Source: Arthrobacter dokdonellae
Lineage (GTDB): Bacteria; Actinomycetota; Actinomycetes; Actinomycetales; Micrococcaceae
Direction of reading: 5' to 3'
Length of the DNA stretch: 64,000 nucleotides
Assembly: GCF_003268655.1 (NCBI RefSeq)
Contig: NZ_CP029642.1
Coordinates: 3,596,001-3,660,000, forward strand
Shown here: positions 1-64,000 of the stretch, piece after piece
Layout: the number at the start of each line of letters is the position of its first letter
Position numbering within the stretch: the stretch's first letter is position 1
Notes under the pieces: generated by a model
Database searches by the model: none
Seen by the model: only the letters and a program-made list of their open reading frames with translations
Told to the model about the DNA's origin: nothing
Program-made: the position numbers and the translations under genes

Positions 1-690
1 CGGATCCGAGGAGACCACCACGGCGTCGGCCCCCAGTTCCAGGGCTGCCGACGACTTGCCCGCGGAGGTGGTGAACACGGTGACGGACGTGCCGAGCGCC
101 TTGGCGATCTTGACGGCCACGTGGCCCAGGCCACCGAGCCCCACCACCCCCACCGCGTCGCCGTCCTGGACGTCCAGGTAGCGCAGCGGCGAGTAGGTGG
201 TGATGCCCGCGCACAGCAGCGGTGCGACGCCGGCCGGGTCCAGTCCCGCGGGCACGTTCAGCACGTAGTTCTCGTCCACCACGATCGACGACGAGTAGCC
301 GCCCTGGGTGATGCCGCCGCCGTTGCGGCTGTCGGCCACGCCGTAGGTGCCGGTGTTCCCGTTTTCGCAGTACTGCTCGAAGCCTTCCAGGCAGGAGTCG
401 CATTCGCGGCAGGAGTCGACCATGCAGCCCACGCCCACCGTGTCTCCCACGGAAAAGGCCACCACGTCGGCGCCCGCCCGGGTGACGGTTCCGACAATTT
501 CGTGGCCGGGCACCAGCGGGTACTTCGCTGCCCCCCATTCGGAGCGGATGGTGTGCACGTCCGAGTGGCAGAGCCCGCAGAAATCGATGGCGATCTCCAC
601 GTCGTGCGCACCGGGCTCGCGGCGTTCAATGGTGCCCGCGTTGAGCCCGGACGTGGCGGACGTGGCTGCATATGCTTTCGCTTGCGTCAT
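1..690 (-). CDS. Zinc-dependent NAD(P) alcohol dehydrogenase (C-terminus cut off)
   Basis: The gene runs off the left edge, so only the first 230 residues are visible. They show the medium-chain zinc dehydrogenase pattern: catalytic-zinc motif CGLCHSD followed by PLVPGHE, the structural-zinc cysteine cluster (C-x5-C-x2-C-x2-C with a later C), and the glycine-rich Rossmann start VGLGGLGHVAVK. The family oxidises alcohols or reduces aldehydes with NAD(P), and this one resembles the cinnamyl-alcohol/YahK-type branch. The true substrate cannot be read from sequence. The ATG overlaps the stop of the upstream rhodanese gene as ATGA, so the two are probably translationally coupled. Confidence 0.88.
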   Translation of the reverse strand, partial: MTQAKAYAATSATSGLNAGTIERREPGAHDVEIAIDFCGLCHSDVHTIRSEWGAAKYPLVPGHEIVGTVTRAGADVVAFSVGDTVGVGCMVDSCRECDSCLEGFEQYCENGNTGTYGVADSRNGGGITQGGYSSSIVVDENYVLNVPAGLDPAGVAPLLCAGITTYSPLRYLDVQDGDAVGVVGLGGLGHVAVKIAKALGTSVTVFTTSAGKSSAALELGADAVVVSSDP

Positions 691-1532
691 GGTTCAACCC
701 TATCGCCCCCGGCACCGGTCGCCACGGGACGTTCGGGCCGGTTTGACCACGCGGACCACGAGCCCGGATACAGCGCGGCCGTGAACCCGGCAATTTCCAG
801 CGCCGCAATCTGGTGGGCCGCAGTCACGCCGGATCCGCAGTACACGGCGACCTCGCCGCCCTCGGCCACGCCCAGCGCCGCAAATCGCGCCCGCAGCTCC
901 GCCGCCGGCAGGAACGTGGCATCCGCCGCCAGGTTCTGCGCGGTCGGCGCGCTCACGGCACCCGGAATGTGCCCGGCCCGGGGGTCCACCGGCTCGGTTT
1001 CGCCCCGGTACCGCTCCCCCGCCCGGGCGTCCAGAAGGATGCCGGTCCAGTCCGCCGCGCCGTCCGTGTCCACCGTGGCCCGCGCCCCGAAATGTACGAC
1101 GGCGTCCCCCGTCTCCGCCTGTTCCTCCCCTTGGGCGAGCGCAAGGTGGGCGGCGCGCCAGGCCGCCAGGCCGCCGTCGAGCAGGTAGACGTGGTCGATG
1201 CCCGCGTGGCCCAACAGCCACCAGGCGCGGGCAGCGGCGGTGGCACCGGCGTCGTCGTAGGCCACCACGGTGTCCCCGGCGTTGATGCCCCAGCGCCGCA
1301 CGGAAGCCTGGAAGTCAGCCTCGGCGGGCAGCGGGTGCCGGCCGTCGCGCGGTTCCCCGTGGCCGGCGAGCTCCGTGCCAAGGTCCACGAAGACGGCGCC
1401 CGGAATGTGGCCCGCAAGGTAGTGCCGGCGCCCGTGCGGGTCGCCCAGGACCCAGCGGACGTCGAGCAGGACGGTTCTCGCGCCGGCGGGCAGGCGCTGC
1501 TGTAGTTCGGCAACGCTAATCAACACGGTCAT
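687..1532 (-). CDS. sseA: Thiosulfate/3-mercaptopyruvate sulfurtransferase (two-domain rhodanese)
   Basis: 281 residues, the usual size of a tandem rhodanese. The N-terminal inactive domain begins near residue 5 ([12 protein letters not shown]), and the second domain carries the catalytic loop [10 protein letters not shown] with the active-site cysteine. Family members move sulfane sulfur from thiosulfate or 3-mercaptopyruvate to cyanide or other thiols. The ATG giving MTVLIS was chosen because upstream in-frame codons run into the divergent promoter region. It lies back to back with a cysteine desulfhydrase-like gene and overlaps the following dehydrogenase by four bases. Donor specificity (SseA type against thiosulfate type) is inferred, not proven. 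Confidence 0.88.
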
Positions 1533-1625
1533 GTGTTGCTCCCTTGCAGTGGCATGGTTGTTTGCCTCAAATCTATCCCCGGCCGGGCCCGGAGCGCCGC
1601 AGCGCGGGCGCGCTACGCTGGCTTC

Positions 1626-2708
1626 ATGACAACACAGCAAGCGGCGCGATGGTCCTGGACGCACCAGGCGATGCGGAAGGTCCAGGCGGAGAACAACCGC
1701 AGCGCGGACACGCACCTGTACAAGGTGGAGCTGCCGCCGCGGTGGGGCGTTGACCTGTATGTGAAGGACGAATCATGCCACCGCACCGGCAGCCTCAAGC
1801 ACCGCCTGGCCCGCTCCCTCTTCCTGTTTGCGCTCGTCAACGGTTGGATCCACGAGGGCACCACCGTGGTGGAGGCCAGTTCGGGCAGCACGGCCGTCTC
1901 CGAGGCCTACTTTGCCCAGCTGCTGGGGCTGGACTTTGTGGCGGTCATGACCGGCGGCACCAGCCCGGAAAAGATCGCCCTGATTGAGAGTTTCGGCGGT
2001 CGCTGCCGCTTTGTGGACAAGGCCGACCAGGTCTATTCGGCGGCGGCGGCCATGGCCGCCGAGTGCAACGGGCACTACATGGACCAGTTCACCTACGCCG
2101 AGCGGGCCACGGACTGGCGAGGCAACAACAACATCGCCGAGTCCATCTTCAGCCAGATCTCCCATGAACGCTTCCCGGAGCCGTCGTGGGTGGTGGTTGG
2201 CGCCGGGACGGGCGGCACCTCGGCCACGATCGGCCGGTACATCCGCTATCACGGACACTCGACGCGGCTGGCCGTGGTGGACCCCGAGGGATCGGCGTTT
2301 TACCCGGCCTGGCAGTCCGGGGACCTGTCGGTCGTGACGGGCACGTCGTCCCGCATCGAGGGGATCGGCCGGCCGCGGGTGGAGCCCAGCTTCGTGCCCG
2401 GGGTCATCGACGCCATGGTCCAGGTGCCCGACGCCGCCTCCGTGGCCGCCATGCTGCACTTCACCGAGCTGACCGGGCTGCACGCCGGCCCCTCCACCGG
2501 CACCAACCTGTGGGGCGTGTGGCAGCTGGTGGCGGACATGGTGGCGGCCGGGGAACAGGGCAGCATCGTCACGCTCATGTGCGACGGCGGCGAACGGTAC
2601 GCCGGCAGCTACAACAACGCGGCGTGGCTGGCCGCCAAGGGGCTTGGCCCCGAGCCGCATCTGGACTCCATCCGCGCGTTTTTCGAGACCGGAGTCTGGG
2701 CGGGCTAG
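1626..2708 (+). CDS. cds1: PLP-dependent cysteine synthase-fold enzyme, Cds1-like L-cysteine desulfhydrase
   Basis: 360 residues of the fold-type II PLP (cysteine synthase/CBS) family. The PLP lysine lies in [12 protein letters not shown] (about residue 60), followed by the substrate loop [13 protein letters not shown] and the phosphate-binding [15 protein letters not shown]. These blocks, with NNNIAESIF and [15 protein letters not shown], match what I recall of mycobacterial Cds1 (Rv3684), which breaks cysteine into pyruvate, sulfide and ammonia. The ATG at 1626 was preferred over an upstream GTG because homology starts there. It is divergent from a rhodanese, with 93 bp between them, so both may serve sulfide/sulfane-sulfur handling. 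Confidence 0.85.
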
Positions 2709-2743
2709 GCATGCGCGGCCGGCGGCGTGCCAAGCTGGCGGGG

Positions 2744-3400
2744 CTAAAGCTCGACCGACTCCCCGGGCGCCAAGTGCCTAAAGTCAGTGCCGTGCTCTGC
2801 GCCGACGCGGGCGATGTGCGACTCGGTGAAGCCCAGGCCCGTCTCATTGAGCAGCCCGTCATGGATCTGGAAGGCCCTGGGCGCGCGCACGGACACCACA
2901 AAGTCCACCACCTCGGCCACCTTGGACCACGGCGCATGCACCGGGACCAGCAGCGTGTCCACCTGGACCCCGGGCGGAACGATCAGGGAATCGCCCGGGT
3001 GGTAGACGGCGTCGTCCACCAGGAAGCCCACGTTGGCGACCACGGGGATCGACGGGTGGATCAGGGCGTGCTGTCCGCCAAAGCAGCGGATCGTGAAGCC
3101 GGCGGTGGTGAAGGTGTCGCCGGCGGCGGCGCTGTGGACCTGACCGGACGTCTGGGGCGCGGCGGCGCGCAGGGCGTCCGCCACCACGGCCGGAGCGTGG
3201 ACGGGCGTGCCGGGGTTGGCGGCAAGGGCGGCCAGGACGGCATCCTGGTCGATGTGGTCGGCGTGCTCGTGGGTGATGAGGATGGCGTCGGCTCCGGCGA
3301 GCGCCAGGTCCGTTTCGGAGAACGTGCCTGGGTCGAGGACCACAACGCGGCCTTCTTTTTCAATCCGGACACAGGCGTGGGTGTATTTGGTCAGCAACAT
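2744..3400 (-). CDS. MBL-fold metal-dependent hydrolase
   Basis: 218 residues beginning MLLTKYTHACVRIE. The zinc-binding signature HEHADHID lies at about residues 45-52, with later metal ligands in GGQHALIH, YHPGDS and VHAPWSK. This is the UlaG/YtnP-like small MBL group often annotated as a putative Zn-dependent hydrolase; the substrate is unknown. It is convergent with the Cds1-like gene and divergent from the Fur-family regulator, which starts 147 bp away. Nothing else in the context points to a pathway. Confidence 0.85.
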   Translation of the reverse strand: MLLTKYTHACVRIEKEGRVVVLDPGTFSETDLALAGADAILITHEHADHIDQDAVLAALAANPGTPVHAPAVVADALRAAAPQTSGQVHSAAAGDTFTTAGFTIRCFGGQHALIHPSIPVVANVGFLVDDAVYHPGDSLIVPPGVQVDTLLVPVHAPWSKVAEVVDFVVSVRAPRAFQIHDGLLNETGLGFTESHIARVGAEHGTDFRHLAPGESVEL

Positions 3401-3546
3401 GGTGCCAGCTTATGCCTGCCGCAACACCGCACCAAGGCGGCTCCGGACGGCACCGGGCGGCACGCCACGGTGTGGAGTTGCACGGTGCGCTAGGCTGTTT
3501 AACTGGATGGAACGCGACGGCAAAGCAGTGAAAGCAGGTTGGACGC

Positions 3547-3954
3547 ATGTCGGAAGTGCCGGTCAAGGAGCAGCGCGTCACCAAGCAGCGCCTGGCCATC
3601 AGCGCCGCATTGGATGGCCTGGCGGACTTCGTCAGCACCCAGGAACTGCACCGCCTCCTGCACGAACGGGACGTCCGGGTGTCGCTGGCCACCACCTACC
3701 GGATCCTGGCGTCCATGGCCGAGGAAGGCCTGGTGGACACCCTGCGCAACGGCGAGGGCGAGGCCGTGTACCGGCGATGCTCGGCCACCAGCCACCACCA
3801 CCACCTGCTGTGCCGCAACTGCGGAAAGACCGTGGAGGTGGAGGCTCCGGCGGTGGAAAGCTGGGCCGCACGGATCGCCAAGGACAACGGCTTCACCCAG
3901 GTCCAGCACACCGTGGAAATATACGGACTGTGCCCGGAGTGCGCCGCCGCCTGA
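3547..3954 (+). CDS. zur: Fur-family metal-responsive repressor, probably Zur
   Basis: 135 residues with the Fur layout: winged-helix DNA-binding half (about 10-80, with TTYRILASMAEEGLVDTL), then a dimerisation half. Two CxxC pairs, C89/C92 and C129/C132, form the structural zinc site, and a run of four histidines (83-86) lies at the metal-sensing hinge. I call it Zur rather than Fur because a ZnuABC-type importer lies 1.7 kb downstream with AT-rich palindromes in front of it. That functional assignment is inference; Fur or PerR-like sensing is possible. Confidence 0.82.
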   Translation: MSEVPVKEQRVTKQRLAISAALDGLADFVSTQELHRLLHERDVRVSLATTYRILASMAEEGLVDTLRNGEGEAVYRRCSATSHHHHLLCRNCGKTVEVEAPAVESWAARIAKDNGFTQVQHTVEIYGLCPECAAA

Positions 3955-3966
3955 CGTAGGGGCCCC

Positions 3967-4037
3967 GCAGCTTATGCACACGCCAGCCCAGGGCTTCGGC
4001 GCATAAGAGCCCCGACGCAGCTTATGCGCACGCCAGC
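3967..4037. repeat. 21-bp direct repeat in a convergent gap
   Basis: A 21-bp segment beginning GCAGCTTATGC occurs at 3967-3987 and again at 4017-4037 with one mismatch. The gap lies between the converging ends of zur and the lipase-maturation-factor gene. The second copy also pairs with a sequence between the two copies (see the hairpin at 3999-4029). No coding content was seen in 3955-4119. Confidence 0.7.
3999..4029. terminator. Possible bidirectional terminator hairpin
   Basis: A perfect 9-bp stem, GCGCATAAG (3999-4007) with CTTATGCGC (4021-4029), encloses a 13-nt loop between two convergent genes. There is no U-tract, so a role in termination is suggested by position only. Confidence 0.4.
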
Positions 4038-4119
4038 TCTGCGAAGCCTGCGCAGCTTGTCCACTGGCGCAGCTCCCTACACGCGCACGGCGCGTCATCG
4101 TCGGGCGGGGGCCCGACGC

Positions 4120-5562
4120 TCACCCGCTGCGGCTGATGGGCGGCACAAAGTCGCCCAGCGGCTCGCGCACCCACCAGTCACCCGTCTCGCGGCGCTGGCG
4201 CCAGGTGGTGAAGCGGCAGCTGAACACGCGCGCCCGCACCCACGCCGGCCGCTCGCCGCCAAACGGGTCGCGGCGCAGCAGCTTCAAGGTGGCCGGGTCG
4301 GCGTCCAGCAGCTTGTTCAGGAAGGGCACAAACCAGTTCAGTCCCGGCGAACCCAACGCCAGGAACCACATGAGCCAGTCGAGCCGCAGGTGGTAGGGCG
4401 CAAATTGGCGTGGCATGCGGCCCGGATCCCCCGGTTTGCCCCGGAAGCCGTACTCCAGCCACGGCCCGGTCTCGGGATCCCCGGCGGTCCCCTCGACCAC
4501 CACCTCGTAGCGTTCGCGCGTGATGGAACCAAACGCGCCGTAGGCATTCGCCAGCCGCCACCGGTTGAAGCTGCCGTTCATCACCTGGTTCCGGGAGAAC
4601 AGGTTCCGCAGCGGCCACCAGCTCAGCGCCAGCATCAGCACCCCCATGGCCAGCACGACGACGGCGAACCAGGCCGGCATTCCCAGCACCCCTTCCGCCG
4701 TGCCGGCCCCCGCTGCACCCGCCGGAAAGACCGCCAGCGCCGGCGTGGACACCGCGGAAAAGGCCAGGATGATGGTGATGGCATTCAGCCACGCAAAGTT
4801 CCCTGAAAGCACCAGCCAGCACTGCGTGGCGATGATGACGACGGCGGCCACGGTGGCCACCGGCTGCGGGGCGAACAGGAAAAACGGCACCACCAGCTGC
4901 GCGACGTGGTTGCCGAGCACCTCGGCCTTGTGCAGCGGCTTGGGCAGGTGGTGGAACCACCAGCTCAGCGGGTTGGGCATGGGCTGGGTCTCGTGGTGGT
5001 AGTACAGCGCCGTCAAGTCACGCCACGCGGGGTCGCCGCGCATCTTGATCAGTCCGGCGCCAAACTCCAGCCGGAACACCAGCCAGCGGAGGGCAAACAA
5101 GGTGATGGCCGGCGTCGTGGTCTGGTCAGAGCCCAGGAAGGCGGTCACAAAGCCGGCCTCCAGCAGCAGGATTTCCCAGCCGAACCCGTAAAACACCTGT
5201 CCGACGTTGACGATCGACATGTACAGCAGCCACATCGCCGCAAACACCAGCAGGGGCACCCAGGCCGGCCCGCGCTGGGGAAGCCCCGCCACCACCGAGA
5301 GTCCCAGCACGGCGCCCGTCCACGCCACGGCGCGCAGGAGCCGGTCCGAGTACCGCCATCGAAAGAGCGTGGGGCCGGGAAGGCGCACCACGCGGGCCAG
5401 GTAACGCGGCACGGGCAGCAGGCCGTGCTCGCCCAGCAGCGCCGGGAACTGCAGGGCGCCTGAGACAAAGGCAATGACAAAGATGGCCGCGACGCCGCGC
5501 TGGAGCACAAGCCGCCCCAGCCCGAAGTCCGCAGTGCCAAACCAGCCGCCCAACCAGTCCAT
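4120..5562 (-). CDS. Lipase maturation factor family membrane protein
   Basis: 480 residues with about eight hydrophobic helices in the first 320 positions, then a soluble C-terminal third. The blocks FALRWLVFRLEFGAGLIKMRGD, WRDLTALYYHHETQPMPNPLSW and YHLRLDWLMWFLALGSPG are typical of the LMF1/LMF2 family. In animals LMF1 is an ER chaperone for lipase folding; in bacteria the role is unknown, although an envelope location is expected from the helices. The ATG giving MDWLGG opens directly before the first helix. It follows the znu operon on the same strand after an 82-bp gap, with no obvious functional link to zinc. Confidence 0.85.
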   Translation of the reverse strand: MDWLGGWFGTADFGLGRLVLQRGVAAIFVIAFVSGALQFPALLGEHGLLPVPRYLARVVRLPGPTLFRWRYSDRLLRAVAWTGAVLGLSVVAGLPQRGPAWVPLLVFAAMWLLYMSIVNVGQVFYGFGWEILLLEAGFVTAFLGSDQTTTPAITLFALRWLVFRLEFGAGLIKMRGDPAWRDLTALYYHHETQPMPNPLSWWFHHLPKPLHKAEVLGNHVAQLVVPFFLFAPQPVATVAAVVIIATQCWLVLSGNFAWLNAITIILAFSAVSTPALAVFPAGAAGAGTAEGVLGMPAWFAVVVLAMGVLMLALSWWPLRNLFSRNQVMNGSFNRWRLANAYGAFGSITRERYEVVVEGTAGDPETGPWLEYGFRGKPGDPGRMPRQFAPYHLRLDWLMWFLALGSPGLNWFVPFLNKLLDADPATLKLLRRDPFGGERPAWVRARVFSCRFTTWRQRRETGDWWVREPLGDFVPPISRSG

Positions 5563-5644
5563 GCACCCACGCTAGACCCTGGAGCTGCGCCGCGTCAGCC
5601 CGCGGCGCGCAGGAAGCACGGCTGCGTGCGCATAGCGGCGGGCC

Positions 5645-6529
5645 CTAGGCGTGCGCAGGAGGCGCCGCGGCCCGCGCCGTCCAGCCCCGCCGCCGCCGCA
5701 ATGCGCCCAGCGCACGGCATACAAGGTAGATCACGAACGACAACGTGGTCACGTACGGCGAAATGGGGATGCGCCCGCCCAGCGCCAGCATGATCCCGCC
5801 CACCGTGGCAAGCATGGCAAAGGCGACGCTGAGCAGCACCACCATTCGCGGCGCGGCCGTCACCTGCAGGGCCGCGGCGGCCGGGGTGATGAGCAGGGCC
5901 AGCACCAGCAGCGCACCCACCACCTGGATGGACAGCGCGACCGAAATCCCCAACAGGAACATGAACGCCACCGACAGCGTCCGGACCGGAACGCCGCGTG
6001 CGGCGGCAATGTCCGGATCGGCACTGGCAAAGGTCAGCGGCCGCCAAATGAGCACCAGCCCGGCAATGACCACCAGCGCCGTCACCGCCAGGGCGGACAA
6101 CTGGGTCGAGTCCACGGAGACGATCTGACCGGTGAGCAGGCCGAACTTGTTGGCCGCCCGCCCCTGGTAGAGCGACAGGAACAGGATGCCCAGGCCCAGC
6201 CCAAAGGGCATGATGACGCCAATGACCGAATTCCTCCCGCGCGCCCGCACGCCCATCACGCCGAGCAGCAGCGCCGCGAGCACGGAGCCGACCAGGGAGC
6301 CGAAGATGACGTCGGCGCCCACCAGCAGGGCAAACGACGCGCCGGCAAAGGACAGCTCGGCGATGCCGTGGACGGCGAAGGCGAGATCGCGCATCATGAC
6401 GAAGGTGCCGATCAAACCGCCCACCAGGCCCAGGATGGCGCCGGCCAGCAGGGAGTCGCGGAACAGCGGCAGCAGTTCGGCATAGTCGGTGAAGTTGAAC
6501 ACCGCGCTGGTGAAGTCCGCCCAGCTCAT
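5645..6529 (-). CDS. znuB: Zinc/manganese-type ABC importer, permease
   Basis: 294 residues and about eight or nine transmembrane helices, with the ABC-3 family feel (MMRDLAFAVHGIAELSFAGA, VIGVIMPFGLGLGILFLSLYQGRA). It forms the membrane channel of a cluster A-I metal importer. Its ATG overlaps the stop of the ATPase gene as ATGA, and that gene overlaps the binding protein in the same way, so the three form one tightly coupled operon. Zinc rather than manganese is inferred from the nearby Fur/Zur-type regulator and the operator-like palindromes upstream. Confidence 0.88.
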   Translation of the reverse strand: MSWADFTSAVFNFTDYAELLPLFRDSLLAGAILGLVGGLIGTFVMMRDLAFAVHGIAELSFAGASFALLVGADVIFGSLVGSVLAALLLGVMGVRARGRNSVIGVIMPFGLGLGILFLSLYQGRAANKFGLLTGQIVSVDSTQLSALAVTALVVIAGLVLIWRPLTFASADPDIAAARGVPVRTLSVAFMFLLGISVALSIQVVGALLVLALLITPAAAALQVTAAPRMVVLLSVAFAMLATVGGIMLALGGRIPISPYVTTLSFVIYLVCRALGALRRRRGWTARAAAPPAHA

Positions 6530-7437
6530 GCGCCGTCCCCCATCCCGGCCGCCAGTCCGTCCCGCGCTCCGTCCAGGGGTGCGTCCAGGGCTGCGTCCGC
6601 CGCCAGCACTTCCGGGTGCCCGTCAAGAACGGCCTGGGGCATGCCCACCACCACGATCCGGCCGTTGCTGTGGAGCACCTCAACGTGCGTTCCGTACAAC
6701 TTCGAAAGCACCGTGGTGGTCATGACCTCGTCCGGGGTGCCGATGGTGAAGCGGCCCCCGGCCAGGTACAGCACCCGGTCCACGTGCTTGAGGATCGGGT
6801 TGATCTCATGCGTGACAAAGACGACGGCGGTCCCGTTGGCCTTGGCCTGGCGCCCCACCAGCGCGCTGACTGCCTTTTGGTGGTGGAGGTCCAGCGACAG
6901 CAACGGTTCGTCACACAGCAGGACCCGTGGGTCGGGCGCCAGGGCCTGGGCAATGCGCAGCCGCTGCTGTTCACCGCCGGACAGCAGGCCCACGGGGATC
7001 CTGGCGTACGGCGTTGCGCCCACTTGTGCCAGGAGTTCGTCAACGCGGCGGCGGTAGGAGCGCCCGCGGATCCGGATGCCCCATTTGTGCCCGTCCACGC
7101 CCAGTCCCACCAGGTCGCGGGCGCGCAGGGGCGTGTCCGGGGCAAAGTGCTTTTGCTGGGGGACGTAGCCGATGCCGCGGTGCCCCCGCCGGGCGGGTTC
7201 GCCGTCGACTGTCAGGGTCCCGGCGCTCAGGGGGGCCAGGCCCAGCAGGACCTTCAGGAAGCTGGTCTTGCCGCTGCCGTTGGCGCCCAGCACGGCCAGG
7301 AATTCGCCCGGGGCAACGTCCAGGTCCAGCCCGTCCCAGAGCACCCGGTTTCCGTAGGCGAGCCTGGCGCCGCGCAGGCTGACGGCGGGTTGCCCGGCGG
7401 GATCCACGGGCGGGAGGGTGTGGACGGCCGGGCTCAC
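6526..7437 (-). CDS. znuC: Zinc-type ABC importer, ATP-binding protein
   Basis: 303 residues. Walker A is GANGSGKTS (about residue 50), the signature is LLSGGEQQRLRIAQAL, Walker B is VLLCDEPLLSLD, and the switch histidine lies in VVFVTHEINP. It energises metal uptake through the permease encoded next. It is longer than a typical ZnuC (about 250) because of an N-terminal lead of about 20 residues and a C-terminal tail rich in Ala/Asp. The C-terminal segment VLHSNGRIVVVGMPQ is typical of the Mn/Zn importer ATPases. Confidence 0.9.
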   Translation of the reverse strand: MSPAVHTLPPVDPAGQPAVSLRGARLAYGNRVLWDGLDLDVAPGEFLAVLGANGSGKTSFLKVLLGLAPLSAGTLTVDGEPARRGHRGIGYVPQQKHFAPDTPLRARDLVGLGVDGHKWGIRIRGRSYRRRVDELLAQVGATPYARIPVGLLSGGEQQRLRIAQALAPDPRVLLCDEPLLSLDLHHQKAVSALVGRQAKANGTAVVFVTHEINPILKHVDRVLYLAGGRFTIGTPDEVMTTTVLSKLYGTHVEVLHSNGRIVVVGMPQAVLDGHPEVLAADAALDAPLDGARDGLAAGMGDGA

Positions 7438-8366
7438 TTGGCGGTGGCCTTGGAATGCGTCAGGGCCCGGGCGATGTTGGCCGTGTTGGCGCCCATCCAG
7501 GTCAGGTAGCTGTCCCCGGCCGGCAGGGTTTCGGCGAAGTCCACTACGGGGACGCCGGCCGTCTGGGCTGCCTTCTTGACCTCCAGGGTCTGCGGGCCCT
7601 CCGTTTGCTCGTTGTACGCGAGCAGGTCCACGGTTCCGGAACTCATGAGTGCCACTGTATCGTGAAGGACCGCCGTGGGGACGTCGGAGCCGTTTTCAAT
7701 GGCGGTGCTGAACGCGGCCGGGGTCTTGTTGACAAGCCCGGCCTCCGCGAGCAGGTAGAGCGGCACGGGTTCGGTGATGGCGGCGGTGGCGCCCGGATGC
7801 GCCGACTTCACTGCTGACAGCTTGGCCTCCAGCCCGTTCAGCCCTTCCTTGAATGCCGCGGCGTTTGCCGTAAAGGTGCGTGCATGGGCGGGTTCCAGCG
7901 CGGCAAAGCGCCTGGCGAGCTCGTCGGCCAGCGTGGACACGGCCGGCAACGAGTACCAGACATGCTCGTTGAAGTCGGCCCCCTTGTCCAGGCCGGACAG
8001 CTCGCTGGCGTTGACCACCTTGGCCGGGTCCAGGACGCCGCTGGCGAGCCGGCTGAAGAAGTCGTCGTAGCCGCCGCCGTTTTCAATGCCGACGGCGGCC
8101 TTGGAGACGGCCAGCTTGTCCTGCGCCGTGGCCTCGTAGGAGTGCGGGTCGGCGTCGGGACGGTCAATGATGGAATGCACATCCACGGCGTCCCCTCCCA
8201 CGGCCTCGGCAATGCTGCCATAGACGTTGGTGGAGGCCACCACGTCAATTTTGCCGCCGCCGGCCTGGGTGGCCGTCGCGGCGTTCGAACCGCTCCCGCA
8301 GGCGCCCAGCGCCAAGGTGGCGGCAACGGCGAGTCCAAGGGTCAGGGTCGTGCGGCGAAATGGCAT
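7434..8366 (-). CDS. znuA: Metal ABC transporter substrate-binding lipoprotein
   Basis: 310 residues. A lipoprotein signal ends in LALGAC, whose cysteine (about residue 23) would be lipidated, followed by a Gly/Ser/Ala linker. The cluster A-I metal-binding protein pattern follows, with metal-ligand regions around DPHSYEAT and NEHVWYSLPAV and the acidic FAETLPAGDSYLTWM near the C-terminus. It lacks the long His-rich loop of many ZnuA proteins, so manganese cannot be excluded. It is the first gene of the znuA-C-B operon, and its upstream region carries two operator-like AT-rich palindromes. Confidence 0.9.
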   Translation of the reverse strand: MPFRRTTLTLGLAVAATLALGACGSGSNAATATQAGGGKIDVVASTNVYGSIAEAVGGDAVDVHSIIDRPDADPHSYEATAQDKLAVSKAAVGIENGGGYDDFFSRLASGVLDPAKVVNASELSGLDKGADFNEHVWYSLPAVSTLADELARRFAALEPAHARTFTANAAAFKEGLNGLEAKLSAVKSAHPGATAAITEPVPLYLLAEAGLVNKTPAAFSTAIENGSDVPTAVLHDTVALMSSGTVDLLAYNEQTEGPQTLEVKKAAQTAGVPVVDFAETLPAGDSYLTWMGANTANIARALTHSKATAK

Positions 8367-8388
8367 GCGAAGGTCCTTTAGGAGACGC

Positions 8389-8450
8389 TAATGAGAATAA
8401 TTACTAATAACTCCAGTCCTAGCCTAACCCATATTAGGAATGATTCGCAT
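8389..8450 (-). promoter_or_regulatory. Candidate Zur boxes in front of the znu operon
   Basis: The DNA just upstream of znuA is strikingly AT-rich for this genome. It holds an imperfect palindrome TAATGAGAATAATTACTA (8389-8406) and a second element with a perfect GAATGATTC core (8438-8446). Zur boxes in actinobacteria centre on an AATGATT-like palindrome, so both are reasonable Zur sites. Assignment rests on similarity and position only. Confidence 0.55.
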
Positions 8451-8503
8451 CAAGCCTGGTCGGCCGCCTCAGCCGCTGGCGCCATGTGCCGGCACTGTCC
8501 GGG

Positions 8504-9562
8504 TCAACCCCGGCGGCGCTCCTGGACCTGCGTCTGGGTGGCGTCGCGGATCTCCCCGACGAGCTGCTCAATGACGTCCTCGAGGAACAGGACGCCGACC
8601 GTCTTATTTTCCGGGGAAATGACGCGGGCCACGTGGGAGCCGGTGCGCTGCATGATCGCCAGCGCATCCTCGATCTCCTCGTCCACGGCCAGGTTGACCA
8701 GGGAGCGCGCGCGGCCCTCCCCGATCGGCAGCTCGTACCGTGCCACCGGAATGGGAAGCACGTCCTTGAGGTGCAGGTACCCGAGGAGGGTGCCGGCCTC
8801 GTCGGCAAAGACGAACCGGGAGAACCCCGTCTTGCCCACCTTGTGCTCAAAGTCCACCGGGGTGGCCGACGCCGGCAGGGTCACCACCTGCTCCAGCGGC
8901 ACCATGATGTCCCCGGCCCTTTGCGTGGAGAATTCCAGTGCGCCGTTGATCAGCCCCGTCTGGTCGTCCACCAGGCCGCTGCGCGTGGATTCGGCCACGA
9001 TGGACTGCACCTCCTCCAGGGTGAAGGAGGAGGAGACCTCGTCCTGCGGCTCAATCCGAAACAGGCGCACAAGGTGGTTCGCGCTCCAGTTCAGGGCCAC
9101 GATCACGGGGCGCACGCCCTTGCCGATGAACACCAGCGGCGGTGCCAGCAGCAGCGCCGCCTTGTCCGCGGCCGAGACGCTCATGTTCTTGGGCACCATC
9201 TCGCCGAACGTCACATGCAGGAAGGTCACCAGCAGAAGCGCCACCACGAACGCGACGGGGGCGGAGATGCTTTCCGCCACGCCCAGCGCATGTAGCGGCA
9301 CGGAGAGCAGGTGGTGGATGGACGGCTCGGCCACGTTCAAGATCAGCAGCGAGCACACCGTGATGCCCAGCTGGGAACAGGCCAGCATGAGCGAGACGTT
9401 TTCCATGGCCCCCAGCGTGATCTTGGCGCGCTTGGACCCGGCGTCGGCACGCGGCTCAATCTGGCTGCGGCGCGCGGACATGATGGCAAATTCCGCCGCG
9501 ACGAAGAAGGCATTGCCCAGCAGCAGCACCACCAGCCAGGCAATTCCGGACCAGGGGCTCAC
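8504..9562 (-). CDS. CNNM/CBS-domain membrane protein (hemolysin C family), short form
   Basis: 352 residues. An N-terminal CNNM (DUF21) block of four helices covers roughly residues 1-190, with the conserved VTFGEMVPKNMSVS and NWSANHLVRLF. A CBS pair follows (about 200-335). Unlike its partner it ends there, with no CorC/HlyC-type C-terminal domain. The family is linked to Mg2+ or Co2+ efflux and homeostasis, often named hemolysins by history. It overlaps the preceding paralogue by four bases (ATGA), so the pair may form a heterodimer; that is inference. Confidence 0.87.
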   Translation of the reverse strand: MSPWSGIAWLVVLLLGNAFFVAAEFAIMSARRSQIEPRADAGSKRAKITLGAMENVSLMLACSQLGITVCSLLILNVAEPSIHHLLSVPLHALGVAESISAPVAFVVALLLVTFLHVTFGEMVPKNMSVSAADKAALLLAPPLVFIGKGVRPVIVALNWSANHLVRLFRIEPQDEVSSSFTLEEVQSIVAESTRSGLVDDQTGLINGALEFSTQRAGDIMVPLEQVVTLPASATPVDFEHKVGKTGFSRFVFADEAGTLLGYLHLKDVLPIPVARYELPIGEGRARSLVNLAVDEEIEDALAIMQRTGSHVARVISPENKTVGVLFLEDVIEQLVGEIRDATQTQVQERRRG

Positions 9563-10917
9563 TTGACCCCACCCCGCGCCGGACCCGCACCGGAAACCGG
9601 GGGCCGTTCCCCGGTGTCGCGCTCAGGTGCCGGGATGAAGCAGATCCTGTCGATGCGGTGTCGTTCGAGCCGGTCCACCACGAGCGTGCCACCCTCGACG
9701 GGCACGGAGTCACCCACAACGGCGATGCGGCCCAGCTCGGCCATCATGAAGCCGCCGACGGTTTCGTAGCCGGCCTCGTCAGGCACCTGAAGCGGGCCGA
9801 TGCGTTCGGAAACCTCGTCCGGGCGCATGAGGCCGGGGAAGAACCAGTTGCCATCCGCGCCCTGCAGGATGCCGGGCTTGGTGCGGTCGTGTTCGTCGGA
9901 AACTTCCCCGACGATCTCCTCAACCAGGTCTTCGAGGGTGGTGACGCCGGCGGTGCCGCCGTATTCGTCCTGGACCACAGCCATCTGCAGGTTGCCTTCG
10001 CGCAGTTCCAGGATCAGCGCGTCCAGGTGGACGGTTTCCGGCACGCGCAGGACCTCGGTCATGATGGCCCCGGCCTCGATGTCGGCACGCTTGCGGAAAG
10101 GGATGGAAACGGCCTTCTTCAGGTGGACGACGCCCAGGATGTTGTCCGGGGAGTCACCGATGACGGGGAAGCGGGAAAAGCCCGTGCGCCGGGCGGCATC
10201 AATAATGTCCGCCACGGACTGTTCGGACTCGATGGTCTCCACGCGCATTCGCGGGGTCATGACGTCGGCTGCCGTGCGCTCGCCAAAGCTGAGCGTGCGG
10301 GCCACAAAGCGTGCGGTGCCTTCATCCAGGGTGCCCATGGCGGCGGAGCGGCGCACCAGGGAGGCCAGCTCGGCCGGGGACCTGGCTCCGGAGATTTCCT
10401 CCTTGGCCTCCATGCCGAACAGGTGCAGGACCTTGTTGGCCACGCCGTTGAGCACCAGGACCGCGGGCTTGAAGATGGCAGTGAACACCAACTGGGGCCT
10501 GGCCACGGCCTTGCCAATCTCGATGGACTTGGCGATGGCCATGTTTTTCGGCACGAGTTCGCCGATGAGCATGGACAGCAGCGTGGCGATGACCATGGCC
10601 GCGGCGAGGGCGGCGGGGGCCGACACCGCCTCGGGAACGCCCAAGGCAGCCAGCGGTACGTCCAGCAGGGCGCCCAGCGACGGTTCCATGAGGAACCCCG
10701 TCAGCAGGGTGGTCAGCGTGATGCCCAGCTGGCAGCTGGAGAGCTGGGTGGAAAGGGACTTAAGGCAGCGCAGGAGCGGTTCGGCTGCCGTGTCGCCGTT
10801 GTCGACGGCGCGCTGGACCGTGGCGGGGTCCAGCGCCACCAGGGAAAATTCCACGGCCACGAAGAATCCCGTGCCGAGTATGAGCAGCAGGCCCGCCGCC
10901 AGGAGGAGCCACTCCAT
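9559..10917 (-). CDS. CNNM/CBS-domain membrane protein (hemolysin C family), long form
   Basis: 452 residues. Four hydrophobic segments make the CNNM domain (about 1-200, with LIGELVPKNMAIAKS). A CBS pair follows (about 215-340; VMTPRMRVETIE, AVVQDEYGGTAGVTTLEDLVEEIVGEV), then a CorC/HlyC transporter-associated domain (about 355-440). The likely role is divalent cation transport or homeostasis at the plasma membrane. It is first in a two-gene unit with the short paralogue. Confidence 0.9.
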   Translation of the reverse strand: MEWLLLAAGLLLILGTGFFVAVEFSLVALDPATVQRAVDNGDTAAEPLLRCLKSLSTQLSSCQLGITLTTLLTGFLMEPSLGALLDVPLAALGVPEAVSAPAALAAAMVIATLLSMLIGELVPKNMAIAKSIEIGKAVARPQLVFTAIFKPAVLVLNGVANKVLHLFGMEAKEEISGARSPAELASLVRRSAAMGTLDEGTARFVARTLSFGERTAADVMTPRMRVETIESEQSVADIIDAARRTGFSRFPVIGDSPDNILGVVHLKKAVSIPFRKRADIEAGAIMTEVLRVPETVHLDALILELREGNLQMAVVQDEYGGTAGVTTLEDLVEEIVGEVSDEHDRTKPGILQGADGNWFFPGLMRPDEVSERIGPLQVPDEAGYETVGGFMMAELGRIAVVGDSVPVEGGTLVVDRLERHRIDRICFIPAPERDTGERPPVSGAGPARGGVK

Positions 10918-11271
10918 CAGAAGCCCGCCGTTTCAGCGGATGCGCTGCGGGGGGCGGCCGCCGTTTCAGCGGATGCGCTGCGGGGGGCGGCCGCCGGTGG
11001 AGGGTGGTCGGCGCCGGGAGCTGCACTGGTGCCGGCGCTCGGGCCGGAAGGCGTGGGCGTGGCGGCGTGGCGGGCTCTTGCATGGGGTTTGCCGGCTTGT
11101 GCAACGGTCGCTGCGGGTCGTCGGTGGACTCCCCGCGGACCGTTGCGCCGGCCCCTAGATTTACTTTCCATAGGTTTTTCAGTCTACATGAGCACCGGGC
11201 CCGCAGCCGGGCCCCCGGCTGCGGGCCGGGGGTGTTCCACCGCGCACGGTTCAGCTTCCCGGCAGCACGGT
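10918..11271. other. 354-bp gap without a convincing gene; tandem repeats at both ends
   Basis: Between the start of the CNNM pair and the end of the flavin reductase gene I see no plausible gene. Its first 80 bases hold a 33-bp tandem duplication and its last 30 bases the start of a 21-bp repeat. The middle has a short AT-rich patch near 11155-11185 that could hold the CNNM promoter, but I cannot place -35 and -10 boxes with confidence. Confidence 0.5.
10931..10996. repeat. Perfect 33-bp tandem duplication
   Basis: Two identical adjacent 33-bp units (10931-10963 and 10964-10996), each beginning TTTCAGCGGATGCGCTG, lie immediately upstream of the CNNM gene start. Identity suggests a recent duplication. 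It would lie in the promoter or leader of the CNNM operon. Confidence 0.85.
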
Positions 11272-11289
11272 TCAGCTTCCCGGCAGCAC
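11244..11289. repeat. 21-bp tandem repeat across the flavin reductase stop codon
   Basis: A 21-bp unit (GCACGGTTCAGCTTCCCGGC plus A) occurs at 11244-11264 and 11265-11285, with a few bases of a third copy. Each unit contains the reverse complement of a Val-Leu-Pro-Gly-Ser-stop stretch, so the duplication has copied the C-terminal codons and stop of the flavin reductase downstream of itself. Confidence 0.75.
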
Positions 11290-11826
11290 GGTGTGGCCGC
11301 CGAGACCGTGAAAGGCCCGCCGGTGGTAGACCATGGGATCACCCGGGGCCGGCGGGGCGATGATCTCCACCACGGAGGCTGCCACCAGCAGTGAACCGCC
11401 GGCGGGCGTGCGGCTGAGGACGCGGCACCGCAGGGCGTAGCCGGCGTGCCGCAGCAACGGCTCCCCGCTGGGCAACAGTGTCCAGTCCATTGAGCCGGTG
11501 AAGCGCTTGGTGGAGGGGTCTGCAAAGGCCCTGGCCAGGCCGAGGTCGCCGGCCGTGAGCAGGTGGACCACCAGGGAATCGGCGGCGGCAATCGCTGCCG
11601 CGGAGCCGGACATCTGGGCCAGGGAGAACGCGAGGATGGGCGGCTCGGCGGAAACGGAAGCCACCGACGACGCCGTGATTCCTACCGGTCCGGTGGCAGA
11701 GCCCGCGGTGATGACCGAAACCCCTGCCGGATATCCGCCAAACGCGGCCTTGAACCCCGCCACGTCCGAGGGGATGCCCCGGCCTGCAGCTTCCGGGGCC
11801 GTCCTGATGTCCGGCTGGGCCGTCAT
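11272..11826 (-). CDS. Flavin reductase-like FMN-binding protein
   Basis: 184 residues of the flavin reductase-like (split-barrel) family: FKAAFGGYPAGVSVITAG at the start, then GITASSVASVSAEPPILAFSL (flavin phosphate contacts) and DWTLLPSGEPLLRHAGYALRC. Members pass electrons from NAD(P)H to FMN/FAD, often for partner monooxygenases, but no monooxygenase lies nearby. The second ATG (MTAQPD) was chosen because GAGAGGAG lies six bases before it; the upstream ATG would add ten residues. A SoxR-type promoter lies 50 bp upstream, so redox-active compounds probably induce it. Confidence 0.85.
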   Translation of the reverse strand: MTAQPDIRTAPEAAGRGIPSDVAGFKAAFGGYPAGVSVITAGSATGPVGITASSVASVSAEPPILAFSLAQMSGSAAAIAAADSLVVHLLTAGDLGLARAFADPSTKRFTGSMDWTLLPSGEPLLRHAGYALRCRVLSRTPAGGSLLVAASVVEIIAPPAPGDPMVYHRRAFHGLGGHTVLPGS

Positions 11827-11875
11827 GCCGTGCTCCTCTCGCAATGCTCCCGCCAACGCGGCTGGGCCATGGTCC

Positions 11876-11906
11876 AGCCTAAAACCTCAACAAAGGTTGA
11901 GGTCAA
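11876..11906 (-). promoter_or_regulatory. SoxR-type promoter with 18-bp sox box in a 19-bp spacer
   Basis: On the minus strand a TTGACC -35 (11906-11901) and TAGGCT -10 (11881-11876) are separated by 19 bp, the overlong spacing typical of MerR-family targets. Inside lies CCTCAA-N6-TTGAGG (11885-11902), which matches the half-sites of the canonical sox box. The downstream gene is the flavin reductase, and soxR itself lies just upstream on the same strand. This is strong sequence evidence for SoxR activation. Confidence 0.85.
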
Positions 11907-11950
11907 GTTAAGGTCAAATTGTAGACTGTCTGCCAGCTCCGAGTGGCCGA

Positions 11951-12010
11951 GGATGCCGATATGGATATTTGAGGCCGCTATATCGGCCTCAAATATCCAT
12001 ATCGGCATCC
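11951..12010. repeat. Perfect 27-bp inverted repeat with 6-nt loop
   Basis: Arms 11951-11977 and 11984-12010 are exact reverse complements, and the loop is CTATAT. The arm centre is AT-rich (ATGGATATTTGAGG) in an otherwise GC-rich region. It lies between the soxR stop and the SoxR-controlled promoter, so it could terminate soxR transcripts. There is no T-run, and the length is far beyond an ordinary terminator. The 61-residue open frame that crosses it is a product of the palindrome. Confidence 0.9.
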
Positions 12011-12032
12011 GCTGGGGTACGGCCCGCCCGCG

Positions 12033-12512
12033 TCAGCCGCCGGTCGGCGCGGCGGAATCGAACGCGCGGGCGCCGGGGCCGCCGCAGGCGCCTTCGTCCT
12101 CCGGGTTCACAAAGCCGCATTCGGCCAGCGACAGGCAGCCGCAACCAATGCATCCGCCCAGGCTGCCCCGCAACTGCTGCAGGGCCGCGATGCGGACGTC
12201 CAGTTCGCCGCGCCAGTGTTCGGACATCCGCTGCCAGTCATCCCGCGTGGGTACGGCGCCGGCCGGCAATTCGGCAAACGACTCGGCCACAAGGGCCAGT
12301 GGGATGCCGGCACGCTGGGCCGCCCGGATGACGGCCACGCGGCGCAGCACGGCCCGGGAATAGCGGCGCTGGTTGCCGGCCGTGCGCCCGCTGCTGATCA
12401 GCCCGCGGCGCTCGTAAAAATGCAGTGCTGACACGCTGGCGCCGCTTCGTTCCGCCAGCTGGCCCACGCTCAACTGTTCGCTGGCGTGCGACCCGCTGCC
12501 GCCGTCGTCCAT
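12033..12512 (-). CDS. soxR: SoxR, redox-sensitive MerR-family activator
   Basis: 159 residues. A MerR winged helix starts at residue 14 (LSVGQLAERSGASVSALHFY, then ERRGLI), followed by a dimerisation helix. The [2Fe-2S] cluster motif CIGCGCLSLAEC has cysteines at 121, 124, 126 and 132. Oxidation by redox-active compounds turns the bound protein into an activator. The start shown follows the usual SoxR length. No good Shine-Dalgarno is visible; the start codon lies in a quasi-repeat of TGGACG units. Its evident target is the adjacent flavin reductase. Confidence 0.93.
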   Translation of the reverse strand: MDDGGSGSHASEQLSVGQLAERSGASVSALHFYERRGLISSGRTAGNQRRYSRAVLRRVAVIRAAQRAGIPLALVAESFAELPAGAVPTRDDWQRMSEHWRGELDVRIAALQQLRGSLGGCIGCGCLSLAECGFVNPEDEGACGGPGARAFDSAAPTGG

Positions 12513-12554
12513 CAGGAAGCGTCCATTCAAACAGCGTCCATCAGGCAGCGTCCA
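12506..12554. repeat. Quasi-tandem 14-15-bp repeat at the soxR start
   Basis: Read on the minus strand, three units of TGGACGCTNYYTGA (14, 15 and 14 bases) followed by a fourth TGGACG run into the soxR initiation codon. They fill the short gap after gluconokinase. The units contain ATG and TGA triplets, so short leader reading frames are possible. Confidence 0.6.
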
Positions 12555-12562
12555 CGATGGCG

Positions 12563-13114
12563 CTACTGACCGGCCACGCGCCGGATGCCGGCGACGGTCT
12601 CGGCCAGGAGGTCGTTGATGCCGGCCGCGACGTCGATGACGACGCCGCGCTCGTCCTCGCCCAATGGTTCCAGGGTGGCGAGCTGGGATTCCAGGAGCGC
12701 GGGCGGCATGAAGTGCCCGGAGCGCCCCTCCAGCCGCGAGCTCAGCACCTCCAGGGAACCGTCCAGATGCAGGAAGATGGTGTCCGGGGCCTTGCCGCGG
12801 ATGACGTCGCGGTAGCTGCGCTTGAGCGCCGAACAGGCAATGACGATCCCCGAAGCCGTGGTGTCCGCGAGCTCGTTCCCGACAATTTCCAGCCATGGCC
12901 AGCGGTCATCGTCGTTGAGCGGGGTGCCGGCGGCCATCTTGTGGATGTTCGCCATCGGGTGCAGGGAGTCGCCGTCCAGGAACGGGATGTCCATGGCGTC
13001 GGCCACCAGCGCCCCGATCGTGCTCTTGCCGGATCCAGAGACCCCCATGACGACGACGCGGGTGGCGGCGCGGGGCGCGGCCTGGCCTTCAGTGTGGTGC
13101 AGGGGCATGTCCAT
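12563..13114 (-). CDS. gntK: Gluconokinase (GntK family)
   Basis: 183 residues from the chosen ATG. The P-loop GVSGSGKST is followed by DGDSLHPMANIHKMAAGTPL, the gluconate kinase signature, then DRWPWL, CSALKRSYRD and SGHFMPPALLESQ. It phosphorylates gluconate to 6-phosphogluconate for the pentose phosphate pathway. Two starts two codons apart are possible: the ATG at 13114, or that at 13108, which sits nine bases after AGGAG. No gluconate permease or GntR regulator lies next to it, so induction cannot be inferred. Confidence 0.92.
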   Translation of the reverse strand: MDMPLHHTEGQAAPRAATRVVVMGVSGSGKSTIGALVADAMDIPFLDGDSLHPMANIHKMAAGTPLNDDDRWPWLEIVGNELADTTASGIVIACSALKRSYRDVIRGKAPDTIFLHLDGSLEVLSSRLEGRSGHFMPPALLESQLATLEPLGEDERGVVIDVAAGINDLLAETVAGIRRVAGQ

Positions 13115-13192
13115 ACTCTCCTGTATACCAAAACCTGGCCCTGGCGGCTGCATCACGCCGCCCGGACCAGGCCCTGACGCCCGTGTGTGACG

Positions 13193-13510
13193 TCAGAGCC
13201 GGGTGTCGAAGAAATCGCAGAACACCTTTTCGTTGAAGGTGCCCTGAAATTCGGAAAGGCCCTGGATCTTCTCCACCGTGGCCCGGATCGCCCCCCGCGT
13301 TCCGGCATGTGCGTGGATGGCCGTCTTGACCATGGGCACGGCGATGAGGTGGTTGGGCTGGTTCAGCGAGACAAAGACCGTGGATACCTCGGTGGTGTAC
13401 CACGGGATTTCCGCGGCCATCGGGGTGGACCACTTGATCCGGATGGCTGCCTCCTTGGCGAAGCCCTTTACGTTCGCGAAGACAAAGGCAAACGTGCGGC
13501 GGTGGTCCGC
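13193..13510 (-). pseudogene. Unrecognised gene remnant, probably 5'-truncated
   Basis: The last part reads like real protein (FAFVFANVKGFAKEAA, YTTEVSTVFVSLNQPNHLIA, ending CDFFDTRL) with GC-rich third positions. I do not recognise the family. An ATG at 13420 would give 75 residues but has no ribosome-binding site, and the coding feel extends upstream to about 13510. There the frame enters a 63-bp repeat and ends at a TGA at 13631-13633. The same frame reopens in the other repeat copy, so collapsing the 87-bp duplication would join two open frames. A broken gene is my best reading; a short intact gene is possible. Confidence 0.35.
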
Positions 13511-13549
13511 ACTGTCCGAAGCCGCGGCGCGGCCCGAAGCGCCGAGCAG

Positions 13550-13699
13550 GGGCCCGAGAGTACGGCGGCGGTGGTCCCCGGGCGGATCAGGCCGCCAAAG
13601 CAGTACGTTCTGCGGCGGTCTGAAACACCGTCACTTGGGCCCGAGAGTACGGCGGCGGTGGTCCCCGGGCGGATCAGGCCGCCAAAGCAGTACGTTCTG
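13550..13699. repeat. Identical 63-bp direct repeat, period 87 bp
   Basis: Copies at 13550-13612 and 13637-13699 are identical over 63 bases (each begins GGGCCCGAGAGTACGGCG) and are separated by 24 unrelated bases. The 87-bp period is a multiple of three, but the interval contains an in-frame TGA on the minus strand. It lies just upstream of the gene remnant at 13193-13510. Confidence 0.9.
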
Positions 13700-13870
13700 T
13701 GTGTGCGAGCCCTCCCGTGTCGCCAGATCCGTACGCTCGGCTTCAAGCCCGCGCCGCAGCCGGGCCTCGACCTCTGCGGCGGCGGACCTGGTGTTTCCGT
13801 AGGCGGCGTAAAGGAGCCGGTAAGGCCGCCTGCGGCCGTTAGTCGGATAGCCGCCGAGGGAATGCCGGGT

Positions 13871-13958
13871 CCCCGGCCCCGGCCCCGGCCCCGGCCCCGG
13901 CCCCGGCCCCGGCCCCGGCCCGGCCACACGCCACCGGCCACCGGCCACCGGCCACCGG
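13871..13958. repeat. GGGGCC hexanucleotide array followed by CCACCGG heptanucleotide array
   Basis: Eight perfect CCCCGG units (GGGGCC on the minus strand) fill 13871-13918, then 13931-13958 is four perfect CCACCGG units. The array starts seven bases beyond the guaB1 stop. Nothing indicates that it is translated. Such arrays mutate by slippage and the G-rich strand can form quadruplexes, so copy number probably varies between strains. No other function can be read. Confidence 0.95.
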
Positions 13959-13964
13959 CCGAAG

Positions 13965-15798
<1,834 letters not shown>

Positions 15799-18700
15799 GT
15801 GCCAGAGCAATCCATCCACCGTCTACCCGAGGAATTTGGCGGAAACGAGTGGCTCGTCGATGAGCTTTACGAGCGGTACCAGGCGGACAAGAACTCTGTG
15901 GACACGAAGTGGTGGCCGCTCTTTAAGTCGTTCGACGCCGAGGAATCCGCCACGAACGGACGCCACACGGCCGCGAATTCAACCCCGATAACGGCGCAGA
16001 TCCCCGTGGTGCCCGCGGCTCAGCCGCCGTCTGCGCCCGCAGCGTCTGTCCAGGCTCCCGCCGCGCCGGCCAAGGCACCGTCCGCACCGTCGCAGGGCAC
16101 GACGCCGGATGCCGCCGCTGCGGCCGCGGCACCTCCCGCCGCGCCGGCCAAGGCACCGTCCGCACCGCGTCCGCCGGCCCCGGCCAAGGATGCCGCGCGC
16201 ACCGGCGTCACGCCCATCCCGGCCCAGCTGCCCAAGACGGCCCGGGACACCTCGGTCCCGGACGAGGCCGTCAACACCGTGCTGCGCGGACCGGCCAAGG
16301 CCATCGCCACGAACATGATCACCAGCCTGGAGGTGCCCACCGCCACCAGCGTGCGCGCCATCCCCGCCAAGCTGCTCATTGACAACCGCACGGTCATCAA
16401 CTCCAACCTGGCCCGTGCCCGCGGCGGCAAGGTTTCCTTCACCCACCTGATCGGCTACGCCGTCATCCGGGCGCTGAGCCAGTTCCCGTCCATGAACGTC
16501 TACTACGACGTGGTGGACGGCAAGCCCGTGGCCGTCCAGCCCCCGCACGTGAACTTCGGCATCGCCATCGACATGCCCAAGCCGGACGGCACCCGCCTGC
16601 TCATGGTGCCCAACATCAAGAAGGCCGAGACCCTCAGCTTTGCCGAGTTCTGGCACACCTATGAGGACCTGATCAAGCGCGCCCGCGCCGGCAAGCTCAC
16701 CGCCGACGACCACGCCGGCACCACCGTCTCGCTGACCAACCCCGGCGGCATCGGCACCGTGCACTCCGTGCCCCGCCTCTCCAAGGGCCAGGCCGCCATC
16801 ATCGGCGTCGGCTCCCTGGACTACCCGGCCGAGTTCCAAGGCGCCAGCGCCAAGATCATCGCCCAGAACGCCGTCTCCAAGATCCTGACCCTGACGTCCA
16901 CCTACGACCACCGCGTCATCCAGGGCGCCGGCTCCGGCGAGTTCCTCAAGAAGATCCACCAGCTGCTGCTCGGTGCCGAGAACTTCTACGACGACATCTT
17001 TGAAGACCTGCGCATCCCCTACGAACCCATCCGCTGGAGCCTTGACCTGCAGGTCGATCCGGCCGACGAGATCAACAAGGTTGCCCGGATCCAGCAGCTG
17101 ATCCACTCCTACCGTGTGCGCGGCCACCTCATGGCGGACACCGACCCGCTCGAATTCCGCCAGCGCAAGCACCCCGACCTGGACGTGCTCACGTATGGAC
17201 TGACCCTGTGGGACCTGGACCGCGAGTGGCCCACCGGCGGCTTCGGCGGCAAGCCCAAGCTGCTGCTGCGCGACATCCTCGGAGTGCTGCGCGATGCCTA
17301 CTGCCGCACCACGGGCATCGAATACATGCACATCCAGGAACCCGAGCAGCGCAAGTGGTTCCAGGACGAACTGGAGCACCCCTACTCCAAGCCGAGCCGC
17401 GAAGAGCAACTGCGCATCGTCTCCAAGCTGAACTCGGCCGAGGCGTTTGAGACGTTCCTGCAGACCAAGTTCGTCGGCCAGAAGCGCTTCTCCCTGGAGG
17501 GCGGCGAATCCCTGATTCCGCTGCTGGACTCCATCATTTCCGACGCGGCGGACGACGGCCTGGACGAGGTCGCCATCGGCATGGCCCACCGCGGCCGGCT
17601 GAACGTGCTGACCAACATCGCCGGCAAGACGTATGCCCAGGTGTTCCGCGAGTTTGAGGGCACCCTGGACTCCCGCAGCGTGCAGGGGTCCGGCGACGTG
17701 AAGTACCACCTCGGCACCGAGGGCACGTTCACCTCCGACGCCGGCAACGAAACCAAGGTCTACCTCGCGGCCAACCCGTCGCACCTGGAGGCCGTGGACT
17801 CCGTGCTTGAGGGCATTGTCCGGGCCAAGCAGGACCGTCTGGACCAGGGCGAGAACTTCCCCGTCCTGCCGATCATGGTCCACGGCGACGCGGCGTTTGC
17901 CGGCCAGGGCGTGGTGGCTGAAACACTGAACCTCTCCCAGCTTCGCGGCTACCGCACCGGCGGCACCATCCACGTGGTGGTGAACAACCAGGTGGGCTTC
18001 ACCACGGCGCCGTCGTCCTCGCGCTCCTCGGTGTACTCCACCGATGTGGCCAAGATGATCCAGGCCCCCATCTTCCACGTCAACGGCGACGACCCCGAAG
18101 CGGTGGTCCGCGTGGCCGAGCTGGCCTACCAGTTCCAGCAGCGCTTCCGCAAGGACGTTGTCATCGACATGGTCTGCTACCGCCGCCGCGGCCACAATGA
18201 GGGCGACGACCCCTCAATGACGCAGCCGCTCATGTACAACCTGATCGAGGCCAAGCGTTCCGTGCGCCGCCTCTACACCGAGGCCCTGATCGGCCGCGGC
18301 GACATCACCGAGGACGAAGCCTCCCAGCTGCTCCGCGACTACCAGGAACGCCTGGAGCGCGTCTTTGCCGAGACCCATGCGGCCCAGACCTCGCCCATCC
18401 CGATCATCACCAAGGACTCCCACGCGGTGTCCGACCTGGAGCGCCCCACGGCGCAGCAGGCCGACGCCGGCGTCAACGACCCCAAGAACACGGCGATCAG
18501 CGCGGACATGCTGGCGCGCATCGGTGCCATCCACACCGCGGTTCCGGAGGGCTTCACCGTCCACCAGAAGCTGAAGTCGCTCCTGCAGAAGCGCGAGGCA
18601 ATGTCCCGCGAAGGCGGCATTGACTGGGGCTTTGGCGAACTCGCTGCGTTTGGCTCGCTGCTCGTTGAAGGCGTGCCTATCCGCATGGCCGGCCAGGACA

Positions 18701-19641
18701 CCCGGCGCGGCACCTTTGTGCAGCGCCACGCCGTGTTCCACGACCGCTCCAACGGCCAGGTCTGGACCCCGATTGCCGGCCTCAGCGAGGACCAGGCCAA
18801 GCTGTGGATCTATGACTCCCTGCTGAGTGAATACGCGGCCATGGGCTTTGAATACGGTTACTCGGTGGAGCGCCCGGACGCCCTGGTCATCTGGGAAGCC
18901 CAGTTCGGCGATTTTGCCAACGGCGCCCAGACCATCATGGACGAGTTCATCTCCTCCGCCGAGCAGAAATGGGGCCAGCGCTCCTCCCTGGTGCTGATGC
19001 TGCCGCACGGCTACGAGGGGCAGGGCCCGGACCACTCCTCGGCCCGGATCGAGCGCTACCTGCAGATGTGTGCCGAGCAGAACATGGTGGTTGCCAACCC
19101 GACCACGCCGGCGTCGCATTTCCACCTGTTGCGCCGCCAGGCCTACAGCCGCCCCCGCAAGCCGCTGGTCATCTTTACGCCCAAGCAGCTGCTGCGCCTG
19201 AAGGCCGCCGCGTCCTCCGTGAAGGACTTCACCGCCGGCGGCTTCCGCCCGGTCATCGGCGACCACGCCACACTGGACGCGAACGCCGTCGACCGGGTCC
19301 TGCTGGTGTCCGGCCGCCTGTACTACGACCTCCTTGCCGCCCGTGACAAGGCCGGCGACACGAAGACGGCCATCGTCCGCGTGGAGCAGCTGTACCCGCT
19401 TCCCGAGACGGAGATCAAGGCTGAACTGGCCAAGTACCCGAACGCGGACGTCGTGTGGGCACAGGATGAGCCGGCCAACCAGGGTCCCTGGCCGTTCATG
19501 GCGCTGAATCTGGCGCCCGTGCTCGAGAAGAAGCTGGCCCTGGTTTCCCGCCGGGCCTCGGCGGCAACGTCCACCGGTTCGGCGAAGATGCACGCCGTGG
19601 AGCAGACACTGCTGCTCAAGCAAGCCTTCGAACGCAACTAG
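15799..19641 (+). CDS. kgd: Multifunctional 2-oxoglutarate decarboxylase/dehydrogenase (Kgd, E1-E2 fusion)
   Basis: 1280 residues. The order is an E1 N-terminal helix (IHRLPEEFGGNEWLVDELYERY), an Ala/Pro linker (about 50-150), an E2 succinyltransferase-like domain (about 160-400, catalytic STYDHRVIQGAGSGEF with the histidine near 371), then the thiamine-diphosphate E1 half (MAHRGRLNVL, MVHGDAAFAGQGVV, NNQVGFTT, LPHGYEGQGPDHSSAR). In actinobacteria this fused protein replaces OdhA plus SucB in the TCA cycle and can form succinyl-CoA or decarboxylate to the semialdehyde. GTG was chosen because GGAAGAGG precedes it. FhaA/GarA-type regulation is known for the family but not visible here. Confidence 0.96.
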   Translation: MPEQSIHRLPEEFGGNEWLVDELYERYQADKNSVDTKWWPLFKSFDAEESATNGRHTAANSTPITAQIPVVPAAQPPSAPAASVQAPAAPAKAPSAPSQGTTPDAAAAAAAPPAAPAKAPSAPRPPAPAKDAARTGVTPIPAQLPKTARDTSVPDEAVNTVLRGPAKAIATNMITSLEVPTATSVRAIPAKLLIDNRTVINSNLARARGGKVSFTHLIGYAVIRALSQFPSMNVYYDVVDGKPVAVQPPHVNFGIAIDMPKPDGTRLLMVPNIKKAETLSFAEFWHTYEDLIKRARAGKLTADDHAGTTVSLTNPGGIGTVHSVPRLSKGQAAIIGVGSLDYPAEFQGASAKIIAQNAVSKILTLTSTYDHRVIQGAGSGEFLKKIHQLLLGAENFYDDIFEDLRIPYEPIRWSLDLQVDPADEINKVARIQQLIHSYRVRGHLMADTDPLEFRQRKHPDLDVLTYGLTLWDLDREWPTGGFGGKPKLLLRDILGVLRDAYCRTTGIEYMHIQEPEQRKWFQDELEHPYSKPSREEQLRIVSKLNSAEAFETFLQTKFVGQKRFSLEGGESLIPLLDSIISDAADDGLDEVAIGMAHRGRLNVLTNIAGKTYAQVFREFEGTLDSRSVQGSGDVKYHLGTEGTFTSDAGNETKVYLAANPSHLEAVDSVLEGIVRAKQDRLDQGENFPVLPIMVHGDAAFAGQGVVAETLNLSQLRGYRTGGTIHVVVNNQVGFTTAPSSSRSSVYSTDVAKMIQAPIFHVNGDDPEAVVRVAELAYQFQQRFRKDVVIDMVCYRRRGHNEGDDPSMTQPLMYNLIEAKRSVRRLYTEALIGRGDITEDEASQLLRDYQERLERVFAETHAAQTSPIPIITKDSHAVSDLERPTAQQADAGVNDPKNTAISADMLARIGAIHTAVPEGFTVHQKLKSLLQKREAMSREGGIDWGFGELAAFGSLLVEGVPIRMAGQDTRRGTFVQRHAVFHDRSNGQVWTPIAGLSEDQAKLWIYDSLLSEYAAMGFEYGYSVERPDALVIWEAQFGDFANGAQTIMDEFISSAEQKWGQRSSLVLMLPHGYEGQGPDHSSARIERYLQMCAEQNMVVANPTTPASHFHLLRRQAYSRPRKPLVIFTPKQLLRLKAAASSVKDFTAGGFRPVIGDHATLDANAVDRVLLVSGRLYYDLLAARDKAGDTKTAIVRVEQLYPLPETEIKAELAKYPNADVVWAQDEPANQGPWPFMALNLAPVLEKKLALVSRRASAATSTGSAKMHAVEQTLLLKQAFERN
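16055..16167 (+). repeat. In-frame 35-bp duplication in the Kgd linker
   Basis: An identical 35-base stretch (beginning CTCCCGCCGCGCCGGCC) occurs at 16055-16089 and 16133-16167, exactly 78 bp (26 codons) apart. It encodes the repeated AAPAKAPSAP in the flexible linker. Linker length probably changed here by in-frame duplication. Confidence 0.85.
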
Positions 19642-19650
19642 GCGTTGAAA

Positions 19651-19681
19651 GATGCCCGGTCTGCCCGACAGGCCGGGCATC
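19651..19681 (+). terminator. Rho-independent terminator after kgd
   Basis: A 9-bp stem GATGCCCGG (19651-19659) with CCGGGCATC (19673-19681) is followed by CTTCATTTG. It sits nine bases after the kgd stop and before the next gene's ribosome-binding site. Confidence 0.7.
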
Positions 19682-19713
19682 CTTCATTTGATGTGAAAAA
19701 CGAAAGGGGCACC

Positions 19714-20313
19714 GTGGACAAGCGGGAGCTGCGAATTGTGGCCATCGGCGACGAGCTGGTGGCAGGGGTCGGCGATCCGCGGGCGCTGGGTTGGCTGGGC
19801 CGCGTCCTCGCCCGGACACCCCGGGAGAATGTTTCGGTGGAGCCGTTTGTGCTTGCCACCCCGCACGAGGGCACGGAGGCCCTGGCCGGTCGCTGGCTGC
19901 AGGAGGCCGGACGGCGCTTTGACGACTTCCACGAGAACCGGCTGGTCGTCGGCCTGTCCGGGCGGGACATCGAGTTTGGCCTGACGACGGCGCGCAGCCG
20001 GCTGAACCTGGCCAACATCCTCGACGGCGCCACGCAGCTGAACATTCCGGTGTTCGTGGTGGGTCCTCCCCCGTCGCTGGACCCGGCGCTGAACCGCAAG
20101 CTGGCAGAGCTGAACACGGCCTTTGCCGACGTCACCACGCGCCGCAAGCACCATTACGTGGACACGTTCTCGCCCCTGCAGAACCATGAGCAGTGGCGCA
20201 ACGACGTCGCCGCGAACGCCGGTTCGCCGGGCCAGGCAGGCTACGGGCTGATGGCCTGGCTGGTGCTGCACCGCGGCTGGTACCAATGGCTGGACCTCCC
20301 CGAGTCATCCTGA
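19714..20313 (+). CDS. SGNH/GDSL-like hydrolase family protein
   Basis: 199 residues. Block I reads IVAIGDELVAGVGDPR, a GDSL-type motif in which the usual nucleophile serine is glutamate (GDEL). Later blocks include LVVGLSGRDIEFG and VVGPPPSLD. The fold is therefore SGNH-like, but the missing serine suggests a non-catalytic or altered protein. A GTG start is used because AAAGGGGC lies just upstream. It is separated from kgd by a terminator. In Micrococcaceae it commonly sits between kgd and bL37; function unknown. Confidence 0.7.
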   Translation: MDKRELRIVAIGDELVAGVGDPRALGWLGRVLARTPRENVSVEPFVLATPHEGTEALAGRWLQEAGRRFDDFHENRLVVGLSGRDIEFGLTTARSRLNLANILDGATQLNIPVFVVGPPPSLDPALNRKLAELNTAFADVTTRRKHHYVDTFSPLQNHEQWRNDVAANAGSPGQAGYGLMAWLVLHRGWYQWLDLPESS

Positions 20314-20337
20314 CCCTCCGCCCCCCGCCGCAACTGG

Positions 20338-20395
20338 CCCGCAATAGATGTCGAAAAACGCCTCGAAAGCGCGATTTTTCGACAACTATTGCGGG
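20338..20395. terminator. Long imperfect hairpin (21-bp arms) after the SGNH-like gene
   Basis: Arms 20338-20358 and 20375-20395 are complementary at 20 of 21 positions, with a 16-nt loop. The inner part is AT-rich (TGTCGAAAAA) and the right arm is followed by CTACTTTTATACTTT. Position and trailing Ts suggest a terminator for the upstream gene. The length and AT-rich core also resemble a dispersed palindromic element or a protein-binding site. Confidence 0.6.
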
Positions 20396-20509
20396 CTACT
20401 TTTATACTTTCGCGGCCGCCCGGGCCGTTCGGTTAGGTTCGTCGCCGCCCCCTATGGGAGACTAGAGGGCAGATCTCATTCGGATCATTGTGAAAGATTG
20501 GAGGCAGCT

Positions 20510-20584
20510 ATGTCAAAGCGTTCACGCAAGCGTCGGGACCGTAAGAATGGCGGCGCAAACCACGGTAAGCGCCCCAACACCTAA
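20510..20584 (+). CDS. Ribosomal protein bL37
   Basis: A 24-residue, Lys/Arg-rich protein (MSKRSRKRRDRK then NGGANHGKRPNT) preceded by GGAGG at the right distance. It closely matches the tiny actinobacterial large-subunit protein bL37 first seen in mycobacterial ribosome structures. It binds rRNA in the large subunit. A strong hairpin follows directly, so it is probably a single-gene transcript. Confidence 0.88.
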   Translation: MSKRSRKRRDRKNGGANHGKRPNT

Positions 20585-20602
20585 GTCTTGACAGACCCAA
20601 AC

Positions 20603-20639
20603 AAGGGCCCGTCCCGCCTTCTTGGCGGGGCGGGCCCTT
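20603..20639 (+). terminator. Strong GC hairpin after bL37
   Basis: AAGGGCCCG-T-CCCGCC pairs with GGCGGG-G-CGGGCCCTT around a short loop, giving a stem of about 15 bp 18 bases after the bL37 stop. No clear T-tract follows. It probably ends the bL37 transcript. Confidence 0.7.
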
Positions 20640-20839
20640 GCGTTGCCCGCCCGGGATGCGCTGTTGTGCGCAACGGGCGGCCTGGCCGATGCGCATGAAA
20701 CCGTTGCGCGCACGGCTGGTTTTCAGCACGACGCAGACCAGGACGCCGGCCGTTATGGTCATTAAATACGGAAACAACCGGGTCTATTGATACGCTAGAG
20801 CCATCCGCACTCCGAACATCAAGACAAGAAAGCCGTTCC

Positions 20840-21307
20840 ATGCCCGCCGTCGTACTGCTCACCATGCTCCCGTTCACCTGGTTCGGCATGGTGCTCGCGA
20901 TTTCCTTCCTTGAAACACCCCTGAAGTTCCGGGCCCCCGGCATGACCCACGCCCTCGGCGTCGGAATTGGCCGGCTCGTCTTCAAGGCGCTCAACTCGGT
21001 CGAGGCCGTCCTGGCCGGGTTGGTCATCCTGGCCTGGCTCCTGGCCCCGGCTGCCATCAGCGCCGCCACAGGCACGCTGTTGGTGCTGGCCATCGCGGCC
21101 CTGGCCCTGCAGATGCTCATCCTGCGCCCCGCCATGGCCAGGCGCACCCGGGCGCTGTCCCTGACGGCCCTCACGCACGACGGCGGAACGGCCGTCAAGG
21201 CGAAGGTCGCCACCTCCACCCACATCGCCTACATAACGTCGGAAGGACTGAAGGTGCTTGCCCTGCCTGTTGCCGGCATCCTCATTGTCCTCGGCGTGGC
21301 GGGCTAG
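20840..21307 (+). CDS. Small integral membrane protein of unknown function
   Basis: 155 residues with four hydrophobic helices (about 1-22, 50-72, 75-95 and 130-153). Recognisable pieces are TWFGMVLAISFLETPLKFRAPG and IGRLVFKALNSVEAVLAG, which recur in uncharacterised bacterial membrane proteins; the topology is similar to the DUF4149/TMEM205 type, but I cannot confirm membership. It is followed after six bases by a truncated haemoglobin, so the two may be co-transcribed. Confidence 0.75.
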   Translation: MPAVVLLTMLPFTWFGMVLAISFLETPLKFRAPGMTHALGVGIGRLVFKALNSVEAVLAGLVILAWLLAPAAISAATGTLLVLAIAALALQMLILRPAMARRTRALSLTALTHDGGTAVKAKVATSTHIAYITSEGLKVLALPVAGILIVLGVAG

Positions 21308-21313
21308 GCCGTC

Positions 21314-21826
21314 GTGGACACCACGCGGACTGCGCGCCAACACGTGAACTCCGGAAGGACGGCGTCGAACTTAAACTCCTACACGCCCGCGGCACCGCCA
21401 AGCGTGGCGCGGGCTGACATTACGGGGCGCGAAGACATCCTGCACCTGGTCGAGACCTTTTACACCCGGGCCTTCGCCGATGAACTGATCGGCCCCATCT
21501 TCACCGAGGTGGTCCACATGGACCTGGCGCGGCACATGCCCATCATGGCCGACTTCTGGCAGACGGTGCTTTTCAAGGCCGGCCTCTACAGCCGCAACGC
21601 GCTGGCCATCCACTTCAACATCAACGCCAAGGCGCCGCTCGGACTGGAGCACTTCAACCGTTGGCTGCAGCTGTGGACGAACACTGTGGACGAGCTCTTC
21701 AGCGGCGAAAAGGCGGAAATGGCAAAAGTCCAGGCCCACCTCATCGCGGGTTCGCTTCATCGCCGGGTGACCGGCCGTCCGGCAAGCCAGTACAGCACCA
21801 TCAGCATGCGGCGACCGGAAGGCTAG
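21314..21826 (+). CDS. Group III truncated haemoglobin
   Basis: 170 residues. From about residue 38 the pattern is that of group III (trHbP) globins: ILHLVETFYTRAFADELIGPIF, the distal-side stretch HMPIMADFWQTVLFKAGLYS, and the proximal histidine region LGLEHFNRWLQLW. These bind haem and ligands such as O2, NO or sulfide; physiological roles are poorly known. The GTG at 21314 gives a 35-residue N-terminal extension of low complexity, so a later start is possible. It is convergent with rsrA with 12 bases between stops. Confidence 0.85.
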   Translation: MDTTRTARQHVNSGRTASNLNSYTPAAPPSVARADITGREDILHLVETFYTRAFADELIGPIFTEVVHMDLARHMPIMADFWQTVLFKAGLYSRNALAIHFNINAKAPLGLEHFNRWLQLWTNTVDELFSGEKAEMAKVQAHLIAGSLHRRVTGRPASQYSTISMRRPEG

Positions 21827-21838
21827 AGGTCCGCTGGC

Positions 21839-22099
21839 CTAGACTTCGGCGGGATGGCCTTCGTGGAGCCGGGCCAGGATGGCGGCCTTGAGGGTCTCGG
21901 GAGCGGCCTCCTTGCAGGAGCGCTTCACCACGGAGCGGATCACGCACTCGAGGTCGTACTCATGGGCGCAGTCGGTGCACCCGTCCAGGTGGTCCTTGAT
22001 CTCCACAAGGTCCTCACGCGACAGCGCGCCGTCGAGGTATTCGTAAATCCGGGCAATACGTTTGTCGTCGCAGTCACCCAGGCTCTGGCAGTCGCCCAT
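21839..22099 (-). CDS. rsrA: Mycothiol-system anti-sigma factor RsrA
   Basis: 86 residues with the zinc-binding anti-sigma core: H37, C41 and C44 in KDHLDGCTDC, plus upstream cysteines at 4 and 10 and C61 later. In this family, disulfide stress oxidises the cysteines, releases zinc and frees the sigma factor. It lies two bases after sigR on the same strand, the usual arrangement, and should be induced by the same SigR promoter. Confidence 0.93.
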   Translation of the reverse strand: MGDCQSLGDCDDKRIARIYEYLDGALSREDLVEIKDHLDGCTDCAHEYDLECVIRSVVKRSCKEAAPETLKAAILARLHEGHPAEV

Positions 22100-22101
22100 G
22101 G

Positions 22102-22872
22102 CTATTTCTCCGTTTCCTTAAGTTCATTCCCGGCTCCCTTGAGATAGCCGCGATCCACTGCATAGTCCGAAAGCATGTCCCGCAACAGCTTCCTCCCCCG
22201 GTGCAGGCGTGACATCACGGTGCCGATGGGGGTGTTCATGATTTCTGATATTTCCTTGTACGCAAAGCCTTCGACATCGGCAAAGTAAACCGCCAGACGG
22301 AACTCCTCCGGGATGGCCTGCAACGCACTTTTCACGTCCGAATCCGGCAGGTGGTCCAGCGCATCGGCCTCGGCGGAGCGCAGCCCGCGGGAGGTGTGCG
22401 ACTCCGCCCGCGCCAACTGCCAGTCCTCGATCTGGTCCGCGTTGGACTGCAGCGGCTCACGCTGGCGCTTGCGGTAGAGGTTGATGTACGTGTTGGTCAG
22501 GATCCGGTACAGCCAGGCCTTGAGGTTGGTTCCGGGCTTGTATTGGTGGAACGCGGAAAAAGCCTTCGTGTACGCCTCCTGGACCAGGTCCTCGGCGTCG
22601 CTGGGGTTGCGGGCCATGCGCATGGCCGCCGAGTACAGCTGGTCCACATACTGCATGGCGTCCCGCTCAAACCGTGCGCGGCGGGCTTCCACAGTTTCGG
22701 TGGCAACATCCACCCCGGCTTTGTCGGTGTTTTCCGCCGGCGCCGCAATGTTACCCGCCGGCGCGGCAATCTTTTCCGCCGTGCCGGCGGTGCTGGGCCA
22801 TGCAGCGGTGTTGTGGGCTTGCTCAGGCTCGGAAATGTTCATCACAGACGAGTCTACTGTCAGTGTCTGCAT
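22102..22872 (-). CDS. sigR: Group IV RNA polymerase sigma factor SigR/SigH (thiol-oxidative stress)
   Basis: 256 residues. The ECF sigma core begins near residue 70: region 2 has [42 protein letters not shown], and region 4 has [40 protein letters not shown]. It directs transcription of thioredoxin, mycothiol and protease genes during thiol stress in relatives. An Ala-rich N-terminal extension of about 65 residues is unusual; a second ATG ten codons in is an alternative start. A SigR consensus promoter lies 53 bp upstream, implying autoregulation. Confidence 0.93.
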
Positions 22873-22924
22873 TGCCGCCTTTCGCCAAATCTGTTAGGAC
22901 GGACCGCCCTGCCATACCAATGCA

Positions 22925-22950
22925 AACCCGGACCCCGCGCAGTATATTCC
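22925..22950 (-). promoter_or_regulatory. SigR-dependent promoter of sigR-rsrA
   Basis: On the minus strand GGAAT (22950-22946) is separated by exactly 18 bases from GTT (22927-22925). This fits the SigR consensus GGAAT-N18-GTT and stands at a proper distance before the sigR ATG at 22872. Positive autoregulation is therefore likely. Confidence 0.8.
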
Positions 22951-23050
22951 GCAAACTTGGCGCCGAGGTGCGAGACTTGATGAAGCAAAAGCGCCCGGTC
23001 CGGCGGCAGCAGCGTGGGACGGGGCATACGGCACACAACAGGAGGCCACC

Positions 23051-23566
23051 TTGACCATCGTTCGCGTACTCGCCCGCCCCATGCTCGCCTCGTCGTTCAT
23101 CCTGTCCGGGCTTGACAGCCTGCGGAACGCGGACAGGACCGCCCAGCAGCTCGGCCCCGTGCTGGGCCGCGTCTCGGCCGCCCTGCCCGTCGACACCAAC
23201 GAGAAAACACTCGCCCGTGCCGTCGCCGGGGCCCAGGTGGGCGCCGGCGTCCTGCTGGCCACCGGCAAGTTTTCCCGCGCTGCGGCACTGCTGCTGACCC
23301 TCACCGCAGGACTGACCACCTTTGTGGAGTACCGCAGCGCCAGCTCCGACACCAAGGAGGCCAAGGCGCACCGCCGCAGCCAGCTGGCCAAGAACATCGG
23401 GCTCCTGGGCGGCGCCCTGCTGGCCAGCGTGGATACGGCCGGCCGGCCGGGCCTGGCCTGGCGTGCCGAAAAAATGTTTGAATCCGGCCGGAAGACCACC
23501 AGCAGGCAGCTGAAGGCGGCAGACAAGAACGTCCGCGCGCTCGCCCACGACGTGACGGGACAATAG
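23051..23566 (+). CDS. DoxX-family membrane protein
   Basis: 171 residues starting at TTG, which has GGAGG five bases ahead. The N-terminus ARPMLASSFILSGLDSLRN is the DoxX signature and is followed by about three further helices, then a basic Lys/Arg-rich cytosolic tail. DoxX proteins are linked to thiol/redox homeostasis in mycobacteria (with SodA and SseA); that link is suggestive here because it is divergent from sigR. It is six bases ahead of aroA and probably co-transcribed with it. Confidence 0.85.
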   Translation: MTIVRVLARPMLASSFILSGLDSLRNADRTAQQLGPVLGRVSAALPVDTNEKTLARAVAGAQVGAGVLLATGKFSRAAALLLTLTAGLTTFVEYRSASSDTKEAKAHRRSQLAKNIGLLGGALLASVDTAGRPGLAWRAEKMFESGRKTTSRQLKAADKNVRALAHDVTGQ

Positions 23567-23572
23567 CCCCCC

Positions 23573-24886
23573 ATGACCGAACCTTGGCCCGCGCCGTTTT
23601 CCGCAGCACCCCTGGACGCCACAGTCACCATCCCGGCCTCCAAGTCGCTGACCAATAGATATCTGGTCCTGGGCGCACTCGCTGAGGGCCCGTCCCGGCT
23701 GCGGGCGCCGCTGCAGTCCCGCGACTCGGACCTCATGGTTGATGCGCTGCGCGCCCTCGGTGCCGGGATCGACGAGGTGCCCGGGGCCGGTTCCGTGCCG
23801 GATCTGGTGGTTACTCCCATTCCCGCCGGCCACGCCGCCGACGCCGCGGTCGACTGCGGCCTGGCGGGGACCGTCATGCGCTTTGTGCCGCCCCTGGCCG
23901 CGCTGCTCCGGGGGGCCGTGACGTTCGACGGCGATCCCGCCGCCCGCGTGCGGCCGATGGCCCCGGTGCTGGCTGCGCTCCGGGGCCTGGGCGTCAGCGT
24001 GGAGGGAGGCGGGGACGGCTTCATGCCGTTTACGGTCCACGGCACCGGAACTGTCTCCGGCGGCCATGTGGCCGTCGACGCCGGCGGTTCCTCACAGTTC
24101 ATCTCCGCGATCCTGCTGGTCGCAGCACGCTTCGAGGGCGGGCTCCATCTGGAACACAGCGGGAGCTCGGTGCCCAGCGTCGACCACATTTCCATGACGG
24201 TTGAGGTGCTGCGCTCCCTGGGCGTCACGGTGGACAATTCCGTCCCCAACCACTGGAAGGTGCAACCGGGTCCCATTGCGGCGTTTGATGTGCAGCTGGA
24301 ACAGGACCTCTCAAACGCCGGGCCCTTCCTGGCGGCGGCCCTGGCCACGCGCGGCACCGTCCGCATCCCGGACTGGCCGCTGGACACGACCCAGGTGGGC
24401 GACAAGTGGCGCCAGATCCTGCCACAGCTCGGCGCCACGGTGACGTTGGAGGGCGGCCTGCTCACGGTGACCGGCGGGCCCGAGATCCTCGGCGCGGACC
24501 TCGCGGACACCAGTGAGCTGGCACCGTCCGTCGCGGCCCTTTGTGCCCTGGCAACCGGCCCGTCCCGCCTCCGCGGGATCGCACACCTGCGCGGCCACGA
24601 AACCGACCGCCTCGCCGCGCTGGTGGCCGAGATCAACGCACTGGGCGGGGACGCCGTCGAAACGGAGGACGGGCTTGCCATCAACCCCGCCCCGCTGCAC
24701 GGCGGGCTGTTCCACAGCTACGAGGACCACCGCATGGCCACGGCAGGCGCCATCATCGGACTGGCCGTGCCCGGCGTCGAGGTTGAAAACATTGCCACCA
24801 CGGCCAAGACCATGCCGGCATTTCCGCAAATGTGGGCGGACATGGCCGCCCAGACGGCGGCGGCGGGGATCCCCGGGCGTGGCTAA
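23573..24886 (+). CDS. aroA: 3-Phosphoshikimate 1-carboxyvinyltransferase (EPSP synthase)
   Basis: 437 residues with the EPSP synthase pattern: TIPASKSLTNRYLVLGALAEG, DCGLAGTVMRFVPPLAAL, GGSSQFISAILL, NAGPFLAAALATRG, LRGHETDRLAALVAEI and SYEDHRMATAGAIIGL. It makes 5-enolpyruvylshikimate-3-phosphate in the shikimate pathway. Its stop overlaps the rsgA start by eight bases, so translation is coupled. This aroA-rsgA-hisN order is common in actinobacteria. Confidence 0.95.
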   Translation: MTEPWPAPFSAAPLDATVTIPASKSLTNRYLVLGALAEGPSRLRAPLQSRDSDLMVDALRALGAGIDEVPGAGSVPDLVVTPIPAGHAADAAVDCGLAGTVMRFVPPLAALLRGAVTFDGDPAARVRPMAPVLAALRGLGVSVEGGGDGFMPFTVHGTGTVSGGHVAVDAGGSSQFISAILLVAARFEGGLHLEHSGSSVPSVDHISMTVEVLRSLGVTVDNSVPNHWKVQPGPIAAFDVQLEQDLSNAGPFLAAALATRGTVRIPDWPLDTTQVGDKWRQILPQLGATVTLEGGLLTVTGGPEILGADLADTSELAPSVAALCALATGPSRLRGIAHLRGHETDRLAALVAEINALGGDAVETEDGLAINPAPLHGGLFHSYEDHRMATAGAIIGLAVPGVEVENIATTAKTMPAFPQMWADMAAQTAAAGIPGRG

Positions 24887-26009
24887 GGACTACAGCAACT
24901 GGGACGAAACCGATGTCCGCGTCCGCGCCAACAAAAAAGGCAGCCGGCCACGCACCAAGGACCGCCCCGCCCACGTAGACGCCGTCATTGGCCGCATCAC
25001 CACGGTGGACCGCGGCCGCTACACCGCCATCGTGGACGAGGACCTGCCCACAGAACGCGTGGTGGTCGCCGCGCGCGCCCGGGAGCTGCGCCGCTCCCCC
25101 GTCGTGGCCGGCGACTTCGTGGCGCTGGTGGGCGACGCCTCCGGAAAGCCGGACACCTTGGCACGCCTGGTCCGGGTAGAGGAACGCCGCACCCTGCTGC
25201 GGCGCAGTGCCGACGACACGGACCCCGTTGAACGCGTGGTGGTGGCCAACGCCGACCAGCTCGTGATCGTGGTCGCGGCAGCCAACCCGGAACCGCGCAC
25301 CGGCTTCATCGACCGCGCCCTGGTGGCCGCCTACGATTCCGGCATTGCGCCGATCCTCCTGATCACCAAGGCGGACATCAAGGACCCCGCCGAGCTGCTG
25401 GCCAACTACCGGCACCTGGACATGACAGTAATCATCAGCCGCACCGCCGCCCCGGGCGCGGCCGACGCCGCCTCAGCCGTCGACGCACGCAGCGACGACG
25501 GCGACTCCGCCCTCCTGGCCGGCGGCGCCGTCGAACAACTCCACCACCACCTGGACGGCAAGGTCAGCGTGCTGGTGGGGCACTCCGGCGTCGGCAAGTC
25601 CACCATGGTCAACGCACTCACGGGTTCCCAGCGGGCCACCGGCGGCGTCAACGCGGTCACGGGGCGGGGCCGCCACACCTCGTCCTCGGCCCTCGCGTTG
25701 CGGCTGCAGGACGGGGAGGCGGGCTCGTGGATCATCGACACCCCCGGCATCCGTTCCTTCGGCCTGGCCCACGTGGACCCGAACCGGATCCTGCACGCGT
25801 TCCCCGACCTGCAACCCGGCACCGACGACTGCGAACGCGGTTGCAAACACGACTCCTCGGCCGTCAATTGCGGCTTGGACCCGTGGGTTGCCGGTGGCCA
25901 TGCCGGCGGCGCGGGCCCGGCCCGGCTGGCGTCCCTGCGGCGCCTGCTGGGCACCAGCAGCCGCACCGAAGGCCGCGCCGAGGCCAAGGAGCTCGGCAAC
26001 AACGACTGA
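24879..26009 (+). CDS. rsgA: Ribosome small-subunit-dependent GTPase RsgA
   Basis: 376 residues. An OB-fold (about 35-110) is followed by a circularly permuted GTPase: ITKADI (G4) precedes GHSGVGKST (G1) and DTPGIRSFG (G3). The C-terminal zinc knuckle is [15 protein letters not shown]. RsgA checks late 30S assembly. The GTG overlapping the end of aroA was chosen because protein similarity begins at [10 protein letters not shown]. An insert of Asp/Ala-rich residues lies between G4 and G1. Confidence 0.93.
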
Positions 26010-26034
26010 CAGCATCCCCGGGCGATCGGATCGG

Positions 26035-26097
26035 AATCGGCGGTGCAGCTTCTGCGGGCCCAGGCTGCTGTGCCCAATCGGCGGTGCAGCTCCTGCG
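26035..26097. repeat. 22-bp direct repeat after rsgA
   Basis: AATCGGCGGTGCAGCTTCTG (plus CG) at 26035-26056 recurs at 26076-26097 with one mismatch. It is the first of two repeat blocks in the 311-bp gap between rsgA and hisN. Confidence 0.75.
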
Positions 26098-26114
26098 ACC
26101 TGGGCGTCCCGCAA

Positions 26115-26262
26115 CCCGCATTACCTGCACCATCAATCCCGTTCCCGGCCCACAGCCCGCATTACCTGCACTATCAATCCCGTTCCCGGCCCACAGCCCG
26201 CATTACCTGCACCATCAATCCCGCACCATCAATCCCGTTCCCGGCCCACAGCCGACCGCCGC
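26115..26262. repeat. 41-bp tandem repeat upstream of hisN
   Basis: Units start at 26115, 26156 and 26197 with a period of 41 bp (core CCCGCATTACCTGCAC, then CATCAATCCCGTTCCCGGCC). The third is interrupted by a 14-base internal duplication (CACCATCAATCCCG) before it completes. Units are nearly identical, with no spacers, so this is a tandem array and not a CRISPR. It occupies most of the non-coding gap before hisN. Confidence 0.9.
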
Positions 26263-26320
26263 CAGCACGAGGACCCCATGGTCCCGCATATCCGGCCAAT
26301 TTACCGATACGGTGAGGGAC

Positions 26321-27136
26321 ATGACTGTCCAACCCCAGACGTACAACGACGACCTCCGCCTGGCACACGTTTTGGCCGACACCGTCGACTCCCTGACGAT
26401 GTCGCGCTTCAAGGCCCTTGACCTGCAGATTGAGACGAAGCCGGACCTGACGCCGGTCACGGACGCGGACAAGACGGCAGAGGAATCGATCCGCAGTCAG
26501 TTGTCCCGGGTGCGCCCCCGCGATGCCGTGCTGGGCGAGGAGTTCGGCAGCAGCGGCCATGGCTCACGCCGGTGGATCATCGATCCCATTGACGGGACGA
26601 AGAACTTTGTCCGCGGCGTGCCTGTCTGGGCCACGCTGATCGCGCTGGTGGACGAGGGCCGGCCCGTGGTGGGCGTGGTCAGCGCGCCGGCACTGGGCAA
26701 GCGCTGGTGGGCGGCCGAGGGCACCGGCGCCTATACAGGCAAGTCGCTGGCCTCCGCCACCCGCATCCGCGTCTCCAACGTCTCGGAACTTGCCGACGCC
26801 TCACTGTCCTATTCCTCGCTGACGGGCTGGGCGGACCGCGGCAACCGGGACGAGTTCCTGGCCCTGACGGACGAGGTCTGGCGTACGCGCGCCTACGGCG
26901 ACTTCTGGTCGTACTGCCTCGTCGCGGAGGGCTCAGTGGACATCGCCTGCGAACCGGAGCTGAACCTGTACGACATGGCCGCCCTGGTGCCGATCGTCAC
27001 GGAAGCCGGCGGCCGCTTCACCTCCCTGGACGGCGTGGACGGCCCGTTCGGCGGCAACGCCCTGGCCACCAACTCCATCCTGCACGCCGAGGTCCTGCGC
27101 CGCCTGAATCCCGGCTGGGACGACCTCCTCTCCTAA
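26321..27136 (+). CDS. hisN: Histidinol-phosphatase, inositol-monophosphatase type (HisN)
   Basis: 271 residues of the Li-sensitive metal phosphatase superfamily. The motifs are [19 protein letters not shown]-type LGEEFGSSG, the metal site [14 protein letters not shown] and [22 protein letters not shown]. In actinobacteria HisN removes phosphate from histidinol phosphate. The ATG follows GGTGAGGG at suitable spacing; a longer upstream frame runs through the tandem repeats and is not coding. Inositol or other phosphatase activity is possible. Confidence 0.9.
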
Positions 27137-27174
27137 GCGGGACAGGTCCCCGCCGGGGTTGAAGCACGGGCGCG

Positions 27175-27208
27175 TTAAGTGCGACGGCGGCACCGCCGTC
27201 GCGCTTAA
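27175..27208 (+). terminator. Terminator after hisN
   Basis: Arms 27175-27190 (TTAAGTGCGACGGCGG) and 27193-27208 pair over 16 positions with one G-U, around a 2-nt loop, then TTCTC. It ends hisN transcription before the riboswitch unit. Confidence 0.7.
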
Positions 27209-27302
27209 TTCTCACCCTCGCGCTTGGGGCCGGGCCTCAGGGAGGCGGCATGTGTCGTAACAAATGCGCACGACGCCGCGGTGGGCTAGCCTTTTGGGCA
27301 TA

Positions 27303-27415
27303 GGTCACGAGTGCCAGCGCTAAACCCCGGTTTGCTGGCCGGCAACCCTCCTTTCGCGGCGGGGTGCCCCGGGTGACGACCTGGCCGGGCCGGAGCGGTC
27401 TTGGCAAGCGCGGAC
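27303..27415 (+). ncRNA. SAM-IV riboswitch
   Basis: The stretch matches the SAM-IV consensus in order: GGTCACGAGTGCCAGCG, CCCCGGTTTGCTGGCCGGCA, ACCCTCC, a GCGGCGGGGTGCCCCGGG core and GTGACGACC closing the P1 helix, then the downstream pseudoknot element GGCAAGCGCGG at 27403-27413. SAM-IV is an actinobacterial S-adenosylmethionine sensor that normally switches genes off when SAM is plentiful. It lies about 60 bases before the class V aminotransferase start, and the methyltransferase behind it is probably included. Confidence 0.92.
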
Positions 27416-27472
27416 TTTTGACGTTCCCTGCGGCTTCGCCGGAGCGTCAGGTCCTTCCCAAGGGAGCCTCCC

Positions 27473-28885
27473 ATGAGTTCTGCAATCCTCGAAAAAGCAC
27501 GCCTTTCCGACACGCCCCTGCTGCCCGTGGTGGGCCGCGACCTCGCTGCCCCGCTGATCCAGGGCGGCAGCACACGCTACGTGAACCTTGACTATGCGGC
27601 GTCCGCCCCGGCCGTGGAGGAAGTGGCCGCACACCTGTCCGAGGTGCTCCCGTACTACGCCAGCGTTCACCGCGGGGCGGGCTTCGCCTCGCAGGTCAGT
27701 ACCTCCCTGTACGAAAACGCCCGGCACGCCGTGGCGGACTTTGTGGGCGCCCGGACGGACGACGCCGTCGTTTTTACCCGCAACACCACCGACTCCCTGA
27801 ACCTGCTGGCCGGCTGCGTGGAGTCGCTGCTGGCGGAGCGCGGCCGCACCGCCGGCACGTCCCACGGACACGGGGAGGTCCTCTACCTGGACATCGAACA
27901 CCATGCCAACCTGCTGCCGTGGCAGGCGCTGCCCCACCGGTCGGTGGTGGCCGGGCACAGCGTCGCGTCGACCCTGCACCGGGTGGAGACCCAGCTGCGC
28001 GCAGGCAACGTGGTGCTGCTGGCCGTCACCGGCGCCTCCAATGTCACGGGCGAGGTGCTGCCCATTGCCGAGCTGGCGTCGCTGGCCCACAGGCACGGCG
28101 CCCGGATTGTGGTCGACGCCGCCCAGCTGGCCCCGCACCGGCGCCTCCACATTGCCCGCGACGGCATCGACTACGTGGCCTTCTCCGGCCACAAGCTTTA
28201 CGCTCCGTTTGGTGCCGGCGTGTTGGTGGGGCGCCCGGACTGGCTCGACGACGGCCGCCCGCACCTGGCCGGCGGGGGCGCCGTGAAGGACGTGCGGCTG
28301 GAATCCGTGCGCTGGACAAAGGGCCCGGCCCGCCACGAGGCCGGCTCGCCCAACGTCCTTGGCGCGGCGACGCTGGCCAAGGCCACGCAGGTCCTGGCCG
28401 CCCTGGACCCCGACGAGTGGCACGCGCATGAGCAGGAGCTGCGCGCCCGCCTGGTGGCCGGGCTGGAAGCGCTGCCCGGCGTCACCGTCCACCAGCTGTT
28501 TTCCGATTCCGCGAGCCACCCCCGCTGCGGCACCATCGGCGTGGTGAACTTTTCCGTGCAAGGGTACGACGCCGGACTGGCCGCCGCCTATCTCTCCGCC
28601 GAACACGGCGTGGGCGTGCGGGACGGCAGGTTCTGCGCGCATCCGCTGCTGCGCCGGCTGGGTCTGGCCTCGGGCTCGCTGCGTGCCAGCTTCGGCGTGG
28701 GCTCGCGGCGTGAGGACGCCGACCGCCTGGTCAGCGGCGTGGCAGCCCTGGTCAACGAGGGCCTCGGCTGGGACTACGTGGTGGACGCGGGCCGCTGGGT
28801 GCCCGCCAACGACTCCCGCGGTTACCCCGAATGGGCGCCCAACACCCCGGGCACGGCCGGCGCGGCCCCCTGCTCCACCGACTGA
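27473..28885 (+). CDS. Class V aminotransferase, cysteine desulfurase-like, SAM-controlled
   Basis: 470 residues with a fold-type I PLP core: NLDYAASAPAVEEV, FTRNTTDSLNLLAG, EHHANLLPWQ, the PLP lysine in AFSGHKLYAPFGAGVLVG (about residue 240) and a SufS-like active cysteine loop RDGRFCAHPLLRRLG. Cysteine desulfurase or lyase chemistry, releasing sulfur from cysteine-like substrates, is likely, but the exact substrate is unknown. A SAM-IV riboswitch in the leader ties it to sulfur-amino-acid supply. It is longer than SufS by about 60 residues, with N- and C-terminal extensions. Confidence 0.86.
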   Translation: MSSAILEKARLSDTPLLPVVGRDLAAPLIQGGSTRYVNLDYAASAPAVEEVAAHLSEVLPYYASVHRGAGFASQVSTSLYENARHAVADFVGARTDDAVVFTRNTTDSLNLLAGCVESLLAERGRTAGTSHGHGEVLYLDIEHHANLLPWQALPHRSVVAGHSVASTLHRVETQLRAGNVVLLAVTGASNVTGEVLPIAELASLAHRHGARIVVDAAQLAPHRRLHIARDGIDYVAFSGHKLYAPFGAGVLVGRPDWLDDGRPHLAGGGAVKDVRLESVRWTKGPARHEAGSPNVLGAATLAKATQVLAALDPDEWHAHEQELRARLVAGLEALPGVTVHQLFSDSASHPRCGTIGVVNFSVQGYDAGLAAAYLSAEHGVGVRDGRFCAHPLLRRLGLASGSLRASFGVGSRREDADRLVSGVAALVNEGLGWDYVVDAGRWVPANDSRGYPEWAPNTPGTAGAAPCSTD

Positions 28886-28942
28886 CGCCATGGCGGGCGG
28901 CGGGGGTAGAGTGGAGCGGCGAATCCACCACCAGAACGGAGC

Positions 28943-29707
28943 ATGATGTCAGGCGCGGGCGGACCGGTCTTTGACGACGCACGGCGGGTGGCGATGGCCG
29001 ACGCTTTTCAGGAGGGCGGGGCCCATTACGACAAGGTGCGCCCCGGCTACCCGGAGGAGTCGCTGGACTGGCTTTCCTCCGGCCTCGACGTCCGGGACGT
29101 CCTGGATGTCGGAGCCGGGACGGGGAAGTACACGCAACTGCTGGCCGTGCGGGGATGGCGGGTGACCGCCGTCGACCCTTCGGCCGACATGCTCGAACAG
29201 CTGAAGCGGAACCTCCCGGCGGTCAAGACGCTGCCGGGAACTGCGGAAAGCACGGGTTTGGCGGCTGGTTCCGTGGATCTGGCGGTGGCCGCCCAGGCCT
29301 GGCACTGGTGCGATCCGGTCGCGGCGAGCACGGAGCTGGCGCGCGTCCTGCGGCCCGGAGGCGTGCTCGGGCTGGTGTGGAACCAGCTGGACGTCAGCAT
29401 CCCCTGGGTGCACCGGCTGTCGCGCATCATGCACGCCGGCGACGTCCACAAGCCCGATTTCCGCCCCCACGTGGGCGCCGAACTCCATGACCTCGGCCTC
29501 CATGAGACCCGGTGGGAGCAGGTGGTCACTGCCGAGGAACTGCTGGAGCTGGTCAAGTCGCGAAGCTACTACCTCCAGGCCGACGGGCCCACACGCGCCA
29601 AGGTGCTGGGCAACCTGCGCTGGTATTTGTTTGAGCATCTGGGGCACGTCCCCGGCGAGGACGTCGCGCTCCCCTACTACTGCCAGACATGGCGCGTCCA
29701 CACGTAA
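28943..29707 (+). CDS. Class I SAM-dependent methyltransferase
   Basis: 254 residues. The SAM-binding motif I is VLDVGAGTGKYTQLLA, then VTAVDPSADMLEQ (acidic loop), and the motif IV region is VDLAVAAQAWHWCDP. The C-terminal half includes SRSYYLQADG. It is of the UbiE/BioC-like type 11 family; the acceptor is unknown. It follows the SAM-IV-controlled aminotransferase after 57 bp on the same strand, so a link to SAM level is probable. Either of two adjacent ATG codons could be the start. Confidence 0.85.
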   Translation: MMSGAGGPVFDDARRVAMADAFQEGGAHYDKVRPGYPEESLDWLSSGLDVRDVLDVGAGTGKYTQLLAVRGWRVTAVDPSADMLEQLKRNLPAVKTLPGTAESTGLAAGSVDLAVAAQAWHWCDPVAASTELARVLRPGGVLGLVWNQLDVSIPWVHRLSRIMHAGDVHKPDFRPHVGAELHDLGLHETRWEQVVTAEELLELVKSRSYYLQADGPTRAKVLGNLRWYLFEHLGHVPGEDVALPYYCQTWRVHT

Positions 29708-29754
29708 GCCCTGTGTCGCGCAAACCTCGACAGCACCATTCCCACCGGCTACTA

Positions 29755-29783
29755 TTTCGGTATACCTAAATTTTACCTTTAGG
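29755..29783 (+). promoter_or_regulatory. MntR/DtxR-type operator in front of mntH
   Basis: TTTCGGTATACCTAAA (29755-29770) is a 16-bp palindrome with a single mismatched pair, overlapping a second inverted repeat CCTAAA-N7-TTTAGG (29765-29783). The spacing and TTAGG/CCTAA half-sites resemble DtxR/MntR boxes. It lies 20-48 bases before the transporter start, and an MntR-like regulator is encoded next to it. Confidence 0.7.
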
Positions 29784-29802
29784 ATGATCGAAGGAAAGCT
29801 CA

Positions 29803-31059
29803 TTGCTCGAATCCCCCGCGACCAGGACACGTTCACCGAAGCGCAGCCGCGGCGGGCGGCTCCTTCTTCTGGGCCCGGCCTTCGTGGCGGCCATCGCCTA
29901 CGTGGACCCGGGCAACGTCGCTGCCAACCTGACGTCCGGCGCGACGTACGGCTACCTGCTGGTCTGGGTGCTGGTCGCCGCGAACCTCATGGCCATGCTG
30001 GTGCAGTACCAGTCAGCCAAACTCGGCGTGGTGACCGGCAAATCGCTGCCGGAGCTGCTCGGACGGCGGTTCGGGACGTCCGGACGGCGGCTGTACTGGG
30101 CGCAGGCGGAGCTCGTGGCGATGGCCACCGACCTGGCGGAAGTGGTGGGCGGCGCCATCGCCCTGAACCTGCTCTTCCATGTGCCGCTTCCCGTGGGCGG
30201 GCTCATCGTGGGCGTCGCGTCCATGGCCCTGCTGGCCGTGCAAAACCGCCACGGGCAGCGCCACTTTGAGGCCATCATCATCCTCCTGCTGCTGGTCATC
30301 ACCGTCGGATTCCTCGCCGGGCTGGTGCTCAGCCCGCCGGATCCGGCCGGTGTCCTCTCCGGTCTGGTACCGAGATTCGAGGGCAGCCACAGCCTCCTGC
30401 TGGCCGCCGGCATGCTCGGGGCCACCGTGATGCCGCACGCCATCTACCTGCACTCCCAGCTGGCCAAGGACCGGCACACCGGCGCCCGCCGCACCCGGGA
30501 ATCCCTGCGCCGCATTGTCCGCGCCACCCGATGGGACGTGGTTGCCGCCCTGCTCCTGGCGGGTGCCGTGAACATCGGCATGCTGCTCCTCGCCGCCTCC
30601 ACGCTGGGCGGGGTGTCCGGCACCGACACCATCGAGGGCGCCCATGCGGCCATCGCCGCAAGCCTGGGCCCGGTGACCGGCGTGGTGTTCGCCGTCGGCC
30701 TGCTGGCGTCGGGACTGGCCTCCACGTCGGTGGGTGCATACGCCGGCGCCGCCATCATGCACGGTCTCCTCCACGTCCGCATCCCGTTGCTGGCACGGCG
30801 GGTGGTCAGCCTGATTCCGGCCATCGTCCTGCTGACCGTGGGCGTGGACCCCACATGGGCGCTGATCGTCAGCCAGGTGGTGTTGAGCTTCGGCATACCG
30901 TTTGCCCTGATTCCGCTGCTGCGCCTGACCGCCGACAAGGACCTCATGGGCGAACACCGGGACCGGCTGCCCTTGCGGCTCGCCGCCCTGGCCAGCGCCG
31001 TCCTGATCGTGGCGCTGAACGCTCTCCTGCTGTGGCTGACCGCCACCGGGGCGGCGTAG
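29803..31059 (+). CDS. mntH: Nramp-family divalent metal (Mn2+) transporter
   Basis: 418 residues with about eleven helices. The metal-site motif of helix 1 is YVDPGNVAANL and that of helix 6 is GATVMPHAIYLHSQ. It imports Mn2+ (and possibly Fe2+) with protons. The start is TTG, preceded by GAAGGAAAGC. An operator-like palindrome lies upstream, and a DtxR-family regulator gene starts 17 bases after the stop, so the pair forms a manganese-uptake unit. Confidence 0.93.
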   Translation: MLESPATRTRSPKRSRGGRLLLLGPAFVAAIAYVDPGNVAANLTSGATYGYLLVWVLVAANLMAMLVQYQSAKLGVVTGKSLPELLGRRFGTSGRRLYWAQAELVAMATDLAEVVGGAIALNLLFHVPLPVGGLIVGVASMALLAVQNRHGQRHFEAIIILLLLVITVGFLAGLVLSPPDPAGVLSGLVPRFEGSHSLLLAAGMLGATVMPHAIYLHSQLAKDRHTGARRTRESLRRIVRATRWDVVAALLLAGAVNIGMLLLAASTLGGVSGTDTIEGAHAAIAASLGPVTGVVFAVGLLASGLASTSVGAYAGAAIMHGLLHVRIPLLARRVVSLIPAIVLLTVGVDPTWALIVSQVVLSFGIPFALIPLLRLTADKDLMGEHRDRLPLRLAALASAVLIVALNALLLWLTATGAA

Positions 31060-31075
31060 CCGGTAGGCTGGGCAG

Positions 31076-31849
31076 GTGAAAGCCACCGCCACATCCTCCA
31101 GCATCGAGGACTATGTCAAGGTCATTTACTCCTTCACGGAGTGGCAGGACAAGCCCATCACCTCGACTCAGCTCGCCACCAGGCTGGGCGTGGCCAATTC
31201 CTCGGTGTCGGAGATGGTCCGCAAGCTCAAAGACCAGGACCTGGTGGAGCACGAACCCTACAGCCCCATCCGGCTCACCGCCGCCGGCCTCAGGCTCGCC
31301 CTCGGCATGGTGCGCCGCCACCGCCTCCTGGAGACGTACCTGGTCCGCGAGCTCGGCTACACCTGGGACGAGGTCCACGAAGAAGCCGAGCTGCTTGAAC
31401 ACGCAGTCTCGGAGACCTTCATCGAGCGCATGTCCGCGAAGCTGGGGCACCCCAACCGCGACCCCCACGGCGATCCGATCCCGGACGCCGGCGGGCGCAT
31501 CACCATGCCGCCGTCGCACCGCCTCGACGAGCTCGACCCGGGGCACCGCGGGCGCGTCAGCCGCATCAGCGACCACGACCCCGAACTCCTCCGCTACCTG
31601 GAACAGCACGGGATCGGCGTCGACACCGAACTTCAAATTGTCGGCCGGCGCCCCTTCGGCGGCACCCTGGAGGTGACGCTGCTCCCCTCCCCGGGTGCCC
31701 CGTCAGCCGCGGACGACGCCGGCCGGCTCGACCTGGGCGACGAGGCCGCGGTTTCGCTGTGGCTCGCCACCGTCGGCACCCACCCCGGCTGCACCGTCCA
31801 GGAACCCGCCGGCGGCTCCCTCATGAACCCGCCCGGCGCCGACGGCTGA
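31076..31849 (+). CDS. mntR: DtxR-family metal-dependent repressor, MntR-like
   Basis: 257 residues. An N-terminal winged helix (about 8-70, TSTQLATRLGVANSSVSEMV then RKLKDQ) is followed by the dimerisation and metal domain (ALGMVRRHRLLETYLVRELG, EEAELLEHAVSETFIERM, LGHPNRDPHGDPIP) and an SH3-like C-terminal FeoA-type domain (about 150-225). The start is GTG 17 bases after mntH. Because of its neighbour it is probably a manganese-responsive repressor of mntH; IdeR-like iron sensing remains possible. An added C-terminal tail of about 30 residues is low in order. Confidence 0.88.
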   Translation: MKATATSSSIEDYVKVIYSFTEWQDKPITSTQLATRLGVANSSVSEMVRKLKDQDLVEHEPYSPIRLTAAGLRLALGMVRRHRLLETYLVRELGYTWDEVHEEAELLEHAVSETFIERMSAKLGHPNRDPHGDPIPDAGGRITMPPSHRLDELDPGHRGRVSRISDHDPELLRYLEQHGIGVDTELQIVGRRPFGGTLEVTLLPSPGAPSAADDAGRLDLGDEAAVSLWLATVGTHPGCTVQEPAGGSLMNPPGADG

Positions 31850-31866
31850 CCGCGAAGGTCCCGGCG

Positions 31867-32256
31867 CTACCGCGCCAGGCTCGACCACCGCGACGCCGCG
31901 AACCACAGGAGACTGACGGCCAGCATCACCCAGCCCAGGGCCGTGGCGCCGGCGGCGAGAAGCGCCGCGCCGGCCACCATGAACAGCACCAGGGACACCC
32001 CGGACACCACGTTCAACGGGAGCCGGCGGGAGCCCTTCGGTGCCATGAAGATGCCCCACAGCACCACCACCACGGCCGGGACGCCGATGCCGAGCACCAG
32101 GTTCCAGGGGCTGGGCTGGCGGAAGCCCCAGTAGAGAAAGGAAGCCACCATGGCGATTTCCAGGACAAACCCGAGCGCCGGCAGCAGGATCCCTGCAGCG
32201 GCGGCGTGGAGGTCCGAGTAGCGGGTGGTGGCGGCTTCCGCCGTGCGACGTCCCAT
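31867..32256 (-). CDS. YrdB/DUF2568 small membrane protein
   Basis: 129 residues with four hydrophobic helices; the block WGIFMAPKGSRRLP is the hallmark of the DUF2568 (YrdB) family. Function is unknown. It is convergent with mntR (17 bases between stops) and follows the acyl-CoA synthetase-like gene on the same strand with a 14-base gap. Confidence 0.85.
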   Translation of the reverse strand: MGRRTAEAATTRYSDLHAAAAGILLPALGFVLEIAMVASFLYWGFRQPSPWNLVLGIGVPAVVVVLWGIFMAPKGSRRLPLNVVSGVSLVLFMVAGAALLAAGATALGWVMLAVSLLWFAASRWSSLAR

Positions 32257-32270
32257 GGTTCCTTGTCCGC

Positions 32271-33929
32271 TCAGTCGTTCGTTGGCGCAGCGGCCAGGTC
32301 GCGGCGCAGGACGAACCGCTGCACCTTCCCGCTGGGGGTCTTGGGCAGTTCGGCCAGGTAGTGCACGCGGCGGGGGTAAGAATGCGCCGCGAACTTTTCC
32401 TTCACCAGCTGCTGCAGTTCGGTGGTGAGGGCCTCGGTGGGGCCACCGCCCTTGTTCAAGACCACACAGGCCTCAAGCACTTCGCCGCGGATCGCATCGG
32501 GCACGCCCACGACGGCGGCTTCCGCAACTGCCGGGTGCGCGGCCAGGACCGACTCCACGTCGAACGGCCCAATGCGGTAGCCGGCCATGATGATGACGTC
32601 GTCGTCACGGGAGCTGAAGTAGAGGCAGCCGTCGCCGTCCCGGCGGCCGGCATCGCCCGTGAGGTACCAGGCGCCGTCGGCGGTGAACCTTTCGGCGGTC
32701 TTCCCCGGCGCGTCCACATAGGAGGTGAACCAAAAGAACGGACTCCGCGCAACGTTGATGGCCACGCGCCCCAATTCATCGTCGGCCGCGGGCGTGTCAG
32801 CCGCATCGGACAGGACATCCACGCTCCATCCCGGCAGGGACGGGCCCATCGAGCCGGGCCGCAATGGCAGGCGCAGCGCGTCATGCCACGCGTTGCCGGC
32901 CACCATGCCATGCTCTGTCTGGCCGTACTGGTCACGGACCTCGACGCCAAATGCGCCACGGCCCCACTCGATGACATCCGGGGTCAGCGGCTCCCCGGCA
33001 CTGGAGGCCCGGCGCAACGCATGCCCAGGTTCCGCCCCGGACGCTGCCCGCAGCGCACGGTACACAGTGGGGGCGGCGGCGACGTTGGATACCTGGAATT
33101 TTTCCATGACCGCCCAGGTCAGCGCGGGGCTGAAGCCGGCGGACAGCAACAGTGTCCGGACGCCGGAAGCGAGCGGGGCCAGCAGCGCAAAGTAGAGTCC
33201 GTAGGCCCAGCCGGGGTCGGCCATGTTCCAGAAGACATCGTCCCGGCGCACGTCCAGTCCGAATTCCTGGTAGCCCACAAAGGAGGCCACCGCGCGCAGC
33301 GGGATCGGCACGCCCTTGGGCGTGCCCGTTGTTCCGGAGGTAAACAGCTGCACCAACGTGCCGTCCCCGCCCACGGCGACCGGTCCGCCGTCGTCCGGGG
33401 AAAGGCCGGCAAAAGCGCCCGCGCCGGCCACCATCTCGGAGAACGCCACGTCGTAGCCGAAGGCGTCGCCACGGGCCACGACCACGAGGGGCGAGGCATC
33501 GTTGGGCACGCCATCCGGCGGGACCAGCTTGCGGCGCTGGTCGGCGTCGCAAATGACCAGCCGGGCGCCCGTGGCCTGGAGGCGTAACGCGATGGCGTCA
33601 TGGGCGAAGGCAGTGAACAGCGGCACGTCCACGGCTCCGAGGCGCCACAGTCCCAGCAGAGCGACCACCAGTTCCGCCGATTTGCCCATCAGGGTGGCCA
33701 CGTGGTCGCCACGGCGCACGCCAAGCGTGCTTAGAGCGGCGGCGAATCGCGTGGATTCCTCACGCAGTTCGCCGTAGGTCACGTCCCTGCTGTCCAGCCC
33801 GGACCCCACCACCGTGAAGGCGGTGCGGTCCGCCGGATGCCTGTCGCAGAACAATTCCGCGGCATTGGCTCCGGGCACGGCAAAGGTGTCCAGCAAGTCC
33901 TGAACACGGTCCCGTGCGGAGAAAGTCAT
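32271..33929 (-). CDS. Acyl-CoA synthetase / AMP-binding enzyme
   Basis: 552 residues of the ANL adenylate-forming family. The P-loop-like motif is LFTSGTTGTPKGVP (about residue 190), the acyl/adenylate site is DQYGQTEHGM, followed by WYLTGDAGRRDGDG, and the catalytic lysine motif is LPKTPSGKVQRF near the C-terminus. It activates a carboxylic acid with ATP and CoA; the layout resembles short/medium-chain acyl-CoA synthetases. The internal ATG (MTFSARDRVQDL) was chosen because the upstream part of the frame overlaps the DUF4193 region and is unlike the family. Confidence 0.9.
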   Translation of the reverse strand: MTFSARDRVQDLLDTFAVPGANAAELFCDRHPADRTAFTVVGSGLDSRDVTYGELREESTRFAAALSTLGVRRGDHVATLMGKSAELVVALLGLWRLGAVDVPLFTAFAHDAIALRLQATGARLVICDADQRRKLVPPDGVPNDASPLVVVARGDAFGYDVAFSEMVAGAGAFAGLSPDDGGPVAVGGDGTLVQLFTSGTTGTPKGVPIPLRAVASFVGYQEFGLDVRRDDVFWNMADPGWAYGLYFALLAPLASGVRTLLLSAGFSPALTWAVMEKFQVSNVAAAPTVYRALRAASGAEPGHALRRASSAGEPLTPDVIEWGRGAFGVEVRDQYGQTEHGMVAGNAWHDALRLPLRPGSMGPSLPGWSVDVLSDAADTPAADDELGRVAINVARSPFFWFTSYVDAPGKTAERFTADGAWYLTGDAGRRDGDGCLYFSSRDDDVIIMAGYRIGPFDVESVLAAHPAVAEAAVVGVPDAIRGEVLEACVVLNKGGGPTEALTTELQQLVKEKFAAHSYPRRVHYLAELPKTPSGKVQRFVLRRDLAAAPTND

Positions 33930-33936
33930 CGCAAAA

Positions 33937-34236
33937 TCAGCCTTCACAGTCCTTGCAGTACAGCAGCCCGTTCTTTTCCCGCGCCACCTGGCTGCGGTGC
34001 CGGACCAGGAAGCAGGAGGCACAGGTGAACTCGTCTTCCTGCGCCGGGATGACCTGGATGATCAGTTCTTCATTGGATAGGTCCGCGCCCGGCAGGTCCG
34101 TGCCTTCGGCCGTGTCCGAGTCCTCGACGTCAATGTGCGCCGTCTGGGCACCGCCGCGCTGGACCTGAAGAGCCTGGAGGGACTCTGTCTCGTGGTCTTC
34201 GTCCTTGTTGCGGGGTGCGTCGTAGTCCGTTGCCAT
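33937..34236 (-). CDS. DUF4193 protein with a zinc-ribbon-like C-terminus
   Basis: 99 residues. MATDYDAPR at the start, an acidic middle (GADLSNEELIIQVIPAQEDE), and a C-terminal pair of motifs FTCASCFLVRHRSQVA and LYCKDCEG that could bind one zinc. This is the actinobacterial DUF4193 family, common in Micrococcaceae; function unknown. It is divergent from the next gene by 291 bp of gene-free, AT-richer DNA that probably holds both promoters. Confidence 0.9.
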   Translation of the reverse strand: MATDYDAPRNKDEDHETESLQALQVQRGGAQTAHIDVEDSDTAEGTDLPGADLSNEELIIQVIPAQEDEFTCASCFLVRHRSQVAREKNGLLYCKDCEG

Positions 34237-34527
34237 GCGGTTTTCAAACTCCTGGTGTTCGTGGTTTCGGCGGGGTATTTCAGCGCCCCATCCTAGCCCC
34301 TCAAAGCAGGATACGTGCCGTTAAATTCCCAATGTTTTCCCACAGCATAGGGTACGGTGGCCCAATTTCCATGCCGAAGTGCCATTTCCCACGGAATTTA
34401 CGTGCCAAAACGGGGAATTTGTGCGTTTTGTCACGTCATGCGCGGCTTCCGTCCGCCCTGAATAAGGCACGACGCCGGTGCTCCCGGCTCGCTGTCCGCC
34501 GCACCTACGCCATATCCTTGGAGGAAC

Positions 34528-34926
34528 ATGGCACACAACTCTCATTCCGCAAATCCCTCCCTCAACCGCAGGCAGGTGGCACAGGCGCTGAACATCCCCC
34601 CGGAGATGGCTGCGCGCAACGGCATCCCGTCGCGCATGCCTGCCAGCGACGTGGCGGAAATTGATGCCAACCCGCCCGCGTGGCTGGCCCAGTCCCGGGC
34701 GAACTCCACCGGGAAGCGGCCCGTCTGGGTGGAGTTGCGCTGCTACGTGTGCGACTTCCACGAACTGGCCCGGCCCAAAAAGTGGTGGCCGGAGTTCAGC
34801 TACGTGATCTGTGACTTCCACGGCGACGGGGAGCTGCCCGCCCCGGCCCCCGGCCGGCGCCGCAGCCAGTTCGACGGCGTAGGCAGCCGCTTCCGCGGCT
34901 TCACCGACACCAGCGACTCCGCCTAG
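34528..34926 (+). CDS. Hypothetical protein with HTH-like N-terminus and paired cysteines
   Basis: 132 residues. The N-terminal half (LNRRQVAQALNIPPEMA, then PSRMPASDVAEIDANPPAWL) looks like a short helical, possibly DNA-binding, segment. The second half has CYVCDFHEL and VICDFHGDGE, a repeated C-D-F-H element that could bind metal. I do not recognise the family, although the first part is reminiscent of DUF5997. It starts after GGAGGAAC. Confidence 0.7.
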   Translation: MAHNSHSANPSLNRRQVAQALNIPPEMAARNGIPSRMPASDVAEIDANPPAWLAQSRANSTGKRPVWVELRCYVCDFHELARPKKWWPEFSYVICDFHGDGELPAPAPGRRRSQFDGVGSRFRGFTDTSDSA

Positions 34927-34996
34927 CAGAACCCAGATTCCCCCCGCTCCCTTGAGCCCGTTCCATCAAGGGTCAGAGTTAAGGAGCTCCCCGGCC

Positions 34997-35731
34997 GTGA
35001 CTGTTCCGGCGAAGGCCTTTTTGCATTGGCTGGACATCTCGGCCCCAGGCACCAGCCACGCCGCCGTGTGCCGTGCCGCCGGCATCAAGCGCTCCACCCT
35101 CGCGCAACAGCTGGTGCGCGGGCGCGTCACCGTGGCCACCGTCGCGGCGGTCAGCCGCTCCTTGCGGCTGCCCGTGGTTGAATCCATCTCCATGTTCGCC
35201 CCGTACCGGAACCTGGCCGAAGGTGTTGCACAGCCCACGGATGCGGAACTTCTGAGCCAAATCTCCGACATGGACCTGCTGCGGGAGATCCTGAACAGGA
35301 GCGCTGCGGCGGAGAGCGGTTCCCCGGCAGCGGCGACCACGCTCTCCCCCATCCCGCACCGGGCGTCCGTGCGAGCCTGGCTCGACGCCGCCGGCCCTTC
35401 CGAGCTGCGGAAGCGGCTGGCCCGGGACGCCGGGATTGCCCCGCAAAACCTGTCCGCCCAAATCACGGCCAACCGGCTCACGCCCGAACTGGCCGTCCGG
35501 GCCGCCGGGCTGGCCGGGGTGGGCCTGGCCAACGGCCTGGTGGCCACCGGCTTCCTGACTCCCGATGAGGCCGGCTGGCTCCCCCACTCACGCAGAGACG
35601 CCCTGGGCAGGACGCCCAACAGCGCCTTGGTCGCGCTGACCGCCGAACGGCTCGAGGCCCTCGGCCGCACCCTGCGGCGCACGGAACAGGACTCGGCCGC
35701 CGCACAGACAATATGGGAGAACCTCGGATGA
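34997..35731 (+). CDS. Regulator-like protein with two XRE-type helix-turn-helix repeats
   Basis: 244 residues from a GTG preceded by AAGGAG ten bases away; a TTG at 34952 would add 15. Two segments resemble each other: FLHWLDISAPGTSHAAVCR and beyond (about 8-65) and VRAWLDAAGPSELRKRLARD and beyond (about 130-195). Each is a WLD-x-A/S lead followed by an HTH-like A-G-I-x-x-x-x-L pattern. It looks like a duplicated XRE-type DNA-binding protein. Its stop overlaps the ATG of a seven-helix membrane protein, so the two are coupled. Target unknown. Confidence 0.65.
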   Translation: MTVPAKAFLHWLDISAPGTSHAAVCRAAGIKRSTLAQQLVRGRVTVATVAAVSRSLRLPVVESISMFAPYRNLAEGVAQPTDAELLSQISDMDLLREILNRSAAAESGSPAAATTLSPIPHRASVRAWLDAAGPSELRKRLARDAGIAPQNLSAQITANRLTPELAVRAAGLAGVGLANGLVATGFLTPDEAGWLPHSRRDALGRTPNSALVALTAERLEALGRTLRRTEQDSAAAQTIWENLG

Positions 35732-36423
35732 CCGCAATCCTGCAATGGACCGCCTTGGTGGTGTGTCTTGCCTGCACCCTATGGCGGCTTCCAGCCTTGG
35801 CCCATGGCCGCAACAAAAGCCTGTTTTGGGCCTTCGCCATGGTCACGGTTTCCGTGGGGCTGAGCATTCCGGCCCTGTACGATCCGGTCGACGGCGCACT
35901 TGGCGGCGTGAACTTTGCCAACGTGGTGCTGCGCCTAAGTCTCTTCGCGACCTTCTTCCTGCTGGCGGCCAAGGTGGCGGCCGCCTACAGCTCCCCCAGG
36001 GCACTGGCCCTTATCCGCGGGCCGGTGGGCCTGGCGGTGCTGCTCGCGTGCTCGGCGGGCATTTTGGCCACGTACTTCGCCTCAGACCTGCGGGGGTCGA
36101 GCCCTGGATTGTCCGGGTTCTTTGGCCAGCCGTCGGTGGCGGCCTACATGTGGATCGGCCGGCTTTACCTCGGGTACGCCGCGGCATGTCTGGTGGTGCC
36201 CACGGGGCGGGCGGCGCTGTCACGGCGCCGCCCGCTGGACCGCGCGGCGGCGCTGTCCATGTGCCTGGGCTTCACCTTCGTCTGCCTCACCCTGGTGGTG
36301 CAGGTGACGCCGTGGCATCAGGCGGCCGTGATGGGCCTGCTTTCCTTCGGCTCCGTCCTGCTGGTGGCTGCCGGACTGGCGCTGGTCTGGGTGTCATATT
36401 TGCGTGGCGCCCGGAGGCAATGA
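35728..36423 (+). CDS. Seven-helix membrane protein coupled to the double-HTH gene
   Basis: 231 residues, almost all hydrophobic, with seven predicted helices and basic loops (for example GRAALSRRRPLDRAAAL). The first gene's stop overlaps its ATG as ATGA. The architecture is like the membrane half of MAB_1171c-type actinobacterial proteins, which also pair with XRE regulators, but I cannot confirm family membership. A DNA-binding/membrane partnership is plausible: sensing, transport, or anchoring of the regulator. Confidence 0.65.
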   Translation: MTAILQWTALVVCLACTLWRLPALAHGRNKSLFWAFAMVTVSVGLSIPALYDPVDGALGGVNFANVVLRLSLFATFFLLAAKVAAAYSSPRALALIRGPVGLAVLLACSAGILATYFASDLRGSSPGLSGFFGQPSVAAYMWIGRLYLGYAAACLVVPTGRAALSRRRPLDRAAALSMCLGFTFVCLTLVVQVTPWHQAAVMGLLSFGSVLLVAAGLALVWVSYLRGARRQ

Positions 36424-36466
36424 AGGCGCGAGGTACACTTTTCCATTAGCGTCTGGCATACTAATG

Positions 36467-36560
36467 ATTGTGTGAACACCAAAGTTGCTGGTTGCCACAC
36501 ATTTCCTTTGGGGGTAAGTGGTGGTCGGAACGTGTTGCGGCCACCACTTAACTTTTTAAG
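36467..36560 (+). ncRNA. Possible short RNA ending at a terminator
   Basis: After the membrane-protein gene a TACTAAT -10-like element (36459-36465) is followed by about 90 bases without a good reading frame, ending in a classic terminator. This could be the operon's terminator alone or a small independent transcript; sequence alone cannot separate them. Confidence 0.3.
36516..36560 (+). terminator. Rho-independent terminator
   Basis: AAGTGGTGG (36516-36524) pairs with CCACCACTT (36541-36549), 16-nt loop, followed at once by AACTTTTTAAG. One of the best terminators in the window. It closes the plus-strand unit before the convergent GNAT gene. Confidence 0.8.
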
Positions 36561-36663
36561 TCCATCGTTTGGACTCCCGTGAATGCTGCGCGTGCGCACC
36601 ACGCCCCGTGCACGGAGGCGCATGACGAAGCGGTCGAGTGCGTTGAAGGGCTCCTGGGACGCA

Positions 36664-37254
36664 TTAAGTCTGCACCGGGGGCAGGCCTAGGTCCCGTGCC
36701 GACGCCCACTCCTGCCGGGTGATGGCGTATTCGACGTCGCCGTGCTCGTCACCGGGAATGCGGACCGGCCAATCGGCGGTAAACGCCCGCACGCGCCGCA
36801 TGCCGGACTTTTCCATGACCCGCCGCGAACCGGCATTTATCGCCATGGTCGACGCCTCCACGCGCTCGACGCCAAGTTCGGCGAACCCTTTGGCTATCAG
36901 TGCGCGCGAGCCTTCGGTTGCGTAGCCGCGGCCCCACGATGCGTGGCGAATCCGGTACCCGAGTTCCGGCCGATCAGCTTCTGCCCCGGGAGCGGGACGG
37001 AAGTGGAACCATCCAAGGAAATCCCGTGACCCTTTCTCGATCGCTGCCCAGAAGCCATACCGGGCACTGCGGCGGTAATAGTCCAGGTAGGCGGGGAGGA
37101 CGTCCGCCTCGATCTCCTGTCGCGAGAACTCCGGGGGGCCGCCGGTGATGTACCGCATGACCCGGGGGTCGCCGTCGAGCTGCACCAGCAGGCAGGCGTC
37201 AGACATCCTGAACCGCCGCAGCAAAAGCCGGTCCGTTTCCAAGAACGTTTCCAT
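36664..37254 (-). CDS. GNAT-family N-acetyltransferase (RimJ/RimL-like)
   Basis: 196 residues. ETDRLLLRRFRMSDACLL opens the domain; the acetyl-CoA site is HASWGRGYATEGSRALI, followed by VEASTMAINAGSRRVMEKSGMR. This is the RimJ/RimL type that acetylates protein N-termini or small amines; the substrate is unknown. The ATG was chosen because GGGAG lies four bases ahead; an earlier ATG would add 48 unlikely residues. Confidence 0.88.
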   Translation of the reverse strand: METFLETDRLLLRRFRMSDACLLVQLDGDPRVMRYITGGPPEFSRQEIEADVLPAYLDYYRRSARYGFWAAIEKGSRDFLGWFHFRPAPGAEADRPELGYRIRHASWGRGYATEGSRALIAKGFAELGVERVEASTMAINAGSRRVMEKSGMRRVRAFTADWPVRIPGDEHGDVEYAITRQEWASARDLGLPPVQT

Positions 37255-37507
37255 GCCGCTCCCGCCTCCCGCCCGTGACGGAGCCTTAACCCGGGGTGGG
37301 GGCTGCCGCGACATCGGGGTGATACAGATGCTGGTGATACCGATGCTACCGGCCGGGAGGCGGCCATGCAGCTTTTGCCAGGGCCGTCGGGCATGCAAGG
37401 CATCCTGAGAGTGGCCGCGGCCTGCTCAAGGCCGCAGGAGGCACCCCGGGAAAACAACAGGGCCCGTCCCCCGCCGCGATGGCGTGGAACGGGCCCCCAT
37501 AGGGATG

Positions 37508-37871
37508 TGGAGATGGGGAGAATTGAACTCCCGTCCGATGTTGCTTCATCAGGGCTTCTCCGGGTGCAGTTTGCGTCGGTTTTTCTCGGCCCCAGCTATC
37601 TCGCAAACAAGTAGCTGCCAGGCCCAGTTGCATAAGAGTCCCCTAAGTTCCTGCAACAAGAACTTAGAGCAGTGGCCCTCTAAATGACGCCAGGATCCGG
37701 GACGAGAGCATTCCCGGGCTGACGGACTGTCTTACTGCTTAGGCAGCAAGAGCGAAGTCAGTGCGATTTGAGTCAGCACTTATTGTTTTACAGAGATCGT
37801 TTACGAGATAACCCTGTATCCTCGACCCGCTTCACCTGTCTCGACAAACACCGTCGAAACCGATCATCCCC
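37508..37871 (-). ncRNA. ssrA: Transfer-messenger RNA (tmRNA)
   Basis: The 5' end GGGGATGATCGGTTTCGACG (37871 downward) pairs with CATCTCC at the 3' end (37515-37509), and the T-arm GGACGGGAGTTCAATTCTCC lies next to it. The tag reading frame at 37777-37739 gives ADSNRTDFALAA then TAA, the actinobacterial degradation tag. The CCA end is not encoded. tmRNA rescues stalled ribosomes with SmpB, whose gene is 2.3 kb upstream on the same strand. Confidence 0.97.
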
Positions 37872-37945
37872 TATTGTGTTTTCAAACCCACGCCGTGCCG
37901 GCCGTGGACTATTCATCATAGCGCATGGGCAGGCGCAAGTATTCC

Positions 37946-39265
37946 CTACCCCGCGATCAGTCCCTTGGCCGCCTTGGCCTCGAGCACCAGCAGCGCCGCT
38001 GCGTCGATCCTGCGGGCGAACGCGGGATTGCTTTGCGCGGCGGCCACCATCCCCTGATACATGGTCGGCGCCACGGACTGGTTGGTGCACAGGACCATGG
38101 TGCCGCCGGCGTTGATGAAGTCCACGCCACGCTGGGCCGCGGGCACGGCCGCCACCTGCCGGGCGTCGCAGATGTCGTCGCTGACGATGATGCCCTTGAA
38201 GCCGAGGTCGCCGCGCACCATGCCCTGGATGATGACGTGGGAAAAAGGTCCCAGGTCCTGGGTGTCAATTTTCGGGTAATACGCGTTGGAGACCATCAGC
38301 CACGGCACTCCGGCGTTGACGGCGTCACGGAACGGGGCGACGTAGGGGTCGTTGCGGACCGTGACGCTGTCCGTCACCCCGGCCGTCACATCCGTGTTGC
38401 CGGTGACCCGCCCCAGCCCGGGAAAGTGCTTGACCGCCGGCTCCACCCCGGCGGCCAGCATGCCGCGGGCGAACGCCAGCCCGTGGCTGGAGACGGCTGC
38501 GGGCGTGTACCCGTATTCGCGGCCGAAGGCGCCGATGGGTGCGTTCCGCGGCGCAAAGGCGGCCCCGGGCACGGTGTCCAGCACGGGCGCCAGGTTAACG
38601 TTGACGCCCGCGGTGGCCAGCTGCTGTCCCCAGCGCTTTGCGTCGGCCTGCAGGGTGGCCGGGGCCAGCAGGCCTTGTTCGATGGCCTGCGGCATGGTGT
38701 CAAAGCCGGGCCCGCGCATGATCTGCACGAAGCCGCCTTCCTGGTCCGTTGCGACGAAGGGCCGCACGCCATTTTCGAGCGCATGTCCCGCGGCGTCGGC
38801 GACCACGGCCGCGATCGCGTCGACGCCGGCGGTGCTGCGGCCCTTGAGGAACACATTGCCCACATGCAGGTCCGCCAGCACGTGCACGGATTGTGCATCG
38901 GCGCCAGTCACGGGCGAGGACACCATGAATGCCTGGCCCACGCGCTGCCCGAGCGTCATGGACGCCAATTTTTGCCGCGCCAGGTCCGTCGTTGGCGCGT
39001 TCGACGGCGGCGCCTGCGTTGCGCTGCCGGGCGGCGGTGCCGCGGGAGTCGTGCCGGGCGTCGCGGTGCCGCGCGGCCGGCTGGGCGTGGCAGGGGATGA
39101 CGTGCGGGTGGCCGAAGCCGGGCCCGGTGTCGGCGCCGTGGAGACGGAGGTGGCGGCCGGCGTTTTCAGCGGAGGGGAGGAAAAGGTGAGGGCCAGGACA
39201 ACCACCAGGGCCAGGACGGCAGAGGCCGCGCCGATGCCCCACCAGTGGCGGGCCTTCCACGCCAC
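37946..39265 (-). CDS. Glycoside hydrolase family 3, NagZ-like beta-N-acetylhexosaminidase
   Basis: 439 residues. An N-terminal membrane or signal helix (about 8-28) is followed by a Pro/Thr/Ser-rich linker (about 30-92), so the enzyme is probably exported or anchored. The GH3 core has FVATDQEGGFVQIMRG, APVLDTVPG, AVKHFPGLGRVTGNTD and the nucleophile region IIVSDDICDARQV. NagZ-type enzymes remove GlcNAc from peptidoglycan fragments. It starts with GTG four bases after the upstream CtaG-like gene and lies close to wall hydrolase genes. Confidence 0.88.
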   Translation of the reverse strand: MAWKARHWWGIGAASAVLALVVVLALTFSSPPLKTPAATSVSTAPTPGPASATRTSSPATPSRPRGTATPGTTPAAPPPGSATQAPPSNAPTTDLARQKLASMTLGQRVGQAFMVSSPVTGADAQSVHVLADLHVGNVFLKGRSTAGVDAIAAVVADAAGHALENGVRPFVATDQEGGFVQIMRGPGFDTMPQAIEQGLLAPATLQADAKRWGQQLATAGVNVNLAPVLDTVPGAAFAPRNAPIGAFGREYGYTPAAVSSHGLAFARGMLAAGVEPAVKHFPGLGRVTGNTDVTAGVTDSVTVRNDPYVAPFRDAVNAGVPWLMVSNAYYPKIDTQDLGPFSHVIIQGMVRGDLGFKGIIVSDDICDARQVAAVPAAQRGVDFINAGGTMVLCTNQSVAPTMYQGMVAAAQSNPAFARRIDAAALLVLEAKAAKGLIAG

Positions 39266-39269
39266 GGTT

Positions 39270-40154
39270 TCAGTCCCTCAGGTGCAGGTGGGCGGCGTTC
39301 AGGTCATCCATTTGTTCGTCCGTGAGCTCGTCGAGGATCTTCCGCTCACCCTTGTCCGACGTGGAAAACCGGACAAAGAGCAGGATCATGACGGGCAGGT
39401 CCATGATTTCGGCGATGAACCACAGGAAGTCGCCGCCGAGCTGCTGGTCCCGCAAGGCGTCCGGAAACCAGCCGGGCACGGGTCCGGTGAGGGCCCCGGC
39501 GCCGTCCAGGATGTTGGGCGTCAGGCGCATGACCAGGCCCGGCGCGGCGTCGGCCAGCAGCTCGATGAAGGCAAACACGAACTGCAACATGATCAAGGCC
39601 GTGCTGACGCGGGTCTTCTCCTCGACCATCGGCAGCACCATGAGCAGGCCCAGCAGCGGAATGGCGAGCGTGAGCAGGCCTTCGAGCGTGGGGCTCAGTC
39701 GGGAGATGCCGGCCAGCGGCGTGAGCATCATGGAGAGGACAACGAGTCCCACCACGGGGGCCACGGCGCTGTTGGCGAAGAGATCCATGGGCCGCCGTGC
39801 CGCGGCGGCGAGGAAGGTCCGCAGGCGCCCCGGACGCATGGTCTGTCGTGCCAGGCTGACGGGCAGTCCCAGTGCAAGGCCGGCCGGGACAACGAACAGC
39901 ATCATGGCGATGCGCACGGAGAAGGCCCACCGCAGCTGCGGCGAGTACGTGCCGAGGAAGCCAAGGTTGACGAAGGCGTAGAGTCCGAGCCCGAGGACAT
40001 AGAACGCCGCGGCACGCCACGCGGGCCACCGCACGCCGGCGGCCGCCGCCGCCCGCACCAGCCCCCAGCCGTAGAGTCCCCCGGCGGCGGCGATCAGGGC
40101 CAGGGCCCACAGGTCCAGGCTCCAGGTGCCAAGGAACACGCCCCAGGGTGGCAT
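39270..40154 (-). CDS. Cytochrome c oxidase assembly-like membrane protein (Caa3_CtaG family)
   Basis: 294 residues with about seven helices; the pattern GFLGTYSPQLRWAFSVRIAMML and VSLARQTMRPGRLRTFL fits the caa3-type CtaG family. These proteins help assemble cytochrome oxidase or copper centres. The C-terminal tail (KILDELTDEQMDDLNAAHLH) is soluble. It follows smpB after three bases and precedes the GH3 gene by four, so the three share a transcript. Confidence 0.8.
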   Translation of the reverse strand: MPPWGVFLGTWSLDLWALALIAAAGGLYGWGLVRAAAAAGVRWPAWRAAAFYVLGLGLYAFVNLGFLGTYSPQLRWAFSVRIAMMLFVVPAGLALGLPVSLARQTMRPGRLRTFLAAAARRPMDLFANSAVAPVVGLVVLSMMLTPLAGISRLSPTLEGLLTLAIPLLGLLMVLPMVEEKTRVSTALIMLQFVFAFIELLADAAPGLVMRLTPNILDGAGALTGPVPGWFPDALRDQQLGGDFLWFIAEIMDLPVMILLFVRFSTSDKGERKILDELTDEQMDDLNAAHLHLRD

Positions 40155-40157
40155 CGG

Positions 40158-40628
40158 CTAGCCCCGGTTCTTCTCGCGCATGACGCGCAGCGCCTCACGG
40201 TTGTCCTGCTTCTCGCGCAGGGACTGGCGTTTGTCGTAGTCCTTCTTGCCGCGGGCAATGGCGATCTCCACCTTGGCCCGGCTGTCCAGGAAATACAGCT
40301 GCAGCGGCACAATGGTGAACCCGGATTCACGGGTCTTGTGCGCGATCTTCTCCAGCTCCTCGCGGTGCAGCAGGAGCTTGCGGCGGCGGCGGGCCGTGTG
40401 GTTGGTCCAGCTGCCGTTGAGGTACTCGGGGATGTAGACGGCTTCCAGCCAGAGTTCGTCATTGTAGAACGTGGCAAAACCGTCCACAAGGGACGCGCGG
40501 CCCTCACGCAGCGACTTCACCTCGGTGCCCATCAGGACCAGCCCGGCCTCATAGGTGTCCATGATGTGGTAGTCGTGCCGGGCCTTGCGATTGGTGGCCA
40601 CCACTTTCAGGCCACTTTCCTTAGGCAC
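40158..40628 (-). CDS. smpB: SsrA-binding protein SmpB
   Basis: 156 residues: [33 protein letters not shown], then [20 protein letters not shown], and the basic C-terminal helix [20 protein letters not shown]. It carries tmRNA to stalled ribosomes and mimics the anticodon arm. GTG was chosen because AAGGAG lies six bases ahead. It ends the prfB-ftsE-ftsX-M23-smpB run typical of actinobacteria. Confidence 0.96.
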
Positions 40629-40679
40629 TGCGGACTCCTTCACGGGTGGTTGCACCGTGGGACGGTGAAATTTATCTTC

Positions 40680-40701
40680 GCGCACCGCCGGTGCGGTGCG
40701 C
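40680..40701 (-). terminator. Hairpin between M23 peptidase and smpB
   Basis: GCGCACCGC (40680-40688) pairs with GCGGTGCGC (40693-40701) around CGGT. On the minus strand it sits after the M23 gene and before the smpB start, with an AT-rich tail (AAGATAAATTT). A terminator or attenuator is plausible. Confidence 0.5.
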
Positions 40702-40807
40702 ACTTCAGTCTAGCAACTCCGGCGCCGCGAACAGTTGGCGCTGCGCACGGCGCACAAGGCGGAGGATGGCGGCCAGGCGGCAGGTGACAGGTGCGGCACG
40801 GGCGCGG

Positions 40808-42250
40808 CTACAGCAGTGTCATCGGGTCGACGGCCACGCCGTTGAGCCACGTTTCGAAGTGCGCGTGGCAGCCGGTGGAGTTTCCGGTGCCGCCGGAGAT
40901 GGCGATCAGCTGGCCCCGGCCGACATGTTGCCCGGTCGACACCTGCACCGAGGTGTTGTGGTAGTACGCCGTCAGCAGGGCGTTCCCCTGGATGACGCCG
41001 TGGGAGATCTTCACGCCGTTGCCGCCGCCGTAGACGTCCCAACCGGCAAAGACCACGGTGCCGGCCGCCGCGGCGTACACGGGGGTGCCGCAGGGGGCTC
41101 CGAAGTCAATCCCGGTGTGGACGTAGCCGCCCTTGCCGTAAAAGTCGATGGTTCCGGGCGGGGTCTGGCGCCAGCCAAAGCCGGAGGTGATGGGAACGTT
41201 GGTGGCGAAGGGGTGCTGCAGCCCGAAGGCCGATGGGTTGCCGGGCGCGGGCGCAACATAGGGCGGGGACACGTAGTTGGTGTCGCCCGCGGCCTTGGCC
41301 TGCGCAGCCTTTTCGCGGGCGATGCGCTCCGCCTCGGCCTTGGCGGCGGCGGCCGCCGCCTCACGTTCCTTGCGCTGCCGTTCGGCAATCTGGGCGGCCA
41401 CGGTGTCCTGCTGCTTCTGCAGCGCCGCCACCTTGGCCTGGATCTGCGGCTTCTGCTTTTCCAGCTTGGCGTTGATGGCCGCGGAATCGCTGATCAACTT
41501 GTCCACCGCGGCCTTCTTGGCCGCCGCCTGGTCGCGGGCGGCCTGCTCGGCCACGAGGGCCGCGTCCGCCTGGACCTTCAGGTCCTTGATCTCAGCCTCG
41601 ACGGCGGTCAGCCGGGCCTGCGCGTTCTGGTTGGTGGCCTTCTGCGTGGTCAACTGCGCCAACACGGCATTCTGGCCGCGCATGGCCTGCTCGGCGAGGT
41701 CGATTGAATTGGCCAGGTCGCCGGAGTTCCCCGCCCCGAGGATCAATGCCAGATTGGCGGGTATGCCCCCGGCCTTGTAGGACTGCGCGGCGATCTGGCC
41801 GATCTTGCTCTTAGCTTCCGCCTGCTTTTTGGAGTCCAGGGCAATCTGGGCGGTGATCTTGTCCTTGCTGGTCTGCGCCAGGTCAATGCGCGCCGCCAGC
41901 GAGCTGACGAGGTCGGTGGCCGCCCCCACACGGTTCTGGGCATCGGCCAGCGCCGCCTGGGCTCCCGGCAGCTGGCCCTGGTAAGTGACCAGGTCGGCGG
42001 CCGACTTCGCCAGGCCGGCGTCGACAAACTCCAGGGCCGAGGCGGCGTCGTTGGCCTGCTGCTTGAGGGCGGCGGCCTGGTCGTCGAGATTGTCCGCATG
42101 GGCGGCAGGAACCAGGCCGAGCAAGCCTGCCATGAGCACGGCAGCGAGTGCGGCGCCCAGGCGCCCGGTCGCAGCCTGGCGCGCCGTCCGGCGTCGTAAG
42201 GGCACGGAGGGTCTGCCCGCCGCGCTTCCCCCGGGTGACATCGAGTCCAT
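40808..42250 (-). CDS. Secreted coiled-coil M23 peptidoglycan endopeptidase (EnvC/RipC-like partner of FtsEX)
   Basis: 480 residues. A signal peptide (helix then AHADN, about 30-55) is followed by a long Ala/Gln-rich coiled coil (about 55-320) and an M23 LytM domain (about 345-480). The zinc ligands are HTGID and CHAHFE, so the site looks intact. Coiled-coil plus M23/NlpC enzymes next to ftsEX are activated by it to cut the septal wall; this is inferred from order. The ATG has AAGGAG ten bases ahead; a TTG six bases earlier is the alternative start. Confidence 0.9.
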   Translation of the reverse strand: MDSMSPGGSAAGRPSVPLRRRTARQAATGRLGAALAAVLMAGLLGLVPAAHADNLDDQAAALKQQANDAASALEFVDAGLAKSAADLVTYQGQLPGAQAALADAQNRVGAATDLVSSLAARIDLAQTSKDKITAQIALDSKKQAEAKSKIGQIAAQSYKAGGIPANLALILGAGNSGDLANSIDLAEQAMRGQNAVLAQLTTQKATNQNAQARLTAVEAEIKDLKVQADAALVAEQAARDQAAAKKAAVDKLISDSAAINAKLEKQKPQIQAKVAALQKQQDTVAAQIAERQRKEREAAAAAAKAEAERIAREKAAQAKAAGDTNYVSPPYVAPAPGNPSAFGLQHPFATNVPITSGFGWRQTPPGTIDFYGKGGYVHTGIDFGAPCGTPVYAAAAGTVVFAGWDVYGGGNGVKISHGVIQGNALLTAYYHNTSVQVSTGQHVGRGQLIAISGGTGNSTGCHAHFETWLNGVAVDPMTLL

Positions 42251-42326
42251 GCTCAAACTGCTCCTTGCGTTGTGCGCCTGGCGGCCCGGGCCGGGAGGGA
42301 CAGTGATGGGATCCCTCCCGGGTGAA

Positions 42327-43241
42327 TCATACTTTGAGGTTTTTTCGCAGCGAAACGGCCGACGCGGCGCCGGCCAGCACCACGCCCAGCAGGATCAGGA
42401 CCGGGTAGATCACCAGGGCCTGCGTGGTGGAAATGATGGGGGTGCCGCTGTTGCCGCTGGCGAGGTAGCCGCCGAGGAAGAATTCCACGATCGCCCACAC
42501 CGCCCCGGAGGCCAGCAGGGCCCCGACCGTTGCGGCGATGACACCCTCCAGCACAAAGGGCAGCTGGATCACCGTCTTGGACGCTCCCACCAGCCGCATG
42601 ATGTCAATCTCCTTGGCCCGCGACTGCGCGGAGAGCCGGATGGTGGTGGCTATCAGCAGGGCGGCACAGACAATCATCAGCACGGCGACGCCCACGGCCA
42701 CAATCGTGGCGATGTTCATCCACGAGAACAGCGATTCAAGGACCTTGCGCTGGTCCACCACCGAGTCCACGCCCGGTGTGGCGGAGAAGGACTCGTTGAT
42801 GATCTGGTACTTTTCCGGGTCGGTCAGCTTGATCCGGAACGACGACGGCAGGTTGCCGGCCTCGACCGAATCCGACATGGGCGAATTGGCGAACTGTTCC
42901 TTGAAATGGACCAGTGCCTCGGCCTGGCTTTCAAACGTCCAGTTCTCCACGTACGGCTTCACGGCGGGTGAGTCCAGCATGGCCTGGATGGTCTTCTTCT
43001 GGTCTGCGGTGACGGGGCCGGAGACGCAGTTGGCGTTCGTGGGCACGTCGTTGCACAGGTAGATGGTGACTTGCACCTTGTCGTACCAGAAGCCCTTGAG
43101 CTGGCCGATCTGCAGCTGCAGGACGCCGGCCGCGCCAACGAACGTGAGGGAAACAAAGGTCACCAGGATGACGGAGATGACCATGGTCAGGTTGCGGCGC
43201 AGGCCGCTGCCCAACTCGCTCATGATGAAGGCCAGTCTCAT
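42327..43241 (-). CDS. ftsX: Cell-division permease-like protein FtsX
   Basis: 304 residues: an N-terminal helix (about 20-45), a large extracytoplasmic loop with paired cysteines (YLCNDVPTNANCVSG), then three C-terminal helices (about 170-300) with RAKEIDIMRLVGASKTVIQLP, the FtsX core. With FtsE it controls a cell-wall hydrolase at division. Its ATG overlaps the ftsE stop as ATGA. Confidence 0.95.
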   Translation of the reverse strand: MRLAFIMSELGSGLRRNLTMVISVILVTFVSLTFVGAAGVLQLQIGQLKGFWYDKVQVTIYLCNDVPTNANCVSGPVTADQKKTIQAMLDSPAVKPYVENWTFESQAEALVHFKEQFANSPMSDSVEAGNLPSSFRIKLTDPEKYQIINESFSATPGVDSVVDQRKVLESLFSWMNIATIVAVGVAVLMIVCAALLIATTIRLSAQSRAKEIDIMRLVGASKTVIQLPFVLEGVIAATVGALLASGAVWAIVEFFLGGYLASGNSGTPIISTTQALVIYPVLILLGVVLAGAASAVSLRKNLKV

Positions 43242-44170
43242 GGCTGCCCTCCCTTCGGCGCGTTGTCCTCGGGCGTTCCGGCCGGATACACGCGCCCCCT
43301 GTTGCGTTCGAGCCGGGGCGGCATGGACTCATCCCCCGCGCGGGCGGCTGTCGCGGCGCTCACGGCGCGCTGGCGGCGGGTCTGGGGCTCGGCGTCGTCC
43401 GTGGAAGGCACGACGGCGGACGGCCCGCCTGCCGCTGTGGGGCCGTCCGGCTGCGTGCGCGGCTGGGCCGCGGCCACGATCGGCATCATGGAGGTGTACT
43501 GCGCACGGGCCTCGTCGCGGACCACCCGGCCGTGGCGCAGTTCAATGACGCGCTTGCGCATGGAGTTGACGATGTCGTCGTCGTGGGTGGCCATGACCAC
43601 CGTGGTGCCATTTTGGTTGATCTTGTCCAGGATTTCCATGATCCCGGCACTGGTGGTGGGGTCGAGGTTTCCCGTGGGCTCGTCGGCCAGCAGGATGCCC
43701 GGCTGGTTCACGATGGCGCGGGCAATGGCCACGCGCTGCTGCTCGCCACCGGAAAGTTCGGTGGGCAGGCGCCGTTCCTTGCCTTCCAGGCCCACCAGTT
43801 CCAGCACGCGCGGGACCTCGGTGCGGATGGCGGCGCGGGACTTTCCGATCACCTGCATGGCGTAGGCGACATTGGCAAAAACGGTCTTGGTGTTGATGAG
43901 GCGGAAGTCCTGGAACACAATGCCGATGCCGCGGCGGAACTTCGGCACGCGCCAGCTGGGCACGTTGGCCACATTTTGGCCTGCCACATACACCTGGCCG
44001 TGTTCGGTCTTGTACTCGCGCAGGACCAGGCGCAGGAATGTGGACTTGCCCGAGCCGGAGGAACCGACCAGGAACACAAACTCGCCGCGGTTGACCTCCA
44101 GCGAGACGTCGTCGAGCGCGGGTTTGCTCTTTCGGTCGTAAGCGATGCTCACATTTTCAAAACGAATCAT
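43238..44170 (-). CDS. ftsE: Cell-division ATPase FtsE with long C-terminal tail
   Basis: 310 residues, while usual FtsE proteins have about 230. Walker A is GSSGSGKST (36-44), the signature LSGGEQQRVA (139-148), and Walker B ILLADEP. About 80 extra residues at the C-terminus are Pro/Ala/Arg-rich and look disordered; they could bind FtsZ or another partner. It drives FtsX to activate wall hydrolysis. It starts 175 bp after prfB. Confidence 0.95.
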   Translation of the reverse strand: MIRFENVSIAYDRKSKPALDDVSLEVNRGEFVFLVGSSGSGKSTFLRLVLREYKTEHGQVYVAGQNVANVPSWRVPKFRRGIGIVFQDFRLINTKTVFANVAYAMQVIGKSRAAIRTEVPRVLELVGLEGKERRLPTELSGGEQQRVAIARAIVNQPGILLADEPTGNLDPTTSAGIMEILDKINQNGTTVVMATHDDDIVNSMRKRVIELRHGRVVRDEARAQYTSMMPIVAAAQPRTQPDGPTAAGGPSAVVPSTDDAEPQTRRQRAVSAATAARAGDESMPPRLERNRGRVYPAGTPEDNAPKGGQP

Positions 44171-44345
44171 GACTTTTCGTTGCCCTTCCAGCGAACGGTA
44201 CTGGCATGCCGGTGCCTGGGCTTAGGTTTGGGGAAAGAAACCACCGGCGTATCGACTATAGGCGTCCCGTCGCGTCTTTCCGCGCTCCCGGCTCGGTGTG
44301 TCGGGCGACGGGAAAGCTGTCAAAGGCGGCCCGGAGGGCGCCCCG

Positions 44346-45464
44346 TTACTGGTTTTCGGCGTTGCGGTTGTCAGCGCGCCAGCGGATCCCGGCGTCGATG
44401 AAGTCGTCGATTTCGCCGTCCAGGACGGCGGAGGTGTTGCCAACCTCGTACTCCGTGCGCAGGTCCTTGACCATCTGGTACGGGTTGAGGACGTAGGAGC
44501 GCATCTGGTCACCCCAGGATGCCTTGACGTCGCCGGCCATGGCCTTCTTGGTGGCGTCTTCCTCAGCCTTTTTGAGCAGGAGCAGCCGCGACTGCAGCAC
44601 GCGCATGGCCGCTGCGCGGTTCTGGATCTGCGACTTTTCATTCTGCATGGACACCACCGTGCCGGTGGGAAGGTGGGTGAGCCGGACGGCGGAGTCAGTG
44701 GTGTTGACCGATTGCCCGCCGGGTCCCGAGGAGCGGAAGACGTCCACGCGGATCTCATTGTCCGGGATCTCGATGCTGTCCGTCTGCTCGATCAACGGGA
44801 TGACCTCGACGGCGGCAAAGGACGTCTGGCGCCGGCCCTGGTTGTCGAACGGGCTGATGCGCACCAGCCGGTGCGTGCCCGCCTCCACGCTGAGCGTGCC
44901 GAACGCGTACGGCGCCTTGACCTCGAAGGTGGCGGACTTCAGCCCGGCCTCCTCGGCGTAGGACGTGTCCAAAACGGCGGTGGGGTAGCCGTGGCGTTCG
45001 GCCCAGCGCAGGTACATGCGCAGCAGCATCTCGGCGAAGTCGGCGGCGTCCACGCCGCCGGCGCCGGACCGGATGGTCACCACGGCCTCGCGTTCGTCGT
45101 ACTCCCCCGCCAGCAATGTCACGATCTCCAGATCCTTCAACGACTTTTGCAGCACAGGAAGGTCCTTGGCCGCCTCGGCGAGGGAGTCGGCGTCGTTCTC
45201 TTCCCGGGCCAGCTCCACCAGGACTTCCAGATCGTCGATCCGGGCTTCCAGGGTGCGCAGCTTCTCCAGCTTGGACTGGGCGTGGCTGAGCCTGGACGTC
45301 ACCTTCTGGGCCGCGGCGGGATCGTCCCACAGGTTGGGCGAACCTGCCTGGTCCGATAAATCCTCGATGTCTTCCAGCAGCCTGTCCACCTCGGACACCT
45401 GTTCGATGGAGACGTAGGTGGCGCGCAGCGCCTTGATTTCTGCGGAAAAGTCGATCTCAGCCAT
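44346..45464 (-). CDS. prfB: Peptide chain release factor 2
   Basis: 372 residues. The stop-codon reader is SPF ([15 protein letters not shown]) and the catalytic motif is [18 protein letters not shown], which together mark RF2. It ends translation at UGA and UAA. Unlike many prfB genes it has one uninterrupted frame, so there is no programmed frameshift. The ATG was used; a TTG three codons earlier is possible. Neither has a clear ribosome-binding site. Confidence 0.97.
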
Positions 45465-45516
45465 GATGTTCAAGCCTACGGCATGCCCGGGGCTCCTCCG
45501 GCGGGAGCGCCTGGTT

Positions 45517-45993
45517 TCAGAGAACCAGATGCGCCCGGGCGGTTCCGGTCACGGTCAGCACGATCCCGTCCGGGACCAGGAAATTGATGAACACGGGATG
45601 CACGACGCCGCTCAGCTGCACCTGTGCGGTGCGGCCGTCGGCGGTCCCCGTGCCCCCGACAATCTGCACGCCGGACAACGCCCTGGGCACCTCGACGCCG
45701 GCCAGATAGTCGCGGGCCGCGGCGTTGACGCCTTGGCCGGTCAGCCGGGTGCCGGGGTCCGTGTCCACGGACCCGCCGCTGAGCGTGAAGGTGTCAGCAG
45801 CGGCGAGCGCCGCGCCGTCGGCCATGGACAGGAGCCTTTTGTGGCCGATGTAGAGGCTGGATCCGGCGGCCACCACGGTGATGAGAAGGAGCGCGATCAG
45901 GACATATCCGATCATGAGCACCATGACGTGCCCTTCCTGCCGGTTCTGCCCGTCCCGCCAGTTCTGCCGCGGGCTGTCCTTGGCCTGGCTCAT
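45517..45993 (-). CDS. TadG-like secreted/pseudopilin protein of the Tad locus
   Basis: 158 residues. A short charged lead ([19 protein letters not shown]) precedes a single hydrophobic helix (about 25-48), and the rest is extracytoplasmic with [14 protein letters not shown], a TadG-type motif. It is probably part of the pilus or its anchor. The ATG overlaps the preceding TadE-like gene by four bases. It is the last gene of the locus. Confidence 0.8.
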
Positions 45994-46442
45994 TTGAAGC
46001 GGCCCACCTTTTGCGCCGCGGAAGCCTGCACCTGGGCGGCGGACAGGCGGGTGCCGGGCAGTCCTCCCACCAACGGAAGGTCCACGCGCAGGGTAACGAG
46101 GGCACGTACCATCGTGCCCGGCGTCTGGCAGCCGCCGTCGCAGGTGATGGCGAGCGACGCGTCGGCGGGATCGAAGCCCATGTCGGTGACGGCCATCGAG
46201 ACGGCCGTTTCCGCAGCCTGCCGCGCCGCGCCGTCGTCGGACTGGATGACAAAGACCTTGGCGGCCTGTTCGGCGGCTCCTTCGACGGCGTAGGCCCCGC
46301 CCTGCAGGGCTCCCACAGTCAGGATCAGGTACGCCACCGGAACCATCAGCAGCACCGCCAGGAACACAAACTCGACAATGGCGCTGCCCTGCTCGGGGCC
46401 CGCGCGCAGTTCCGCGGCCGGCCTACCTGTCAATGACGGCAT
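45990..46442 (-). CDS. TadE-like pseudopilin
   Basis: 150 residues. The pseudopilin motif GSAIVEFVFLAVLLMVPVAYL (about 19-39) has the glycine cleavage position and the Glu-Phe pair used by TadE proteins. The mature part has two cysteines (ITCDGGCQT). It sits at the base or tip of the Tad pilus; its exact role is unknown. It overlaps the preceding gene by 20 bases. Confidence 0.85.
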   Translation of the reverse strand: MPSLTGRPAAELRAGPEQGSAIVEFVFLAVLLMVPVAYLILTVGALQGGAYAVEGAAEQAAKVFVIQSDDGAARQAAETAVSMAVTDMGFDPADASLAITCDGGCQTPGTMVRALVTLRVDLPLVGGLPGTRLSAAQVQASAAQKVGRFK

Positions 46443-46857
46443 GGCCGCTCATTTCCAGGCTGCGCGCCGGTCCCCACAGTCCCAGCAGCGGCAGCGGTGC
46501 CGAGACGGAAACCGTCAGAAGGGGGATCCCGTTCGAGGAGGACACGGTGGCGGAGACCTCCCGGGTGAATCCGTTGCCCAGCGCGGAGCCGATGAGAAGT
46601 TCGGCGCGGTCCCGTGCGTCCTGCGCGGTGCGGTCGGCGAGCGCACCGTATCTGGCCGCCGACGATGCCGCGTCAGCCACGGTGTTGCGCACATGCAGCA
46701 CCAGTGCCAGCTGGATCAGGGCCAGGAACATGACCGTCACAATGGCTGAGACCAGCACGAAGTCGACCACCGCCGCGCCCCGTTCGTCCCTGCCGGCGGC
46801 CCGCTCCGGCCACGGCGCGGGCCGCTCGTCCCTGGGCGCGGGCTGCTCCGGGATCAG
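46423..46857 (-). CDS. TadE-like pseudopilin with apparent CTG start
   Basis: 144 residues if initiated at CTG. The prepilin-type motif RDERGAAVVDFVLVSAIV needs the start to lie upstream, and no ATG, GTG or TTG exists between the motif and the end of the pilin gene. The only sensible start is a CTG at 46857-46855 overlapping the pilin stop as CTGA, the same coupling used by other genes here (ATGA, GTGA). A helix of 20 residues and an extracytoplasmic domain follow. The start is inferred. Confidence 0.7.
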   Translation of the reverse strand: MIPEQPAPRDERPAPWPERAAGRDERGAAVVDFVLVSAIVTVMFLALIQLALVLHVRNTVADAASSAARYGALADRTAQDARDRAELLIGSALGNGFTREVSATVSSSNGIPLLTVSVSAPLPLLGLWGPARSLEMSGHAVIDR

Positions 46858-47138
46858 GGATGGACCTGGTCCATGGCCTCGTTGAACATCTTTGCCAGGG
46901 CGGGCCCGGCGATGGCGAGGAGCCCGGCCACGAGCACCGCCGACATCAGGGTGATGAGCACCCAGCCGGGCACGTCCCCGCGCGTCCTTCCGGTGGCCGG
47001 GCGGAGCCGGAACTGCTTCGGTCCGGCCAGCCAGCCGGACAGCCACGCGGCCAGCCACTGCTGAACTGCCGCCAGCCGCTGCTGACCTGCCGCCTGGAGT
47101 GCCAGCGCGCGTTCCGCCGGCGGATGGATCTTTTCCAT
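46854..47138 (-). CDS. Flp/Tad-type pilin, divergent
   Basis: 94 residues. A Gln/Ala-rich lead of about 60 residues precedes GRTRGDVPGWVLITLMSAVL, a 20-residue helix and a short tail (KMFNEAMDQVHP). Size, single helix and position before two TadE genes suggest the major pilin (DUF4244-like). It lacks the usual G-x-T-x-E-Y segment, so the call rests on context. GGGG lies seven bases ahead of the ATG. Confidence 0.65.
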   Translation of the reverse strand: MEKIHPPAERALALQAAGQQRLAAVQQWLAAWLSGWLAGPKQFRLRPATGRTRGDVPGWVLITLMSAVLVAGLLAIAGPALAKMFNEAMDQVHP

Positions 47139-47372
47139 GGTGTTTCCCCTCTGTGCTGTGTTCGCGATGAGTGTGGTGGTCAAAGGTGGGTCCGTGGACG
47201 CCGGCGCTGCCGTCGGCCTCTCCACGGCGGGCACGTTCGCAGCGGGCACGTTCTTGCCGAGTTCCTTCGCGCTGGGCGCCTTTGTGTCTTACGCCTTTCT
47301 GTCGGGTGCGTTTGACCTGCTCCGCCACGCGGATCACATCCGGCGGGTGCGGCGACGGCGGGTCAGCGGGCA

Positions 47373-48311
47373 TCAGAAGCCAAACTGCAGCAGGGCCAGG
47401 CCGGGGAAAACGGCAAAGATGACGGTCAGCGGCAGCACGCCGAAAACGAGCGGCACCATCATGGCGATTTCCTTGCGCCCGGCCGCCTCCATCAGTTCCC
47501 GCTTGGCCACGTCGCGTACGTCCTGTGCCTGCGCACGCAGGACATCGGCCAGCGGCGTGCCTCTGTTGACCGCAACGCTTATCCCGTCAACGAAGCGGGC
47601 CAGCGCCGGGATGCCGAGACGGTCGGAGAACTCTCCCAGCGCCTCCACCAGCGGTGTGCCGGCCCTGGTCTGGGCGACGATCTTGGAGAATTCGCCGGAC
47701 AGCTCGCCGCGGGATTGCCGGGCCACCCGGTCCAGGGCACTGCCTGCGCTCTCGCCGGCGCCCACTGCCAGCGCCATAAGTTCAGCCAGGGCAGGAAATT
47801 CGGCGAGGATGAGGGACTGGCGGCGCTTGATCCGGACGCCGAGGAGGTAGTCACAGCCAAGGTAGCCGCCCAGCATGAGGCCGCCCGTGAGCGCCAGCCC
47901 GCCCATGACGTTGGCATGCCCGTGCCAGAGCAGGATCAGGGAGAGCGCCAATCCGACGACCATGCCCGCGCCGGTCCACATCAGTTGGATGGCCCGGAAT
48001 TCCAGCGGGGATTCACTCCGGCCCGCACGTTCCAGCCGCGAGGCGAGTCCCTTGACACTGATGTTGGCCCTTCCGAGCCGCGTGACCGCATCGGAGACCA
48101 GCAGGCGGAAGATGCGTCCGAGCGGACCAAAGAGAGCACCTGTTTCCTCCTGCGCGAGCAGGCCGGAGCGGCTCGCGACGCTGCGCAGCTGCGGCTCCAC
48201 GCGTTCGGCAAAAGTGGGACGTCGCATGGCCGGCAGGCGGACAAACATCAGCCACAGCCCCAGTCCCTGAACGAGTCCTGCGGCGAGGGTGGCGGCGGCG
48301 TGGCCGTTCAC
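47373..48311 (-). CDS. tadC: TadC-like type II/IV secretion F-domain membrane protein
   Basis: 312 residues. A helix at the start, two at about 100-150, one at the end, and the GspF-type core FPALAELMALAVGAGESAGS then GELSGEF and GIPALARFVDGISVAVNRGTPL. It is one half of the Tad inner-membrane platform. GTG overlaps the tadB stop (GTGA). A 234-bp gap to the pilin gene holds no convincing gene. Confidence 0.88.
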   Translation of the reverse strand: MNGHAAATLAAGLVQGLGLWLMFVRLPAMRRPTFAERVEPQLRSVASRSGLLAQEETGALFGPLGRIFRLLVSDAVTRLGRANISVKGLASRLERAGRSESPLEFRAIQLMWTGAGMVVGLALSLILLWHGHANVMGGLALTGGLMLGGYLGCDYLLGVRIKRRQSLILAEFPALAELMALAVGAGESAGSALDRVARQSRGELSGEFSKIVAQTRAGTPLVEALGEFSDRLGIPALARFVDGISVAVNRGTPLADVLRAQAQDVRDVAKRELMEAAGRKEIAMMVPLVFGVLPLTVIFAVFPGLALLQFGF

Positions 48312-49162
48312 TGCAGCACCCGCCGTTCGTTGGGCAGCGCCCCAATGCGCAGCATGAGCCGGTAGCACACGACCGAAACCAGCAGCCCGCCGCCCAGCAC
48401 CAGCCAGCCTGCCGCGGTGTTGTAGGCCGCGATGGCTTCGGGCCGTGTGGCCATGAGCATCAGCACGATCCACGGTGCGGCCACGGCCAGTCGGGCAGCG
48501 TTGACGGTCCAGGATTGGCGGGCCTCGAGTTCGCTCCGGGTGCGGGCATGGTCCCGGAGGAATTCCGCCAATGTGCCGAGCAAGCGCCCGAGGTCGGTGC
48601 CGCCGACGTCGCGGGTCAGCCGAAGGGCTTCGATGATACGGTCCGCGACGGGATCGGACAGGCGCCCCTTGAGCTTTTCCAGCGCCGCCTCGAAGTGGCC
48701 CGTGGACCGGTAGTCGGCCCCAAAGCTGAGAAATTCACCGCGCAGTTCCACGGGTCCCTTGACTCCCAGCTGGATCAGCGCCTCCGGGAGGGAGAGTCCG
48801 GCGCGGATGGCGGACCTCAAGTGGTCCACGACGTCGGGCCAGAGTTCGCGCAGGACGGAGGAACGGCGTCGTGCCCGCCAGCGCAGCAGGGCAAAGGGGA
48901 CGTACCCCGCGAACAGGCCCAGGCACAGGGCGATGGGCGCGGCCCCGGTCAGCACAAACACCAGCAGCGCGGCCAGGACGGCAAACCCCAGCGTGCTGGC
49001 GAGCAGCGACGACGGCGTCACCTGGGCCACGCCTGCCTGCTGGAGCAGTTCCTCAAGCCTGCCGGGCCGGGCCGTCCTTGGCCGCTGTTCGGGCATGCTC
49101 CAACAGGACGTCCACACCAGGAACAGGCCCAGCCCGGCCAACAGCCCCACGAGTGCCGACAT
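48308..49162 (-). CDS. tadB: TadB-like secretion F-domain membrane protein
   Basis: 284 residues; the GspF-like domain (about 105-230) has WPDVVDHLRSAIRAGLSLPE and VGGTDLGRLLGTLAEFLRDH, flanked by helices at both ends. Together with TadC it forms the platform that the TadA ATPase works on. The start overlaps the tadA stop by one base (TGATG). Confidence 0.88.
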   Translation of the reverse strand: MSALVGLLAGLGLFLVWTSCWSMPEQRPRTARPGRLEELLQQAGVAQVTPSSLLASTLGFAVLAALLVFVLTGAAPIALCLGLFAGYVPFALLRWRARRRSSVLRELWPDVVDHLRSAIRAGLSLPEALIQLGVKGPVELRGEFLSFGADYRSTGHFEAALEKLKGRLSDPVADRIIEALRLTRDVGGTDLGRLLGTLAEFLRDHARTRSELEARQSWTVNAARLAVAAPWIVLMLMATRPEAIAAYNTAAGWLVLGGGLLVSVVCYRLMLRIGALPNERRVLQ

Positions 49163-50385
49163 CAGGGCTCCCCCATGAGCGCTGCGACGCTGTAGCCGGC
49201 GGCTGCAAACTTTTCCGGTGACGGCATGGCGGAGGCGGATGGCGCGAGCCGGCCGTCGACGGTGTCAAAGGCCATCCCGGATTCGATGACGCCGTTTTCC
49301 ACGCGGCGGCCCAGCGAGAGGATCTGGCCCACGCGGCGTTTTCCGTTGGGCAGCCTGACGCAGTGGACCACCAGGTCTATGCAGGCAGCAACGGTGGGAA
49401 CCACGAAGGCCGCGCTGATGTTTTCCCCGGCCAGCAGGGGCAGCGTGCAAATCTTGACGACGGCGTCGTGGGCCGAGTTGGCATGGACACTGGCCATTCC
49501 AGGGAGGCCGCTGTTCAGGGCGATGAGCATGTCCAGGCTCTCGGCCTCCCGGACCTCGCCCACAATGAGCCGGTCGGGTCGCATCCGCAGGGCCTCCTTG
49601 ACGAGGCGGCGCAGCGGAATTTCACCTGCGCCTTCTAGGTTGGGCTGGCGGCACTGCAGGCCCACCACGTCGCGCAATGGCAGCCGCAACTCAAAAATCT
49701 CTTCCACCGTCACCACCCGTTCGCGGGAGCCGATGCCGGCCGCGAGGCAGTTCAGCAGGGTGGTCTTGCCGGCCTGGGTGGCCCCGGAAACGAGAATGTT
49801 CAAACCGCTGCTGACCGCGGCGCCGAGAAAGCGGGCGGCCTGCGGCGTGAGCGAGCCCAACTCGACAAGGTGTTCCAGGCGGCTGGCGCGGGCAGTGAAC
49901 TTGCGGATGTTCACGGCCCAATGGCTGGCGGTGATGTCGGGGATGACCACGTGCAGCCGGGAGCCGTCCGGAAGCGCGGCGTCGACAAAGGGACTGCTCA
50001 GATCAAGGCGGCGGCCCGAACTTTTCAGCATCCTCTCGACCAGGTCGCACACCTGCTGTGCGGTAAACGCCAGGGTGGTCAGCTCGGATTCGCCGTTGCG
50101 GGCCACGAAGACCTCATCCGGGGCGTTGAGCCAGATTTCCTCGATGTCGGGGTCGTCCAGGAACGGCTGCAGGGCGCCAAAGCCGGCAACGGCGTCGTAT
50201 ACGTGCTGCATGGCGTCCCCGGCATGGGCCAGCGGCGGGACGGCACCGACGAGGGACCGCTCTCCGTAGTCGTTGACCGCGGCCTCCACCAGGTGCCGGA
50301 CCTCGCTGCCCTCCCGCAAGGGGTCAAGGCCCTTCCGCCGGATGAGTTCGCGAACCTCACCCTCAACCAAAGCAAGTGCATCCAT
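49162..50385 (-). CDS. tadA: Tad pilus assembly ATPase (CpaF family)
   Basis: 407 residues. Walker A SGATQAGKTTLL (about residue 200), the Asp/Glu box VEEIFELRLP, and Walker B DRLIVGEVREAESLDML, followed by MASVHANSAHDAVVKI. It powers pilus extension. GGAGACGCACG precedes the ATG. It leads an operon-like run through tadB and tadC, while the pilins follow. No prepilin peptidase gene is seen here. Confidence 0.93.
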   Translation of the reverse strand: MDALALVEGEVRELIRRKGLDPLREGSEVRHLVEAAVNDYGERSLVGAVPPLAHAGDAMQHVYDAVAGFGALQPFLDDPDIEEIWLNAPDEVFVARNGESELTTLAFTAQQVCDLVERMLKSSGRRLDLSSPFVDAALPDGSRLHVVIPDITASHWAVNIRKFTARASRLEHLVELGSLTPQAARFLGAAVSSGLNILVSGATQAGKTTLLNCLAAGIGSRERVVTVEEIFELRLPLRDVVGLQCRQPNLEGAGEIPLRRLVKEALRMRPDRLIVGEVREAESLDMLIALNSGLPGMASVHANSAHDAVVKICTLPLLAGENISAAFVVPTVAACIDLVVHCVRLPNGKRRVGQILSLGRRVENGVIESGMAFDTVDGRLAPSASAMPSPEKFAAAGYSVAALMGEP

Positions 50386-50560
50386 CGTGCGTCTCCGCCC
50401 CGTTGCGGCCCTTATCCCCTTGACAGTGGAGCTTAGTCCGGAGAATGGAGAACACGCCAGAGGCAGTATCAGCTGTGGACAACCTGCGGTGCCGCGGGCG
50501 GGCGTGTTCTCACAGGCTTTTCCCAGAGTGCCATCATGGAACGGCCATTATTCTGAACGA

Positions 50561-51877
50561 GTGAATTCGCTCCTCCAATTGCCCATCATCAACGGCGCCG
50601 TGCCCGCCGCGCTCATCGCCGCCGGCCTGCTCGCGCTGCTGTGGCTGGTCTGGGGGAACAGGCGCGTCCTGACCCGCTGGGTGCCCGGTGCCCTGGTAAT
50701 TTCAGTCGCCGCGACCGTCATCTTTTGGTACCTGGCCGAGAAGGTCTGGAACCTGTGGGGCGAGCCGCTGCCGCGCAGGCTGTACATCTACGCTGGACTG
50801 GCACTGTTCGCCGTTTTGATGATCGTGCCGAAACTGGTAACCCTGCGTCGCCTCTGGGCACGGCTGCTGGTGGCGCCGGTTGCCGCCGTCGTCCTTCTTT
50901 CAGCAGCGGGCCTCGCGAACCAGAACTTTGAGTACTACCCCACCCTCGGTTCCCTTTTCACCGCCACCGGGACCACCGTAAAAACCTTGGGCCAGTTCGA
51001 GGCCGACTACGGCAGGATGTCGCCGCCGGCGCGCACCGGACCCACCACCCCGGCCACGTGGCGGCCACCCGCCAACATGCCCGACCACGGCGAGGTCGTT
51101 TTCGTCCACATCCCCGGCACCATCTCCCACCTGGCAACGGCTAATGGCTACGTCTATCTCCCACCTGCCTATCTCGCCGCACCAAAGGCGAACCTCCCCG
51201 TCTTGGTGCTCATTCACGGCGTTCCGGGCGGTACGGGTGACTGGCTGCGCGGCGGGCGGATCGCGACGTTCATGGACCAGTATGCGGCCGCCCATAACGG
51301 CCTTGCGCCTGTTGTGGTGATGCCCGACGCGGGCGATTCGGGCGCGTACTACCCGTCGGCGTGCCTAAACAGCAGGGCAGGCCAGGCGGCCACCTACCTC
51401 ACGCGCGACGTCCCGAACTGGATCAAGAAGACCTTCGGGGCCGGAACCTATTCACCCCGGCAATGGGCCATCGGCGGGTTTTCGTATGGCGGCACCTGTG
51501 CCATGACGCTGGCCGTCAACCATCCCGAGGTGTATCCGACCTTCATCGACAGTTCCGGCGAATCCGAGCCCACCATTTCACAAGGACATGCCTATCTAGT
51601 CAAGAAGTACTTTGGTGGCAGCACTGCCGACTTCGCCAAGCAAAACGCGCTCAATATTCTCAAGAGCCGCCGCTACAAGGGCGTTGCGGGCGTGGTGACG
51701 GTGGGTGCCGGCGACACGTTCTACCGGCCGCAGGGGGTCGAGGTGTTCCGTGCCATGGAACACGCCGGCATGGACGTCCGGCTGCAAGAGGCACCCGGGG
51801 GGCACGCCTGGCCAGCCTGGCGCTATGGCGTCTACCACAACATGGAGTGGCTCATGGGGCGGCTCGGCGTCGATTGA
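50561..51877 (+). CDS. Membrane-anchored esterase (esterase D/antigen 85-like)
   Basis: 438 residues. Three or four N-terminal helices (about 5-110) are followed by an alpha/beta-hydrolase domain: LVLIHGVPGGTGDWL, the nucleophile elbow GGFSYGGTCAM (Ser about 313), VGAGDTFYRP and GGHAWPAWRY with the likely catalytic histidine. Similar enzymes transfer or remove acyl groups on surface lipids or glycans. The GTG follows a weak ribosome site. It is divergent from the Tad operon. Confidence 0.82.
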   Translation: MNSLLQLPIINGAVPAALIAAGLLALLWLVWGNRRVLTRWVPGALVISVAATVIFWYLAEKVWNLWGEPLPRRLYIYAGLALFAVLMIVPKLVTLRRLWARLLVAPVAAVVLLSAAGLANQNFEYYPTLGSLFTATGTTVKTLGQFEADYGRMSPPARTGPTTPATWRPPANMPDHGEVVFVHIPGTISHLATANGYVYLPPAYLAAPKANLPVLVLIHGVPGGTGDWLRGGRIATFMDQYAAAHNGLAPVVVMPDAGDSGAYYPSACLNSRAGQAATYLTRDVPNWIKKTFGAGTYSPRQWAIGGFSYGGTCAMTLAVNHPEVYPTFIDSSGESEPTISQGHAYLVKKYFGGSTADFAKQNALNILKSRRYKGVAGVVTVGAGDTFYRPQGVEVFRAMEHAGMDVRLQEAPGGHAWPAWRYGVYHNMEWLMGRLGVD

Positions 51878-51958
51878 CCAGCCGCCACATGGTGCCGTTG
51901 ATTGGCACGTTCGCTTGCTAGACTCGGGGCGGACTTCTAACGATCGGCGGACAGTGGC

Positions 51959-53962
51959 ATGACTTGGTGGCAGGCAGTACCGGCAATTGGCACAGCCGCC
52001 GTACTGCTCTTCCTGCCGGGCCTCTTCTTGGCGCGCGGACTGGGGGCAAGGGGATTTTCCCTGGCCGCACTGGCTCCCCTGGGCTCCTGCGGCCTAGTGG
52101 GCGTTGCTGGCATTATTGGCGGAGTGACACATATTCCGTGGTCGCTTTGGCTTCTCGCGGGAGTCACGGTTATCTGCACGGCGGCTGCATGGGGGATCCG
52201 TAGGCTCGTGCATGGCGGGGCCACCCCAGTCGGTAGGTCTTCAGGGCCGGTATTTCTGGGCTGGATTGCCGTGATCGCATCCCTGGCCGTCGCAGCCACG
52301 CTGGTCATGGGCCGCCTGCTGCCAGCGATGGGGAGCCCAGACTCCTTTGGGCAGGTCTACGACAATGTCTTCCACCTGAACGCCATCAGATACATCCTCG
52401 AAACGGGCAATGCGTCGACCCTCAATTTGGGCAACATGCTCTCTGGCGGGCATGGCATTTCCCTTTATCCCTCGGTGTGGCACTCACTCGCCGCCCTGGT
52501 GGCGCAGCTGGCATCAGTCAACGTCTTGGTCGCGGAAAACGCGCTGACAGTGGCCGTTGCCGCGTTGCTCTGGCCCTTCGCCTGCATCTGCCTGGTCCGT
52601 GGCATCCTCGGCCCGCGCATCCTTCCTGTGCTGGTCGCCGGAGTCCTGTCCGCCGGATTCTGGATATTTCCCTACCAACTGCTTCAGTGGGGGCCGCTTT
52701 TCCCCAACACGCTCTCATATAGTCTTCTGCCCCTGGCGGTTCTTGTCGTGGCAGGCTTGTTTGGCCGGCTTCGGGAGCCGATCGCCACCATGTTCACCCT
52801 GTCAATGATGCTGCCAGTGGGCATCGCAGCGCTTTTCCTCACCCAACCCAACGGCTTCAGTGCGCTCTTGGCGTTGACCGTGCCGATTGTCGCCGGCCGC
52901 TGGCTCCGCCAGTTTGTCGACGGACTTCATTCCCGCCGACGCGTCCGGCAGGCAGTCATCACCTTGGCCTGGGGCGCAGCCTCCATAGTCCTCGTCCTGC
53001 TTATCTGGAAGGCACTCATTCTTGGCTTTGACGCCTGGAAGCCGTCCAGGTCTTTGCATGATGCTGTCAAGGATGTGTTCACAGGCGGTCTGCTGGGGGG
53101 CAGATTCACCTGGCTGGCATCATTTATGGCTGCAGCTGGATTGCTGGTCATCATGATCAAGCGGAGGGGCTGGTGGATGGTAGGTGCGATGGCGGCCGCC
53201 GGTGGTCTCTACGTCATAGCGGCCTACCTGCCGACTGGCCCGCTCCGCCAGTTTCTGGTCGGCAGCTGGTACCAGGACCCATACCGCCTGGCGGCCCTTG
53301 TCCCCCTGTTCACGATAGTTCTGGCGGGAGTGGGGGTCGACGGCGTCGCCTCGGCCCTCGCCGCCGGCGCCCGTTGGCTCGCGGCCAGGATTTCTCCCGC
53401 TGTCCAGGAAACGCTTCTGCGTCCAGCAGCCCTCCTCCGAATGGCAGGCGGCCTCCTGGCCCTGGTGGTGGCCGCTTCAGTCCTCACGCCCCTCTCAATG
53501 CAGGCAAACCACAAAGGCCTGGACTACATCAGCGCCAAGATCAAGCAGTCCTGGTCTTGGACCCCGGGCTGGGTGGTGTCCACGGACGAATACAAATTGA
53601 TGCAGCGCCTCGACAAGGACGTTCCGGCGGATGCAGTGATTGGGGTCGACCCATTTAACGGTGGCTCGCTGGCCTATGCCGTCTCGGGACGGAAGGTGTC
53701 TCAATACCACCTCTCGCCTGGCCCGTCAGCACCGGTGGCAGTGGCGGCCAAAGGCCTTGTGAATGCCGTTCCAGGGTCAAAAACTTGCAAGGCAGCAAAA
53801 GCGGCGAACATTCAATATGTACTCGATTTTGGATCCTTTTACATGCTCCAGTTTCCTGAAGCCAGGATCTACCCTTCTTTTGTCGACATCAAGGCTTCTT
53901 CAACACTGAAACTTGTGGACCGGCAAGGCGCGGCCAAGCTATATAAGGTGGTTGGTTGCTAA
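51959..53962 (+). CDS. DUF6541 polytopic membrane protein
   Basis: 667 residues with about 12 helices. Features include an acidic first loop (GSPDSFGQVYDNVFHLNAIRY), FLTQPNGFSALLAL, and a soluble C-terminal domain (about 540-667) facing out. The layout is like DUF6541/GT-C glycosyltransferases, which use lipid-linked sugars. That would fit the surrounding glycan genes, but activity is not shown. It starts 81 bases after the esterase. Confidence 0.82.
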   Translation: MTWWQAVPAIGTAAVLLFLPGLFLARGLGARGFSLAALAPLGSCGLVGVAGIIGGVTHIPWSLWLLAGVTVICTAAAWGIRRLVHGGATPVGRSSGPVFLGWIAVIASLAVAATLVMGRLLPAMGSPDSFGQVYDNVFHLNAIRYILETGNASTLNLGNMLSGGHGISLYPSVWHSLAALVAQLASVNVLVAENALTVAVAALLWPFACICLVRGILGPRILPVLVAGVLSAGFWIFPYQLLQWGPLFPNTLSYSLLPLAVLVVAGLFGRLREPIATMFTLSMMLPVGIAALFLTQPNGFSALLALTVPIVAGRWLRQFVDGLHSRRRVRQAVITLAWGAASIVLVLLIWKALILGFDAWKPSRSLHDAVKDVFTGGLLGGRFTWLASFMAAAGLLVIMIKRRGWWMVGAMAAAGGLYVIAAYLPTGPLRQFLVGSWYQDPYRLAALVPLFTIVLAGVGVDGVASALAAGARWLAARISPAVQETLLRPAALLRMAGGLLALVVAASVLTPLSMQANHKGLDYISAKIKQSWSWTPGWVVSTDEYKLMQRLDKDVPADAVIGVDPFNGGSLAYAVSGRKVSQYHLSPGPSAPVAVAAKGLVNAVPGSKTCKAAKAANIQYVLDFGSFYMLQFPEARIYPSFVDIKASSTLKLVDRQGAAKLYKVVGC

Positions 53963-54034
53963 AAGCCATGCCGGTTCCGGACGTGGCGACCTGTCAAGCA
54001 GGACGCTGAACACTTGGACAGCCTTGGACCTCGG

Positions 54035-55048
54035 CTAGGCCCCGTACCCCTGCGGGTTCTCGCGCTGCCAGCGCCAGTGGTCCTGGCACATCTGGGCGAG
54101 GTTCCGGTGTGCTGACCAGCCCAAGTCCGCCAGCGCCGCTGACGGATCCGCGTAGCTCACCGCGGCGTCGCCAGGGCGGCGGGGCGCGAACTCGAAAGGG
54201 ACCGGCTTGCCGGCGGCGTCACCAAACGCCTGGATGACCTCAAGGACCGACGAGCCGTTGCCCGTGCCCAGGTTCCATCGGAAGACCCCGGGATGGGCGG
54301 GCAGGTAGTCCAGCGCGGCCAGGTGCCCGGCGGCCAGGTCCATGACGTGGATGTAGTCGCGCACGCCGGTGCCGTCCGGCGTCGGGTAGTCGTTGCCAAA
54401 CACCATGACCTTCTCGCGGCGCCCCACCGCCACCTGGGCCACGAACGGCAGCAGGTTGTTGGGAATGCCGCTGGGGTCCTCGCCGATCCGGCCGGACTCG
54501 TGGGCGCCGACCGGATTGAAATAGCGCAGCAGTGCGACGTGCCAGGTGGGGTCGGCGGCACCGAGGTCCGTGAGGATGTCCTCAATCTGTTCCTTGGTGC
54601 GTCCGTACGGGTTCGTGGCGTCCAGCGGCATCTTCTCGACGAGCGGAACCTCCTCGCTGGCGCCGTACACGGTGGCGGAGGAACTGAACACGATGGTGCG
54701 CACACCGTGCCTGTCCATGGACGCCAGCAGGTTCAGGGTGCCGGCGATGTTGTTTTGGTAGTACATCAGCGGCTTGGCCACGGACTCCCCCACGGCCTTG
54801 AGCCCGGCAAAGTGGATCACGGCGTCAAACGCGCCCCGCGCAAACAGGCCGTCAACCCCGTCGGCGTCCAGGAGGTCGAGTTCGACAAAATCCGGGTGTC
54901 TGCCCGTCAATTCCTCCACGCGGCGCAGCGACTCCGCCGAGGAATTGGCCAGATTGTCCAGGACGACGACGCTGTGCCCGGCTTCCAGCAGGCAGAGAAC
55001 AGTGTGTGAACCTATGTAGCCGGCGCCGCCGGTCACCAAAACTTTCAT
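54035..55048 (-). CDS. galE: UDP-glucose 4-epimerase
   Basis: 337 residues. The NAD site is [14 protein letters not shown], the catalytic pair is SSSATVYG and [12 protein letters not shown], and [19 protein letters not shown] is typical of GalE. It interconverts UDP-glucose and UDP-galactose, giving galactose for wall glycans. The ATG with GGAG three bases ahead was chosen; a frame open for 32 residues upstream is not conserved-looking. Confidence 0.95.
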
Positions 55049-55107
55049 GCGCTCCAGCCTATAGGGCGCGGGGCGCTGCCGAAGCCGCTCCAACATCGGC
55101 TCGTTGG

Positions 55108-55130
55108 AGCCGCCGCCCAATTGGCGGCGG
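55108..55130. promoter_or_regulatory. GC-rich palindrome between galE and GT2
   Basis: GCCGCCGCC (55108-55116) and GGCGGCGGC (55122-55130) flank a CAATT centre. A shorter one, CTCCAAC with GTTGGAG, precedes it. They lie in the 204-bp divergent gap, so an operator or leader structure is more likely than a terminator. Confidence 0.4.
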
Positions 55131-55252
55131 CTGATGCCCGTCAACTAAAGTTGCATCGGACACGGCCGCATCCGCGGAGTCGGTTCACCCCTGGTTCCAG
55201 TCTCCCGACGCGGTTCCTCCCATGAAACAACAACAGAATTCCGAGGTTGGCC

Positions 55253-56125
55253 GTGGCGCAGTTGAGCGTGATGATCCCCGTCAAGAACGGCATGCCGTAT
55301 CTAAAGTCCACCATCGCGAGCACGTTGTTTGCCATGCCGCGCGACTCGGAGCTGTTGGTCATGGACGATGGCAGCACCGACGGCACCGGTGAATATTTGG
55401 CCGGTGTGCGGGACAAGCGCCTTAAGGTTTTCCGTAATGACGAATCCGTTGGCGTTGCAGCCGCCGGAACCGCGTTGCTCGGGCATGCGAGCGGCGAACA
55501 TGTTGCGCGCATGGACGGCGACGACATCTGCCTGCCATGGCGCTTCTCCGTCGAACGCCGGGCCCTCCAAGGCGCGGACATCGTGTTTTCGCCCATGCTG
55601 TTGATCAGCGCGCGGAACCTGCCGTTCCGCCCGCAGTTGGAGCGTGGCCTTTCGGTTGACGCTGTCCCCCTGCACCTGCTGCTCGGCAATGTCCTGGCCA
55701 ACCCCACGATGTACGCCACCCGCGCCGCCCTGGAGTCCCTGAACGGGTACCAAAAGACACACGCCGAAGACTATGACATGTGGCTTCGAGCGGCGACGCT
55801 CGGCCTTCGCATGCGCCGACTGGACGCGCTGCCGACCGTTCTCTACCGCCGCCATTCAAGCCAGCTCAGCCGTTCCCGCCCATGGGACCGCAAGAGCGAC
55901 GACGTGGTTCTGGAGCAGTCGTTCCAAGCGCTGGCCGAGGTCGCCATCGGGTTCAAGGGTTCGGCGTCCACCGTCCTCTACAACCGTCCCCGCTCCAACC
56001 AGCCGTACCCCACGGATCCCGACATCCAGGACTTTGCGACCGGCGTGCTCGAGGCCAGCGCCCGCCTCCCCAAGGGCGACCGCAGGATCCTTCAAGCGCG
56101 GCTTCGTGCCATCTACCGCCTCTAA
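55253..56125 (+). CDS. Family 2 glycosyltransferase
   Basis: 290 residues. GT-A start SVMIPVKNGMPYLKSTIAST, nucleotide-binding MDDGSTDGT, and the metal motif ARMDGDDICLPWR (about residue 90). The later part has THAEDYDMWLRAATLGLRM. It transfers a sugar from a nucleotide sugar, probably to wall or capsular glycan. GTG (six bases after GAGG) was preferred to a TTG two codons earlier. Acceptor unknown. Confidence 0.88.
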   Translation: MAQLSVMIPVKNGMPYLKSTIASTLFAMPRDSELLVMDDGSTDGTGEYLAGVRDKRLKVFRNDESVGVAAAGTALLGHASGEHVARMDGDDICLPWRFSVERRALQGADIVFSPMLLISARNLPFRPQLERGLSVDAVPLHLLLGNVLANPTMYATRAALESLNGYQKTHAEDYDMWLRAATLGLRMRRLDALPTVLYRRHSSQLSRSRPWDRKSDDVVLEQSFQALAEVAIGFKGSASTVLYNRPRSNQPYPTDPDIQDFATGVLEASARLPKGDRRILQARLRAIYRL

Positions 56126-56351
56126 GGTTTTATTCCAGTCGGAACGCGCAGGGATTGAAGTGTGCCCTGCTGCCGGGCACTGCTGGTACGCATCGTAAGT
56201 ACTGCCACATCCGTCGCCTGAGAAACATTGATCACTTCAGCACCACCGGGGTACTCTGGATGCTAAGCAGGCCTGGGGGCACGCTTGGGTTCCTTCCTGT
56301 GTTTTGCCTCCTGATGGCCAAACCACTTCAACACCGCACCGGAGCCCATCC

Positions 56352-59300
56352 ATGATTTCGACTCGGTCCAGGCTGACCCATTTTTCGGCAAGGGAATTAT
56401 CGCTTGGCGCCGCACGAGCCGCGGGCGCGGGTCTGCTCGCCGCCTGCCTGGCCGTTTCGATGGGGTCGGTTCCTGCCACGGCCGCCCCCGGGGATGCGGT
56501 TCCGACTGCCACATCGACGTCGGCCGTGCCGGCAACGCCGTCTGGCGTGGTGTCGAGCCCGACGGCGGTTGCCGCCACGCCGGGCCCCACCGCACCGCCG
56601 ACGGCGGCGGGAACACCCTCTGCTGATCCGGCACCCCCGGCTGATCCGACGCCAGCGCCCGGTACGACGCCATCCCCAACGTCCGCTCCGCCAGCCGCCG
56701 AAGTGGCGAAATATGGCGCCTACATGGGCATAGGCCTCGCCGAGCAGGGCGCGGGCCAACAGCCACGGCCACAGCTGCGACGGCAAACCGCCGCGCCCAT
56801 GTCGGGATCTGTTGCCCAGCCGCTCTCGGCAGCCACACCGGGTGGCGTGCTGGGAATGGACGTCAGTGGCTGGCAGACCTCGGACACCGGGCACACGCAG
56901 AGCAGCGTCGACTGGGCGTCGCAATGGAGGCTCGGCGCCCGCTTCGTGTATATCAAGGCCACCGAAGGGACCTCCTTCCGCGACAGCTCGTTCTCCTCAC
57001 ATTTCGTGGGCGCCTCCAAAGTTGGCATGCTGCGCGGCGGCTACCACTTCGCCATCCCCAACCAGTCCGACGGCGCGACCCAGGCCAACTTCTTCACCAG
57101 CAATGGGGGGGGATGGAGCGCCGACGGCAAAACGATGCCTCCCTTGCTGGACATCGAAAACAACCCCTACGGCGCCAGTTGCTATGGGCTGAGCCAAACG
57201 CAGATGGTGGCCTGGATCAGCGCCTTTTCCAAGCAGGTCCAAGCCCGAACGGGACGCCTGCCCATGATCTACACAAATTATTACTGGTGGCAGGACTGCA
57301 CCGGCAACTCAACGGCGTTTACCGGCCAGCCCCTGCACATAGCCGCCTACGGCACTTCTGATCCGTGGATGCCGGGCGGTTGGAGCAATTACAGCGTGTG
57401 GCAGTACAGCTCAACGGGCCCCTTTGCCGGCGACTCCAACACCTGGAACGGCACCCAGGCGAGCCTGGCGACCTTTGCCACGAAAGCCGACGGACCCGCC
57501 CCCAGCCCGGCGCCGTCGCCGTCCCTCCCGATGCCCAAGCCTTCGATACCGTCGCCCGCGGACGTGGTGGCTGTTGATGCCAACGGAGCCCTCTGGGACT
57601 ATCCTGCGACCGGCTCTGGAAGTCTCGGCATCCGGAAGCAGATCGGCTCGGGATGGAAGGGGCTGCGCTCCGTCAATGTGATTGACTGGAACGCCGACGG
57701 CACCCTTGACGTCGTGGCGCAATGGAATTCCGGCAGCGTGTCCCTCTACAAGGGGCAGCCGGCCGGCGGCTTCGCCGCCCCCGTGACCTTGGTTGCGTCC
57801 GGATGGGGCACCAACCAGCTCACCATCGGCTATTGGCTCAACGCTGCCCGGTATCCACAGATCCTGACACGCTCCGACTCGGGCGTCCTTAAACTGTGGA
57901 GAAACTCGTCCGGCAATGGAATCGACGCCGGAACGCAGATCGGACAAGGCTGGAATTCGCTGAACCTGACCATGGTCGACTTCGACGGGGACGGAAACCA
58001 GGACTTGCTGGCCCAGGACCCGTCGGGTGCTGTTCGCCTTTACCGGTCGAACGGCATTGGGGGGTTCACGGCCGAGGCTCGGAATACCGTGGCCACCGGC
58101 TGGAACGCGTTCACCAGCGTCACGGTCTACAGCGGCTTCGCGTCACCGGGGTCCGCCGGCCTGATCCGGCGGACGGCACAAGGGGCCTTGAGCTATGTTC
58201 CGCTAACGGGCAAATCGTCGTTTGGGAGTGCTTCGGTAGTTGGCAGCGGGTGGGGAACGTATCTCATTGCCGGCGCCGAGAACATCAACAACATACCGCC
58301 AGCGCCCCAGCCGCCAGCAGGCAAGCCCGTCCCGAGCAATCCGCCGGTGGTCGCGCCCGCTCCCTCCATCAAGGCGGCTTCGGACGTCGTGGCGGCGGAC
58401 CCAGCCGGGGCATTGTGGCGCTACCCCGCAGCCGGCGCCAGACTCGGCGAACGCACCCAGATTGGTTCCGGGTTCATAGGCGTCAAGTCTGTGCACGCCA
58501 CCGACTGGAACGCAGACGGCGTTGCGGATCTCCTCGTCCAGTGGACCAACGGCCAGCTGACCCTCTATCCTGGCGCCGCCGCGGGCGGGTTTACCGCGCC
58601 GCTCACGTTGGCGGGGTCCGGCTGGGCCGGCTACGACATCACGGTCGGCCAATGGGTCCGCGGCGCGAAGTACCCCGCCATCGTTGCCCAGGCCTCCGAC
58701 GGTTCCCTCACATCCTTCACCACTACCAACGGAACCTCCCTTACGGCCGGCACTGCCGTGGCCCAGGGCATGACGCGCATGCACCCGATCATGACGGACT
58801 TTGACGGGGATGGCAACGCCGACATTGCCGCAATCGACAATATCGGGCGCCTGGTGCTCTACCGATCCAACGGCAAGGGGCAACTCATTGCGGAACCGCG
58901 TCCCACCATCGGGACCGGCTGGAACAACATGACCAGCGCCGGCCCCGCCAACGGCTTCACCTCGAGCGGCTCGAGGGGACTGCTGGCCAGGACGGCCGAC
59001 GGTACGGTCCTGTACTACCCCACCTCCCAGTCGCGCTTCGGCGCAGCATCGACCCTCGCTGCCGGGTGGGGAGGAAACACCATTGCGGGGAGCCAGGCGT
59101 TGACGGGGCAACAAGCAATCACGAGCGTGAACGACGTCGTTTCCGCCGACGCCCAGGGCATACTTTGGAACTCCGCGGCGACCGGGACAGGACAGCTGCG
59201 CGCGCCATACCCCATCGGCGTGGGGTGGAAGGGTCTCACGAGCCTTCATGTCGTCGACTGGAACCAGGACGGCATCCCGGACGTTCTGGCCCAATGGAAT

Positions 59301-59849
59301 TCCGGAAAAATGTCGGTCTATGCCGGCGCCAAGGGCCCGGGGTTTGGCTCCCCCGTCACCGTCGGGTCCTCAGGATGGGGATCCATCCGAATTGCCGTTG
59401 GCAAGTGGGTCTCGAGCCAGCGGTATCCAGGGGTCGTGGGGATTGATGCCGCCGGTAGGCTGTTCCACTGGCCCAACCAGTCCGGCGCCACGCTTTCAAC
59501 CGGACTCCAGATCGGGAGCGGTTGGGGCCCGCTGCGCATTGTCATGGTCGATTTCGATCTCGACGGCAGACAGGACCTGCTGGCCATTGATCAGGTAGGA
59601 GCCATGCGCCTGTACAGGTCAGACGGCAACGGCACGTTTATCGCAGAAACCCGTCCGCTGGTTGGTTCCGGATGGGCGGCCTTCCGCCAGTTTTCCGGGG
59701 CCACGGGTTTCGCGGGTCCGCGTGACACCGGCGTGCTGGCCCATTCCCCGGACGGTACGGTCCGCTTTTACCCGATAGCCGCACCCCGCGTCTGGGGCGC
59801 GGCCACCGTGGTGAAGCAGCCCGTGACAGGAACGACGATCGGCGGCTAG
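56352..59849 (+). CDS. Giant secreted GH25 lysozyme with three beta-propeller-like (FG-GAP) blocks
   Basis: 1165 residues. A signal peptide (about 1-45) and a Pro/Thr/Ala linker (about 45-115) precede a GH25 muramidase domain (about 165-375). Its acid residues are in GMDVSGWQ (D170) and LLDIENN (D267, E269), so activity is likely. Then three blocks of about 250 residues each start near 401, 676 and 927. Each has motifs such as DWNADGTLDVVAQW and VDFDGDGNQDLLAQD, the FG-GAP/VCBS calcium-binding type. It probably cuts and binds wall. GGAG stands seven bases before the ATG. Confidence 0.9.
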   Translation: MISTRSRLTHFSARELSLGAARAAGAGLLAACLAVSMGSVPATAAPGDAVPTATSTSAVPATPSGVVSSPTAVAATPGPTAPPTAAGTPSADPAPPADPTPAPGTTPSPTSAPPAAEVAKYGAYMGIGLAEQGAGQQPRPQLRRQTAAPMSGSVAQPLSAATPGGVLGMDVSGWQTSDTGHTQSSVDWASQWRLGARFVYIKATEGTSFRDSSFSSHFVGASKVGMLRGGYHFAIPNQSDGATQANFFTSNGGGWSADGKTMPPLLDIENNPYGASCYGLSQTQMVAWISAFSKQVQARTGRLPMIYTNYYWWQDCTGNSTAFTGQPLHIAAYGTSDPWMPGGWSNYSVWQYSSTGPFAGDSNTWNGTQASLATFATKADGPAPSPAPSPSLPMPKPSIPSPADVVAVDANGALWDYPATGSGSLGIRKQIGSGWKGLRSVNVIDWNADGTLDVVAQWNSGSVSLYKGQPAGGFAAPVTLVASGWGTNQLTIGYWLNAARYPQILTRSDSGVLKLWRNSSGNGIDAGTQIGQGWNSLNLTMVDFDGDGNQDLLAQDPSGAVRLYRSNGIGGFTAEARNTVATGWNAFTSVTVYSGFASPGSAGLIRRTAQGALSYVPLTGKSSFGSASVVGSGWGTYLIAGAENINNIPPAPQPPAGKPVPSNPPVVAPAPSIKAASDVVAADPAGALWRYPAAGARLGERTQIGSGFIGVKSVHATDWNADGVADLLVQWTNGQLTLYPGAAAGGFTAPLTLAGSGWAGYDITVGQWVRGAKYPAIVAQASDGSLTSFTTTNGTSLTAGTAVAQGMTRMHPIMTDFDGDGNADIAAIDNIGRLVLYRSNGKGQLIAEPRPTIGTGWNNMTSAGPANGFTSSGSRGLLARTADGTVLYYPTSQSRFGAASTLAAGWGGNTIAGSQALTGQQAITSVNDVVSADAQGILWNSAATGTGQLRAPYPIGVGWKGLTSLHVVDWNQDGIPDVLAQWNSGKMSVYAGAKGPGFGSPVTVGSSGWGSIRIAVGKWVSSQRYPGVVGIDAAGRLFHWPNQSGATLSTGLQIGSGWGPLRIVMVDFDLDGRQDLLAIDQVGAMRLYRSDGNGTFIAETRPLVGSGWAAFRQFSGATGFAGPRDTGVLAHSPDGTVRFYPIAAPRVWGAATVVKQPVTGTTIGG

Positions 59850-59942
59850 CCCGGCCAAGGCCGCCTCCGTTGGCGTGGCGGGGCTGCTCCGCCGCGCCGG
59901 CCCCCGGTGCCTGGCGAAACCGCCGGGAAGGGTAGCGCCAAA

Positions 59943-61097
59943 TCAGCTTGCCGCCGTGTGCCTGCTGCCGGCGATTTTCGCGATTGCCGCGTCCCACACT
60001 GCAATCTGGGATTCGGCCGAAAGCGGCCGGGCAGCGGCATCGGCGGCCCGCTTCCAGGTGTTAATGGATTCCGGTGTCAGCGCCCAAAGCGTCCTGCGCA
60101 GCGACTCCGCCGAGAAGCCCTCCGTGATGGCGCCGAGCCCGTATTCCTCGACCAGGCCCACCATGGCGGGGGAAGGCCCCACGATCAGGCCGATCCGTGC
60201 CTGGACGGCTTCGAAGAACTTGTTGGGCAGGGCATTCTTCAGGTTGAAGTTGGTGGGCGGCAGGAACACCACGGAGACGTCATATTCGCTCAGCGTGGAG
60301 ACCAACTGCTTGTACGGCACGGGTTCCCGGAAGCTGATGGACGGGACGCTGGCGGCCTGGGCCTTGAGCTCGGCCACGTAGTCCGGTTCATTGGGCATGA
60401 CTATCATGTCGAGGGACAGCCATTCCGGGGCGTCCTTCATGGCCTCGATGAAATTCTCCAGCTTTCGGTAGCGCTGGCCGGCGGCGCTGTGAATAAGACG
60501 CACCGTCGCCCCCACCATCCTGACCGTTCCTTCGGCGTAGGGGGCGGCATTGGTGACGACCCCCGTCGGCGTTCCATAGTCCGTGAGGTACTCATCTGCG
60601 ATACCCTGGGACACCGTGGTCACAGAGGAAGCCCCGGCAAGGTAGCGCGAACACAGCCACCGCATGAACGGCGCAATGAACATCCGCCACTTGAGGTTGT
60701 CTTCCTTTTCCCTGGGCGCAAACTCATGCAGGTCGGCATGGACACCCAGCCTGGGTTCCAAGTCCAGAGCCAGCGGGAGTGTGTTGAGGTCGTTGGCCAA
60801 GATGACGTCAAACCGGCCCTTGGGCAGCACGGCCCGGGCTGACTGCACGGCAGGAAGGCCGTCATAAACTTTCGCGTACTGCCGCGTGATCAACCCGACC
60901 TTGTCCGATGGCCATCCCCGCGAGTCCTCGGGAAGCGCAAAATGCTCCGCCACGCCGTCGGGCGCCGCACCATAGGCGCACGTGGTCACACGGTATTTGT
61001 CCTTGAACAGTTCCACCTGCTTGAGCACCCGGGGGTCCGAGCGGATGGGCGAGAACGTCAGGATCAGCAGGGAGGGAAGCTCAGTCATATCCTCCAT
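59943..61097 (-). CDS. Glycosyltransferase, GT-B fold (family 4-like)
   Basis: 384 residues. LLILTFSPIRSDPRVLKQVE opens the GT-B fold; VILANDLNTLPLALDLE is the donor/acceptor cleft of the first domain, and HADLHEFAPRE follows. In the second domain LPPTNFNLKNALPNKFFEAVQARIGLI resembles the sugar-nucleotide site. Substrates unknown. Two ATGs are nine bases apart; the inner one has GGAGG only two bases ahead, so the outer one is given. It is convergent with the GH25 gene. Confidence 0.85.
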   Translation of the reverse strand: MEDMTELPSLLILTFSPIRSDPRVLKQVELFKDKYRVTTCAYGAAPDGVAEHFALPEDSRGWPSDKVGLITRQYAKVYDGLPAVQSARAVLPKGRFDVILANDLNTLPLALDLEPRLGVHADLHEFAPREKEDNLKWRMFIAPFMRWLCSRYLAGASSVTTVSQGIADEYLTDYGTPTGVVTNAAPYAEGTVRMVGATVRLIHSAAGQRYRKLENFIEAMKDAPEWLSLDMIVMPNEPDYVAELKAQAASVPSISFREPVPYKQLVSTLSEYDVSVVFLPPTNFNLKNALPNKFFEAVQARIGLIVGPSPAMVGLVEEYGLGAITEGFSAESLRRTLWALTPESINTWKRAADAAARPLSAESQIAVWDAAIAKIAGSRHTAAS

Positions 61098-61145
61098 TAT
61101 TGTCGATCGCAGGCCCTGCCCCGACCCAACGTGCTATGGCAGGCT

Positions 61146-62255
61146 CTAAAACACCCTCCGAAGCAGCGGCACCTTTGACGCCAGCCACGAGACGGCGAAG
61201 CTGGCGGCCAGTGTCACCATATACGCCCCCGCAATCGCGGTGAACGATCTCGCTTCCAGGACGGCAGGCACATTCAGCCGAATCGTCTCGAAGATCACCA
61301 GGTGCACCAGAAACACGCCAAAGGAGGCGTTGGAGAGGGCAACCAGCAGCGCCCCAACCCGGCGGGGCACCTTGATGAACTCGGACCCTGACAGTCCAAC
61401 GACGAACACGCCTATCGCAGTCAACGCCACTCCCACGCCCAAATAGGAAGTGGATACCAACTGGTCTGCCAGGGCCAGAACGCCCGGATGCCCGAAGTGC
61501 CAAATGGTAAAGACCACCAGCGCTGCAGTCACGACGGCCGCGGCTGCAAGCGGCAGACCCCTGAGCCGGACCTTGCGCAAGGCATATCCCGCAGCAAAGT
61601 AGCCCACGTAAGGCATCCAGTACGTAAAGACGTTCAGGGGAATGGGGCGGGAAATCCCGAAATGCGCCAAAATGCCGGGCACCATGTATGCCAGGACGGT
61701 CACGGCGAGCAGGCTCGCCGCCGTGAGAACCGCGCGATGCCCCTCCTTCGCTCTGATGAACGTGGCCAGCAGGGGCGCGATGGCGTACAGGCCCAGAATG
61801 AGCCACAGAAAGTACAGCTGGGTGAAAACCGAGCTGTCATAGATGAGTTGGAGCATGCGTGCGGTGGTCAGGTGTTCGTGCCTCATCCAGGTGCGCACGC
61901 CCACCAGATAGACGGCGTTCCAGAAGATCAGTGCCGGCACGAGTCGCATGGCACGCTTGCGGTAAAACGCGGCGGGGGCCTCGAGCACCTGCCGGGAGCC
62001 GAGCAGGAGGGCGCCGGAGATCATGACAAAAACCGGAACGACCCAAATAAAGCCGATGTCGATGGCAACGGCGGCCCACCAGCCGCGGCCAGCCTTCGGC
62101 TCCGCCCCCACGCGCAGCCCGAAGACGTGAATGGCCACCACCCCGCAAATGCTCAGGATCCGCAATATGTCCAGGCCGTAGTTGCGTTGCATCCTGGCGC
62201 GTTCCGCCCCTGGTGCAGTCACCACCGATGCGCCGGCGTGCGGGGCCCGGCTCAT
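61146..62255 (-). CDS. Acyltransferase 3 family membrane protein (WecH/OafA type)
   Basis: 369 residues with about ten helices. YGLDILRILSICGVVAIHVF has the family's first helix and catalytic histidine, and YRKRAMRLVPALIFWN is the second signature. These proteins O-acetylate sugars of the envelope. The ATG overlaps the DUF2304 stop by four bases. It precedes the GT-B gene by 48 bases, so both act on the same glycan probably. Confidence 0.9.
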   Translation of the reverse strand: MSRAPHAGASVVTAPGAERARMQRNYGLDILRILSICGVVAIHVFGLRVGAEPKAGRGWWAAVAIDIGFIWVVPVFVMISGALLLGSRQVLEAPAAFYRKRAMRLVPALIFWNAVYLVGVRTWMRHEHLTTARMLQLIYDSSVFTQLYFLWLILGLYAIAPLLATFIRAKEGHRAVLTAASLLAVTVLAYMVPGILAHFGISRPIPLNVFTYWMPYVGYFAAGYALRKVRLRGLPLAAAAVVTAALVVFTIWHFGHPGVLALADQLVSTSYLGVGVALTAIGVFVVGLSGSEFIKVPRRVGALLVALSNASFGVFLVHLVIFETIRLNVPAVLEARSFTAIAGAYMVTLAASFAVSWLASKVPLLRRVF

Positions 62256-62668
62256 CCGGTGGCAGTCCCGTTCGACCCAGATTCCGACGGGGCAGTCCCG
62301 GCCGCGATCGCGCGGGCCGCAGCGGCGGGCGACTGCCGGCGGTTGACTTCATCCAGGGCCACGCGGCGCGACAACTTGGTCATGGTGGTTTCCATGTGCC
62401 GGAACCGCTGGTAGGTGGTCGCCATGTAAACGAGAAAGCTGACTATAAGACCGTACAGGACCAGGTCCGTGCCGCGGCCGATGCCGAAGAACCGGGCGAT
62501 GTGGGTCAGCACCTCCGGGAAGAAGATCGACAATCCGGCCACGCACGCGAACAGTATGAGCATGATTCGACGGATGGCCAGGTGCCGTGCGTTCGATCCG
62601 CCGCGCATGAGTGCCAGGGAAACTGTGACGACAGCGAGGACTAGAGCAATCTGAACAACTATTTGCAC
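62252..62668 (-). CDS. DUF2304 membrane protein
   Basis: 138 residues. Three helices (about 1-20, 33-55, 65-85) and a helical cytosolic tail: FFGIGRGTDLVLYGLIVSFL and YQRFRHMETTMTKLSRRVAL are typical of DUF2304. These often sit directly behind a GT2 dolichol-phosphate-mannose synthase-like gene, as here, and may help the enzyme bind the membrane. Confidence 0.88.
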   Translation of the reverse strand: MQIVVQIALVLAVVTVSLALMRGGSNARHLAIRRIMLILFACVAGLSIFFPEVLTHIARFFGIGRGTDLVLYGLIVSFLVYMATTYQRFRHMETTMTKLSRRVALDEVNRRQSPAAAARAIAAGTAPSESGSNGTATG

Positions 62669-62672
62669 AATG

Positions 62673-63338
62673 TCACCTAAACAAAAGGTCGGCGAGGATG
62701 TTGACCGAATTCAGGAGGGACTGGCCCTTGCCCTTGGAATAATCGGTGTAGATGATTTCCACCGGCTGCTCCACCCATTTGGGCTTCATCTCGGCAATCT
62801 GGTGGACGAGTTCCGAGGCGTGCGCCATGCGGTTCTGGGTAAGGTGGATGCCCCGCGCCACCTTGGGGCTGAGCGCACGGAGCCCGTTGTGGGCGTCGGT
62901 CAGGTCCATGCCGGTGGCCAGGCGGGATTGGACGGCCGCGGTGCGCAGCACCAGGCGCTTCGCGGGCGAGAGTTTGGTTCTTTTGTCCAAGAATCGGGAG
63001 CCCAGTACGATCTCTGCCTCGCCGGACTTGATGCGCTCGGCCATGGCTTGGGCGTCGACCACCCGGTGCTGGCCGTCGGCGTCGAAGGTGATGATGCAGT
63101 CCAGCTCAGGATCGTTCAGCGCGTACTCGATGCCCGTCTGAAGGGACGCGCCCTGACCGAGGTTGACCGGGTGCTGGACCACGACGGCACCCGCCCGGCG
63201 GGCCGCCTCCTGGGAGCCGTCGGTGCTGCCGTCGTCGACGCAGACGACGTACGGGAACACCTTTCGCAGCCCCGTGATGACGCCGCCGACAACCGACGCC
63301 TCGTTATACATGGGGATGACTATCCAAGTTCGACTCAC
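62673..63338 (-). CDS. Family 2 glycosyltransferase, polyprenol-phosphate mannose synthase-like
   Basis: 221 residues. WIVIPMYNEASVVGGVI, VCVDDGSTDGSQEA, and the metal-binding FDADGQH (about residue 96), then GSRFLDKRTKLSPAKRLVLR. It probably loads a sugar onto polyprenol phosphate. GTG starts the protein; the upstream part of the frame overlaps the next gene and is not conserved-looking. DUF2304 follows after four bases. Confidence 0.88.
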   Translation of the reverse strand: MSRTWIVIPMYNEASVVGGVITGLRKVFPYVVCVDDGSTDGSQEAARRAGAVVVQHPVNLGQGASLQTGIEYALNDPELDCIITFDADGQHRVVDAQAMAERIKSGEAEIVLGSRFLDKRTKLSPAKRLVLRTAAVQSRLATGMDLTDAHNGLRALSPKVARGIHLTQNRMAHASELVHQIAEMKPKWVEQPVEIIYTDYSKGKGQSLLNSVNILADLLFR

Positions 63339-63394
63339 CGCACAAGTATCCCATATGCCCCGGCCAGGGAAGGGCCTGCCTGCCTCGCGCGGGT

Positions 63395-63883
63395 TCAATC
63401 CTTGGCAAGTTCGGAGAGTGCGTTGGCCATGGCGAAAGGGCCGTGCATGAGGCGGGCGCTCGTGCGCCGGCGCAGCATCCACACTGCCCGGTCGGCCTCC
63501 GGATCCGCCGAGACGATGACGTCAGCGTGGCAAAAAATGTCCGTCAATTGTGGATCGGCCTTCAGGGCACGGGCCACGCGGCGGGAGGTGAGGTTGTACT
63601 TTGCAAGACGCCCCACGACTCCCAGCGGGCCCGGCTTTGTGGCAGCGGAAGTGACGAGGTTGCCCACCCGGCCCGGAGGCGGGACCACCAACCCGACGAC
63701 GTCCACGAAGGCGTGGGTGACGGTTTCACTCGTTTGGGGCAGTTGGGCATAGCCCGCGACGCAATGGACGGGGATGCCGTATTCGGCTACGGCTGACTGG
63801 GCTCGACGCCACAGTTCATCAATGGCCATGTCGGCCCTTTCGCCCCGGCCCAGGAGGATGGCGAGTTGCAGGGGTTCTTTCAC
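63395..63883 (-). CDS. Hypothetical protein in the glycan locus
   Basis: 162 residues, no membrane helix. There is a conserved-looking core (VVGLVVPPPGRVGNLVTSAAT, CHADVIVSADPEADRAVWML). I do not recognise the family. GTG overlaps the stop of the next gene as GTGA, so they are coupled. Its place suggests a role with the neighbouring glycosyltransferases. Confidence 0.7.
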   Translation of the reverse strand: MKEPLQLAILLGRGERADMAIDELWRRAQSAVAEYGIPVHCVAGYAQLPQTSETVTHAFVDVVGLVVPPPGRVGNLVTSAATKPGPLGVVGRLAKYNLTSRRVARALKADPQLTDIFCHADVIVSADPEADRAVWMLRRRTSARLMHGPFAMANALSELAKD

Positions 63884-64000
63884 GGCTTGCTCCGATCCGA
63901 GGGCTGGGCGGCGTGTCCGGCGCGCCGGTCAAGCTCTGCGCGCAGTTCTGCGATCGCGGGGCGAAGGGTGGTTGACCGTTCAAACTGCTGTCCGAATTCC
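63880..64000 (-). CDS. C-terminal end of an unidentified gene (cut by window)
   Basis: The last 39 residues of a frame enter from the right edge, with LRPAIAELRAELDRRAGHAA then stop. It is a charged, helical tail. Coupling with the next gene (GTGA) supports a real coding end. No function can be given. Confidence 0.65.
   Translation of the reverse strand, partial: EFGQQFERSTTLRPAIAELRAELDRRAGHAAQPSDRSKP

Follow-up and report, generated by a model that had tools for sequence, protein, structure and literature searches.

In the window, by which we mean the whole stretch of 64,000 nucleotides of Arthrobacter dokdonellae DNA that was analysed, a long palindrome lies between a soxR-like regulator gene and a flavin reductase gene. 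The features of this locus are given below, with scores from a covariance model of the palindrome family (R1) that was built from 24 aligned copies.

11272..11856, minus strand: flavin reductase gene (Pfam Flavin_Reduct), a neighbour outside the element
11885..11902, no strand assigned: sox-box-like site CCTCAACAAAGGTTGAGG, a neighbour outside the element, conserved in relatives
11951..12010, no strand assigned: putative mobile palindrome, solo copy, 60 bp (27-bp arms, loop CTATAT); R1 scores 85.9 bits (plus) and 84.3 bits (minus)
11951..11977, plus strand: left arm of the palindrome, exact reverse complement of the right arm
11984..12010, minus strand: right arm of the palindrome, exact reverse complement of the left arm
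12033..12509, minus strand: soxR-like MerR regulator (Pfam MerR_1 and MerR-DNA-bind), a neighbour outside the element

The palindrome, GGATGCCGATATGGATATTTGAGGCCG-CTATAT-CGGCCTCAAATATCCATATCGGCATCC, has 27 exact pairs around a loop of six nucleotides, and when it is paired loop-free 97% of 30 pairs match. Arm comparison confirmed this structure as described in the initial annotation, and the Pfam assignments bear out the location beside soxR, between the soxR-like gene, whose stop is 22 bp from the palindrome, and the flavin reductase gene. The sox-box-like site CCTCAAC-N4-GTTGAGG at 11885-11902 is indeed close by on the flavin-reductase side, although at 48 bp instead of the 45 bp given earlier. 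As single-stranded DNA, positions 11941-12020 fold at −35.6 kcal/mol (z −11.4; equalled by none of 200 shuffles), and the minus-strand RNA of the palindrome region folds at −54.5 (z −11.3). A terminator scan found no T-run at the palindrome, as had been noticed before, and the suggestion of an ordinary terminator was rejected for that reason. No Rfam family passed the threshold at the palindrome; elsewhere in the window only a SAM-IV riboswitch (27303-27416) and a tmRNA (37505-37871) did so, and 11951-12010 is the sole match of R1 within the window. Short tandem duplications can be seen by eye at 10920-11000 and 11245-11295, near the flavin reductase gene.

Related copies are scattered over the genome. 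With up to three mismatches the arm occurs 11 times in its own genome, as compared to none for the reversed control, and a Blast search with the gap sequence detected the family in 3 of 58 genomes, own genome included and all of one genus. At E ≤ 0.01, R1 gave matches in 15 of the 23 genus genomes: 43 in the own genome, which represent 22 places since both strands are counted, 34 (17 places) in G004, 28 (14 places) in G019 and at most 10 in each of the other genomes. The search for the arm in the genome and its relatives thus points to a dispersed element. A search for the flavin reductase was positive in 22 of the 23 genus genomes, and soxR adjoins its gene on the same strand at 19 of the 21 loci from other genomes. 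None of these 19 loci with both genes adjacent carries the window palindrome in the gap, and the sox-box-like site is retained there. A mobile palindrome, which was one of the possibilities raised initially, is supported by the dispersed copies and by the lack of the palindrome at the orthologous position in all 19 relatives with adjacent genes. Another possibility, a control element for the soxR target, was given up because these relatives retain the sox-box-like site and lack the palindrome, and nothing about the window copy hints at a part in soxR control. At one other locus (L109) a different palindrome occupies the soxR/flavin-reductase gap, and at L104 another inverted repeat is visible there by eye. 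Several weaker R1 matches (L225-L228, L234 and L235, in G002, G003, G021 and G017) are flanked by A-runs and T-runs (aaaTGA...TCAttt) and resemble two-way terminators; three of them are near-identical across species.

Three palindromes of the window family surround a gene in the own genome that encodes a 327-aa protein, the N-terminal half of which resembles AbiEi antitoxins and the C-terminal half Vsr/I-Bth0305I-like nucleases. Both an AbiEi-like fold and a Vsr-type nuclease fold are present, and a profile of the protein gave only chance-level matches against solved sequences. Among candidate active-site residues, E212, D244, D257 and K261 are invariant in 19 of 19 and E255 is found in at least 90%. 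The gene is free-standing, between MurA-like and ABC transporter genes, with no intron or intein around it; the three neighbours at the locus (EPSP_synthase, MurA-like; Acyltransferase; ABC transporter) include no AbiEii toxin gene. A RAYT partner was considered and rejected, as a search for Y1/HUH tyrosine transposases (PF01797) gave none in the own genome and was positive in 5 of 14 control genomes. Homologs of the AbiEi-Vsr protein occur in all 23 genus genomes; a search of phage records gave no match, and plasmid records gave five distant ones. At L238 2411-2769 (G000) a homolog is cut to a C-terminal remnant beside its palindrome, with a longer gene at the matching place in G004. A second palindrome family of 60-62 bp in the own genome (GGCCCGCARTAGATGTCG...CGACAWCTAYTGCGGGC) has copies at window positions 20336-20397 and at L238 4444-4505, the latter adjoining a decayed AbiEi-Vsr remnant region. 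Transposition of a whole cassette, as the seemingly identical gene cassettes L236 and L239 near the ends of G000 contig C1 might indicate, was rejected: the last 5 kb of this contig repeat its 13.3-18.4 kb stretch with 99.8% identity over 4.9 kb, probably as an untrimmed circular overlap, and the two were therefore counted as one locus.

The flanks of homologs in the genus contain many long palindromes, of differing sequence. The best 80 loci from at least 559 relatives in named genomes, mostly Arthrobacter and kin, were examined for palindromes in which 21 or more of 29 positions pair. Those with their centre no more than 300 bp from the gene numbered 68 in 47.2 kb, at 53 of the 80 loci; 24 were upstream and 44 downstream, with both sides occupied at 14 loci. 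Beyond 600 bp only nine were found in 293.6 kb, so that the density falls from 1.44 to 0.031 per kb. There were none in 71 kb inside AbiEi-Vsr genes and none in 240 kb of first-order random sequence, and a control gene had a palindrome at 1 of 21 loci. Further genus loci, at a threshold of 20 of 29 pairs, gave a palindrome within 300 bp at 12 of 20 loci, 10 of them both-sided; one locus was seen twice, which makes 11 of 19. An even draw of 396 genomes from the phylum yielded a homolog at E ≤ 1e-20 in 35, and 20 of 29 loci from this draw had a palindrome within 400 bp (30 palindromes), with two more beyond 600 bp in flanks of 1.5 kb. No palindrome reached the threshold at 27 of the 80 named loci and 9 of the 29 phylum loci. 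The protein is thus flanked in many actinobacteria by such palindromes, each lineage having its own palindrome of about 60 bp.

Palindrome identity correlates with protein identity over the 53 loci (Mantel r 0.618, reached in 0 of 2000 permutations), a value that is uncorrected for common descent. In 15 of the 30 genus loci L059-L088 the fetched flank includes the MurA-like gene, with palindromes that differ between species; palindrome and gene therefore seem to change together in place. Dispersal was followed for five palindromes, i.e. the own family and those of L062, L066, L233 and L088. In G003, the genome from which it comes, the L062 palindrome has 15 full places, including the two that flank the gene; it also has 12 places in G006 and a few matches in five more genomes, and was found neither in the own genome nor in G019. 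Five places of the L066 palindrome were found in G001 and five in its close relative G022, with a single match in G012 and none in 20 others. The search for the L233 palindrome was made in G008 (12 places) and G009 (nine places). The L088 palindrome occurs in 10 of the 23 genomes and stands beside a homolog in G021, G012, G006 and G014. A palindrome family and its cognate gene do not always go together: copies of the L062 family abound in G006, where the closest homolog, among homologs that were partly read, carries another palindrome, and G010 and G014 have ten R1 matches each with no intact close homolog among the protein matches.

Information on movement comes from G008 and G009, which are about 94-97% identical over most aligned stretches. 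One orthologous site is filled in G009 and empty in G008 (TCC[60 bp]GGA versus TCCGGA); of the difference of 61 in anchor distance, one base is due to an indel elsewhere. There is no evident target duplication at this one site, where an element of 56 bp between two copies of a 4-bp CCGG duplication would give an identical sequence, and gain and loss are indistinguishable. A further copy, which both species have at a distance of 2.7 kb, shares the right flank GGAGTGTTCGGTTCG and has a similar left flank; this fits a sequence-specific target and also gene conversion from that copy. At the 23 sites of the G003/G006 family, of which two are the gene's own and one is an overlapping partial match, the flanks are complementary at −1/+1, −2/+2 and −3/+3 in 74, 61 and 52% of cases, and short palindromic targets therefore seem to be preferred in some families; the corresponding values are 50, 82 and 50% in the own genome, and G004 shows no trend. 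A second filled/empty site (L296 against G009) was dismissed, since it is filled in both and the G009 centre is corrupted, and the listing for the G001/G022 pair gave no resolvable difference. At L303 (G009 C24) the G009 sequence passes into G and C runs at the centre of a palindrome that G008 has intact, likely a failure of sequencing or assembly at the hairpin. At L291, L292 and L293 (G008 C11 and C74; G009 C139) the left flank of one palindrome is joined, through the palindrome, to the inverted left flank of another; the joint in G009 represents an inversion between copies or a misassembly.

If the palindromes were terminators or RNA hairpins selected at gene ends, with the window copy serving soxR, they should be judged by their placement and by the fate of pairing. 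Of 68 copies, crude gene calls put 62 in intergenic positions with assigned neighbours on both sides, these neighbours being convergent for 28, co-directional for 26 and divergent for 8; five copies are inside called genes and one is unassigned. The convergent share speaks for such a role, as does the strong fold of the window RNA. In 20 comparisons of orthologous own-family copies, 373 of 520 pair positions were unchanged, 35 changes were compensated, 98 one-sided and 14 otherwise. Sixteen of the 35 compensated changes come from one convergent site (L041 4053, L053 3975, L203 2993) that is perfectly paired in three species, its arms differing at 5-6 pairs per comparison, all compensated and none uncompensated. 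This pattern also agrees with a hairpin function, and it could be due to selection, to arm-to-arm correction or to replacement by another copy; this one site looks maintained by something else, whereas other orthologous copies mostly decay. Against selected hairpins stand the missing T-run, the lack of the window copy in all 19 relatives and the excess of one-sided over compensated changes. GU pairs are not in excess over AC mismatches (15 to 22 in co-directional, 17 to 18 in convergent and 9 to 7 in divergent positions), which gives no sign of selection on RNA pairing. We consider it unlikely that terminators or hairpins account for the palindromes.

The association with the gene can also be explained by giving the AbiEi-Vsr protein a role in regulation or defence, with the palindromes as its operators, at its own gene and at others, and not as its mobile substrate. 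AbiEi antitoxins are DNA-binding autoregulators and the palindromes adjoin the gene, as operators would; on the other hand, they are commoner after the gene than before it (44 to 24), gene ends are favoured over divergent gaps, and copy positions differ between species, with one site filled or empty. Operators appear improbable. An unrelated transposase or recombination acting in trans, with the AbiEi-Vsr gene as a frequent neighbour only, has a precedent in REP palindromes, whose movement in trans is ascribed to RAYT transposases (PMC3733652, PMC8266576); the palindromes at the rearrangement or misassembly joint in G008/G009 may be counted on the same side. However, Y1, the transposase family searched, gave no match in the own genome, and if the gene were adjacent by chance only, a lineage-specific palindrome that tracks its sequence would hardly be expected beside it, which makes this possibility very doubtful. 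Long palindromes can also be foldback artefacts of assembly, as the corrupted palindrome centre in one relative recalls. Since related copies are present at 21 other places in the own genome (22 places in all), and several are orthologous in other species, an artefact is extremely improbable here.

Judged from these sequence comparisons, it is quite likely that the window palindrome is a young solo copy, of recent insertion, of a dispersed, non-autonomous mobile palindrome of 60 bases, and that it belongs to a two-part system, composed of the AbiEi-Vsr gene and of palindromes that occur both beside this gene and at dispersed sites of the genome that carries it. The protein probably is what spreads the palindromes. 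The AbiEi half may recognize the palindrome and the Vsr-like half may cut at its foot and in a short near-palindromic target, into which a copy would be put without evident target duplication; solo copies would afterwards mostly decay. The DNA substrate might be double-stranded, a cruciform or a hairpin of single-stranded DNA. It is moderately likely that this represents a new class of mobile elements, in which palindromes of 60 bp are spread by an AbiEi-Vsr nuclease whose recognition changes per lineage with its palindrome, as a non-homologous counterpart of REP/RAYT across Actinomycetota. The proposed enzyme belongs, to our knowledge, to no known transposase family. Among the matches listed in the open-access literature there was no account of palindromes with AbiEi, Vsr or DUF559 proteins, and an earlier description is possible.

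If this two-part system is real, dedicated nucleases that seed the genome with palindromes have arisen twice in bacteria, from unrelated proteins. It would also provide a function for widespread proteins named 'hypothetical', 'AbiEi family antitoxin domain-containing' or 'endonuclease domain-containing', explain the scattered palindromes of actinobacterial genomes, and make available many natural pairs of a nuclease and a changing DNA target.

Parts of the proposed system resemble known ones. MITEs are likewise short non-autonomous elements with inverted ends, but here the whole element is one palindrome, and the one resolved site shows no evident target duplication. From the AbiEi antitoxins of type IV toxin-antitoxin systems the protein differs in that its AbiEi-like part is fused to a nuclease-like domain, and the neighbours in the own genome are a MurA-like enzyme and an ABC transporter instead of an AbiEii toxin. 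Unlike the Vsr-like (EDxHD) homing endonucleases, such as I-Bth0305I, the gene lies outside any intron or intein and its product carries a fused AbiEi-like half, while the scattered element is a 60-bp palindrome without a gene. The same working logic is found in the REP/RAYT pairing (PMC3733652, PMC8266576): short palindromes are scattered mostly between genes, a dedicated gene is flanked by the same palindromes, and repeat and protein change together, with several families per genus. REP sequences measure 20-40 bp and have an unpaired GTAG or CGTC tag at one end, whereas the palindromes described here are of 60 bp and near-perfect; of 53 copies, one has GTAG and four have CGTC in the eight bases outside the palindrome, and the partner is an AbiEi-Vsr fusion in place of the HUH tyrosine transposase RAYT (TnpAREP).
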